Part shown: in pieces, positions 1-64,000 of the stretch | How the letters are laid out: every line of letters starts with the position of its first letter | Position numbering within the stretch: the first letter of the stretch is position 1 | Assembly (NCBI RefSeq): GCF_003073045.1 | Contig: NC_037593.1 | Location: 11,084,735-11,148,734 of the forward strand | Source of the DNA: Pomacea canaliculata | Lineage: Eukaryota > Mollusca > Gastropoda > Architaenioglossa > Ampullariidae | DNA length: 64,000 nucleotides | Reading direction: 5' to 3' | Position numbers and translations under genes: made by a program | Notes under the pieces: generated by a model | What the model was told of the DNA's origin: nothing | The model's input: the letters and a program-made list of their open reading frames with translations, nothing else | Database searches by the model: none

Positions 1-852
1 TTATATCATAGAAACATAATGCCTATTTGTCCAAATCCCATCACAGGCTCAAAAAATGTCTGTCTTAATAAGTTCCCAGACAGAACACATAAAGTTGGTC
101 TTGCTTTATTGCACACATAGTTATCACAGAATGAACAGAGTGAGTGTCAAAAAATTTTATTTGGATGCTTATTGAATCAAAAAACGTTTGGTATTTAAGA
201 CTGTAAAAGATTTTGATTCCAAATCTTTTAGTCTGTGATAAAGATAATATCAGACGTTTTGATTTGGAACATTATTACCTGCTTTGCTTGCACATTTGTC
301 AGCACAAACCATACACCCACAAATGCAGTTGCATGCAGCTATGCACGAGTCCAGCATGCATGTGCATGATTAGGTACACACAACTACACACATGCATACA
401 CACAATGTATTAATATCGTAAGTTCAACTGTCAGATGCCAGTACATTTCTTTTGTTCAAGAACTTGTCAAATCATACAGCACACTTGCACACTTGCAAAG
501 TACATATGCATTAGCTATCCTCATGAAAAACATTTTTTTTTCAAATTTGGGGGTGGCGGTGGGGAAAAGTCTTAACTTGCACTTCTTCGTCAATGTGATT
601 CAGACACTCTCAGTACAGCCCATGGCTGTATCCAAATCACTCCATCTGCCTTCAGCTCAGACAACATTCAGTTCAAGCATTGTGCTTTCTGCTGCTGTCT
701 TTTCTCATCTGTGTATCAAAAGCAGATCAGCTGACTTATCAGCAGTTCTCACATTACACTGCCAATAATATTTCTCAGCAGAAGGCTATCGAGTTGCAAT
801 CTCAGCCCATGGAAAACCAGTTTTCTTCCTGTGTATCCAGGTGTCAATGAGA
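1..852. other. Intergenic / probable TMEM60 3' flank
   Basis: No reading frame here resembles a known protein. The segment lies downstream of the TMEM60 stop on the minus strand, so part of it is probably 3' UTR. A minus-strand AATAAA motif (TTTATT on the plus strand at about 105-110) is a possible polyadenylation signal. The remainder is AT-rich with short CA-type repeats around 310-400. Confidence 0.5.
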
Positions 853-2817
853 TTATTTCACAAGTCCTGTAAACAAGTCAACTGATGTACCAAGGGTGAG
901 AACCCAGAAAGGAATCATTACAAAGTACATGGACATGTACTGCATGTACTGGAGCTTCAGGCATAACAGCACCTGCAACAATTTCAAATTCTTAGATTAT
1001 TATATTTTAGAGGTTATTATAAACATTTAAAATTAATAATCCTTCCAATCAACTAAAGCAAAAAAGTTGAGCGGAAAACTTGTTGATTTTGGGAGGGAAA
1101 AGTGCTTTCACCGAAAAGCAATTTTTCAATGTGTAGAGATGGGTCTTTGAGGAAAGTAGGGAGTGGAGGATGGGAGAAGGACCCTGCTCTGTGATGCCAT
1201 AGATGTTTTTACTGTTGCTGGTGTTGTTTACAGGTGCTGTTTACTGTTGCTCCCTTTTGCCCTTGTTGTCACTTACTCCAGGCCTGCTGAATCCAGTGAT
1301 GGTGTACTGTACTGGTTGCCAGACCCCTTATATTGTCCTATTCTAGACTTTAATTTAGTTTTAGGTACTTTATTAGTTTCTACTATTTAAGGACCTTCAG
1401 TTTTAGTGTTAATGTTGTTTCCTTTTTTTAAACCCTGGTATTTGTATAGTTTACTACCTTCTTTACTATTTGTGTATAGTATTTTTCAATTATTTAGTCT
1501 ACTTTCTGTTAGGTTATAGTTCTGGTATGGATGGGAGAAGGAACCCTATATTTCCCATGGTTTAGTTTGTTTTAAAGATATTTTATTACATCATTATGCT
1601 AAGTTAGTAGGCTCATTAAATTATAGCAAGGTTTAAGGATTTTGATTTGGTTTTTATTGCTTTAAAAGAGCAAATGTTTTTGGAATTTTATTTAGTTTGT
1701 ACTTTGCTTTTTTATATAAATCTTGAATTGTCAACACTAATAACAGTATAGTATGCCATAGCTCTTTGGGTGCTAAGGCAGCTGCCTATGTTTACTTAAG
1801 ACCTGTCTTGAGTTGTTCTCTTTTTTGCTTGTTTTTATTACACTCCAACAGCACATGTGAGGTGCTAAGTCTGTCACCACATGTGCAATAGGAAGTCTTG
1901 AAATCTAGCTAGATATTCTCTGTAAAACCTCATTCTAATTTGGGTTGGTGAGACCTATTTGATTTAAAGGAAAGCAAAGTACTACTAGTTTTTCATCTAA
2001 TTCAATCAATCAATCTTCCTAATTCTCTTGCCTTCATTTCTGTATTTTTCTTCCCACCTTATTTTAACTACTGGCTTTATGGTTATTCTTTTCTCTGCTG
2101 GTGAGATAACAATGTTTAGATTAGTGACTTTAGGTTTAATAGGTTTTACTGCCAGTCGACCTAGTTTATCAGCCTCTTCATTCCCTTTTTTTTGTATTTA
2201 TATTCTATATTGGACGGCACCATGAGCAATCTTATGTCTCTTTTTTTTTTTAAAATTTTATTTATGAAACAGTATCTCATAACTTATTACAATTTTGTTG
2301 TTTTCGAAGCACCTGGAGTGCTGTCAGTGTGTCTGATTTTACGAGGTATTGTTGGAAAAACTCCTGAGACTATTATTGCTATTACTTAAGTGCTTAGGGT
2401 GGATTTAAAATTTAATTTTCCGATCACGATTAACGCATGGCTTTTGTTCTATAAAATAAAGAAACCTTAACTTACGACACAGAAGAAAATAATACGGCAT
2501 CATTTACCGGACTCTTTAATATTATCGAAGATTTTGGTACTTAACATTACCTGAAACAGCATCTTCAGAAACGCACAAGCCAGAAACCAGCTTTTTCGTC
2601 GAAGTGACAAATCCGAGTGATTGCGATCATAGCCATTTTTACAATGAATTATCATGTTCACTGACAAATAAACCATCACAACTGCATCAAATACCCACAA
2701 TGGAATGAAAATAAGAAACCAATTCCAACTTATTTTTTGATCTAACTTTAACACCAGAAAAATTAAAAAGTCCAATGTAGTGAACCAGGTAAACAAAGCT
2801 CGGTGAATGACGGCCAT
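853..2817 (-). CDS. TMEM60: Transmembrane protein 60 (two coding exons)
   Basis: Coding exons, in transcript order: 2551-2817 and 853-972, both phase 0, giving 128 aa against about 133 in human TMEM60. Exon 1 carries the family core, for example KLDQKISWNWFLIFIPLW, which closely matches the human KLDEKAPWNWFLIFIPVW. Exon 2 encodes the last membrane segment (MYFVMIPFWVLTLG) and stops with TAA. Splice sites are CAG|GTAATG and TTGCAG|GTG. Four hydrophobic membrane segments are visible. The family (Pfam Tmemb_185A type) is a multi-pass membrane protein of unknown biochemical function. Reading exon 1 straight on gives a false tail and stop, because it runs into the intron. The 1.6 kb intron contains a dead LINE on the same strand. 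The ATG at 2817 is the first in frame and fits the human start region. Confidence 0.95.
1160..2400 (-). mobile_element. Decayed LINE 3' portion with RNase H domain
   Basis: On the minus strand, broken frames encode typical non-LTR retrotransposon RNase H pieces. SDTLTALQVLRKQQNC lies near 2290-2345 and GNEEADKLGRLAVKP near 2130-2190. A C-terminal CGDRLSTSHVLLEC Cys/His-type tail lies near 1850-1890. An AT-rich 3' UTR-like stretch follows down to about 1160. A short phrase, ggatgggagaagga, occurs twice (about 1168 and 1527). An RNase H after the reverse transcriptase points to an I/Nimb/Jockey-like clade; this is inference. The reverse transcriptase itself is absent, so this is a 5'-truncated, inactive copy inside the TMEM60 intron. 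Its limits are approximate. Confidence 0.75.
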
Positions 2818-4139
2818 TGTTGTTATTTACAGGAACGGAGAGTGGTGTCCCTTGACAAATCTTCTCGTTTCTCTTTTTGTTTGTCGACGATGAACGCCAG
2901 CTCGGTATTATTTAAAGCTTCTTTTATACACTATTATACTTATTTATAAATAAATTAGATAGTTAAATATTATATTATTCATTCATATGAATTTATAGTT
3001 GCCAGCCTGCACAGGACGTCAAATAAAATGCATGAGTGATCGACGGTACGCATGCCTGTCAGAAAGAACCCGAGTTAAAAAAAATTCTACTTCAACTCTT
3101 CAACACTGTTAGGAACTGCCGGTGTAGCAGGAGGTTGAACATTAATCCCGTCAACTCCTTTTAAAAGTGTGGAAAGCTTGCCAAGAAAAGAACACTGGGA
3201 ATTCAAGTGTTTTACCGATTCCCAAGCCCCATTCCTCCCTTCCTGCCGATTGAGAAGGGGAATTCAGTAAGCAAAGGATGCCTTGGATTTATATTCGATA
3301 CAGTTATTTCTTTGGTGCCAATTATTTGATGATCAACTGTTTTGCCGAGAATATAAGACATCTTTTATGGGAGAGGTTAGGGGTATAAATAAAATTATAG
3401 AGCGGCCAAATTTCTTTGACATTTTTTTTTAATTGAAAATTTTGTTTCCAAAGACTAACAGCACAGCTCATATAACCTATGTTGCGTTCGGACAAAAACG
3501 CACAACAAAACTTGAAATGGCTCTAGTTAAATGGATTTAGTGAAAATGTAAGGGTGCATGTGTTTTGAAAAAATATCCTACAACTGTTTAAATTTAATGT
3601 TTGACACAAATGAACAAAAATATGCAGAATACACAGTAATCACAGATTTGCATACTTTATTAGCGAATAGATTTAATCCAAAAATATCCGGAAATGTGTG
3701 CTTACTCATATCAAAAAGCCATATTTTATGTACATGATTTTTTTTATTTCAGATCCACTGAAAAGTGGGCATCACACATTGCACAACCTAATATATACAT
3801 TTTTGCCATGCCGTGAGAATTTACACTAATTACAAACTGTTTTGCTTCACTGGGCAGATCACCGTAAATTATGACAAGTATGAATGACATCCAGAAATTA
3901 AGCAGGAAACAAACAAAATTTAAGTTGAAAATCATGCTTTGATAGAAGCACATTTTAAAACAACAGAAATAGTTCCATTTCTTTCAGTCCTCTTAAAATA
4001 AAGTTGTTTAAGAAACAGTTAATCATGCTAAAATTTGATACTTTGATGCTCCTTTGTGGTATATCCTGTGTTGAAAACAGCATACTTCTCACATTTTTTT
4101 TTCTTTGTTTTTTTTTTTTAAATTACATGAGTATTTGTG
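2818..4139. other. Intergenic: TMEM60 promoter side and GLS 3' flank
   Basis: No protein-coding signal is seen. The left end is the 5' flank of minus-strand TMEM60. The right end is downstream of the GLS stop; a minus-strand AATAAA (plus-strand TTTATT at 3743-3748) about 390 bp past the GLS stop is a plausible GLS polyadenylation signal. The rest is AT-rich. Confidence 0.5.
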
Positions 4140-7100
4140 CTACCTAGGCCATTCTTCATTTTTGCTTTTAGCTTGTGCTTCATCCTGGTTGACTCCACTG
4201 TGGTCATTACTGCAATCCCTGAATGCAAAGTTAGGACGTTCTTGCATCATGTGCGCCTTCAAAGTTTCAGCGACATTGTCTTTTTTGAAACGCACTGCAT
4301 CATCCAGGGCTGTAAAACCCCACCTGTATTCAAAGCATCAAAACTCAAAACATTAGTACATGTTTTTGTACACGATGACATTTATAACTATATCACAATC
4401 TCACCTGATCAGAAAAAAAATTGTAAAACCATTTTCTCAGCATTAGAGATTTTCTCTTGTTTCTGAATTTTCCCTTACTAAAACACCACAGATATTTATG
4501 ACCATATCTGCTAAATACAGTATTTTAATTGAATGTTTAGACATCCTTCTGGTGTGAGTGCAAGGAGATGAGTTACATGGCTATGAAACTATCTTTGAAA
4601 ATATTACCTGTCTACTAAAAAGGGAGAGCATTTGCACTTGTGGAGCAAAAATTCCACCACTTGAATGTGACCCTCAGCTGCAGCAACATGTAGGGCTGTC
4701 CGACCATCATAATCTGCTTGATTCATATCCATCCCACTTAAGGCACACCTAGAACATATTTCCATCCATAATTTATGACATGCTGATTCATAGACTGGCT
4801 ATGCCACATTGACAGACTTTGCAGTTTAGTCCAATAAATTAGGAGTGCCTTGTCAACATACACAAATGCATAAAACTCTCATATGGATAGCTATATTATG
4901 GGCTGGCTGGTGGGTGGGAATGTAAAATCTTACATTTTTTATATCCTTAACTTTTTATTACCATAAATAAGTGGCTGTTATATTTTCTGTCTGTAAAGAC
5001 AGCAAATTGCATGCATGTGTTGTCTGAACAGCATGCACATCAAAACTTTTCCTGACATACCTTCGGATGGCTGTGACATCGCCATTGTAAGCCGAAAACA
5101 GTAAATCAACCACAACGTTAGCCTGAGTCTCCACCATACGCATGCAGGGGTCCATTTTGCGAGTGGTGAAACGAATGTTGTCAAAGTTGTGGAAGTTGAA
5201 TGTTTCAACTAGATCCTGTGGAAGAAACAGAATAAAAAGACATGCTGAAAAACCTTTAGGAAGCAGATTTTGAAGACTATGTATTGTGATGGTGGTGCAG
5301 CATGCTCTCATCAGCTACATCTATCATGATAATCAGGACTTGCAGAATCCTGAACATATTTTTTATCACTGTCTAAATTATTTTTGCTTTCCTCGCTGTG
5401 AATGCCAGCTCCAGGAAGTGAAAGAAAAACCTTTTCAATTGCTTTAATGGCAAAAGCACTAAGATTATAACATTTATTTTGGTTATTTCTTCTTGATGAT
5501 TGTTAAATGACTGAACACTAGCGCCTTGTTGACTTTGAAGTCTGTAATGACCATAAGGTTTAAACAGACCTGTCTAACTAGCAGTGTGATGTCTGTGTAT
5601 TTTTAAATTGAGCAACAAACTTTTTTTTTTCAAATAAAGCACTGTGAAAATATGTAAGCTGAGCTTAAGATAGTACAGGTGACAGGTATCAATGTATCTG
5701 CTATCTGAAAGAGTTCCAGTAAAAGAGAAATACTGGGTCTGTACATATTAAATTGTTTGGAACTGCTTTACATATGCATGTCTGGATAATAACCAGCAAG
5801 TGAAGACCCATCTTAACAGTATCACAACATGGAAAGATCTGGGAAGGACCATGAATATGAAAGGCATGGACATGAGTAGAAAAATACCTGTCAAAATTGC
5901 TGTATGAATACTCTAAATTCTAGGTTAGCATAAAGACATCACTACTGACCTTGCAGAATTTTAGTCCACGCACACTATTTCCACATTCATCTAGAAGAGG
6001 TGACCACATGATGATCCCCATGACGTTGGGTACCACAAGCATGATCACACCAGACACTCCTGATTTGGCTGGCAGTCCCACCTTATGCAGAAAAACAGTG
6101 AGTACTTTGTTATTCAATAAAATTTCTACTTTCAGCATGGGGTAAAATAAAACTGCAGGGAATACAATTGCTTTAAAAAGGCAAAGCTAGTAATATACTG
6201 TCTTTTTCTTATTCTTAACTATAAACTTTAAAAATGCTGAATTACGCATTATGAGCTTAGGTGGAAATTATGCCTCAGTACAGAAAATTATCAACTCAAG
6301 CTTCATATATCTATACTCTTAAGCAAGAAAGAATGACTTCAATTATCCACATCACTGCATCAGCCAAGGACAATAATCAAGCATGTGTGCCGAACAAGGG
6401 AAACAAACCTTGAAGGCAAACTGTCCCGAATAGTCATACATTCCACATGAAAGCATAAGTGAAAGTGTGTCCCGGATGCAGAAGGGCTCCAGCACCTTGT
6501 CATCCGTGATTGGACACACACCACCATTTGCCAGCGTTGCTGCTATCACAGCGCAGAATCACATGTTACTTCCACTGAACACATCTACAACAAATATCAA
6601 TACAATATATTTTTAGTAGTATAATGTCAATCTTTAAGTTCCTACTACATGAGACAATTATATAATATCGCAATCACATTATTACTGTATGATCTCATTT
6701 GGATAGACCTTGATCATTGACCAACAAGCACACAAAGTCAACCGTTCAGCCTTGTCTTTCTTTTTTCTGCTTGACCAGTGAGTTCACCTTTCCAGTTTTT
6801 CACTGGATATTGAAGGAGAGCCAGAGCAGAGAGCATCTATGTATCATGTCCTATGATAAGTACTTTTAAGACAGAAATGTTACTACTACTATGGTATTTC
6901 TTTTTCATATTATGGAAGATAACATGACTACATGAAGAATAACAGGTGGAGGAAGTAACATTGTTCTTTAGCAAAAAAACTGAAATATGAGCTCACTGGT
7001 CAAGCAATTAAGGCAGGATGCAGAGTAAGTTGGTTGAATTTGTGGGGTCTGGCAAATATGTCAACAATAATTAACAGTCTGATCACCTGGTTGTTCTACA

Positions 7101-10100
7101 GAAATAATCTACGGGCGGTGACAATGAAATAAGTTTAACAGTTTTGTAAGATAAGATTGACCATGTGATACAATCCCTACAGATCAACAGTCCATGCAAC
7201 TTCAAAAGATGAATGCATGCAATTTTACTGACCTGGAAGTAGAAATCCATAATTTCCATCATATTGGTCCCTTTAGGAAAACACTGTAAAACACATCAGC
7301 AGAGCTTTCTTTGAATCTTGCAAAGACAACAATTAATCCACCACTTCACCTCCTAATTGTCTTCTTGTGTCACACTGCCCATTTCATGTGTTCATCAAAT
7401 CAAAACATAGTTTACAACCTTCGAAACCAATTGGGATTTACTCAGCTGCGTCAAATTACTAGCATGAAGTTCAAATAAATAAGAAGCTAAAAGAACCAAG
7501 GACCAATTAAAGAAGTAAATTACCTGATTTTCTTTCAGATAATAAGCGATTGCAAAGTTTCTGTCTGCAGTTTCCCTCTCAGAAAGAAACCTACCACAAC
7601 CCCAAAAAGAAGAAATTAAGAGATTAAACAACAGATTGCAAACATTAGAACTTGGCAAGTTTTGTAAAATTTCTAGCCCTCTCAAAAAGAAAATATTTCT
7701 TTAAATAAGACAAAGATGCAAACACTTAAACTGCAAATCTATTTTCTATTGGATTTAGTTTCTATTTATATGAGGCTATAGCTATTTATAGTTATTTTGA
7801 TAATGCATTTTCTTTTACATTTATACATGAAGATATAAATAACCTCAGAAAACAAAGAAATGCTCTTTTCATCCCAATGTCTTTGAGAAAGACAATAACT
7901 AATGTACCATTTGACATGTAGTATTTCCAGCTATAAATGTTCAAAGTACTTCTTCATATGCCACAAAGATCCTTTGCACTCATGTACTTACACGGAGTTG
8001 TTGAAACTAACAAACTCCTCTCCAGCAAGTCGTTTGAACATTTTGAGAGTCTGTAAATGACATACTGTGCTTCAAATACTGATTTTCAAATTATCATCAT
8101 CTTTATGTCATCCACACATATAGTAAGTTTTAATTTACCTATTATGACTATACTTATGTTGACAGCACACATCACACAGAATAACACAATTAACATCTCA
8201 CTATGCTCACCTCCAAGTCATGCATGTATATAGCGATAGCCATCAATGCTTATGAATGCTTAAGTTTCTTAAGTGTTGCTGGAAGGTCTTACACTACAAT
8301 AGCACTTACATAGTCAAACCTGTCTGCTGAGTTTAGTTCAGGGCGTAGAAGGGAGCTGGTCACTATGGCTCCAGGATTGATCAACGGATTGTGGGGTTTG
8401 TCTGAAATTGTGGAAGAAAAGAGAAGACATTTTTAAGAAGTATAACTATGTCTCCTGTTAATGCCTATCACTCTCTCTTCATCTAGTCTTCCTTGAATGC
8501 TAGCTAGCTTAAGGTAGTGTCATGACCTTTCTGTTCTAGTGGTGGTGATCGAGGTGTTACAGCCTTCACTTAATATCATGGGGCCAGCTTTTGTGATGGC
8601 CATGCCCATCTCCCTATCTTCACTACACCTTTTCCCCAACCCTCTTTGAGTCAAACTGGGTTGGCATGAAAGGGAAGTGAGGGAAGGGGGAAGGGAAGTT
8701 CAAGACCTTGCATGTGTATTAAACTGACTATTGTGCACATTTTAAAGCTCTAACCAAAGATAAAGTCTCCCCCAAAAGCGCAAAGAAACTCAGCTAACTA
8801 CACAAAATGAACTTTAGCCAACTTTTCAGAACACATAACAATAGAGAGATATGAAAAGGAATGTTCATTGTTTTTTTAACACATGCATGGAAATTACCAA
8901 ATTTCACTTTCAATTAATATGTTATAAAAATAGACTTCTTTAAAAAAAATGACAGGACTTCTCAAGTTAGTAATAATATAAATTAATACTTATACATCCT
9001 TTAAGGCTTTTTATTCATTTGCTATTATTAACCTAACAATGTTTAGTAATTTTATTTTATTTTACATATAGATTTTGCCACTGTGCATAGGCATGTATGT
9101 ATGCACACACACACTAATACAATAAAAGACAAATGTCAGACCTACTCTGAGAGTTAAGGCCAATGACATTGAATCGTTGACCACTGGGTTCCTGCCCTAC
9201 ATACTGGTGAACTACATGTGGATCAGCTTCATTCAGCACAAGAGCATAGGTCAAGGGCTTGCTAGCTGACTGCAGGCAAAACGGTGTTGTGGCATCACCC
9301 AGGGCGTACCTGCAAGAAAGATATCTTTACCTGCTACTGTTTTCTCCAAGCTAAGTACTTAACCAAACTGTCATGCTTTTTCTTGTCTCCCATTACTCTT
9401 GCTGTCATTTGGACTTCCTTTTCTAGCAGCAAGAAACAAAACCTCGTGCCGAAAACAGATGCATAAAGATAACCAGAAAAACCTATGAAATGAACACAAA
9501 TATGTCTCGTAAGAAAGAGTTAGCAAATATGATTATTGTGAAAGTAACAAGTATTGTAAACATCATCAATAGATGGATGTATCACTAAAGGTGTGTCTAG
9601 CTCACCTCTGACCATCCACTGTACATACAGCCAGTCCCCATTGGTCAGGATTCACACGAGCCAGCTGTGGGATGTAACTGGCTACCTGTATCAAATGAAA
9701 AATCTTTCTGTAGTACAGTCTTAACTATAGTAAATAAATTAGCTTTTCAAATATTCAAAAAAGTTCTTTTTGCCTTCTGATAATTTATACTTAATTTTTT
9801 ATTCCAATGCTTTTAAAAAATGTTACTTAAAAATGGATTGCATCATGACAAGTGTGTTTATAAAGGTCCAGGGAAAATTTTAGAAGTTTAGTATGACTCA
9901 AATCTTTTTAAGTGTTATAGTTCTGTCTGCTACAACTCAATGAAAGAATGCACAAAAAAATAATCGTAATAAATGAACTTGTTGAGTGCATTTCTCCATG
10001 TGGAGCTGAACTCTGTGATGTACACGAAAGACTATAAATGCCCTGAGGCAATAAGGCAAGAATTAACAGTCCCACCTTCCAGGTACCCTTCAACACAGTA

Positions 10101-13100
10101 CTTTGACTGGTCTCAGTCTGAATCTAGTGCTCTCTCTCTCTCATTGTCTCTCTCTCTCTAGATCTCTCTCTTTATCCTTCCTTCCTATTCTTTCATGTGC
10201 ATGCAAACACTCTCACAAACAACAGTTCTCTGTACACATGGAAATGCAATGATGCACAAGTATATTTATCCACAGGTCAGAAGTAAGTCAGACCTGTCCA
10301 GTAGTATGTGGTTTTGCACGCCAGTACAGCTCATCAATATTCTGACAAAATCTCTGAAACTCAGGGATTATAAATTGCCTGCGAAAGGCTTTGGCGATGA
10401 GAACAATATTTTCTGCCACCGATCTGAAAACAAATGCACAGAATTCAAGAACAACCCTCTTACCCACCAACCAATGCAAATCACACAACATCACATTGAC
10501 CCACCCACACACACACACACAGAGACATCAAGTGAACTATTAAGGTGCATAAGTGCATTAGAAAAACTAAGTTTTCTCACAAAGATGCAACCCTAAATTG
10601 TTATTTAAAAAATGAAAACTCTCATAGCAAAACAAAAATGATAAAGAAATGTAATCAACATGACAATAAAAATATTAAATTACTAAAAAGAAAAACAAGT
10701 CTGAACAATGTTTTTTTTTTCAGATACCTGACAGACACTTTTTTTTGGGGGTGGGTGGGGGGTGGGGATAAACATTGAGTGTCATTGTGCAACACTGACT
10801 TATACACAACAATAATGACAAATAAAAGACTGTCCTATCCAAAATGAAATGTGAAAAACACTTAAAATTCAACTCAGATAAAACTAACTGCAATTTATAT
10901 ACAAACAGAACATGAAAATAAAAATACAGAACATAACATCACTATCTGCCATCTCTCAATACAGTCTTACGCTTTGAATGTCTGTTTATCCAGGTAAATG
11001 TTGTGGCCGCCTTCAAATTCAGACAGGTTGTTGCCCAAGTTGCGCATTGTCTCAGACAGGCGAGGATCCGTAACACGCAGTCCTGTTGCCTTGAGGTCCT
11101 GAAAGTGAAATATTGTTCATGTCTCCTTTGAAATAATTTTTATTACACTGAAAAGTTAAGAATGTTAAGAATGATCCTAAGTTTCAAAAATCCATTAATT
11201 TCATTAAAAAATAAGTGCTTGACAAGAGTGCAATGAATAGCTGACCTGTATTCTCACCTTTTTAACTCACCATGTAGCCAGTACTTCAAGAAACATAATC
11301 AACTTCTTATATCTATATACACCATAAAATATGTCACCAACCTGTTCTGTTAAAATTTGTGTCATGTAACAAACATTTCAAAAGTAAAACAACTACTATA
11401 CCCACTGTAAGGAACTGTCCAAGAGAGAGCTTGCCATCCTCACGGCAAAGGAAATCAAACAATGTTCCTTCAATATCCTGGAAGTCCCGCTTCACCTCAC
11501 TGCAACATCCAACATTTCCCCTGGTAAACATTACCCACATCAACATTTAAAAAAAAAGAAGAAAGAGATTCAAAGCAAAGTTAAGAAAATGGAAACAAAT
11601 GCTGAAATTTTCAATATGGATGCAGCACTAAAAATAACATTTTAATGAAAAGGATGGAGAATTTATTTGGCAGTTGATGGTATTGAGATAGAACAGCCAT
11701 TTACAAGTATTTCTAATTTTGAAAAGTTAAAATCTCTTGCTTCATCGTTCTCTCTCCCCTTCTCTCTCTCTTACACACACAAACTCTTCCTACGTCTATC
11801 CATGACTGTGTGTTTGTGTGTGTGTGTGTGTGTGGGGGGGGAATGGTGTTTTACACCGAGCCAGCAACTAAGGCTATATCACGGCAAGGCAGCCAGCTTT
11901 GTAAACAGATATCACATGCAGAGAAAGAACAGCATGCCCACGACGAGAGCTGAACCCAGGACAGCCAATCCTCACTGTATTGGTGACGAGCACGTACCGT
12001 TGCTCCAACGGACCGCTCTCTCTATGCATGAGGGTACAAACAGATTCATTAGTTGGCTTATTATATATTATATAGTTGGGCCTGCGAACAGGTGTCACAT
12101 GAAGAGAGTGTCCCAAGACATGAACCTAATCTCACTTCAGTAATGACAAATAAGCGAGTGTCCCTACAGATGCATATGTCTATATATGTACTCTTCAAAA
12201 TAGGTGAATTGCCAGATGGTTTGCTTCTTTTTTCTCAATGTATTTAATGAGTCGTCTAGGTTTACTACAAGGATGTGTAACTTGAAATGACACCGGTCTC
12301 TTTTTTTTTTTTTAATTCAAACAAAAAGCGGATATTTTTAAGCAAATTTCGGTCAACTTTTTAGCGCTAGCGTGAGTGTTGTCTTCTTCTTTTCCAAGGA
12401 ACTTTCCACTGGCAACTAAAGGGTGTCTCGTACTTTACAGCCAGGAAAGAAACTAAAATCTATGTAGGCCATGTCACCTTAATGGGGTTTTACAATGTCA
12501 AAGCTACAGATGAAAGGTGAGCTGTAACACCAGCTCTTGTATCTAGACAATAGTATTCCTATTGCATAACACACACATGCACTCACACACACACACACAC
12601 GGACGATAAGATTAGATAAGATAAATCCTATCAAAGACATCTTACAAAGCAATGTCGATAGATGAATATCATTAGCCTCACCACAAGGTATGTTTAATCC
12701 AGACAATTAGGGTAAGTGGATGTGAGAGAGAGCATGAATGTGTGATTACTGATGGAATGTTAGAAGGGTAAGCATACTTTATTGTACTTTAAGTCTGTGT
12801 GTGTGTGTGTTGATGGATGATGATGATGATGTCCAACCGCCACCACAAATGAAAGAAAAATGATGGAGAGATGGACATGACATTTGAGGGCGGGGGAGGG
12901 GGATCTTTAGCTGCCGTTCTGTGTCGGAATCGTGTACCAGGTGAGTTCAGTCTGACAAGCATGCTTCACGAGAACAGGTGAACTGAAGCGCCCTACACGT
13001 AGGTCACATTAACTGCCAGATTGTGCAGTAGAGGGCGTACATGTTCGCGTGTTTTGTTTCTAAACGTAAAATGAACTCACCTGTCAGCCAGGTCGTACGT

Positions 13101-13331
13101 GTTCCTCGATCCCTGCGACACATGACCCCAACGGTCTACCCAAGTGGATGAATACCGGAGATGCTTGACCACCGGCGTGCGCTCATCAGCTTGAGCGGCA
13201 TTGGTCAGCAGCGGATGTGGGCGCCATGCATGCGTAGCAGATGATAGAATGGACCGCACTCCTGTACCCGGTCTAACGGTTCCCTTCTCAAAGAATCTCG
13301 ACCAGTGTCTTCCAAGAACACCTGCAGGCAT
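4140..13331 (-). CDS. GLS: Mitochondrial glutaminase, KGA-type with ankyrin tail (15 coding exons)
   Basis: Hydrolyses glutamine to glutamate and ammonia in mitochondria. Exons in transcript order: 13081-13331, 11406-11499, 10971-11098, 10294-10423, 9606-9685, 9146-9309, 8310-8401, 7992-8050, 7524-7590, 7233-7283, 6409-6584, 5950-6081, 5061-5215, 4608-4748, 4140-4323. About 634 aa if one missing base is allowed for (human KGA 669). Exon 1 encodes an Arg-rich presequence; the ATG at 13331 is the first after an in-frame stop. Catalytic serine and lysine are present ([10 protein letters not shown]). Conserved blocks include [45 protein letters not shown] and VGLPAKSGV. The last two exons encode ankyrin repeats ([11 protein letters not shown]). 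Exon 11 (176 bp) is one base short of 59 codons: the frame breaks between DSA and [10 protein letters not shown], where human has ESASVMAATL. The intron-4 donor is the weak CAG|GTCTGA. The neighbouring gene TTC38 is divergent. Confidence 0.95.
6409..6584 (-). other. GLS: GLS exon 11 with apparent 1-base deletion
   Basis: The exon opens after TTGTAG with ATG TGT TCA GTG GAA GTA ACA TGT GAT (MCSVEVTCD), matching human LCSIEVTCE. The frame then shifts after TCT GCG; the following GTG ATA GCA GCA ACG resumes the homology one base out of register. Both flanking junctions are phase 0, so the exon should be 177 bp but is 176. One missing T before CTG would restore the homologous Ala-Ser-Val. No alternative acceptor rescues the frame. 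Confidence 0.85.
10130..10170. repeat. CT-rich microsatellite
   Basis: Interrupted (CT)n run inside GLS intron 4, between coding exons 9606-9685 and 10294-10423. Confidence 0.9.
11840..12030 (-). mobile_element. tRNA-like SINE remnant in GLS intron 1
   Basis: Read on the minus strand, the block begins with a tRNA-like head. An A-box-like stretch (GTTGGAGCAACGG, about 11998-12015) is followed about 50 bases later by a B-box-like GGGTTCAGCTC (about 11950-11962). The body continues to about 11840, where a (GT)n tract abuts it. This spacing is typical of tRNA-derived SINEs. It cannot fold into a convincing functional tRNA and lies within an intron. Boundaries are approximate and no target-site duplication was identified. 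Confidence 0.5.
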
Positions 13332-16178
13332 CCCCGTTTCGGGGGCTTTGGTTGTCAATCTCTTTTATGCTCCTTTTTTGTGAAAATCTTCTAAGAAACA
13401 AAACGTTGTTGACTGAGAGATCAGAAAAACACAGTTGGCTTTAATACTTCTTGTACGCACGCATGTTGAAAAAATTGTTTCTCGATGAATGAAAAGTAAA
13501 CGCAAGTCTTTTTTTTTTAATTTGCAATTGCAAAAAAGAATCTGTCTAAATTCTTTTTGTTTAATAAACTTTCATATAACGCTCCAAGGAGTTCGTAGAT
13601 GAATAAAAAGTCTCGCTCGATCAGTGCACCCTCGTGCTTACGTGCGCTACGCTCACCTTTACGTCGCCCGTGACGGTGAACCATGTGACCTGCGCTCAAA
13701 TCCGATTGGTGGATCTGAGTGCACACCTCCGACTGTGGGACAAGACACATGAGAAGCTGTTGCCCTTAGTAAAGTCACACAAAAAATACATAAAAGTGTC
13801 ACCAATACGTGTATCCTTCCAGTTAAGAGTTCACTCCTCCCGTAAACACATTAACTGTCGTGACGCAGTCGAAATATGACTGCAATCGGTCTAGAACCAG
13901 TGCAAACTGAGAAATTATATACAGCCTTATAAATATCGGTCAAGGAAAGAGGATGATAATTAATATATACTATGGACGTAAGATAATACCTGTCATATGT
14001 GTATAGTGCAGGGAACCAAGCCCCCCCTCCCAGTTTATGGACCAGTGAGCTAATCTGTCATCAGTCTTGCAAAAGAATGTGTGTATACATGCAACTGCAT
14101 GATTGCTGGGTTACATCCTTTAGCTTCGAAGTTACCATCTTACATCAGAGATGACAATAAATTCAATAGAGTGAACCACCTCATGCTGCCACATTTATGT
14201 TGAGTAAAAACATGCCAGTGTTGGCTAAGCCCTTGAAATCTTCCTTGTGTGTGAACAAGTGGCTCATCTTCTCTAGGACCCGGCGTTTGGAAAGAAGAGC
14301 CCAACATTGTTTTCACATGGCTGTCCATTTGCCCCTGCGTTGATAATTTATTAGTCGCTGGTTCGAGGTAGTGTATTAATCTCCCAACTGCACCTTTCTA
14401 CTATCTCCGTGAAATGTGACCAAGCGACGTATCGTATTTATGCAAGTGTCATTTATTTTAATAACGAAGAGGGCTCCTATTCATGAATCACCATTTCCTA
14501 GCCTGTTACCCTATCCGAGCTGGGTAAATTGTCTACCAGTATATAGTAGCCTCTATTTGTGCCTATCTAAATCATTTTACCACCCGATAAAAATACCCCC
14601 CCACCTCCACCCATGAATGTAATTAACAATGGCGAGATGGTGATCGAGTTCAGCAAAACGAGCATATGGTTTGTCTAGACATTACAAATACACTGGACAT
14701 ATATAATGCCCCAGAACTGTTTTGTAGATACCATGCACCGAGTTCAAAATATAAGTAACAGATGTCATAAATAACGAATGTACCCTTCCATTTGTCCCCT
14801 CTGGTTGTTTCCGAATGAAAAATTTATACTTCTATCGTTTAATACTTGTTTGAAAAACCATCATTTGATAAGATTAAATAATTAAACTTTCCACAGATTT
14901 CCGATTTTCTCGTTTTACGTTCTTCGCCTCATCTTCTCATCAAATAATGCATTGCAGTATCGCCTGTCCACTCTTTGATGTTAGTAGTTCATGATATCTC
15001 AGGATGCTAGATGGGAGATCGACTCAGATGTGTTCACACATCGGCCCCGATGGCGGCCTTCTAGACTACTGCGTCTCACCCCTAACCCCGGTTGACTAGC
15101 TCTCGTGGGCTATTCAGTTAATTAGATTTTACAGCGAAGCACAAGTTAAAGTGTCAATCATTAATTGCTCCCCAGGGTGTTGCTACCTGTACACGTCGTC
15201 AAAAAAAGCTTTGGTTTAATGGGGTTTTTTTTTTTTTAAGAGTTCCTTAAATATTCGATTATTATAGCATGCAACTTCTGTAATAAGTCACGTTTCTGTC
15301 TTCTGATATTTTTAGAACTATGTCCCTTAAAATCTCTACACCATCCACCACTAAAAGGGTCTATCGAATTCATAATCAAATATACCAAGAATTAACTTGA
15401 CTGACGAGAATGAAATACTCAGGTATGCAACAGTCCTCCTTCACACCTCCAGCAAATGAAATCGACTCCTACATCTATATCAAAACCTTGTCGCTTGCAC
15501 AGGTCTCTCATCCAACGTTAACACCCGTTACTAACAATGCAAATAAAAATGAACACGTATTGCATTATTAATTAGTTAAAAATCCTTTAAAATATTACCT
15601 TCCCCCCACTCCCACGTCTTTGTACATAAAATTTTCCCTCGCTTTATTGTAGTGCATTTGTTTTTTAGTATTTGTTTTTCCTGAGATCGAGGGCTAGATG
15701 TTAAAACCTTCGCTTGTTCTGTTACCCTCGTAAAGACATGTTACTTCTCTGCACGCAGCCCTTCTGCTCACAAATGGTACAGTAACTACATTTCATGGTC
15801 GACATTACAATAGTCATTTTGCACTTTACTCTGTTGATTAGTCGTGGACGAGTGGAGATGACCTCTTTACCCTTCGAGACTGTCACGTGATACATTATGT
15901 ATCGCCCAAGACGTCTATACTCGTCGAGGTCGTCACGCGATATATTTGGCTTGTGCACCTGAACGTCTCTCACCTTGAAGCTGCACAAGTGTTCCAGATC
16001 AAAGACAAGCCTCACCGACATTGCCGAAAAAGATCGACTTGCAAGAAGTCAGCGACAAACATCATGCAACGATAAACTTGAAATGTTGAACAGCTGGGGC
16101 CATATCCACGAAGCGAAGGCAAACCGTCCGTCATCCGAGATAAATTAAGGGCAAGCGTCTGTCTTTAATGTTATAAAC

Positions 16179-16498
16179 CGTTGTTTCTCAAAGTATTTCG
16201 GACCGCGGACCACTTTACTTAAGGAAAAAATATGGCGGACCACCAAGGCCCAAAAATCCCTCTGTACTATGAATTTCAAATTTAAATTGCCGCATTTGCT
16301 TCATTACAATTTAAAACTAAATGTCCTTTAGTTACAGTAGTATAGAAATAAGTTGACATAAAACTACGTACCTCGTTATTTGTAATTAAAATGTTAATGC
16401 GAGGAATGCATCACTTTAAACATCACTTTGCCGACATGACAACTGTCAGCCGCGGACCACCTGACTTATATCCGCGGACCACACTTTGAGAACCACTT
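16179..16498. mobile_element. hAT-type MITE with 8-bp target duplication
   Basis: A 320 bp element has imperfect terminal inverted repeats: left GTTGTTTCTCAAAG, right CTTTGAGAACCACT, the common animal hAT terminus. It is flanked on both sides by the direct 8-bp repeat TTATAAAC (16171-16178 and 16499-16506). The inner ends carry a repeated CCGCGGACCAC motif in both orientations. There is no coding capacity, so it is non-autonomous. The intact target duplication argues for a moderately young insertion. Confidence 0.88.
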
Positions 16499-16875
16499 TT
16501 ATAAACGGACATCCCGACTCTGCGGATGATTTACCCTTGGAACCGTTGCTAGAAATCAAACCCTTTACTCCGGGGTAAAGAAACAGCAGTGTGTCATTAA
16601 CTATGGGGACGTCTTTCCTCGACTTCCTCGTTTTGCCTCGTGGGTAACGACTTACCCTCGCTTCATTAATACGGCCATATCAGTGGAGAGGGGAAAATGT
16701 ACATAAAAAATATTCTTCGCGGTGGGTAGCATTGAGTAGTTAAAAAGTGCACCCCCACTGCCACATACATACTCGTGCACACGGACTGACGAACTGAGAA
16801 AGACCATGATGACGACGTTAGCGATGGTTCAGATATTGCCCGAAGTGTGAAGTGTATTTATGATAGCATTTATCC

Positions 16876-17101
16876 TAAGGTGACCAGACGTTTCGGGGGC
16901 GAAAGCGGGACACGTGCCGATGATGGTGTCGTCACCGTCAAAAAACGCCGAAAAAAGTGATTTTTAAAGACAACCGGGACATTTGATGGACTTGCCAGAA
17001 AGCCAGAAAGCGGGACATTGGGCATCCCGCCCGATATTCAGGCGGGACACGAGGTCAAAAGCGGGACTGTCCCGCCAAATGCGGGACGTCTGGTCACCTT
17101 A
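16876..17101 (+). mobile_element. MITE copy 1 (TAAGGTGACCAGACG ends)
   Basis: A 226 bp element bounded by inverted termini TAAGGTGACCAGACG and CGTCTGGTCACCTTA, flanked by the perfect 8-bp direct repeat ATTTATCC (16868-16875 and 17102-17109). It is rich in GCGGGAC/GTCCCGC subrepeats. It has no coding capacity. The 8-bp duplication suggests hAT-like mobilisation. A second copy lies in opposite orientation at 18158-18375. Confidence 0.88.
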
Positions 17102-17709
17102 ATTTATCCAAACATAGGCTTCATTGGCTTCATGTGTGGTGTCAACTACTCTGAGGGGGAAAAAAAACCACGTATTCACAATAGAAGATGGTTTCGTTGT
17201 CGCTATTAAATGACAAAAAGGTTAACGATGGAAACGTGGCGGCCTGTTTCAAAGGAACAATAACTCTGGATGGTACAAAGAGGTTGAATCTCTTTGGTAG
17301 AAGGCAAACCGTAGCTATCTGGATAGAGCTGCTGTTAATCTGGAACATGTCTCTGTCCACGATAAGAGGTGCCAAACACATTTGATGTCACCCATCACCT
17401 CCCTGGCCTTAGTGATAACGGTAGGAGCGGAAGAATGAGGAAAGTTAAAAAGGGAAGGGTGGAGGGAGATTGAAGCTATGCTGGCACTCATAGTAGATGA
17501 TACCGTTCTTTAAAAGGCGTAAATAAAGATTGGGTAGAGGTTTGGTGGAAAGGAAAAGGAAGGAGACAAGAGAAGTGATGGGAGATTCAGGCCTTGTGGA
17601 CTATTTAACGTCTCTGCCGCTACGTAGAATAGATGACTATGTCGTCGAATCGTCCGCTGCTCAAGTAATGTGCCGGAAATTTGAGAGTGACTTCCCTTAC
17701 TATAGCGTA

Positions 17710-17865
17710 ACGACTGTTGTTGATAGCAGTGGTCTGTGTGTGCACGAACGTTTGTAGGAGATAGAAGTTTGTGGTGTAAGTCTGTACTGTGGTTGACAGC
17801 AGTGGTTTATTTACGTTTGTGCTGTGGTTGATAGCAGTGGTCTATGTAAGTCTGTGCTGTGGTTT
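17710..17865. repeat. Imperfect repeat cluster
   Basis: The phrase TTGATAGCAGTGGTCT, or close variants (TTGACAGCAGTGGTTT), occurs three times at irregular spacing, interleaved with GTAAGTCTGT. It lies in the interval between the two inverted MITE copies, upstream of TTC38. No function is assigned. Confidence 0.6.
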
Positions 17866-18076
17866 GAATCTGCGGCACGTCGCTCCTGTCAAAGGTTATG
17901 GTCTTTCATGCAGACGACCAAAGGGATATAACTGCTGGCGAAAGCGCTGTCTGAAAAGTTCAACAGTGGTAATTAAATAGAAGTGTATTAACTCTTCGCA
18001 ACAAGTTGTAAGACCGCTTCAGTTTGTTGAAAGTCAGTAAGCATTGATTCGATCAGCCTCTCATCAAAGCATTGGG

Positions 18077-26356
<8,280 letters not shown>

Positions 26357-29300
26357 ACCATTCATAGCTTCTGATGCACTTTGTCAGCACAACGGACCAG
26401 CATAAAAAGAACTACTAGATGGTGGAACAAGGATAGCTGCATCAGAAGTATTACTGCACATGGAGCTGAACATGTGTGTACAGAGGTACCAAAATAAAAA
26501 AGACACACATGTGCGCATATATGCACACACACAGAGGTGCTAAACCAAAGAGAATTACCTACCATGTGCAGATATGCGAAAATGTCTAAAACATATCACT
26601 CGTTGATATTTACTTTTATTTCATTATTCACGTTCACCAACCAGTGATTATCAAGTTTGAGGTGATTGTATGGACTCCTCTCCCATCTGACCTTGATGTG
26701 CCTGAAGGTGTTTCTGAGACAAAACTGCAGAACCGCCTCTAAGTATTTCTTTGTATTTCTCGTTTTTGGGAGTATTGGTGCTACATGAGCAAGTAGTTTA
26801 GTACATGTACCTGAGTTGCTTTTGAATGATCCAAACTATTTTCCAAGGAGAAAAACCAATGGCAGCACAGAGACATTTTGCAAATTATTTACAGTTTGGT
26901 CCAGTGTGTGTGTTTACCATAGACCAACAGCTTGCGAATGCCAGCTACTGCAGGAGGGTTAACTGCTGCTCATGTCTTTAACTTCTTGTCAGTTCATAGC
27001 CATTTTGGCAATGTGAAATTCTATGTCTCATATAGTTATTCAACAGAGTTATTAACCTTCACACACAATTCCACGATAGATGTCATTAGTATACTTTCTA
27101 GTAATGCCAGGTTTATTATATATCTTTTTGTTCTTTGGACTTTGTGACTGCATGTCACATTAAAACAGAATGATAAAGCACGTAAGTTTCCCAGTTTGCA
27201 AATGTATACAAAATTCACCAGTTTAATATTATTGCCTTGAATAACTTCAGCAGAGGTGCCATTATTTACAAAATGTTCTCTCTTAAAGTATTATGTTCAT
27301 ACTATACTTGACAACACATTGTAATCAGTGACTTCACAGATGTGCACGCCTAGTTATCTTTTGAGAAGGTAATAAATTTACAATTGTTACTGCAGTAATC
27401 TAAAGTACTGACATACTTCTCTTGCATCTGTTTATCAGCATATCCTGTGACAGTCTACAGGTGCATGATGAAGCAGAACATACAAGATATACAAGAACAA
27501 CATTGCTTTTAAACGCAGGAATGGGGGTGGGGAATGAGGTCTTTCATTTAACCTGCTTTCCCTTTTTAAAAATCATAAGTTGTTCAAGATTCATCACAGA
27601 ATAAAAATGTTAAATTTTAGTTATAAACTAAAAGAGGGAAACAAAATCAAATCATTCATATGACTGAACACTAGCTGAAGTGCTTTATGGGGATGACATG
27701 ATGTAATTCTAAACACCTTTATAACGGTCAAACAGACTGCAGCACAACACTCGTTCATCATACCCATAGCGAAGAATGAGTGTTTGTTCACAACAGATTG
27801 CTCAAAAAATTTATTGTATCAAAAACACAAATCCTCCTAACACAACTTACGTATGGTTCCTTCATCACTCACCCCTGCACCAAACACATATCATCATTTG
27901 TGAGGATTTCCATTGCTGAAAGCCATACTTTAGCCATTATCAAAACAGGCAAAAAAAAAGTTGAAATGGTTCATATCTTGCAGTCCCTGATAGCAGAAGA
28001 AACTGACCAACTAGCTTGTCTATTTTCCTACACCAAAGAACTAACAGATCCCTCTTGAGTCGGACCAGTTCTTGGGCAACAATTTCCTTTCTCATTAGCA
28101 TCAAAGAGATGGAAGTCAAAATACGCAGAATAAAATATGGAAACAAACTGCAGCTTGCAGTTACCTCCTTACATTTTCACAGCAGTTGTAGCTAATTATT
28201 TAATCTCAAACTCGGCGTAATTGTCAGTTTTTAAAATGACAACCAGTGCTAAGCATAAAAATATATGCTGGGTTTCGTCAATACGAGTAGGTCAGATATG
28301 GCTTGCAACTTGAACATTCAGGAAGCCCTTTGCACATGAACATCGTGAAGTGGATGGTATTTACAGGGAATTCAAATCCCTGTATAAACAGGAAACTGCC
28401 AAAAAAATCAGGCACTGCTTCCAATTCTACAAACATTTGTGGAAGTTTTACAACAATCATTTTTTTTAATGATCAATTTGTCACAATTTAGTGATACGCA
28501 AAAGCAGCTCATGAAAAAGACGCTAAATTTATTCTACCTTCTAAGCCAGTCATTAAAAATAAATCACATGATGTTTTTGACAATCTTCAGAATTTGGGGC
28601 AAAAAAGTTTCATTATGGTGAACAAACTAGGGATTTCAAGACATGCAAAATTCTTGCTGAAATAAATAATAAGTTAACAGCATGTGCTGAAAGCTGTGAC
28701 TCTTAAAAATACTTCAGTTTGCCTTTTCCCATAACAAGAACTCTGAAGACAGAATAGATTTCACATCAGGTAGAGAACATTTTCACCCAACACAAAACAG
28801 TCTGCAATGCAAAGGAAATGAAAATTTGTATGTAACTGAGCATACTACACAATGCCCAATAATTTATTATTTTCTAGTAAGCTCATGGCTGCCTCTGCAA
28901 TAAAATGAAAACATTTATAACAAGATTTGTTATAATACTGTTCAAATTTTGCATCTCAATCTCAATGTAACTGGTTACTTAGTGTGTGCAAATATTGATC
29001 AATGAAATTATGCCACACTTTTAAATCACTTCTGCCTGGCCCTGGTTGCAGAAAAATACCAGAAAGGTTTAAAAAACTGATGTAACTTTAGAAATCCATA
29101 AACCCACACGATGTTAAAACTGGAACTGGTGCTCTAGTTTAACCATCATTTTCAACAAAAAATATGCACACCAATTTTAATAAAATATGTTGCAACATAG
29201 AATTTTTGTTTTTTAGCATCTTTCAATAGTCTCAAGTCTCTTTCCTCACCAGATTCTGGGAGAGACTTCTAAGGAGTTCTCTGTGACTTGTGAATAGTAA

Positions 29301-32300
29301 AGGCAGATTAATAGTAACTGTAGAAGTTTACTTGCAGATTTTACATCATGAGATAACGTACACCTGTTGGTCCACAAATGGCTAATGGTCATGTCCAGAA
29401 CTTTATCCATTTCTGAAGAAATAACGAATACATTTTTAATCTCATATTAAACAATCAAAATTTTTCGTGTATCACCCCAAAAATTTTGAAAGCCATGATA
29501 GAAAATTATATTGTTTTTGCTTTAAAACAGATTTACAAGCAATAATGAAAAATAATTGTTCAATGAAGTATATATTTTTTACAAAGAATGTTGTCTCGTT
29601 CCATCCATGTTGTAATATGTTATAACCAAGGAATATTTACTTCTCTTCTTTGATTAAATAAAGAATTGGATGAAAGCTGTCAGCAATGATGAGGACCATG
29701 ACAGACATATATCCAGTCATGGAAATTATGTGAAAAATTTAAACAAAGTGTATTTCCATATTCTTCATGTGGAAAAATCATATGGTGATTAGCACAGCAA
29801 GTCAACAAGTCAGTTCTAGATCACTATATACAATAAAAACCTGTGATGTTTATGTAATGACAATGTTTTTAGTTTTTCCCAGTTTTAATGTATGTTGAAT
29901 TTTATTAACTTACATACTACACGTACTTTATGAACTGAGTCCAACTAGAAAACTATCTCACCAGCTTTTTTTAAAAAATGAAACATCTTGGGTTTAAATC
30001 ATGCTGAAACTTAGCTACAGATTATAAAGTTGCAGCACTTGTCATGGAACACGCATCAAAAATATCACTTGTGAAATGTACACAGAAAATGACTTAGTTA
30101 CATATTTAAGAAAGCTCAAAAGAATCACAGTCTACCAAACATTAAGAATATCTTAATTCATTGAAAACACATTGTACTTTGTTTTAAAAATATGCAAATA
30201 GAATTTATAGAAGCACTTTGGTAATGCTGATTGTGAGAACGGGAGGTTATAAGAAACATTACTCAATACGGGTAGACAGTGAACACAGACCCAATTTCAT
30301 GCCAATATGGAACCGATTGCTAACCAGGCACATAATCAACAATATCAATACACCTGTTTTACATAGAACCAAACTACTAATAACTGATGAAGGAATATTT
30401 AAACTGGAAGTTGAAACAAATGATATGTGATAAAGCAATGCATGTAACTTGCATATGTTTAAACAAGGAACACTTCAACATTTCACAGGTAACAATGACA
30501 ATGACAAACTTTGTCTCCGTGGGAATTTGAACATGGGAAGTCTCTTCATATATTAAAAGCCTTTGGTTATATTCTCCGACTCACACAACAGTCACGACAA
30601 AGTTGAAGTGCATTATATCACATAGTAACTGCTATCAAAATCTCTATCCAGTCACCTCTTGTTGAACGTCATGGTTCCCAAGGACACAAACATTTGCTTT
30701 CATTTTTATCTTATATACTGAATACAGATAAATAATTTGTTTTCCATGTCAAAAAATGATTTAATTATATAAATTCATATTTTTTTAAAAATTGTATGCC
30801 AGCATCTCCAATATATTCATTTTCTAATGTCTTGATGACAAACTCATCTCTTACTAAAACAATCATCTTTTATTTGTGACATAACTTTCAATTAAAAGTT
30901 ATTTTTGCATACCAGTCTTTAACAGCAAAGAATAAAAATGTATTTTACTAAAGCTTGAGTAAAATGATTTCATTTTATGCAAAAGATGTTAATCCCATGT
31001 ATAAATATACTTGTACTATATTACCTTTTGATAAAGTGACTTCATACATCTGATTTGCCTAAGCAGTTCTCTAATATGCAGAAAAGTTTCAAGACTATTG
31101 AGGCTTTTCCACATACAAAACATGAAGGCATAATATTATTTGCATGTCTCTCCTATCACATCTAAAACCCCTAAATCATTTATTTTTCCTTCTTCTCACC
31201 TGTCAATGTCATCTGAAACAGCTTGATGTATTGTCTTTGGTGTGGATATCAGACGAAGTTCCACTTTAACAAAATCAGGAATACATACAAAAACTTGCGG
31301 GCTGAAAAAAGTGAGCAACAACTTATGATCCTAAACTCCATTAGACTGGTTCTAACCAGAATGTCCTTATATGATAAACGGTACACATGGTCAAGACAGC
31401 AAAATACTGCAAAGTCAATCATCATCTATATTACTACAAGAAATGCCTTGACAAAATATTTCCGAGAGGATATGGATTTCTTAAAGGAACCCTTCAGTCA
31501 ACTAACAAATTGAGCCTAAATGATGAAAAACAGTAAGTTGAATTTCTTACATTCAAACTTTTGAGCACTATGCTTTCTCAAAGGCAAGATGCAACCACAG
31601 AAAAATCTGTTTAATCCTTCTCATAAGCTATGCCTTTCTGCAGCTGTACAGGGTCAGTCTGGCCAGTCAGCAAAACTGCTAACAGTCTCCAAGCATCATT
31701 TGGCACATTTTTCAGTCAAATGGGTAGACTATGCCAGGAACTCAGGTCAGTTTGATTTCATTCATGAAAGAGTATGGAAAATAGCAGCTAACAACAGATG
31801 TCAAGGAGCTGTGTTTTAGAAACTGTTTTAAGTAAACATTTCTTTTGCAACCTGAAATTGTAACTAAAAATACTTGTAAAAGGCAAGCTCTATCAATTAA
31901 GCTCAGACTTCAAGCTCCCTTAAACTGTCTGTAAAGAATACTAAGATGCAGCATCAGCCTCCATCCTACATTCTTATCTTACATATCAGTACAAGTATTT
32001 TCAATTAAACACTGCAGCCTTTGCTCTCCCTCACAATACAAAACAAATATTGTAGCATTTTTTTCTCATTGAAGACGTGCTTATATTGGTCCCACAAAAA
32101 AAACCACACAAAATAATATATACATTTACACATCCAAGCACCAAAAAATGTGCACTCGCATGTAACAAAAAGAATTGTCCTGAATTCTCCTGAAGAAAAT
32201 ATTCTATTTTTAAAATTTCCTTTACAGTTTTACATGAATACATGCAAATTTTGTTTGAAATAAACAAAAGCCATTTTAGTGAACATAAATTCATTGAGAT

Positions 32301-32774
32301 CATGATGCACATGCTTGCACACATGTATGCACCTCCTTACCCCCACACCCAAATACATATATACATATGCATGCAAGCATAAATAAAAAGAATCTTAAGG
32401 ACAAAAATTTACAATCTTATTTTCTTAAAATCATAACACCTTCAATTGGGCCAAATAATTTTACTGGCACTCAGAAGAACATGACTCGTGAATTAACTGA
32501 CTACTCTGATGTGTGCAGGTGAAACTATTTGTTCTATATCGCCATCTAGTTCATGGGACACCTCAAATAAAACATGCAGGTTAATGTCTTGTAATCCAAA
32601 CGAAAAGGAAAACTATTTACAGCTAGCTAAATCTCCACTCAAGAGTGGTCAATGTCTATATGTGCATTTATAAAACCTAATCTACATGGGTACAAACGCT
32701 GGTTTTCCAAAAAACCACAGCAAGCACAATTTGCTTTGTCTCTAAACATCTACTCTTCTCAGGGGTCATCAGAA
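26357..32774. other. Long AT-rich interval between TTC38 and TTC39C 3' ends
   Basis: The two genes converge here, so both ends should hold 3' UTR. An AATAAA at 27600-27605 (plus strand) is a candidate TTC38 polyadenylation signal. Over about 6.4 kb I find only short, AT-driven open frames (up to 97 codons) without protein-like composition, and no RNA gene I can recognise. The length allows for an unusually long TTC39C 3' UTR or an unannotated lncRNA. Confidence 0.5.
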
Positions 32775-35700
32775 TTACTGCAACGATGAGGCTGATGCAC
32801 CTTTTAACTTCTTCAAGGCATTGTTGACACGCACACTCAGACGGTTCTCAAAGTCATAATCTTTGTAATTGTTCTGTGGCAAAAAAGCATGTGTGAGGTG
32901 ATAACAAAAGTGAAAGCTTGCCCGTAAATGCATGCATATATGAAACAAATAATGAGTACCATGCATCTAACTATAATGCCAGGCATGACAACTAGATCCT
33001 TTTAGCCTTGGACACAGCTTAAAAGTTGGCAGGAAAAAGGACTGCCCTACTATCAACCATTTTTTTCTGTGCTTTAGTGCTTGCATAATTCTTTAGTGTT
33101 CTAAACACAATTTGGAATCACAAGAAGGCAAAATAGATTCATCTACCAGTTGCATATAGGGTTAATACTTGATTTCTGTAGCCACCTTGTCTCGTACTAG
33201 TCATGACGTACTGCTGGTACCTTGCTCAGCTAAGGAATACAATCTATGGCTTACACAGTGAAACTATCCATATAAAAACCTTTACACAATACGACATCAA
33301 GTGATATGACATACTAGTGATGGTAATAAACTTCAAATAAGGGTGTGGCATACAATGTCATTTACACACGAACAGTGAGCAATGAAAGCAGACGAGCTGA
33401 GGTGAAATATGGTGCTTACCTTAATCAAATGCAGCTCTTCCTTTGCTAAAGACAGCGTCTATTGGGGGTAAAAAATAAAACAAAAAGCTAGACAGATTGA
33501 GTACTTCACACTGAGTGACAGACTCACATTCACACAGCACTTAACTGAAACAAAATCAATCATTAACAATCTTTTGAAAGGTGACCACTTCCTTAGCTAT
33601 CATGACTTTCTGGGGAAGTTGCTAACCAACTCATTAAAGCACCAGTGCAAACAATAGTCTGTTTGATATGTGTGGTACAGCATGTTTCCCACAACAGACT
33701 ATGCTGTTGAATGGGTACCCGATTCTCTAGAAGATAGGAAAGAAAAGGCAGCGAGGGAGAGAACACCATGGGCACAACGTTCACATACACACAAAAACTT
33801 GTCCAAGACTTTAATCCCCAGAGATCAAAAGGGCTATCTTTACATGACTGTATACTCTTCTGAACATTCTGTGTCTGTAGATTCCAACCCGTCATTATAT
33901 TCTACATGATTTTAAGCCTGTTCTAGAGTTACAATCCCAAGTTCATAAATTTACCCATGCTAAAAGAACTATATTTGTGTTGACAATTACTCACCTCTGG
34001 CTTAGTCATGTATATGGAGGCCAGTTCGAATAAGGCAAAGGCTGCAACATGTCCATCATCCTTCCGTCCTTGGTGACGAGCCAAAGCTTCTCTCAGACAC
34101 TGGAGACAAACATTCATGCACCATACATTATAAGTAGTTTCTTTGAACACATCATACTTTACAAGTGACATGGCAGCTTCTTTCAGACACTGGAGACAAA
34201 CCTCAACGCATCCTACTTTGCAAGTGACATGGTAGCTTTTGCCACATGTTTAGACACACTCTGTCAAGCACAAAATAACCTTCTATCAACAAACTTGAAA
34301 CAAAGGGAAATGCACTTTGGTACAGTCTGCAGCAGATGTAGAAAATATAACTTTGCAGCAGAATACAGGTAGGGAGAAACATAGATTAAAACAGTCACCT
34401 GAATGGCCATGTCTTCATCTCCAAGTTCTTTATAGAGAGTCCCTTCCAGCAAACACTTTAGATGGAATACACTCGGATCTGTCTGCATCTCACACACTGT
34501 AATAAGCACATGCAAACAAGACTTGAGTGCAAAACATGTTTATATGTGCATGCACCTATCCAGAAAAAAAAGAAACTAAACTGAAAAGGAGAAAGACAAT
34601 TTGCAGTAAAATTATGTGCAGTCAATGCCATTCTTCCAATGAGCACCTTTTGGGGTAAGAAAAGACTCTTCGCACAATGTTAATAAACAAGCTTTTTAGC
34701 AGACGGTGATGCAACTTAGACGTAGCTGACCTAGATTCCCCTTCCCTTCCTTATTCATGAACTGTTACTACTACAAATAGATTCTGCATTTAAAAGCTGA
34801 ATTTCTGTAAACGTTACTTCCTTTGGCTTAAATTAAACTGCAGGATATCAAGCCTTTTATGAATGTAATTACTCTGTGGTGAAGTGAGAAAAATATGTCC
34901 ATCATTTTACATGTTTTCTGATAGCTTGGTGAAGCAATCAAAACAACTATGTTTCTTGAGATTCTCATGTAATAATCTTCATTCACTTTAGGACATTTTC
35001 AGTTTACTCAAGTGGATTAACGCTTTAAATTTTCCGCATATATACCAAGCATTCACCGTGGCCCTATTTCAGAAAGACATTTCAGACAACCAGTTTTAAG
35101 CAAGTTGATATGTATGGATTTTCTGAGAGAACATATTGACTAGAAGTCAGAACAGTTAATTTCTATTAACTTTCATAATAAAACTAATTTTAAATTGTGA
35201 CAGATTTTTGTTTCAAATAGAATGTGGTGACATACACAGATATAGTCCTGAAAGGGAGGTAGCTGCAATGAGTTAAGCGAGGCATTTGAGCCAATGGCCC
35301 ACATTCCTTGTATCTGTTCAGATGTTCTAGCTTAGACATATTTAACATGTTGCTGAATTTCGCTGTGAATCTGAGATCTTACCTTCTAGCAAAGGTTTGA
35401 GGTCATCCTTGGAGCAGGTAGGCAGTGCATGCCACAAGAAAATCAACTCCAGTGTCAGCAGACGACAGTGCTCTTTTGTTGGTTCCACCTTGATGTACCT
35501 CTCTGCCTGATGATATGATGCAGTGGTATGTAAAATAAAAGTTTTTGTGAGCATGTAATTTGATGCTGTGTTGGCAGATGATAGAGCAAACAAAGACTTT
35601 GTCATCTGAATTCATCTAGTTTTGATACCGTCAGACTAGATACCCTTAAATTAATTAACCACACTCTAAGACTTGCTCTTTCTAAATGCAGTAAATGTTT

Positions 35701-38700
35701 CTTTAGCCACAAGTATTGTACAAAAGTACAAATATCAGAAAGGCCAAAATAAAGAGGAGCTCACCCTGCGAGCAGAAAATATTTCTATCTGATTATTTTT
35801 ACGCTTGACCAGCCCTGGCACTTCTTGGAAAGTCTCATGAGCTTCCTTGATTTTTCCTTGGGAGCCCAGACACACTGCCATAAACAAACAACTTTCACTA
35901 ATCAATGGCAATAATATCAGTATCAGCTCTCTTTCTCATAATGGAATTACTAAAGGCAATGGCAAGAAATTTAAAAAATGACATCTCTCACTAAGAGTGT
36001 AAGAAACAGAAGATTTTACAATAACATGATGTCAGTTTGAGGACTGGCAATGTTTCTAAAAAAACACCCAAACAAACACTTTCCCCCCAACCCCCAAATC
36101 ATGCACAATTTTACTATTACCATGGACCAAAAAAAAATCTGCAGAAGAAATCCTATGCCAAAATGCTTACTGTTCTATGCAACCTTTGTATTACTGCTAT
36201 TAATAATGCTAATATTAAAAAGATAAGCTCACCTGCCACTAAGTAAGTGTAGTAACACTTGGACCACTTGGATTCTTTTCGCAACCTTAACAAAATAATT
36301 TAACTGATAACCAAAACTACTAGAACCTGACTGTAATCCTGTATTTTTCAATGCAAATAGATATACATAAAGCGACTAAACCAGTCTACAAGTCTATGAT
36401 GTCAGAAAAAGAAATAAGCCTAAGAGTTTTTCAAATGATTTACAATAAAATATGTCTTGCAACGCTTATAGCTGCATTACATAACCAAAATCTATTTGTA
36501 ATTGTATGGCATTTATACATAATAATGCATTTTAATGAAAAACAGTATATACATCAGTTACAACCCAGTACAATTCCATGTCTACATTAAAATAAACCAT
36601 ACCTACCGGATAAAGCCCTCCAGCGATCTCTCCCAATTTAGCTTCATTAGACTGTACCAGCCTGAAAAAGTGATCAGAAATCAAAACCTTCCAAGAAAAT
36701 GATACACAAGGAAGAAATATGCTGCACAGTATGTTTCTAAACAACAAATATTTCTGTCTACTTATGCTTAAGATTTTCACCTCATGGTGATCTTGCCTTC
36801 ATTTAACTTCCACTCACATGCCTCTGTATGTTTCATACCATGACAAGTGCATTCCCTCTCTGGTCACTATGGCATGAGTGCACACAGGTGAACAACAAGA
36901 GTTTGAAACACAAACATCCTAACCACATTTCCATGAACTACAGGACCAAAGTAAGAATGCACAATATCCAACAGACAGGGTTCCTGAATCTGGTGTTTAA
37001 CACCAAAGTCAGGATTCAAATAGCATCCCATTCATCCTGTCATCACTAGAACAACTGTTTGCAAGGAAATATGCCTTCTGCAACGGCAAAAGTAGATGAT
37101 GATGATAGCTTGCATGAAAACATTAAATACAAAGCTGATCATCAACGAAACATCTCGTTTCCATGACAACTGTTAAAAAAGAGAAAAAGAAAGACATAAA
37201 CACTCACTTATTTCATAAAGGCACATTAGTTCAATCTCCCGCTGACCTTTAGCCTCCTCCATTGCTCGTGTATATATTTCATAGGCCTTGTCATTCTCTT
37301 TCTGAAATCATCAGATTACCCATCTAATTCAGCTTTCAGGTTGTTGCACACTAAAACTGATTTATCAGGACTTGCTTGAGGCCTGGATAAATTGTCAAAT
37401 GATTTTGCACTTTAACTTCATTCACACAATGAAGAAATATGAACCTTAACGTCTCGCATGAGAATTACACAATTCACATAATATTTAACAGCCAAATTTC
37501 TGATTTTTTTTAAGCTTGAGCAATTTAAAACTGGCATTTCAAATGAAGGCGAAAAGCCACATCAAACTAATCATGTAAATAAGTAAAGAAATACTTCTAT
37601 TTAAAATAAATTAAAGAAATAAATAAAAGAAAAAAAATTAAGTGAAACATTTACCCTTAATCTGTGTATTCGTCCTCTAAAAAACAAGAACAACGAAGAA
37701 TTGGGGAATGCAGATTCTTTGTCTCTGATGATTGCTTCTGCTTCTTGTGTTCCTGGAAAAATATACAAATATACAAAGCCATTGTAGAAATAAAACATAT
37801 GTCTGCTGATAAGCTAGCTTTCAATGGATGATTATAAAGCATCAGTAACCTGCATTGAAGTGATTGGCCCCGTCCAGTGCAAAAAAGGGTCGCAACACTG
37901 TATGGTACCACAGAAGTGAAAGTGTGGCTAAAGGTGCCTTCATGTCTCGTGATCGGCTTGTGTAGTCAAGGCAGGTAAGACCCACTTCTCGGTCCCCTTC
38001 AAAACCCAAAAACTCAATGAGCTTTAAAATCTTTGGAGGCACCATAGACATGCTCAACTGAAAGGTCCCATAACCAAAGTTCACAGATCCAAGTAGTCTG
38101 GCCAATGCATCTTCTGACAGGTCACCATTCAATCTATCAGTAGGCTGAATCTGGAGTTCACTGGATTCAGTATGCTGCAGTGCAGATACAACTGTGTGGT
38201 TGGAGTCTGCGTACAACTGAGGATTGGCTGTTGCAGGAGGAGTCACACCCTTGCTGATGTCAACAGATGTTCCTACAAAGCCACCAATTTTTTTCAAAGA
38301 TGCTTTCTCTCGCAAACCTGTCACCTCTTTGTGGAGTTTTTCATAGATTTTCCATGCACGGCGGAGGAACCAACCTCCCTTGATGTAACTAGGAATATCC
38401 TGGTTGGTGAACGTCAGAATTGCCTGGTACAGCAAGGAGTCTGCCACAATCACCTGACGCTGAATCTTTTCTTCTGTACTCATGCCATTTTCCTGCGCAG
38501 CAGAGCAAGCAGTGATGGTTACAACACCTGCTGAAAGTGACAAAGATTACAAAGCTTTTTATAATTTCAAATGATTAGTAATGATAATCGGCATTATCAC
38601 TGGGAAAAGCACATTTTCTCACAAATTGGTCTGGACTCTTTTTATTTTGACAATACAAATGTCTGCTTAACAAAATTAAACTAAAGTGATGAATTAAATG

Positions 38701-41700
38701 ATGAAGTCAAAATCTTTCCCTAATATTTTTCTGTTTCTATGCTACTTGGAACTGTTGTGAGGAGGTGGGGACTGGAGGAGAGGATTCAGACAGGAAATAC
38801 TGTTTATCAACATGATGAACAATGTTCACTTAGATATGTTGGTTATTCAATGTTCGAAAACATTTTTGAACAATTTCTGCACATATCTAAAATGCTTTGG
38901 TACGTTGCTATATCTTATGCACTTTTAAAGGAACTGATCAATTCACATATGTAGTTTTATCAAACTGCTTAATATTAATGGTCATGAGATATTTATATTC
39001 TGTATTTATTTACATTTGCCAGGCTTTTTTTTTTAAACAAAGTCTTAAAACATAGTACAGTTTTGTTTGGATTAGCTATACCTGTTCAGTTATGCTCAAC
39101 ACGTCTCTAAGAACATGCATAAGAAATACATTATGAACAAGAAGGCAAAAAAAGGTTACATATTTTGAGACATATCCTATAAAATTATAAATAACGCTAT
39201 ACAGAAAAAAGCACACATTGCAAGGGTAGACCACTGTGATAATCCTTACTGCTTTCTTTTTCTTTGAAAACTTGCGCTTGAAAGATTTAACAAATCCATC
39301 AGATATATCACAAAATTTTTCTGTTTCTTGTAGAACTTTCTGTGCTGTAGCAAGTTTGTCCTCCTCAAATGACATCAGAGCTTGCTGAAAAGACATGAGA
39401 TTTATGAACAAAGATTCCTTTTTTCTTAATCATAAAATTAGTTCTTATAAAACAGTGAAAATAGCTCTTTCCATACAGGTGCATGCACAATGTGACTAAA
39501 CATTGAATGTTAAGCAGTCACTTCCCCATCAACTCACCATTGCTGTTATCAGCGACACAGAAGTGATTAAATATTGAAAAACTTTATTCTCACATTTTAA
39601 AAATTTCAAATGAAGTTCAGCTTACTATGTACTTTGTAGTTAAAGTATTCAAAGAAACCTTTGCACATATAAAGTGTTCATCATATGCATTTTTCTGGCA
39701 TTAGAATGTCTTGCATGTTTTGTGCATTACCTCAAAATATAGCAATAATAGCAGCTTCTGTTTTAAACATTCTTTATGTTATATCAGTTTTCAAGCCTAA
39801 ACTGTATTTATATATATATATGTATTATATATAACAGTATTTTATATATATAGCTTTAACAAAAATCCAGGCAGACTACAGCTACTAGCACCATACATGA
39901 TAACATACAGACATTCATTAAACAAGTGGAAGCAAAGGAAAATTCTTACCATGAAAAACACAAAACTATAGCCAGCCTGCATCAACGGACTCTCTTCTCT
40001 GCAACAGAAAATAAACACACAGTACCTAACAAAGTATGAAAATGATGTATAAAATTAGTACCTGTCTGGTGAAAGTCCTTAAGCTAACCAGGTAGTAGAG
40101 AAAATAACATAGTCACATGAAAGTAACAAATATCCCCAAAATTCATGTACCTTATAAAAAAAAAAGTGTTGCAATGAGTGTATTTCTGTTTTTATGATAG
40201 GTTGACGAATAATAAAACCCACAGTTTATTTGCAACTAATCTTGGCTCAAATAGATGCAATAGATTAAAGATTGGCAATTGAAAAAAATATCAAAGGTAT
40301 ATGAGTCAGAATAGAAATCAATACAGGCCAATGTAGCCTGGCTAGTAATTGATATAATAATAAATGTGCACTCATGCTCATATAGAAGCACCTGATATTG
40401 AAATCTTTTTATTCGATGATATCAATAAAACATTTGCTTTTACTTTTATTTACAAGATAATTTTTACAAAAACGTACAAGTGAAGCCCACCTGCTTCACA
40501 TTATATCTAGAAACAAACTCTTGAATAACTTGCTTAATACAAGGGGACAAAAATCTGTTGGATAATTAGCCATTGCTTGCTCACTGGATTTTTTTTCTGC
40601 TTATTGATCAGTCCCATATTGAGCTCAGCTAGTAATCACAGCATTATTTGGGATAAAGAAATGATCAATTAATTGTGTGGTGGTGTATGATAGGTACAAT
40701 TATGACCAGTGGAGCATAAAAAAGTAACTAAAGTATGAGCTTATCCCAGGCTAGAAGATAGACCCAGACTGCTTCAAACTTTAGCAGTGTATTGTGCATG
40801 GAAGGAAGTGTGTGTGTGTATGCATTCATATATAATCATCTTTATAAATGTACATAAATGTAGACATCATTATGTATATAATAAAATACACTTTAACACT
40901 TGTATCTATTTTAAGTACAACACAAGTGATGTACACATATGAACTAATCTGTTACCATAATTTGAAATTAACACTTGCAAATTTTAACAGTTAGTAAAAG
41001 GGTATAAAAAATAAACTAAAAGATGTTTAATTTCAAAGAAAATTTAATTTTAGCCTGAGTGAAACGTGGCAATCAAAATGCATTGAACAATTTTGTTTTG
41101 TTAATGTTGCTAAGAATTAAACCGGAGGTTACATGGTGGTAACAAAACACAGCAGGAACCAATCAAAACGCACTATACATTTCTTAATAAAGTCATGTAG
41201 CAGTGAAACTGGATATAAGTATATAGAAGGAAATGCAAAAATACATGCTTAGCCAACTATTTCTACAGAACATTGAAAGCAAAAATATTATGACGACTAC
41301 GTCAGTTTCTAAAATCTTTTACGTTTAATATCATGTTTACGCACAAATACTGAATTCATTGAAAAGTTTCAGAATATGAAAAGCAGCTGGTGTCCTTTTC
41401 CTTGTAGATTAATATCATGCAAAGAAAAAGAAATCAGTAACTGTATATATATATATTAGTGGCTTTATAAAATATGTCGCTATTTAGAACAAGCAAGTAA
41501 ACTTCGAATACAATTTCAGTCGTGGACAGAAAAAAAAAATGCACAACTAATATACCTGTACTTGTCAAACAATGCCGACGCCTCATCGAATCCATTATTC
41601 AACATCATGTTGATACCCGTCAAAGCCATTTCCACCTCGTCGAAGCTGCCTTCTCCATTATCTACCGAGTTCAAGTCTTCCATTCCACTACCCTGCGCCA

Positions 41701-41704
41701 TCAT
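32775..41704 (-). CDS. TTC39C: Tetratricopeptide repeat protein 39C (14 coding exons)
   Basis: Exons in transcript order: 41556-41704, 39950-39998, 39250-39384, 37850-38492, 37655-37752, 37208-37301, 36607-36661, 36233-36285, 35765-35874, 35383-35506, 34399-34496, 33995-34099, 33420-33458, 32775-32873. All phases agree, giving 616 aa (human 583). Matches to TTC39C rather than 39A/B: ALTGINMMLNNGF, YIKGGWFLRRAWKIYEKL, SVNFGYGTFQLSMSMVPP, KAPLATLSLLWYHTVLRPF, FPNSSLFLFFRGRIHRL, RKNNQIEIFSAR, DYDFENRLSVRV. It belongs to the Iml2/TPR_39 family, cytoplasmic TPR proteins of poorly known function. Exon 4 is unusually long (643 bp) and holds a mollusc-specific low-homology insert after the KIYEKL segment. 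Its acceptor is set at GCGCAG|GAA because that alone keeps phase. Two adjacent ATGs start exon 1; either could be used. GEMIN7 is head-to-head upstream. Confidence 0.95.
34086..34240 (-). repeat. Partial tandem duplication spanning TTC39C exon 12 acceptor
   Basis: The block at 34086-34111 (the exon 12 start and its acceptor) recurs at 34176-34201 with one mismatch. A second phrase, catcNtactttNcaagtgacatgg, occurs at 34150 and 34209. The duplication therefore copied the splice acceptor and the first codons of exon 12 into the intron, on the side the spliceosome meets first. The right copy has lost about 30 bp internally. Confidence 0.85.
39800..39855. repeat. AT-rich tandem (TA)n tract
   Basis: An interrupted (TA)n stretch with self-complementary halves in a TTC39C intron (between exons 39250-39384 and 39950-39998). 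It is simple sequence. Confidence 0.8.
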
Positions 41705-42000
41705 TTGAAATATATTTTAATTTTTTAACAATCCCAATGGCCTGCCTTCACGCCCCAGTTATCATTTCTTACGTGACACACAATTAAGTCATAACCTAGG
41801 CACCCGCCATGTCATTTAATGAACGATTACCATTGGCTGGACCTAGAGCGCAGGGAAGCAACTGGCCCAATGGCAGTGGCTCGACGTCTCTAATTTTCTG
41901 TAAAGATAAGCGAGGTCCGAATTGAGATTCGTTGTTTAGCTACACAGATCTCTGGTGCGCTCAACATCGAAACATAGTTGGTCCAAATTATTTGAAGTAA
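41705..42000. promoter_or_regulatory. Head-to-head promoter interval, TTC39C / GEMIN7
   Basis: Only 296 bp separates the TTC39C start codon (minus) from the GEMIN7 start codon (plus), so both 5' UTRs and both core promoters must lie here or overlap. The sequence is less AT-rich than its surroundings and shows no clear TATA box near either gene. This fits a housekeeping-type bidirectional promoter. Transcription start sites cannot be set from sequence alone. Confidence 0.65.
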
Positions 42001-42950
42001 ATGGTAAGTCTTTTTCACTGTATGCGATGTATACTTTTAGTGAAATCGAATGTTTCAGTGTACAGTCGCGGAAAGGTTTATATTTTGCGTTTACACTTAA
42101 TTCTTACTTGAGTGGCTTGACGACTCTTCATGTGTTTGTTCTTTATTACACACACACACGCGCGTGTACATACAACACCGATGAATTTAAAATATATATA
42201 TATTAAACAGATTATTAAATACACATTTTTATTATGGCCGTTTATAGTTTTCTTGAAACAAGGTTATTATATTTGTTTAGACCATATTAGGGAAAGCAAC
42301 ATTATTTCATGTTTTACTCAGCTCGTACATTGTAAAGTTTAAATCGTTCTTCAATATACCAGCAAAGCGAAGTTCTTGTTGCCCTCACATCTGAGTATTG
42401 CTTTACATTGTGATCAATGTAAAAACAGTTAATGTAACCCCCAACCTCTTTCCTGACAGTGTCAGCTGACAAAGTTGCTGTTTTTACAGTTTGAGCAGTT
42501 TCATGTTTAACTTTCACTTTTTACTTGAAACGTAGACAGCTGATTCAGTGAAAATACTTGTTTTCTATAACTCATAAGAGCAGTATAATAATTGTGAGTT
42601 TTTGTGAGGTAAAGTGCTTACACTGTTAACCTTAAGGTATTTTTCAGTTTAACATACATGATCTGTATGTCTCTCAGGAATCTTCTTCCAATGAGTTCAA
42701 GCAAGAACAGAGGACATTTCTTCGAGAAAGATTTTTGAGAATGTTGGGAGTGCTGACTGGAATGCCTGCTTGCATCAAGATGCATGAAAAGACAAAAGTA
42801 TCTTGTCTTTTAGGCCCGTCAGATGTGGAGTTCCAGCAGTTGCAAGTCACCGATCTTTCTACTCCAATGGGAGTTATTCCACATGCCATGCTTCGAACAA
42901 GTGATATTATATCCATCAAAATCCCAGAAATACCAACCAAGCAAACCTGA
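42001..42950 (+). CDS. GEMIN7: Gemin7, SMN complex component (two coding exons)
   Basis: Coding exons 42001-42003 and 42678-42950, 91 aa (human 131, with a longer N-terminus). The first coding exon is only the ATG, immediately followed by the consensus donor GTAAGTC. The second begins GAA TCT TCT after CTCTCAG. The match runs through the Sm-like fold: EQRTFLRERFLRML (human EQRARAALRERYLRSLL), TKVSCLLGPSDVEFQQLQV, TPMGVIPHAMLRTSDIIS (human TPIGVQAEALLRCSDIIS). Gemin7 pairs with Gemin6 in the SMN complex that loads Sm proteins onto snRNAs. It lacks the human Pro/Arg-rich N-terminal extension. It probably shares a promoter with TTC39C. Confidence 0.93.
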
Positions 42951-43397
42951 GACTATATTAAACTAAACCATAACTGTTCTTTGCAGAACTTGTGACGTGC
43001 AGTGCATTTTCTCAGATCAAATATATATCTCTCAACAGAAGACCAAAGAGAGAGGAAAAGAAATACTTGAAAACATGTTGTCACAGTGGCATATGTTTGC
43101 ACCTGTGAATGTTGGCTTTAATGTCCTAAAACTTCAGTGGACCTTGCTGTCCTAAACTGTCATGTTTCATGACATGATCAGCACTGTATATAAAATGTTG
43201 CTGTTCATTACATTTATGAATTTGTGATGAACAGGTTATCAGTACATTCGATACGTTTTCCTAATCGTTGAGATGTATGCAAGGTTTTATGAAGTTTTCT
43301 CTCCTCAGCTGAAACCTAGAGCAGCAAAAATTGAGCAAGAGAGCATGATTTTATATCTATGTAATTTATAAATTGCCAAAAAAACAAATCAGGGGAA

Positions 43398-43403
43398 AAT
43401 AAA
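43398..43403 (+). terminator. Candidate GEMIN7 polyadenylation signal
   Basis: AATAAA about 450 bp after the GEMIN7 stop codon, just before a LINE remnant. Assigned by position only. Confidence 0.4.
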
Positions 43404-43479
43404 GTATTTAAACTATGTTACCATGCATTTAAACTGTGTATTCCATATTTTTTATCACCATGCATACATGTTTATACCA

Positions 43480-43645
43480 AAGCAGACTTGGAAAAGAACA
43501 GTAGAGTGCGAGGCAAAGGACATCGGAACCACATGGGCCCAGCTGAAGGGGGAGGGGTGCTGCCCAAAACCAGATCCGCTGGCGAGGTGTTGTTGCGGCC
43601 CTATGCTCCTCAAAGGAGCAACAATGAATAAACTATACATGTTTA
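43480..43645 (+). mobile_element. LINE 3' tail remnant
   Basis: The plus-strand frame reads TWKRTVECEAKDIGTTWAQL, followed by a degenerate KPDPLARCCCGPMLL. This matches the conserved C-terminal tail (WRRTVE...G.TW.....A.DR..W) of RTE-like non-LTR elements as I remember it. The nucleotide phrase CGGCCCTATGCTCC is a familiar ending of that tail. Only the last about 165 bp remains, so it is 5'-truncated and inactive. The surrounding 140-codon open frame is therefore not a host gene. Confidence 0.65.
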
Positions 43646-44201
43646 CACTTAAACCACAAGCCATGTACACAAAAAAGAGTTTAGTGGAAATAAGAAGGCA
43701 TCACAACAGTAAACAGAAACAAACTATGGAAAAGAAATGTAGAACAGATAAATGGAAAGGGGTATCCCCTTTCATGCTGGGAGGTACAGAAGGTAATTGT
43801 CAGGACAGTGTGCAGTTAGCCAAAGGGTGGATAATGATATGTTAAGAAAGCCAAGGCATACACCATGAAATTGCAGTAAAGCAGAACAACAAGCAAAACA
43901 ATGCTAGCCTTAGCCCAAACTTTTAATCACGAATCCAACCTAATCATACACCAACCAGTCATGCCAGCCCTTTAATTTTTCTGTTTATAAAAGTGTCACA
44001 GAACCTCATAGTGCTTGATTTTTTTAATAGCAAAAAAACCGCCAATATTCTTAGCCGTCTGCGGTTTGTATACCCAAATGACAAGAACGAAGTCGTATAA
44101 GGAGTAATCACGCATAAGAGACTCTTCTGCTGAAAAAGGCGTCTTTTAGTATGTCAGCTGACGAGCGTCTTCTGCCGTCTTGATAACAGCAACACATCAA
44201 A

Positions 44202-46602
44202 ATGTCGTGTGAAACCATTTTTAAAGGTATGAAAGAAAATACACATGCATGTGTCTCTTAAAACTACATGGTTTTATCATGATTGTAACTTGTTAACATC
44301 GTAGTCTTGCTTTTTTTTTTTTTTTTAGTCTTGGATTCATCGGCTTACGAACTGAACTGAGTGATATGAATTAACAAATCTAGCTATGACTACGAAGGAT
44401 CTATAAGTAGTTTTAAACTGAAACATTATGTAAAATATATGGTTTAAAATGTGTAACTTTATTTCAGACCTCCCTGCCTTTTTAGATTTAGGATTTTTAC
44501 TTTTACGTAGTTCTCATCTCATTGTTTATTAAGTGAATGACGGCATAACAAAAAGTAAAAACAAAACCATCTCCCCCACCAAAAATCCCTTAAAAACAGA
44601 ATCAGCGTAGATATCAATAATGTGAGTGGCATATATATAGCCAAAAGCTACCGCTTTAAGCTATTTCATGGATGGTAGACTTTAAAGAACGTCATTAAAT
44701 GATTTACATATTTTGAATGAAACTGTTATAGTGTCTATATGCTTGTGTAACATGTAATTTTCTGTGTAGACATTTGCCGAATTCATGCCAGACTTTTTGA
44801 TCACAGACCAGCATTCCAAGGTCATGCAAACTTCTTTGCTAAGGAGTTTGAGGTATGAATTTAATTTATCAAAAAGTAAAATAACTTTAAGACTTTAAAC
44901 ACCCAGACAATAATTCCAGAGGCACTGACAAAGTCTGCTTTGTGCTGTAGACACCTTAGAGATCTGAAGATCTTTTCTTTCAGTGATATGTCAGCATAAG
45001 ATGTTTCCACACTTAATTTATGTGGTTGGACAAGCACAAGAAAAAAGAGAATAAGCTGATATTTAAAAAGAAATTTTCTTGCTTATTTTCCTCTCGTAAA
45101 TAAAGAATTGTCATTGTCATGATCACTTCTTATTCCCTCTCCCTACAAAATTGGTCTTGACTGCTGTAAAAGGAGCACTTGGCGTTAACTGTTGTCCGTC
45201 CTCAGTAAAAAAGACCAGGTTAGTCGTCAACAGGGGTGTTGCAGGTGAATGAATCCACTGTAAGACTGTTCAACAAGCACAAAAGCAATCAGTTCCTTGT
45301 TCTTGCTGACAAAGCATTTGTAAAGATGATGACTTGGTTGTGAATCCGTTCTATGTTGTCACAGAGCATCTCAGTTGCAGTAATTGGTTACACCATCGCT
45401 GTATGGACTAGACAATGTCGAAAGCATCACTGATTATTCTAGTTAGTTTGAACCAGCACAAAATTGTTCATTAATTAATTAAAGAGTCTTTATCTCTGGC
45501 ATGATACAAACAAGAGAATAAGCTGATATATTCAGTCACATTGTAAAATTCATGGTTCTTTTAATAGAAATGTGTATGCATAAATATACTGTCACATTGT
45601 GACTTGATTATATGCACAGATGTGTTTCACCATATTAACCTGTGATTGTGTCTGCACACACACACACACTTAGACATTTATGATTGATTGTTATTTTCCG
45701 AAACAGGAGAAACGGGGTGACAGGGAAAAATTGCGTCTGGATCGTGTGCTGGAGATTGTCACTAACGCAAAAGATCATGTTCTTCCAGAAACAGATACTG
45801 TTTTTAGTGATAATCTAAAGGTCATTGCAGAGAAAGGTACATATGAGAAATTTATGCTACCTATTTTTTTGTTCGTCTTTTTACTTTCCTTGTCTTCATC
45901 ATCTTCATCCTTAGTTTTTGATGTGCAGCCCTTCATTGTAAGCCTGTTTGTAGACTTGGACCACTTCACTTAATTGGATTGAAACATAATTAACACCATA
46001 TTTATTCCTTTACAGTAGGGGCTGCTGCGGCTACCTGTCAACATATTCTAGCAAGGCAAGAAACCAGAAAAGTGAGAATTGCAGCTTTATTATTGTTATG
46101 TCCCGTTTTACTTTATTATTATGGTCAGAGAAAGTTGTCAGCTCAGATTGTCTTTTCTCAGCTATGTTTATTTTATGAAACAGTCAAAATTCATCTCAGG
46201 AATGTACAGCCATGTGTTTTAGAGCTCTTTTGGTATTTGTTTTATGTTTGTTTCTTAAGTGAAGGAATTTTGTAGCTAAATAAATAGTATCTAAAAGAGT
46301 AAATAATAATATAGAGAGGGGCAGGGTAAACGTTTGTGGTTTCTCTGCACATAATTTTGTTTTGTTTCTTTGTCGTACAGTCTCAGTTTTTAGAGACCCA
46401 ACGGGAAGCTCGGCAACAGGCTTTTGAACAGTTTATGCAACAGCAGTGTTTTCGCAGTGCACGTATTGACCAGCAGTTTGATGAGAACATCAAGCTTTTC
46501 AACAGCAGCTACGACGACCTCAATGATCAACTGGAGAAGGGTGTGCCGTTCTCAAGCCAAACATACTACAAGTTTATGGCTCTTGGAAAGGAGTTCAGTT
46601 AG
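44202..46602 (+). CDS. BLOC1S5: BLOC-1 subunit 5 (Muted), five coding exons
   Basis: Exons 44202-44226, 44770-44852, 45707-45836, 46016-46071, 46381-46602. All phases agree, 171 aa (human 187). The strongest match is exon 2 and the start of exon 3: ICRIHARLFDHRPAFQGHA...FAKEFEEKRGDRE, against human LGEIHSRLLDHRPVIQGE...FVKEFEEKRGLRE. The remainder is a Gln/Glu-rich coiled coil (FLETQREARQQAFEQFMQQQ). BLOC-1 is a cytosolic eight-subunit complex needed for cargo sorting from endosomes to lysosome-related organelles. The short exon 1 (MSCETIFK) replaces the Gly-rich human N-terminus. Start choice: the first ATG that splices in phase into exon 2. Identity is secure from exons 2-3; the coiled-coil part alone would not be diagnostic. 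Confidence 0.9.
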
Positions 46603-48667
46603 CCCCGTTAACTAACAACTTGTGATAATGACCACAGAAAACATTTACTGAACCAAATTAGAGGCAATTCTAAGGGACTGCAGAGTACGCGAAAAGAAAG
46701 AAGACAATCCCATACTTCAGCATTCTGAAAAATTCTTATCAGAAGCAGAGCAGTAAGTGAACATGCATTCATATGTGTAAGAGAATCTGAAATGATCATG
46801 TTCCATCAGTTAATCTGTTGCCTTTCTAATTAGGTCTCTCATGCATGCAGGCAAGTGCAGGATACTGTACACTCTTACTCCATGCTGTAGATGTCAGCAT
46901 GACAGATTATGAATATTTGATACATGATATCTGGTGTGTCCTAAAAGAAATTGGGAATGTATAAATATGTATATAAAAGATGATTCATTTCATCTTTTTG
47001 GAAATAATAGACTGTTGATTATTTTGTTACTAGCCAGGGTACATGGCTTCATCCTGGTTGATTTGTGCCACAGTCCAGCTGTGATTTTATTTTCAACTTT
47101 AGATCTTTGTTTTTAATATATTGACAGTGTCATTGTACCAAAGTAGTGAAACACTTGTACTGTTGATGTCTCTTCCCTCACTTTAAAGGTTAAGTTCATA
47201 TTCAGCAGAGGAGGCATGACATTTTGAGTGAAGGGGGAGATGGAAAATGCAGTGATGCTAGCAGCCAAGGAACTTGCTCACTTGGGCTTGCTCCCTTCCT
47301 CCCCTCTCTGTCTTACTCATTCACTTTCTCAAATTATAACAAATTTCTTCATTTTGTGTCAAGTTGTTATGCATTATACATGTACGTTGAAATTTCTATG
47401 GAGTATTTTTCCATTTGGAATAGTTAGTAACATCTTAAAACTAAGAAAATAAAAATATTCTGGGATAACATACACCAGCCAAACATCATCCATGGCCCGA
47501 ACAGTACAGGAATATTCCTGACGAGTTTGAGGACTGGGTAATCATGCAGTTTTGCATAGCTTTCAAGTCCCATCCAACCTGTTCATCTTCACTATATATT
47601 GCTACACTCTGCTTTATTTTGTTCAGAAGACAAACTTTTTTTTTTTTCGGTTATTTAAGACTTTACTAAGAGATAGAATAAATTTGAAATGGAGAAAACA
47701 GAGGGAGAATGTACATCTACAACTTACTTTATAGTAAAGGATTTATATGAACGTTTATGTATTTTGATGCTATGTTCATGGTTATGTTCCTAGAAAAGGA
47801 ATAAAGGTTTGAATGGATGTCATTTGACTTCCCCAGAGACTGTAAAGAAAGAAAAACAAAAGAAGTTTTAAGTGCATGCATGTTTTTATTTGATCATTCA
47901 ACCATACGCAAAACAAGGGTTTTAGCTGTAAAGATTGCTGGGCATGGGATGCAACAAACCCCAATTTTTATTGACGTTCATTTTTGTGCCAATGTAAGTA
48001 ATGGCTGATATGCCCAACATAGGTCAAATAAAACGTACATGCACAGACTTATCGCAAAACTTGTTTCTAGAAAGTTTTGTGTGCTCAAACATTAAGTGCT
48101 TAGACTGAAGCGATGGGCAAGACAAAGCTGTCTAGACCAATGAGAAGAGTTTTCATGTAAAGGTGATCACTCAAAAGAAAAGCGTGGAACAAGTGCACAG
48201 AATTACGCGGTGCTATCCTTCATTTGGTTCCATGACAAAAACTGGGAAAGTCCTAGTGAGAGGAAAATTCACTTGTCATACTAGATACGTTAGATGCCCG
48301 GTTTCCTTTATTCAGATCTGTTCAGGTGTTCACATCATTAATGTTAGCTGACTTTCAGAGTCCACAAAAAGACCTTGTTCTCGTTATTTTTTCTTCTGTA
48401 TTGCACGCCTGATGATGACTTATTGCTTGTCGAGTTTTCACATCTGCTGAAGATTAAACTTGAAATACAGGTCCATGTAACCCCTTTGAAGTCCACTGTC
48501 TGAAAGGGAACAAAGTCTGCCAGTGTCAATGGACTCCACAGGGAGACGGAAATTACTAATGACAGATTCCACGGTCTGAAAGGAAACAGGCATCTACAGA
48601 CGATGAAGGCATCCCACCGTCTGCAGGGGAAAAGACACTACTACAGCAATCCATGGGATCAAAGCAG
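46603..48667. other. Converging 3' flanks of BLOC1S5 and the secreted-protein gene
   Basis: No coding signal. Plus-strand AATAAA motifs at 47448 and 47800 are candidates for BLOC1S5 3' end formation. The right side is probably 3' UTR of the minus-strand gene ending at 48668. Confidence 0.5.
47800..47805 (+). terminator. Candidate BLOC1S5 polyadenylation signal
   Basis: AATAAA about 1.2 kb after the BLOC1S5 stop. A closer AATAAA at 47448 is an alternative. Assigned by position only. Confidence 0.35.
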
Positions 48668-48930
48668 TCACGTTTGAGAGGGAAGCCATCTAAAGGCTGC
48701 CCGGCACAGCCCCATGCCTTGTGCGTGGGGTGCACCCACCAGTCTGTTGAGCCCCATGTAGATATTAAAGTTGACACCGCCTTTCTTTTTGTCCGGCTGT
48801 CCGTTGAGAGCAAACAAGCGGGGACTGCGTGCCAGGCCAAAGTATCCTGAAAAAAAAAAACGATTCTGTTATCATCGCGTGAAAGCATGTGTATGTGTGT
48901 GTGCGTGCCTTGAGTTCCAACACCTATATC

Positions 48931-48968
<38 letters not shown>

Positions 48969-51460
48969 ACCACCCTAATTCATATTGTCAAGAAAGTCTC
49001 AATTAGAATTAGCATGAGGCCTTTTCTTTGTCTTCTTGTAAAAAAAAAAATCCAAAAGTGGGAACACTGACACTATAGTCCATGAAACACCTGACAACAG
49101 AAGAAATGCATATACTCTGTCAACAGCTAATGTCCTCGGTGACATAACGAAACATGGAGACATAGAGGAAAAGTCACATTCTATTCTTTTCCTCGCGATG
49201 TCTTGTGAAAATACGATCATCTACCACATCTACCGAAAGCTCGACTGAAGGCTGTTTATATGTATTCCAACACGAACTGAATCTTAATTAGGGAGTAGTA
49301 GATACAAACATGATCCTCTGATTCAAACTCTACATTGATCACCGCTACTTCACCCGCCTCCTCGCCCAATTCATCACATCAACATTACTTCCTCTTGAAG
49401 GCATCGTTGTGGGAGTGGCTGTCTAGCCAGACTATCTGATCGACGAGGCACGAAGTAGGATTTCCCATCCAAAAACTTCAAGGTTTCACGCTCGGTTAAA
49501 GCTGCTGGGGATTTTCAGACCCTCGGTTATAACTGTCGTTTTAGCCCCCGCTTAAAAAAGATAAATGACAGGCCCATCAAAAAGCAGCAAGAAAAAGTAC
49601 AGCTATATACATATCAATGTCATTGTGACCTTTACCCCAGGTGTCATCTTTTACTCACACATGACATTTGATAACTAGTAAAGACAAAATCTCAGCCTTC
49701 ATGCCCGGCTCTTGGAGAACCCCCTTGTGGACTGGATTTGGAGCTGTCTTTGGGACCCATGCCCATTTCTAAATTGGAAAAGCACTGGCCCCCAGTAACC
49801 CTTTTCTGGCAATAGTGAAGATACAAAAGTATTTTTTTGTCCATATGACCAGACACGACATTCCAAGATCGTCCTTCAGAGTGTAGTAGTCGACGCCGAG
49901 ACGGACAGGGGGAAAAAAAAACTGGCTAGAGGTCATCAAGAATAGACTGGTCATATCATGCAGGACAGAACTTTCCAGGCATCTCCAAGACAGACCAAAA
50001 TGATCAGCTTCGTTAGCTGTTGCATCTGTCCAGCTATCTCTGGCTGACCATCAAAGCGGTCCTTCGACCGGACAAGAGGTGAATGAATGAACGAACGAAT
50101 GAACGAATGTTTCAGCTACCTGCGTAGTTGTTCCAGACAACTTGCTCGTTTTCCACGATGAGCGTCAGTCGCTTTGTATAAAAGTTGATTCTTCTCGAAG
50201 ATGATCCCTGATTCCCGTCCTTTGTCGTCGTTGCTTCCGTAGATGGTGAAGAGAGTGTTGTGACCGTGAAGCTCAGCATTGTGAACCTGGTGGCCGGCGT
50301 CACCCACTGAAACACAAGGAGCAGAATGAAGTGGAGGGCGTTAAAAAATAGAGAGAAAAAGGGGGGAGGTGATAAGGAAGAAAGAAGGATAGAATAAATA
50401 TTGTGGAGAAAATACAAAAGGGTATGGAAAAACGAGAGACAAAAATAACGAAAGAAATAAAACACAAGAAAGGAAAATGAAAGAATATAGAAAACAAAAA
50501 AGAAGGAAAAAATACCAAAAAAGAAGAATAAACGGAGGAAAAGAAAAAATAAAAGAAAATAGAAAAGAAGGAAATAAATAAAGAAAACAAATAAAGAAAT
50601 ATAGACGAATTGACATTGGAAATAAAACGAAATAGGGAACGGCAAGGAACAAAAAAATACAAGAAAAAGAGCATATACATATTTCTTGTATAATTAGACA
50701 CAAAAAAAAAAACAACAAAAAAACAAAAAAAACAAACAAAACAAACACTTACTGTTACTTTCCTTATCAGAAGTAAATTAAAGCTGATATGTAATTAGAA
50801 GGAAAACACTCACTGTTGCCATCGTTGGACTGAGAATCTCCGATGTGAAACAACCAGCCCTGTGTCTCGGCGAACCACAGATCCACCAGCAGCCGTTTAT
50901 GGGTCATGTTGATGTTTGTGTTATCAAAGGGGTCAAACGTGATGTTTAACACGATTGGAAGGTCACAGTTTTCCGAAATCATATTGACTTCTTCCATAAC
51001 TTTAATATGACTGTCGCCATTGGTTACTTTGCCCGTCTGAAGGTCTACTTCCATGTTGTAGCCCCCTGTCGAAAAATCATCATCGTCATCATTAGCCTAT
51101 CGGCCTGACTGACGGCAATGGTCCTTGAAAATATTATCCCCGACTCGTATTCTTTCTCAGCCTTTTGGCATTTACTGTAATTCGCCGAATGAGATGCAAG
51201 TCCAGATGTTGTCTGATGACCAATATCTTAACAACAATAATGATAAAAATAATAAAATAACTCAGTAACCTACCTGCGATGTCCACTTCGCTCGGACAGC
51301 TCGTAGGCACCGAGGTCCTGTCGGGGGCAGGAAAGGTGCCGAAAGGACTGGCCAGGTCAAGGGTATCGAAGACTTGACTTTTTACCTCAACAGAAAGCAG
51401 CAAGAGGGTCGCAAATACTGACCATAAGGTCAAGGCTGATCTGAATACGACTTCTGCCAT
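48668..51460 (-). CDS. Unrecognised secreted protein (four coding exons)
   Basis: Exons in transcript order: 51274-51460, 50814-51065, 50120-50306, 48668-48846. About 267 aa if one extra base in exon 3 is discounted. The N-terminus is a clear signal peptide (Arg, then LWSVFATLLLLSVEVKSQ). Two N-glycosylation sequons (NITF, NMTH) lie in exon 2. Codon use is richer in G/C than the surroundings and typical of coding DNA. The frame is good through GHNTLFTIYGSND and IIFEKNQL, then continues one base out of register as TKRLTLIVENEQVVWNNYAG and joins exon 4 (YFGLARSPRLFALNG, VNFNIYMGLNRLVG) in phase. The shift falls at the run CTTTTA near 50179-50184. Few cysteines. I do not recognise the family. 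Upstream ATG choice: MAEVVF is the first ATG, at 51460. Intron 2 holds a purine-rich tract and intron 3 a LINE tail. Confidence 0.75.
48930..48969. repeat. (CAA)n microsatellite
   Basis: About 13 CAA units in the last intron of the secreted-protein gene (minus strand TTG). Not coding. Confidence 0.95.
49880..50110 (+). mobile_element. LINE C-terminal tail remnant
   Basis: Plus-strand frames give RRRDGQGEKNWLEVIKN, then a frame-shifted GHIMQDRTFQASPRQTK. These match the recurrent LINE tail RRRGRQKK.WLDNIKEWTG...A.DR. The remnant ends in a degenerate GAATGAATGAACGAACGAATG repeat (about 50080-50110), as some LINE 3' ends do. It is inactive and lies in the last intron of the secreted-protein gene, antisense to it. 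Confidence 0.6.
50320..50750. repeat. Long purine-rich, strand-asymmetric tract
   Basis: For about 430 bp the plus strand is almost entirely A and G (GGAAGAAAGAAGG-type), ending in A-rich ACAAAAAAAC runs. It occupies nearly all of intron 2 of the minus-strand secreted gene, so its transcript is a long polypyrimidine stretch. Large low-complexity frames (Phe/Leu/Ser) on the minus strand are artefacts of this composition. Confidence 0.9.
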
Positions 51461-53359
51461 CAGGCTCTTCAGATCCCGGTCGTTGCGCAATCCTGCTCAG
51501 CTGTCGGACAGGTCCTAAAATGTGAGGGAACATCCCTGTCCTTAGTTTTCGAGATGCAGGCTTACAAACATTCCCATGCACAAAGAGAAGCCATCACCGT
51601 GACGCCACAAATGTCTTATTACCATGTGACCCCAGCTCTGCCACTGGAGGTCTTCATGTCACAGCTTTTGATGTCTTCTCTGTGCATGGGGATGTTTCCG
51701 TACTCGAGAACAGAGCGTTAATTCATATTGTTCATGAAATAATTTGTACTGTACTCAATACACTTGTTGTTCTTGATGATGATGACGATGATGATGATGA
51801 ATTGATATTGATGGATTTTTACAAGCATTTCTCAACAGAGCCTCCCTTTGCTTGCCCTTATCACCGTGTGTGTGTGTGAGAGACTTCATAATATTGGTGA
51901 TTTATCATTCTTGTCGAAAAAAAAATAAGGCGCAGAATTATATTTCTCGTCCCAAACACTGTTGCACACGGCGTTAGGAAAGGGCAATTAATTCATAAAT
52001 TTTACGGTAGTCCTTCCTGACATGGATCGTTGCTGCGCTAGTGGGGAGTGTAGGGGAATACAATTTGAATTCGTTTGCTTCTTGTGTCTGGAATACACTT
52101 TACGTGGACTCCCCCCCTTTTCCGGTTTGGAAGACTTGTTTCAAAGTCTACGGACACTCGTGTATGTGACGTGTGGGACTCGGCCTCCAACAGACTGAGA
52201 CGTCACAATAAGCAGCAGTCCTCGCATCGCTTCCTCCGGTGTCACGTCCTAGTCACGTCTCAGCGACACTTACGACGTTTACTGATGGCCTGGGTCGACC
52301 TTCAGCTCACGCCTATAACCCAGATCCCACCACGGATGATGTGATTTCTACTGATGGGGCATTCGTGTCGCCAGTTCATGCAGTTGGCGGATCGAGACTG
52401 ACTTACCCTAAACCTCTAGAGAAAGAAAAAAACATTGACTTTATAAATAACAATGATAAACGTGACGGTCTCTCAGTCTTTGTGAAGCGAAGAGTCTGTA
52501 GCTGAGGGCGCGACATGAATACCAACTCGATCCGCCTGCTGAACTCGGTACACGTTTCTTCATTGGTGTGATCGTTTGCTACATGTATTGCTACAATTTA
52601 CAAACTTTAAAACGTAACCTAACAAGCGCAGTTTTTTTTAATTCAAAGTTTATACTCCATAATCTGTAATGTGAAGAATATACTGGGTTTAACGAGAACA
52701 TAAAGTTGGCAGAACAAGGAGGCACTGTCTCTGTTACAGCTGACGAGGACGACAGGTTTGTCATCTTAACAAGAGCCCTCTGTACAGTAAATCCGACGAT
52801 ATGGCGACATATTCCACTTCATGCCACTCTCCTGTACTCGGCGAAACATATAAAGTCTCTTAAACCTTTCGTTGTCAAGACTTCGTTAACCAGCGTCGTG
52901 ACCTACGACTATGTAACACGTGATGATCGAGGTTCTTCAACTCTGGGTCACTGTGTCTCGCGTTCAGTAACTGGTTTGAAAGATATGTTGCCGCTAAGGA
53001 TTTACAAAGTTTGCAAAACTTCGTTTGCTCTGCCGGTAAATTTACGATTTTGAATTATTTTTCTGGAGAAATATGTCGCTGCAACGTTGAAATGGTGTGA
53101 GTTGCCATGACACGGCAAACGCCGTTTTCAAGGAGCGTTTGGTCAACAGAGGAAGAAAAACAGGTTCCCTGAAAATATCAGGGAACAAACACATCACAGG
53201 TCACCTTGTCAGCTGCTGTATGCGCCAAATTCTCCCTCTCCTCCTATAAAGACCACAAAGATCAAGGTAATGATCATGTAATCTCATGACCTTATGGTCT
53301 CTGGGTCGCGAAGTGTAGGAGACGTTCCCTCTTCTCGGGGTCAGCCGCTTGGCCTCTTG

Positions 53360-53850
53360 TTTATACCTCGCTTATTGGGAAATATGCCACTGGACGTTTG
53401 TACAGCAGAATGGGACCTTTGGAGTACTTCATATTCATACCTGAAGATGATGATGACCAACCTGGCCATTGAAATGTCGCTTTTGTAATCCTGATGTGGA
53501 CGCCCGAAAGTGTAGTGCTGTCCTTGCAGAAGGATGTCTCCCAAGTATTTACAACTATCCACCTCTTCAAGCTGCACATTGCCAGTGCCAGCCTCCATTC
53601 TATATGCGTACGCACTGTCTATGTGCTGGCAAACTCTTTCAGCTAATTGTTGGTACCGCCATCAGATCAACGTCATCTGAAAAACCTCCTCTCGTTTTAC
53701 TTTCGAGCAGTACTACGTTCGTTGAGCTCTTATACTACGGTTCGATGACTTGGATGGAAACCCTCTTCGATGCTGAATGTTTACGCCACATGCTAAATAC
53801 CATCGTGCCACACTCTGTCAAATTTTTTTTTAAGTCGATGAAGTTGTAGT
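53360..53850 (-). mobile_element. Decayed LINE reverse-transcriptase fragment
   Basis: Minus-strand frames contain RT blocks in the right order: IDLKKNFDRVWHDGI near 53810-53850, FSDDVDLM (the RT catalytic FADD box, altered) near 53670-53695, and VQLEEVDSCKYLGDILLQ near 53530-53590. A tail resembling the post-RT region (SDISMARLVIIIF) follows to about 53400. The spacing between blocks is much shorter than in an intact RT, so internal segments are lost, and frames change several times. It is an inactive fragment. Confidence 0.75.
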
Positions 53851-54637
53851 CGAGATCTCGCTGGTGTAGTAGACGTTTTCTATCAAGATGCAACAGTTAA
53901 AGATCTGTTTAACAGTCTGAAGCCAGCCTGTTCGTTTGCCTTCAACTTCAAACTCATTCAGCTTGATAAGACAAGTTTATACACCAGCAACTGAACTAGA
54001 CCTAGAACTGGCTAAAGCCTTGCAAATATTTAAAACATCGACAGCAGGTTGATGTCCATTTGTTTGTGGACCAGATCATCTGAAGATTGCAGTCTCGGAT
54101 TCCTTGTGGAGATGAGGATATTCTTTAAGGTGAGTCCTGGCTCTGTATAAACTTCATTGTCTTAGGCCCCCTGTAGTTGGCTTCACCTGGGCAAAAATTT
54201 ACCTACCATTCCTACTCATTGTAGATACTCGAAGCGCTGAACTGAACATGTTGTCATCGAATGAGTTAATTATCCACAGCTTTCAGGTGCCTCAGGTTCT
54301 TACACTGACTGTGACTGCTGTGAGTGGTACAGCGAGACCAGTCTGGCACTAATTACAGTGATAAGAGATAATGCATACATCATTTACCTTTGTCTTGAGC
54401 CAGACAGGTTGACAACACGTCCCCTCAGGTGCGACAGACCAGCACGTTCACTAACTGCTCGCAGGATATTTTAGCTTCAAACAAAGGACACTGGCGAGGC
54501 GTGACGTCACCCAGACAAAGGCGCGGCTTTGTGCATGCAGGATGTCATAGCAACGGTCGACAGCACGTGGTGTGGGGCGGGAGTCGGGGTGGGGAGTGGG
54601 CCACTTCCGGTGGTATCAGTAGAGAAGAGTTGAAAAA

Positions 54638-54801
54638 CGTCATACTACAATACGTAATACTTGTGGTGTCGTCATATTACAATACGTAATACTTGTGGTG
54701 TCGTCATATTACAATACGTAATACTTGACGTGTCGTCATATTACAATACGTAATACTTGTGGTGTCGTCATATTACAATTCGCAATACTTGAGGTATCGT
54801 C
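54638..54801. repeat. 32-bp tandem repeat, five units
   Basis: Unit starts fall at 54638, 54670, 54702, 54734 and 54766, with a partial sixth at 54798: exactly 32 bp each. Units are nearly identical (first CATACTAC; fourth TTGACGTGTC; fifth CAATTCGCAATAC). Each unit contains a near-palindrome, TATTACAATACGTAATA, able to form a small hairpin. Confidence 0.95.
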
Positions 54802-55101
54802 TACTTCTTTTCACCTCTTTCTTTCTCTATACATCTCTTTCTCTCAGTATCTTTCTCTCTCTATCCACCCTTTCTTTTCACTCTGTTTTATTTTGTATCT
54901 TGCTTACATAACGCAATCACGCACTTAGCTCCCAATGTGTGTGTGTGTGTGAGAGAAAGAGAACTATCAGAATATGTGAGGAAGTGTGTGTGAGATAGAG
55001 AGAGAGAGAAAAAAAAAGAAGGGGGGATAATTACGAGTGGACAAGCGCTTTAGAGTGAAACTCTGGGTGAGGGTGGAATAGTTAGTTGTTAACATATGTT
55101 G

Positions 55102-55186
55102 CGTGTCTTTTGACACACTGACCCTACTGTTGTACTTTGTGTTGTTTTTGACACACTGACCCTACTGTTGTACTCAGTGTTGTTTT
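55102..55186. repeat. 42-bp tandem duplication
   Basis: The phrase TTTTGACACACTGACCCTAC followed by TGTTGTACT occurs twice in direct succession with a period of about 42 bp. Intergenic; no function assigned. Confidence 0.85.
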
Positions 55187-56303
55187 TACCCCGCGACTGT
55201 AACAGTCGTGTGTCCAGATGACGAACGTTGACTTCTTGTTTCCTACTCAAGCGAAGGTCGCAAAATTAATTACGAGGACAGGTAACTAACACAACCTGTC
55301 ATCTCCGATAATCCTATCTGTCAACTGAATCCTGGTTACCTTAACCGTGCCGACTGCCTTCTTTTTGGTTTTTAAACTGATGGAGGCACAGTGAGTGGAA
55401 GAAAGACATTGCCTCAACTTGATGACAAGAAACAAGGGTCAGCCTTGTCTTTTCCTGCCTTCTTCCTCTTTCTTATTTGTATCTTATTCTTCTTTCACTC
55501 TCCATTATTTTTCTGTCTAAAATTTCAACTTTCTGTGTCTTCTCGAAGCACACATTACTCGTTGGCAGGTTAGTCTGAAGTAAAAGAAGTCACTTAGCTT
55601 GGTAACATCTATAAAATGCATTACATATTACTATATGTCAGACTGTCAGATTACAGACACAATCACAGACGGGAACACACACAAATATACATAAACAGAT
55701 ATGGAGTAAAACAGTAATATTTTAATGTGTCAAACTGCTTTGCAACAGGTCATACATAATAGCAGCATCAACAGAAATATACATATGAAATCCACCTTGA
55801 AAAATATGTTTCGATGCTGTATTAAAGTACAGCTGATGTACAAAAAAAAAAAAAATCAACCAAAAATAAAAGAAAAACCAAACAAAACCCACACAGTTTC
55901 AAAACCGCACACGCTAGGAACATACCGGAGGAAAATAAAAAGTGAATCAGCATCAATCTTTCTGCCTGTCTCAGCAGGCTCCGATTGGGTACCCTACAGG
56001 TAAGCAGCAGGTAAGTGTCATGAGCTGTGTTCCTGATGTCTAGAAGTTGCTATGTGCTACTGTTTGCTCTGTTGTGTGTGTGTATGTGTACTTTGTGCTG
56101 CGAGCTAAGAATAACCAAGTTCCAAGCAAAGTCTGCTGTCAACAGAGGAAGGAGAATTAAACAAATAGCTGCACCAGTGGGAGGAAATACTTCAACAGGA
56201 AAAGGAATACAATGGCAGCGATGTAGTGGAGAACTCGTCTAGAGAGGTAAAATGATGTGGACGGATACAACCTAACAGCAATGAATAATAATACGAAGAA
56301 AAT

Positions 56304-56343
56304 TCACACGCACACGCACACACACACACACACCCACACACAG
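56304..56343. repeat. (CA)n microsatellite
   Basis: CACACG/CACACA repeats in intergenic DNA. Confidence 0.9.
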
Positions 56344-57321
56344 AGAACTACACACTTATTTCCCGGATCTTGTCCAATGCATTCAAGCCATCCATCCTTG
56401 CGCTCACGGACACACACAAACACACCTGCCAAGCAGAATAAGCATCTTTAACGAGCCACATCTTGAACACAAGCAGAAGCCTAGAACCCAGACATTGCAG
56501 CTTGTGTGGTAGTCATGCAACATGCACTGTTGTCTGTAGTAGTCTGTATGCAACATGCACAGAACAGTTGGGATGAGCCAAGCGATGTGCACACATCCAG
56601 GCCCACACCAACAGCCATTACCTGACTTTCCCTCCGTGTAAACGCTAATCCCACTTCCCTTTTTGTCTTAGACCTACACTTTTCAGAATTTCCCCTTTTC
56701 TAGTCATCATGATACTGTCTCAGCATTTTTTCTTCTCTTGCTCGTATTCAAAACTAAAATTTAAAGGAAGCTTCAGGAAAGCATAGCCCTTAGCCAATTA
56801 AATTCTTAGACTCAAACAATTAAGTATCTAGTCATCAGACAGTTTAATGCCTTGAACACAGACAGTTAAAATGTCAAGCTCGAAAACAATTAGATACTTA
56901 AATTTCCAAAAGATAAATGCCTGGACTAGAAATCTATTTCGAGGTATTTCATTTGTTTACTCCACTTTTTGAGCTACATCTGAATTCCCACAAACGGTTT
57001 TTTTCAGGGTTAGCAAGCCGTTTGTCAGCAGAAAATATTTGCATATATCTACAATTGGCGTGATGATAGAGTTTTAAATACTTCACCTCAGTGTTAAAAT
57101 GACTAGTTATATAATTAAATACCTACACTTCAGACATTTCAACGTCTAAACCTCTGACAGCTACATGTCCTTCAAACAGTTAAGTATGTAGACCTCAGCT
57201 CAAAACGAAGGAGAAACTCTTCGAAATTTTAGACGGTTTCAAAAGAAAAACAAAATGACTTGCAGCTCTCACACTTGCCAAGACATGACACCTTGACCGG
57301 CTATGCCAATTATGTAGTTCT

Positions 57322-59288
57322 CTAGCGCTTGAGAACGACAGAAGCGACGATGATAAGGACGCCAGCCACGCCGAAGAAGATGCCTCCGACGATGCAGAGA
57401 GCAAAGGCCCACGACAGGTGGTCCTCTTCCGCGTCGTTGGCTCCGAATATGACTGTACCCAGCAGGATGCAGCCAGCTGCCGCACAACATAAAATGTAAA
57501 GTACAGAGTTATAAAAGTAGTAACAGAAATAGTTAATCAACACTAATAGTTTAATAGTTAACAATAATGATAAATATGGCAAGATTAGATACCATCCATC
57601 CACCATCCATCTTAGGCAGACACGGAATAGCGCGTGTACACACACACATACACACACATACACACCCCTATGCTCTACCAACCTGCTGCAATGCTGCAGA
57701 TGCCGCTGAGGATGGGCAAGATGCGGCGATCCCGACAGGTGGCGACACACACGCCCAGCAGCAGCAGCACGATGGACGCAATGGCGGCTATGAGTCCGAC
57801 TGTCTCGAAGAACTGCGTTGCCCGAGTGTAGCCTGAAAAGAAGGTCAATGGAAACTGTAGATGACCTACATCACTACACTGTTGTTGAAACAATTGGCTG
57901 CGTCCAGAAGAAAAGGGAAAAAAACTTAAATTAAATTGCACACAGCTCGTATCTTGGAAATTAAAGATTTTAGAAATAAATTAGAATTTTGACACGTAGC
58001 TTTAATTTAGTTGGATAGCTAACACTAAAGGTTATCATGAAAAAAGAAAAGGATATATTGGAGACTTATTGCCGAGTCAGTTATTTCTAATGATGTGTTC
58101 TCTATGGCTGATGGCTCATGTTTCGCTTTAGGGAGATGTGTGTAAATTATGCGAAATATTACGATTATTTATTATTATAGCAGTATACATTATTACTAAC
58201 TACTCTAGGGAATCGGTCCAAAACAGTGAGTGTATGCTGTTACAGTGCACGTGACAGGTGGCGTACAGATGTCAGTGAGTGTTAATGCTGCACAAGGACA
58301 AACTTTTTTTCACAGTCTAAACAATGAACTTTTGACCTTTTGCTTTTGTTTTCCTTCTGCGCAGAGCTGTACAGACTGGTGATGAAGAGTGGTCATGTGA
58401 TCAGCTTTATATGGCTACACCCCGTGATACCTTGTAATAGGCTTGGCTTACATGTCAGGTCTAATTGATTGCTCGTTCCATCTTTCCTTCTACGTTCGTT
58501 GCCCGAAGTGTTTCGCCATACAGTGCATAACACCGTGTACAATATGTACATTGTCAGGAAAATACCTATAGGGTCGTTTGTTTAGTATTTAAAAAAAAAA
58601 ACGAAAAACAAAATCAGTAAAAAAAGACATCAACAAAAATCCACAACCCTCGGATGATCGAGTGACTACATATTTATGTCAAATCACACTGTGCAGAAGC
58701 GATGGAGGTAAATTTAATGTGATAACAACATGTAGGCCTCGCATAATCTTGTCTATGACAACAGTCAATACTGTAACAATGACCACAAACATAAACGTAA
58801 ACAAAAATGTCATTTGTCTAAAAACAACTCAACGCTAAGTTTAATATCTTATGAGTCACAGTATACAGGTTAGTATTGCTTTGCCTTTTATTTTGTTTTT
58901 ATGTGTTTAAAAGTGTCAAAGTATTTACAGTGTAACCAGCTGCATTGCATTTCTATTATCTCCATCCTCATCCTCTGGCTTCCTCTACGCCCTCACCCCA
59001 CCCTCAACCCCAGCCAGAAAAAAACCGGTCACTTGTCTGATCGACCCTCTGTAAAGATGTTTACTTACCATGTGCATGATCACCCGAGATCAAAGATGTG
59101 CACACTTCCACGATCACGGTCCCGAAAGGACCTTTCTCTACGCACCGCTTCCACAGACCGTAGTAGAAGTGATAAGTGACGTAACGCTCATCGTGCCAGT
59201 AGGGGGCAGCGTAGCCAATCAGATCGAACAAGGCTCCCAGCCCTTGCAGTATCAAGGCGACATTCAGCGAGAAACTGATGTTATCCAT
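57322..59288 (-). CDS. Claudin-like four-TM protein, isoform from first exon A
   Basis: Exons in transcript order: 59069-59288 (A), 57683-57832, 57322-57476, 174 aa. Exon A has membrane segment 1 (ALILQGLGALFDLIGYAAPY) and extracellular loop 1 with the claudin/PMP22-superfamily signature: a W (PYWHD), then GLWKRC and, 13 residues later, C in EVCTS. Exon 2 gives segments 2 and 3 (LIAAIASIVLLLLGVCVAT, ILPILSGICSIAAG). Exon 3 gives segment 4 and a short basic end (VASVVLKR). Junction phases are 1 and 1. Family members sit in the plasma membrane and build paracellular barriers or channels, or modulate other channels; which applies here cannot be told. No C-terminal PDZ-binding YV is present, unlike classic claudins. 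Exon A has a related alternative 2.2 kb upstream. Confidence 0.85.
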
Positions 59289-61449
59289 GGTATAGTGACT
59301 ATAGTCTATTTCTTTCGTTTATTTTTCTTCTTCCTCCTTTTTTTTTTTTTTGTCGCTTGCTCATTCAATATATCACCAGTGAGGTTTTCATCCGCGGTCT
59401 TGTAGACCTCTTGTAGTCAGTTCAAATCTCAACTAATTAACTCTCACGGAGTGTATTTTAAACAACAAGAAGCAAGAAAATTAGTTAAAAAATTTTAAGC
59501 ACAACCAAAGTGCAAAAAGAAACTGCTGGACTGGATTCCTACCCAACCCTATAAAACAACGCGGCGCGTGATCCTCCAAGTAGTGTGACTCTGACTCGTG
59601 GATAGTAACTCGAGGTTTGTCCGAGGACCGCAGCCCCGCACAAAGTAATGAAGTTGTGACAATTGGACTAATTGTTTACTGTGGATGGAGGCAGTGGTGA
59701 GTTGAGTCAGCAGACGAGTTGATGCAAGGACTTGCTGCTGAGCAGCGCCGCGGCCACGTGCGCCCCACATGACAACAGCTACACGTGCCGGTGAGTGCGA
59801 GAAAAACAATCTCGCCAAGCTTTCTCTGACTCAAGTATCAGGGTAAAAGCAAGGGGGTTACAAAATATTATACACAATGGAAAGTGAGTGCGACAGTACC
59901 AGCAACAGGGGAACAGGCGGACGACGGGCGGACAGGCAGGCAGACAAAGATATAAATTTATGGCTTTGTAAGTGAGATATAAATAGAATATGTGCGTGGG
60001 TGGGAGGAAGAAGGTGGGTGTGGATGTGTAATCGTTCGTCATCGGTGATTTAAAAGCGAGGAGGTGAGAAACGGAGCGAGTAATTTAAGTAAAATAAAAA
60101 TACCAAGGTTGACCTTTTCACGCTTTGCTGAAAAACAAACAAACAGAAAGGAAAATAAAAACTTTCTTGGATGCTTGCCATCAAGACGGGCGTTACCTAA
60201 TAACCAGGGGCTTCCTGAAAACGTCCTGGCATCATCCAGAATTGCAGCCGCCCTCTTAGCAGCAGCTTTCTGCACGCCTCATTTCGTTGTAGACAGATTC
60301 GTGCACAGAAACGACTACACCAGCCACAGCCAGATGTTTCTCTTATCTACACCTGCTTGAAAAAGCTTAAAAACAAACCAAGCGAAATTTATGTTACGAT
60401 AACTCAAAGCCAATTCCCAAAAAAATGCAGGTCTGATTTCACAGGCAGTGGGACGAATTGAAACTCAGTTAATTTTCTGGCGAAGAATTCACTTACCTAC
60501 GGCAATGCCCTCCATATACATCCACGGGACACTGCATTTTGTGTCGTTAGATAGGTAGATAAATATTCTTCTTGTTCTTAGTCATGGAAAATCTTTCACA
60601 GACGTACCGTATATCAGTCTCCTCGGCATGAAATAATGTTTTCGTGATTTTTTTGTCGTGTAGCATTTGTCGGGCTTCAAAGAAATTTCACACCTGGCCC
60701 CAGAGAAGGTAACGGCGACCGTGGAAACGGTTTGTGCTTCGCCATCTGAATGCCTTGCCATAGTTACTTATGTTTAATATCCACATGCTGTACCCCAGTT
60801 ACTGATGTTCAGTGTCCACATACCTTGCCCTAGTTCCTTATGTTTAATGTCCCCATGTCCCTATTTTTTAAATGATGGTTATGATTAGGAGGAGGTGAAG
60901 GAAGGCGATGAAAAGGAGATATAAAAGGGTTAAGAAAAAAAAACTTAGTAATAAAAGCTACAGTTTTTATGCACTTAATAAAATTTATATCCCTACACAC
61001 CGATAGACAGACAGGAAGACAAACACACAGACAGAGGCAGAACAGAGTGGGGTCGATGAGAGAGAAGGTAAAATAATTAAAACAAAGTAGATAAGGGGAA
61101 TGAGGAAGATATACTGATGACTCGAGACCGGAAACACAACGCAAACAGCAGATCAAAGCAGTGGGTAGATGGGGAATGGTGTGTGGACGGCATGTGTCTC
61201 CATCCCCCTCTTACCTCTGTCATACTGGCTGTCCACAATGCTGGTGCACACCTCCGGATCCATACTACGTCTGTGCCAGGAGTTGTAACAGTAGCGCCAG
61301 AGGCCATAGGTCACCCTCACCAGGTAACGCTCTGACGTCATCCACTCCTGGTCGTGCCACTGAGGGACAGCGAATCCGATGATGTGCAGCAGCAACCCGA
61401 TGCCCAGCAGAACAAAAGCCACGATCAGCGGAGTTGCGATGGACGCCAT
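57322..61449 (-). CDS. Claudin-like four-TM protein, isoform from first exon B
   Basis: Exon B, 61215-61449, encodes IVAFVLLGIGLLLHIIGFAV (segment 1), PQWHDQEW, YGLWRYC, EVCTS. It aligns along its whole length with exon A (IGxAxPxWHD, YGLWxxC, EVCTS) and ends in the same phase 1 (AGA G|GTAAG). I find no second or third exon of its own between 59289 and 61214. The simplest model splices B to the shared exons 57683-57832 and 57322-57476, giving 179 aa. The ATG at 61449 is the first ATG of the frame, immediately before ASIATPL. Exon B's loop 1 is longer and more basic around YNSWHRRS than exon A's. Alternative view: B belongs to a truncated duplicate gene. The exon itself is convincing; its splicing partners are inferred. 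Confidence 0.68.
57637..57666. repeat. (CA)n microsatellite in claudin-like intron 2
   Basis: ACACACATACACACAC-type repeat ending 17 bp downstream of the donor of exon 57683-57832 (minus strand). Confidence 0.85.
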
Positions 61450-61934
61450 TCTTGACCAAGACTCTGTGTCCGACCTCACTTACTGATCAAATTCTTTTAT
61501 ATCCGTGATTAATTCACAATTTCCTTTTTTGTGATTGTCCAGGCGGACTGTATACAGAATGAGCGTTGATTTACAGTTCAATCCAGACACACTTTATACC
61601 GATTTCAGCAGGTGATGTGGGTTGAATGTCTCTGCAGTCGGTCCTATTGAAGCCGGTCAGTCTTCTTCTCTTACAGCGTCTGACTTCTAGATCCCGAACT
61701 TCTCCGGTGTTCCTTTTCTAGGTTGTCAAAGCACTCGTTTCACTTGTTCAACAGGTGATCCACCCACCCCGCTGCAGTTTGAATCGTGACAGCAGTGCAC
61801 GGAATTGAAAAGCCGCCCATCAACAGGTACAAGACCGAGCTGGCTGCCAGCTCCAGCGATGGTGTACAGTGGCGGGATGCAATGTCAGCCAAAAGGCAAC
61901 CCAACAGCCACTCCCTGGCACTGCTAATAAAAGT

Positions 61935-61977
61935 AGCAACAACAGCAGCAGCAACAGCAGCAGCAGCAGCAGCAGCA
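61935..61977. repeat. (CAG)n microsatellite
   Basis: Interrupted CAG/CAA run, about 14 triplets, upstream of claudin-like exon B. Not within a supported coding exon. Confidence 0.95.
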
Positions 61978-62905
61978 CGCATCGAATCAGTGCGAGAGAG
62001 GGAAGCAAGCCGACTTCTGGTAATGGTGCAGCGCAGACTCACAAATTCTCCTGATTAAGATCACTTGATCATTATTTTATTGCGAGCAGGTATTTGTATG
62101 TGGTCAGAACCAGACACACCTGAGAATAAACGTTCCTTTTTTTCTAAAGTAAACGGTTTGGTTAACTAGCAAGTGGTTAAACATCCGTTTTAAGGGATAT
62201 GCATGCACCTGGTCAGTCGAGGTTAACGATCTCAAGAAAGGTAAGGGTTACAGCGGTCTGTCAGTCAGTCAACCGTGTGTACACGAGAAGCAGTGGATGG
62301 CACACACACAGACACACAGACACACAGAGGGGCGTAGACCTGTCGCACGTAGAGCAAGAGTTGTTCCACCTCTGGACCGTTTCTGATAGCAATACAAACA
62401 TCAAGGATGCTGAAGGGCAAAGGTCAAAGACAATTAATTCAAAGATTCATGAGCGTGTTGTGTTTAGATCGTGCACGAACCACTGACACGTGACCACTTT
62501 CGTTACCCCAGACAAAGACTGACGGCAACCTGGAAAATGTGGGCCGACTGGCCAAACTTGTTGCAGGTGCAAGATGCCTGTCTGAAACCACCGACGAGTA
62601 ACACGCTGCAGTGACTTTTGTAATTTTACTTGGACTTGGAGCCAGAAGGGTACAGACTAAGAGATAGTCGAAGGAGAATATTGAGAGAGTAGGAAGTAAA
62701 GGAAGGAACGAAAGAAGATGGTGAAAAAGCACAATTCAAACACCAGAAGCATCTATAGACGAAAGAAAGAAATAAACATTTTCTGCTTGATATTTTTTTC
62801 GGACTCTTGTAAGGTTGCACTCAAAATACTGCTGTTAAAATAGTCCACTTGAACCGACCATTTGGAATGCATTACCAGTAAGTCTCAGGAATATCACAAC
62901 AGAGA

Positions 62906-62962
62906 CATCATCATGATCATCATCATCAATCATCATCATGATCATCATGATGATCATCATCA
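62906..62962. repeat. Palindromic ATC/GAT microsatellite
   Basis: A CATCATCATGATCATCATCA-type run. Because the unit and its complement alternate, it is strongly self-complementary. Confidence 0.9.
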
Positions 62963-63214
62963 GCCTAGCCCATCAACATGATTAGTGTCTGTGGGAACTT
63001 TTCCTCTTGTTCTATAGGAGTTGAATGGAAGAGGAGAAAACGCCAAGAACCAAATAATTTAAATGTCTACAACATATTTTTCTGACAACATTAGGAAACC
63101 ACTACTGATGTGTTCTGTAGAAGATGCTGTGGCAGTGATGTAGTGAACACATGAACACTGGCTTTGGCCTTTACACTGCCTTTACTACTCCAGTCTATGT
63201 CTCTGAATAGAAAC

Positions 63215-63263
63215 GTGTGTGTCTGTGTGTGCGTGTGTGTGTGTGAGAGAGAGAGAGAGAGAA
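63215..63263. repeat. Compound (GT)n(GA)n microsatellite
   Basis: A GTGT run passing directly into GAGA repeats. Intergenic. Confidence 0.95.
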
Positions 63264-64000
63264 CTAATAATGAAATGGAAAGGCTACAGACACTTTATGT
63301 AAACAAATTGACTGTGAATACTCCTCCAAACCCTTGGCAGAGCGCCGTACAGGTAAGATAGGGGTATGGAGAGACCTGACAAGCACAACTGCTAATCAAG
63401 ATCGTCTGCACTCAGGCCAGGGTGAAACAATGTTATACACATGCACACACACACACAAACAACCGAAAATCAGGTCACACGTGTCAAAACAAGACTACAT
63501 TATGCTTTTCAGAAAGCATTGCAAGGTAAGCTGTTTCTCTACGTTTATTTAGTTAATTTTTCTCTGAGGGGTGGTGTAAAGATAGCAGTCATCTGGGTCT
63601 GCTTACAAATGCTAAATTAATAGATGAAAGAAGGCTGAACACATTTCTTTTGTCTTCTTGATTGTTTATAACCTCAAAGTAGGAATGTACTGCAATGTAA
63701 TACATTATTCTTATACGTAATCCGAGTACATATACTTCGGATGAACCATAGGTCTGTCGGGCATAAGCAGGTATGCTTATCACTTCCACACCCATCAGAA
63801 CTTTCAATTCTTTCTAATGTAAAATAAATGTTTCCGTGTGAATTACTTCACAATTGATAAAGATATCTTCTCTCAACTTTATTAAGAGCCATCGTCTTGA
63901 CTGACGAAGACATTTGTCACACCTTTGGTTTATCTTTTTAACCCTTTCTCTGCATGGTTCGGATGCCTGATGAAGTCACCTGATAAGGTTGGCACTGCGC

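Follow-up and report, generated by a model that had tools for sequence, protein, structure and literature searches.

A single claudin-family gene in this snail genome appears to possess three alternative first exons arrayed in tandem, referred to here as A, B, and C, which precede one constant body, a reading to which a probability of roughly 0.78 may be assigned. The locus displays the features of an alternative-first-exon gene, that is, homologous first exons which end in the same phase, along with one downstream set. That anatomy, together with the assignment of the predicted protein to the claudin family, is well supported by the sequence. We infer in addition that A, B, and C are transcribed, that this is from separate promoters, that the choice among them is made by tissue, and that the resulting swap of loops alters either paracellular or partner selectivity. 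The window, i.e., the whole stretch of 64,000 nucleotides that was analysed, corresponds to C4:11084735-11148734, and whole-genome searches spanned 440,159,624 bases in 24 contigs. Positions are collected in Table 1.

Table 1. Exons of the locus and related claudin-like loci of the same genome (positions without a contig name are those of the window)
Feature	Position	Strand	Description
First exon A	61215..61449	(-)	Start codon, TM1, extracellular loop 1; 235 nt = 78 codons + 1 nt, phase 1
First exon B	59069..59288	(-)	Start codon, TM1, extracellular loop 1; 220 nt = 73 codons + 1 nt, phase 1
First exon C	C4:11149452-11149683 (64718-64949, extended window coordinates)	(-)	ATG start, 232 nt, phase 1
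Shared exon 2	57683..57832	(-)	Last part of loop 1, TM2, cytoplasmic loop, first part of TM3; 150 nt, phase 1 at both ends
Shared exon 3	57322..57476	(-)	Remaining TM3, short loop 2, TM4, stop; 155 nt
In-window extent of locus	57322..64000	(-)	Runs on beyond window end to exon C, 64949 extended
Claudin-like cluster	C4:11900203-11926500	four genes plus, one minus	Five three-exon genes, each with own exons 2 and 3
Claudin-like cluster	C10:13608803-13621054		Three tandem genes; next-best matches of shared exon 3
Claudin-like first-exon pair	C1:43366001-43381500		Duplicated colinear pieces, 81-93% DNA identity

As read along the minus strand, the order of these exons is C-A-B-exon 2-exon 3. The start-to-start distance of A and B is 2161 bases, and exon C is found 3.3 kb upstream of A, approximately 0.7-0.8 kb past the end of the window. 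Introns leading to exon 2, as taken from the coordinates, are 3.4 kb (A), 1.2 kb (B), and ~6.9 kb (C) in length, and the assembly is without any N across C4:11142000-11151000. The first-pass annotation had described two first exons, both of which are real, but the count is three, with the additional one, exon C, lying beyond the window end.

The three first exons all terminate in phase 1, and do so at the donors GAG/GTAAGA (A), ATG/GTAAGT (B), and CGG/GTAAGT (C), where the slash marks the junction. When the 590 minus-strand GTs over 8.5 kb are scored with an approximate weight table, A has the second-ranked donor, C the third, and B the fourth. Exon 2, with acceptor CTTCTTTTCAG/GC, opens with the remaining two bases of the split codon, and its own donor, CAG/GTTGGT, is weak (rank 29 of 590). 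Exon 3 then carries the frame to one stop. A and B consequently can be joined, both in phase 1, to the same exon pair in frame to that stop, just as had been claimed previously, and the C model as well is stop-free through exons 2 and 3. The spliced models are of 179 (A), 174 (B), and 178 (C) residues. The top-ranked of the 590 donors is TAG/GTAAGT, at window ~60499 on the minus strand, within the A-B intron. It has no claudin-like exon beside it, and possibly is cryptic or instead serves a non-coding first exon. Upstream of exon A, at window ~61930-61985, there is also a CTG-type trinucleotide run, a leucine run that is open in one frame.

A, B, and C are read as first exons because an in-frame stop is found close upstream of each ATG, by 33 nt (A), 33 nt (B), and 21 nt (C), and because there is no evident acceptor between that stop and the ATG for any of the three. 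The stretch preceding the B start codon in particular is purine-rich by eye, which is unlike an acceptor. That B might be an internal exon was considered and is ruled out by its in-frame stop 33 nt upstream along with there being no pyrimidine tract before its ATG. TATA-like words, given here as raw occurrences with positions relative to the ATG, consist of TATAAA at -149/-52 for A and TATAG at -265/-15 for B, with none for C. The simplest mechanism, and also the most likely, would be one in which each of C, A, and B possesses its own promoter as well as its own start codon. Whichever first exon is transcribed would then be spliced to exon 2, as the donors are strong and there is no evident acceptor on A, B, or C. 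The choice of exon would in this manner determine TM1 along with almost the whole of loop 1, while TM2-TM4 would stay constant.

Homology among the first exons is seen at the protein level. Each of A and B encodes one hydrophobic helix that is followed by a loop with W-GLW-C-C residues, and in C it is GIW which replaces GLW. A whole-genome search using exon A returns matches to A, B, and C, plus two weaker matches on C1, and the best genome match of exon C besides itself is A (1.9e-6). Over aligned residues, identity is 38% for A-B, 30% for A-C, and 30% for B-C. When helix and loop were shuffled apart, with the composition of each kept, 0 of 2000 shuffles matched the observed score for any of these three pairs. 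The earlier description of A and B as homologous and positioned as in Table 1 is borne out by these comparisons.

Identity at codon positions 1+2 is 58% (A-B), 51% (A-C), and 51% (B-C), versus 27%, 40%, and 36%, respectively, at third positions. Because third positions differ more than do positions 1+2, and because the frames are open, the sequences suggest that A, B, and C are old copies which have been retained for their protein. The ratio dN/dS among the three is unusable, synonymous sites being saturated. A DNA self-comparison reveals one inverted match of 21 bases and, within the A-B intron, a short tandem repeat. The exons themselves lack a mutual match, so there is no sign in that comparison of a recent or assembly duplication.

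A profile that was built from 22 first-exon stretches, chosen by motif from other claudin-like loci and with A, B, and C excluded, nonetheless recovers all three within a 143-kb region spanning the locus, at E of 9.8e-14 (A), 9.8e-13 (C), and 8e-10 (B). The next match there is at 0.15, and no fourth first exon is found by this profile at E<0.1 within those 143 kb. A tree of 25 first exons, over 69 columns, pairs A with B (89/83) and leaves C unplaced. Of 200 bootstrap trees, 12% unite A, B, and C, and their monophyly is not resolved with these 69 columns. That the tree does not group C with A and B counts against the array, as does the weakness of the exon 2 donor.

Within the reach of the searches, there is one convincing downstream pair that is predicted to fit A, B, and C. 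In genome searches, which score best candidates only, exon 2 has a strong match to itself only, with the next match at E 0.3. Exon 3 similarly has a strong match to itself only, followed by matches at 0.0015 and 0.087, both in the C10 cluster, and then at 1.7. Use of the locus's own exons with tblastn uncovers no second copy of exon 2 or exon 3 over these same 143 kb. An exon-3 profile built from paralogues alone recovers the shared exon 3 (E=1.7e-8), while the shared exon 2 went unrecovered, even at E as high as 10, by an exon-2 profile built without the locus's own exon. With profiles from which one cluster at a time was left out, exon 2 is recovered for 3/3 genes in C10 (E 0.0003-0.004) and for 1/5 at C4:11.90-11.93 (E<0.01), and exon 3, at E<0.01, for 2/3 in C10 and 3/5 in C4:11.90-11.93. 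Two weak matches to the exon-2 profile within the 143 kb, at window 39673-39831 of the plus strand (E 6.4e-4) and at C4:11192422-11192631 (E 0.0027), were rejected as a second exon 2, since by eye they look like hydrophobic stretches or repeats matched by chance. Both are located outside the interval from C to exon 2. The first-pass annotation had proposed a single downstream set, and had named a second full exon set elsewhere as evidence that would speak against it. No such set was found in the snail's own genome, and no convincing second pair emerged from genome searches, from tblastn over 143 kb, or from profiles.

Other claudin-like loci of this genome supply a point of comparison. All eight first exons in two other clusters possess their own exons 2 and 3, i.e., 3/3 at C10:13.61-13.62 Mb and 5/5 at C4:11.90-11.93 Mb, though as a control these clusters are to be read with most of their exons having been in the profile training set and, for C4:11.90-11.93, with all but 374 bases having been read. 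The genome has further claudin-like matches beyond these two clusters. In the clusters examined, the family therefore multiplies by whole genes, and it is in this respect that the A, B, C locus differs. The C10 cluster is like the A, B, C locus in its three-exon plan, in its phase-1 junctions where these were read, and in having an exon 3 that also ends just past TM4. It is unlike that locus in consisting of three whole genes with private exons 1, 2, and 3. Candidate phase-1 sites in C10 are seen for 3/3 exon-1 donors, 2/3 exon-2 acceptors, 1/3 exon-2 donors, and 3/3 exon-3 acceptors. For the C1 first-exon pair, the profiles did not pick out downstream exons, and the pair apparently is a younger duplication.

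Given whole-gene tandem duplication as the pattern in both of those other clusters, and given also that the C1 pair sits in duplicated colinear pieces, it might be supposed that what is present here is two or three tandem genes. Exon C, and perhaps A, would then have private and strongly diverged exons 2 and 3, with only the nearest first exon using the acceptor at 57832. The limited reach of the exon-2 profile across clusters lends this supposition some further room. Between C and exon 2, however, neither tblastn nor the profiles identify a convincing relative of exon 2 or exon 3. The best profile match over that span is of 6.8 bits (E 1.4), and corresponds to a low-complexity stretch directly following exon C. 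Open stretches of hydrophobic coding potential that lie between C and exon 2 resemble low-complexity intron by eye, and the best of these, in the B-exon 2 intron, likewise by eye hits a stop two codons in if it is entered in phase 1. Separate tandem genes are, on balance, quite unlikely.

It is also the case that duplicated gene pieces are often non-functional, as a matter of general knowledge, and this would favor there being just one working first exon, with B, C, or both representing decaying, unexpressed remnants of partial gene duplications. A relic as old as these copies seem to be, however, should have lost its frame and its splice site. A, B, and C instead have open frames, a start codon, the W-G(L/I)W-C-C residues, and top-ranked donors, and this is with third positions that share only 27-40%. 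That B or C is a relic can accordingly be viewed as very unlikely, and three usable first exons on one constant body is the reading that is retained here.

What sort of tetraspan protein the array encodes is a distinct issue. All three spliced models fall above the Pfam curated cut-offs for membership in the PMP22/EMP/MP20/claudin superfamily, with PF00822 at 43.7 (A), 43.3 (B), and 43.2 (C) bits versus a cut-off of 26.7, and PF13903 at 44.4 (A), 30.7 (B), and 37.2 (C) bits versus a cut-off of 29.1. This agrees with the claudin-like label that the gene had initially been given, as too does the W-GLW-C-C of A and B. Vertebrate claudins have a cytoplasmic C-terminal tail that ends in a PDZ-binding motif. 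The snail protein terminates in VVLKR straight after TM4 and, as it consequently is without such a tail or a PDZ-type ending, it is called claudin-like here rather than a classical claudin.

The array thus might be real and yet encode a PMP22/TARP-like tetraspan, one in which the swapped loop would pick a partner, that is, a channel or a receptor, and not an ion path. The array is compatible with this possibility, which draws support from that same absence of tail and PDZ-type ending, and from the nearest solved-structure sequences, which with a profile are CACNG8, a TARP, at E=2.4e-5, and then claudin-3 at only 0.015. Passage of every spliced model through the Pfam claudin-superfamily models, along with the W-GLW-C-C of A and B, would seem to point in the other direction. 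GLW is found in CACNG8 too, however, so this motif is not exclusive to claudins and alone cannot separate the families. A PMP22/TARP-like protein is to be taken seriously, at somewhat less than even odds.

Whether it is an ion path or a partner that the loop would select, the three loops of the array differ in their properties. Net charge, as K/R minus D/E, is 7-7=0 for the A loop, 5-5=0 for the B loop, and 8-3=+5 for the C loop. The C loop furthermore carries three glycosylation sequons, with A and B having none. At its most ambitious, the array could be viewed as a protostome's independently evolved, three-member variable-first-exon claudin. A constant four-helix body would be combined with three anciently separated loops, of which two would be neutral and the third strongly cationic as well as N-glycosylated. 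These would be promoter-chosen in different epithelia, reproducing the anion/cation switch of CLDN10 from the same modular exon boundary. That complete scenario is doubtful. Should transcripts confirm the array, then it would represent a natural loop-swap experiment, with the same TM2-TM4 body found in combination with three loops. If true, it would also allow one to test in an invertebrate if permeability or the choice of partner is set by loop 1 alone, and would raise the question of whether the phase-1 intron following loop 1, which is present as well in the C10 relatives, predisposes the family to first-exon arrays.

Among known systems, CLDN10 is like the snail locus in that its alternative first exons replace TM1 together with most of loop 1, while the rest of the protein stays the same. 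The first 73 residues of claudin-10b come from exon 1b (PMC5521874), which may be compared with the 73 codons of exon B. Claudin-10a, described as an anion channel, has seven positive residues and one negative residue in the loop (PMC6862131), versus eight K/R and three D/E in the loop of exon C. By analogy with claudin-10a so described, the exon C isoform might favor anions. The snail locus is unlike CLDN10 in having three first exons versus the two of the CLDN10 major isoforms, and in comprising three coding exons in all, without C-terminal tail or PDZ motif.

The CLDN18 isoforms (CLDN18.1 / 18.2) each have their own promoter and exon 1, with later exons in common (PMC9818346), and are to that extent like the snail locus in placing separate first exons before common later ones. 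The snail array is unlike CLDN18 in having three members, in its occurrence in a mollusc, and in its promoters being putative. Variable exons of the UGT1, GCNT2, and protocadherin clusters are larger than those of the snail locus, and these clusters are unlike it as well in encoding different proteins. They nevertheless share with it the presence of tandem homologous first exons before one constant set (PMC1885805; PMC3325998). Among the papers listed, none by its title or the opening of its abstract describes an invertebrate claudin with alternative first exons. Convergence with the vertebrate CLDN10 and CLDN18 is plausible by analogy, and the snail array would be a variant of the arrangement known from those vertebrate genes rather than a new principle.
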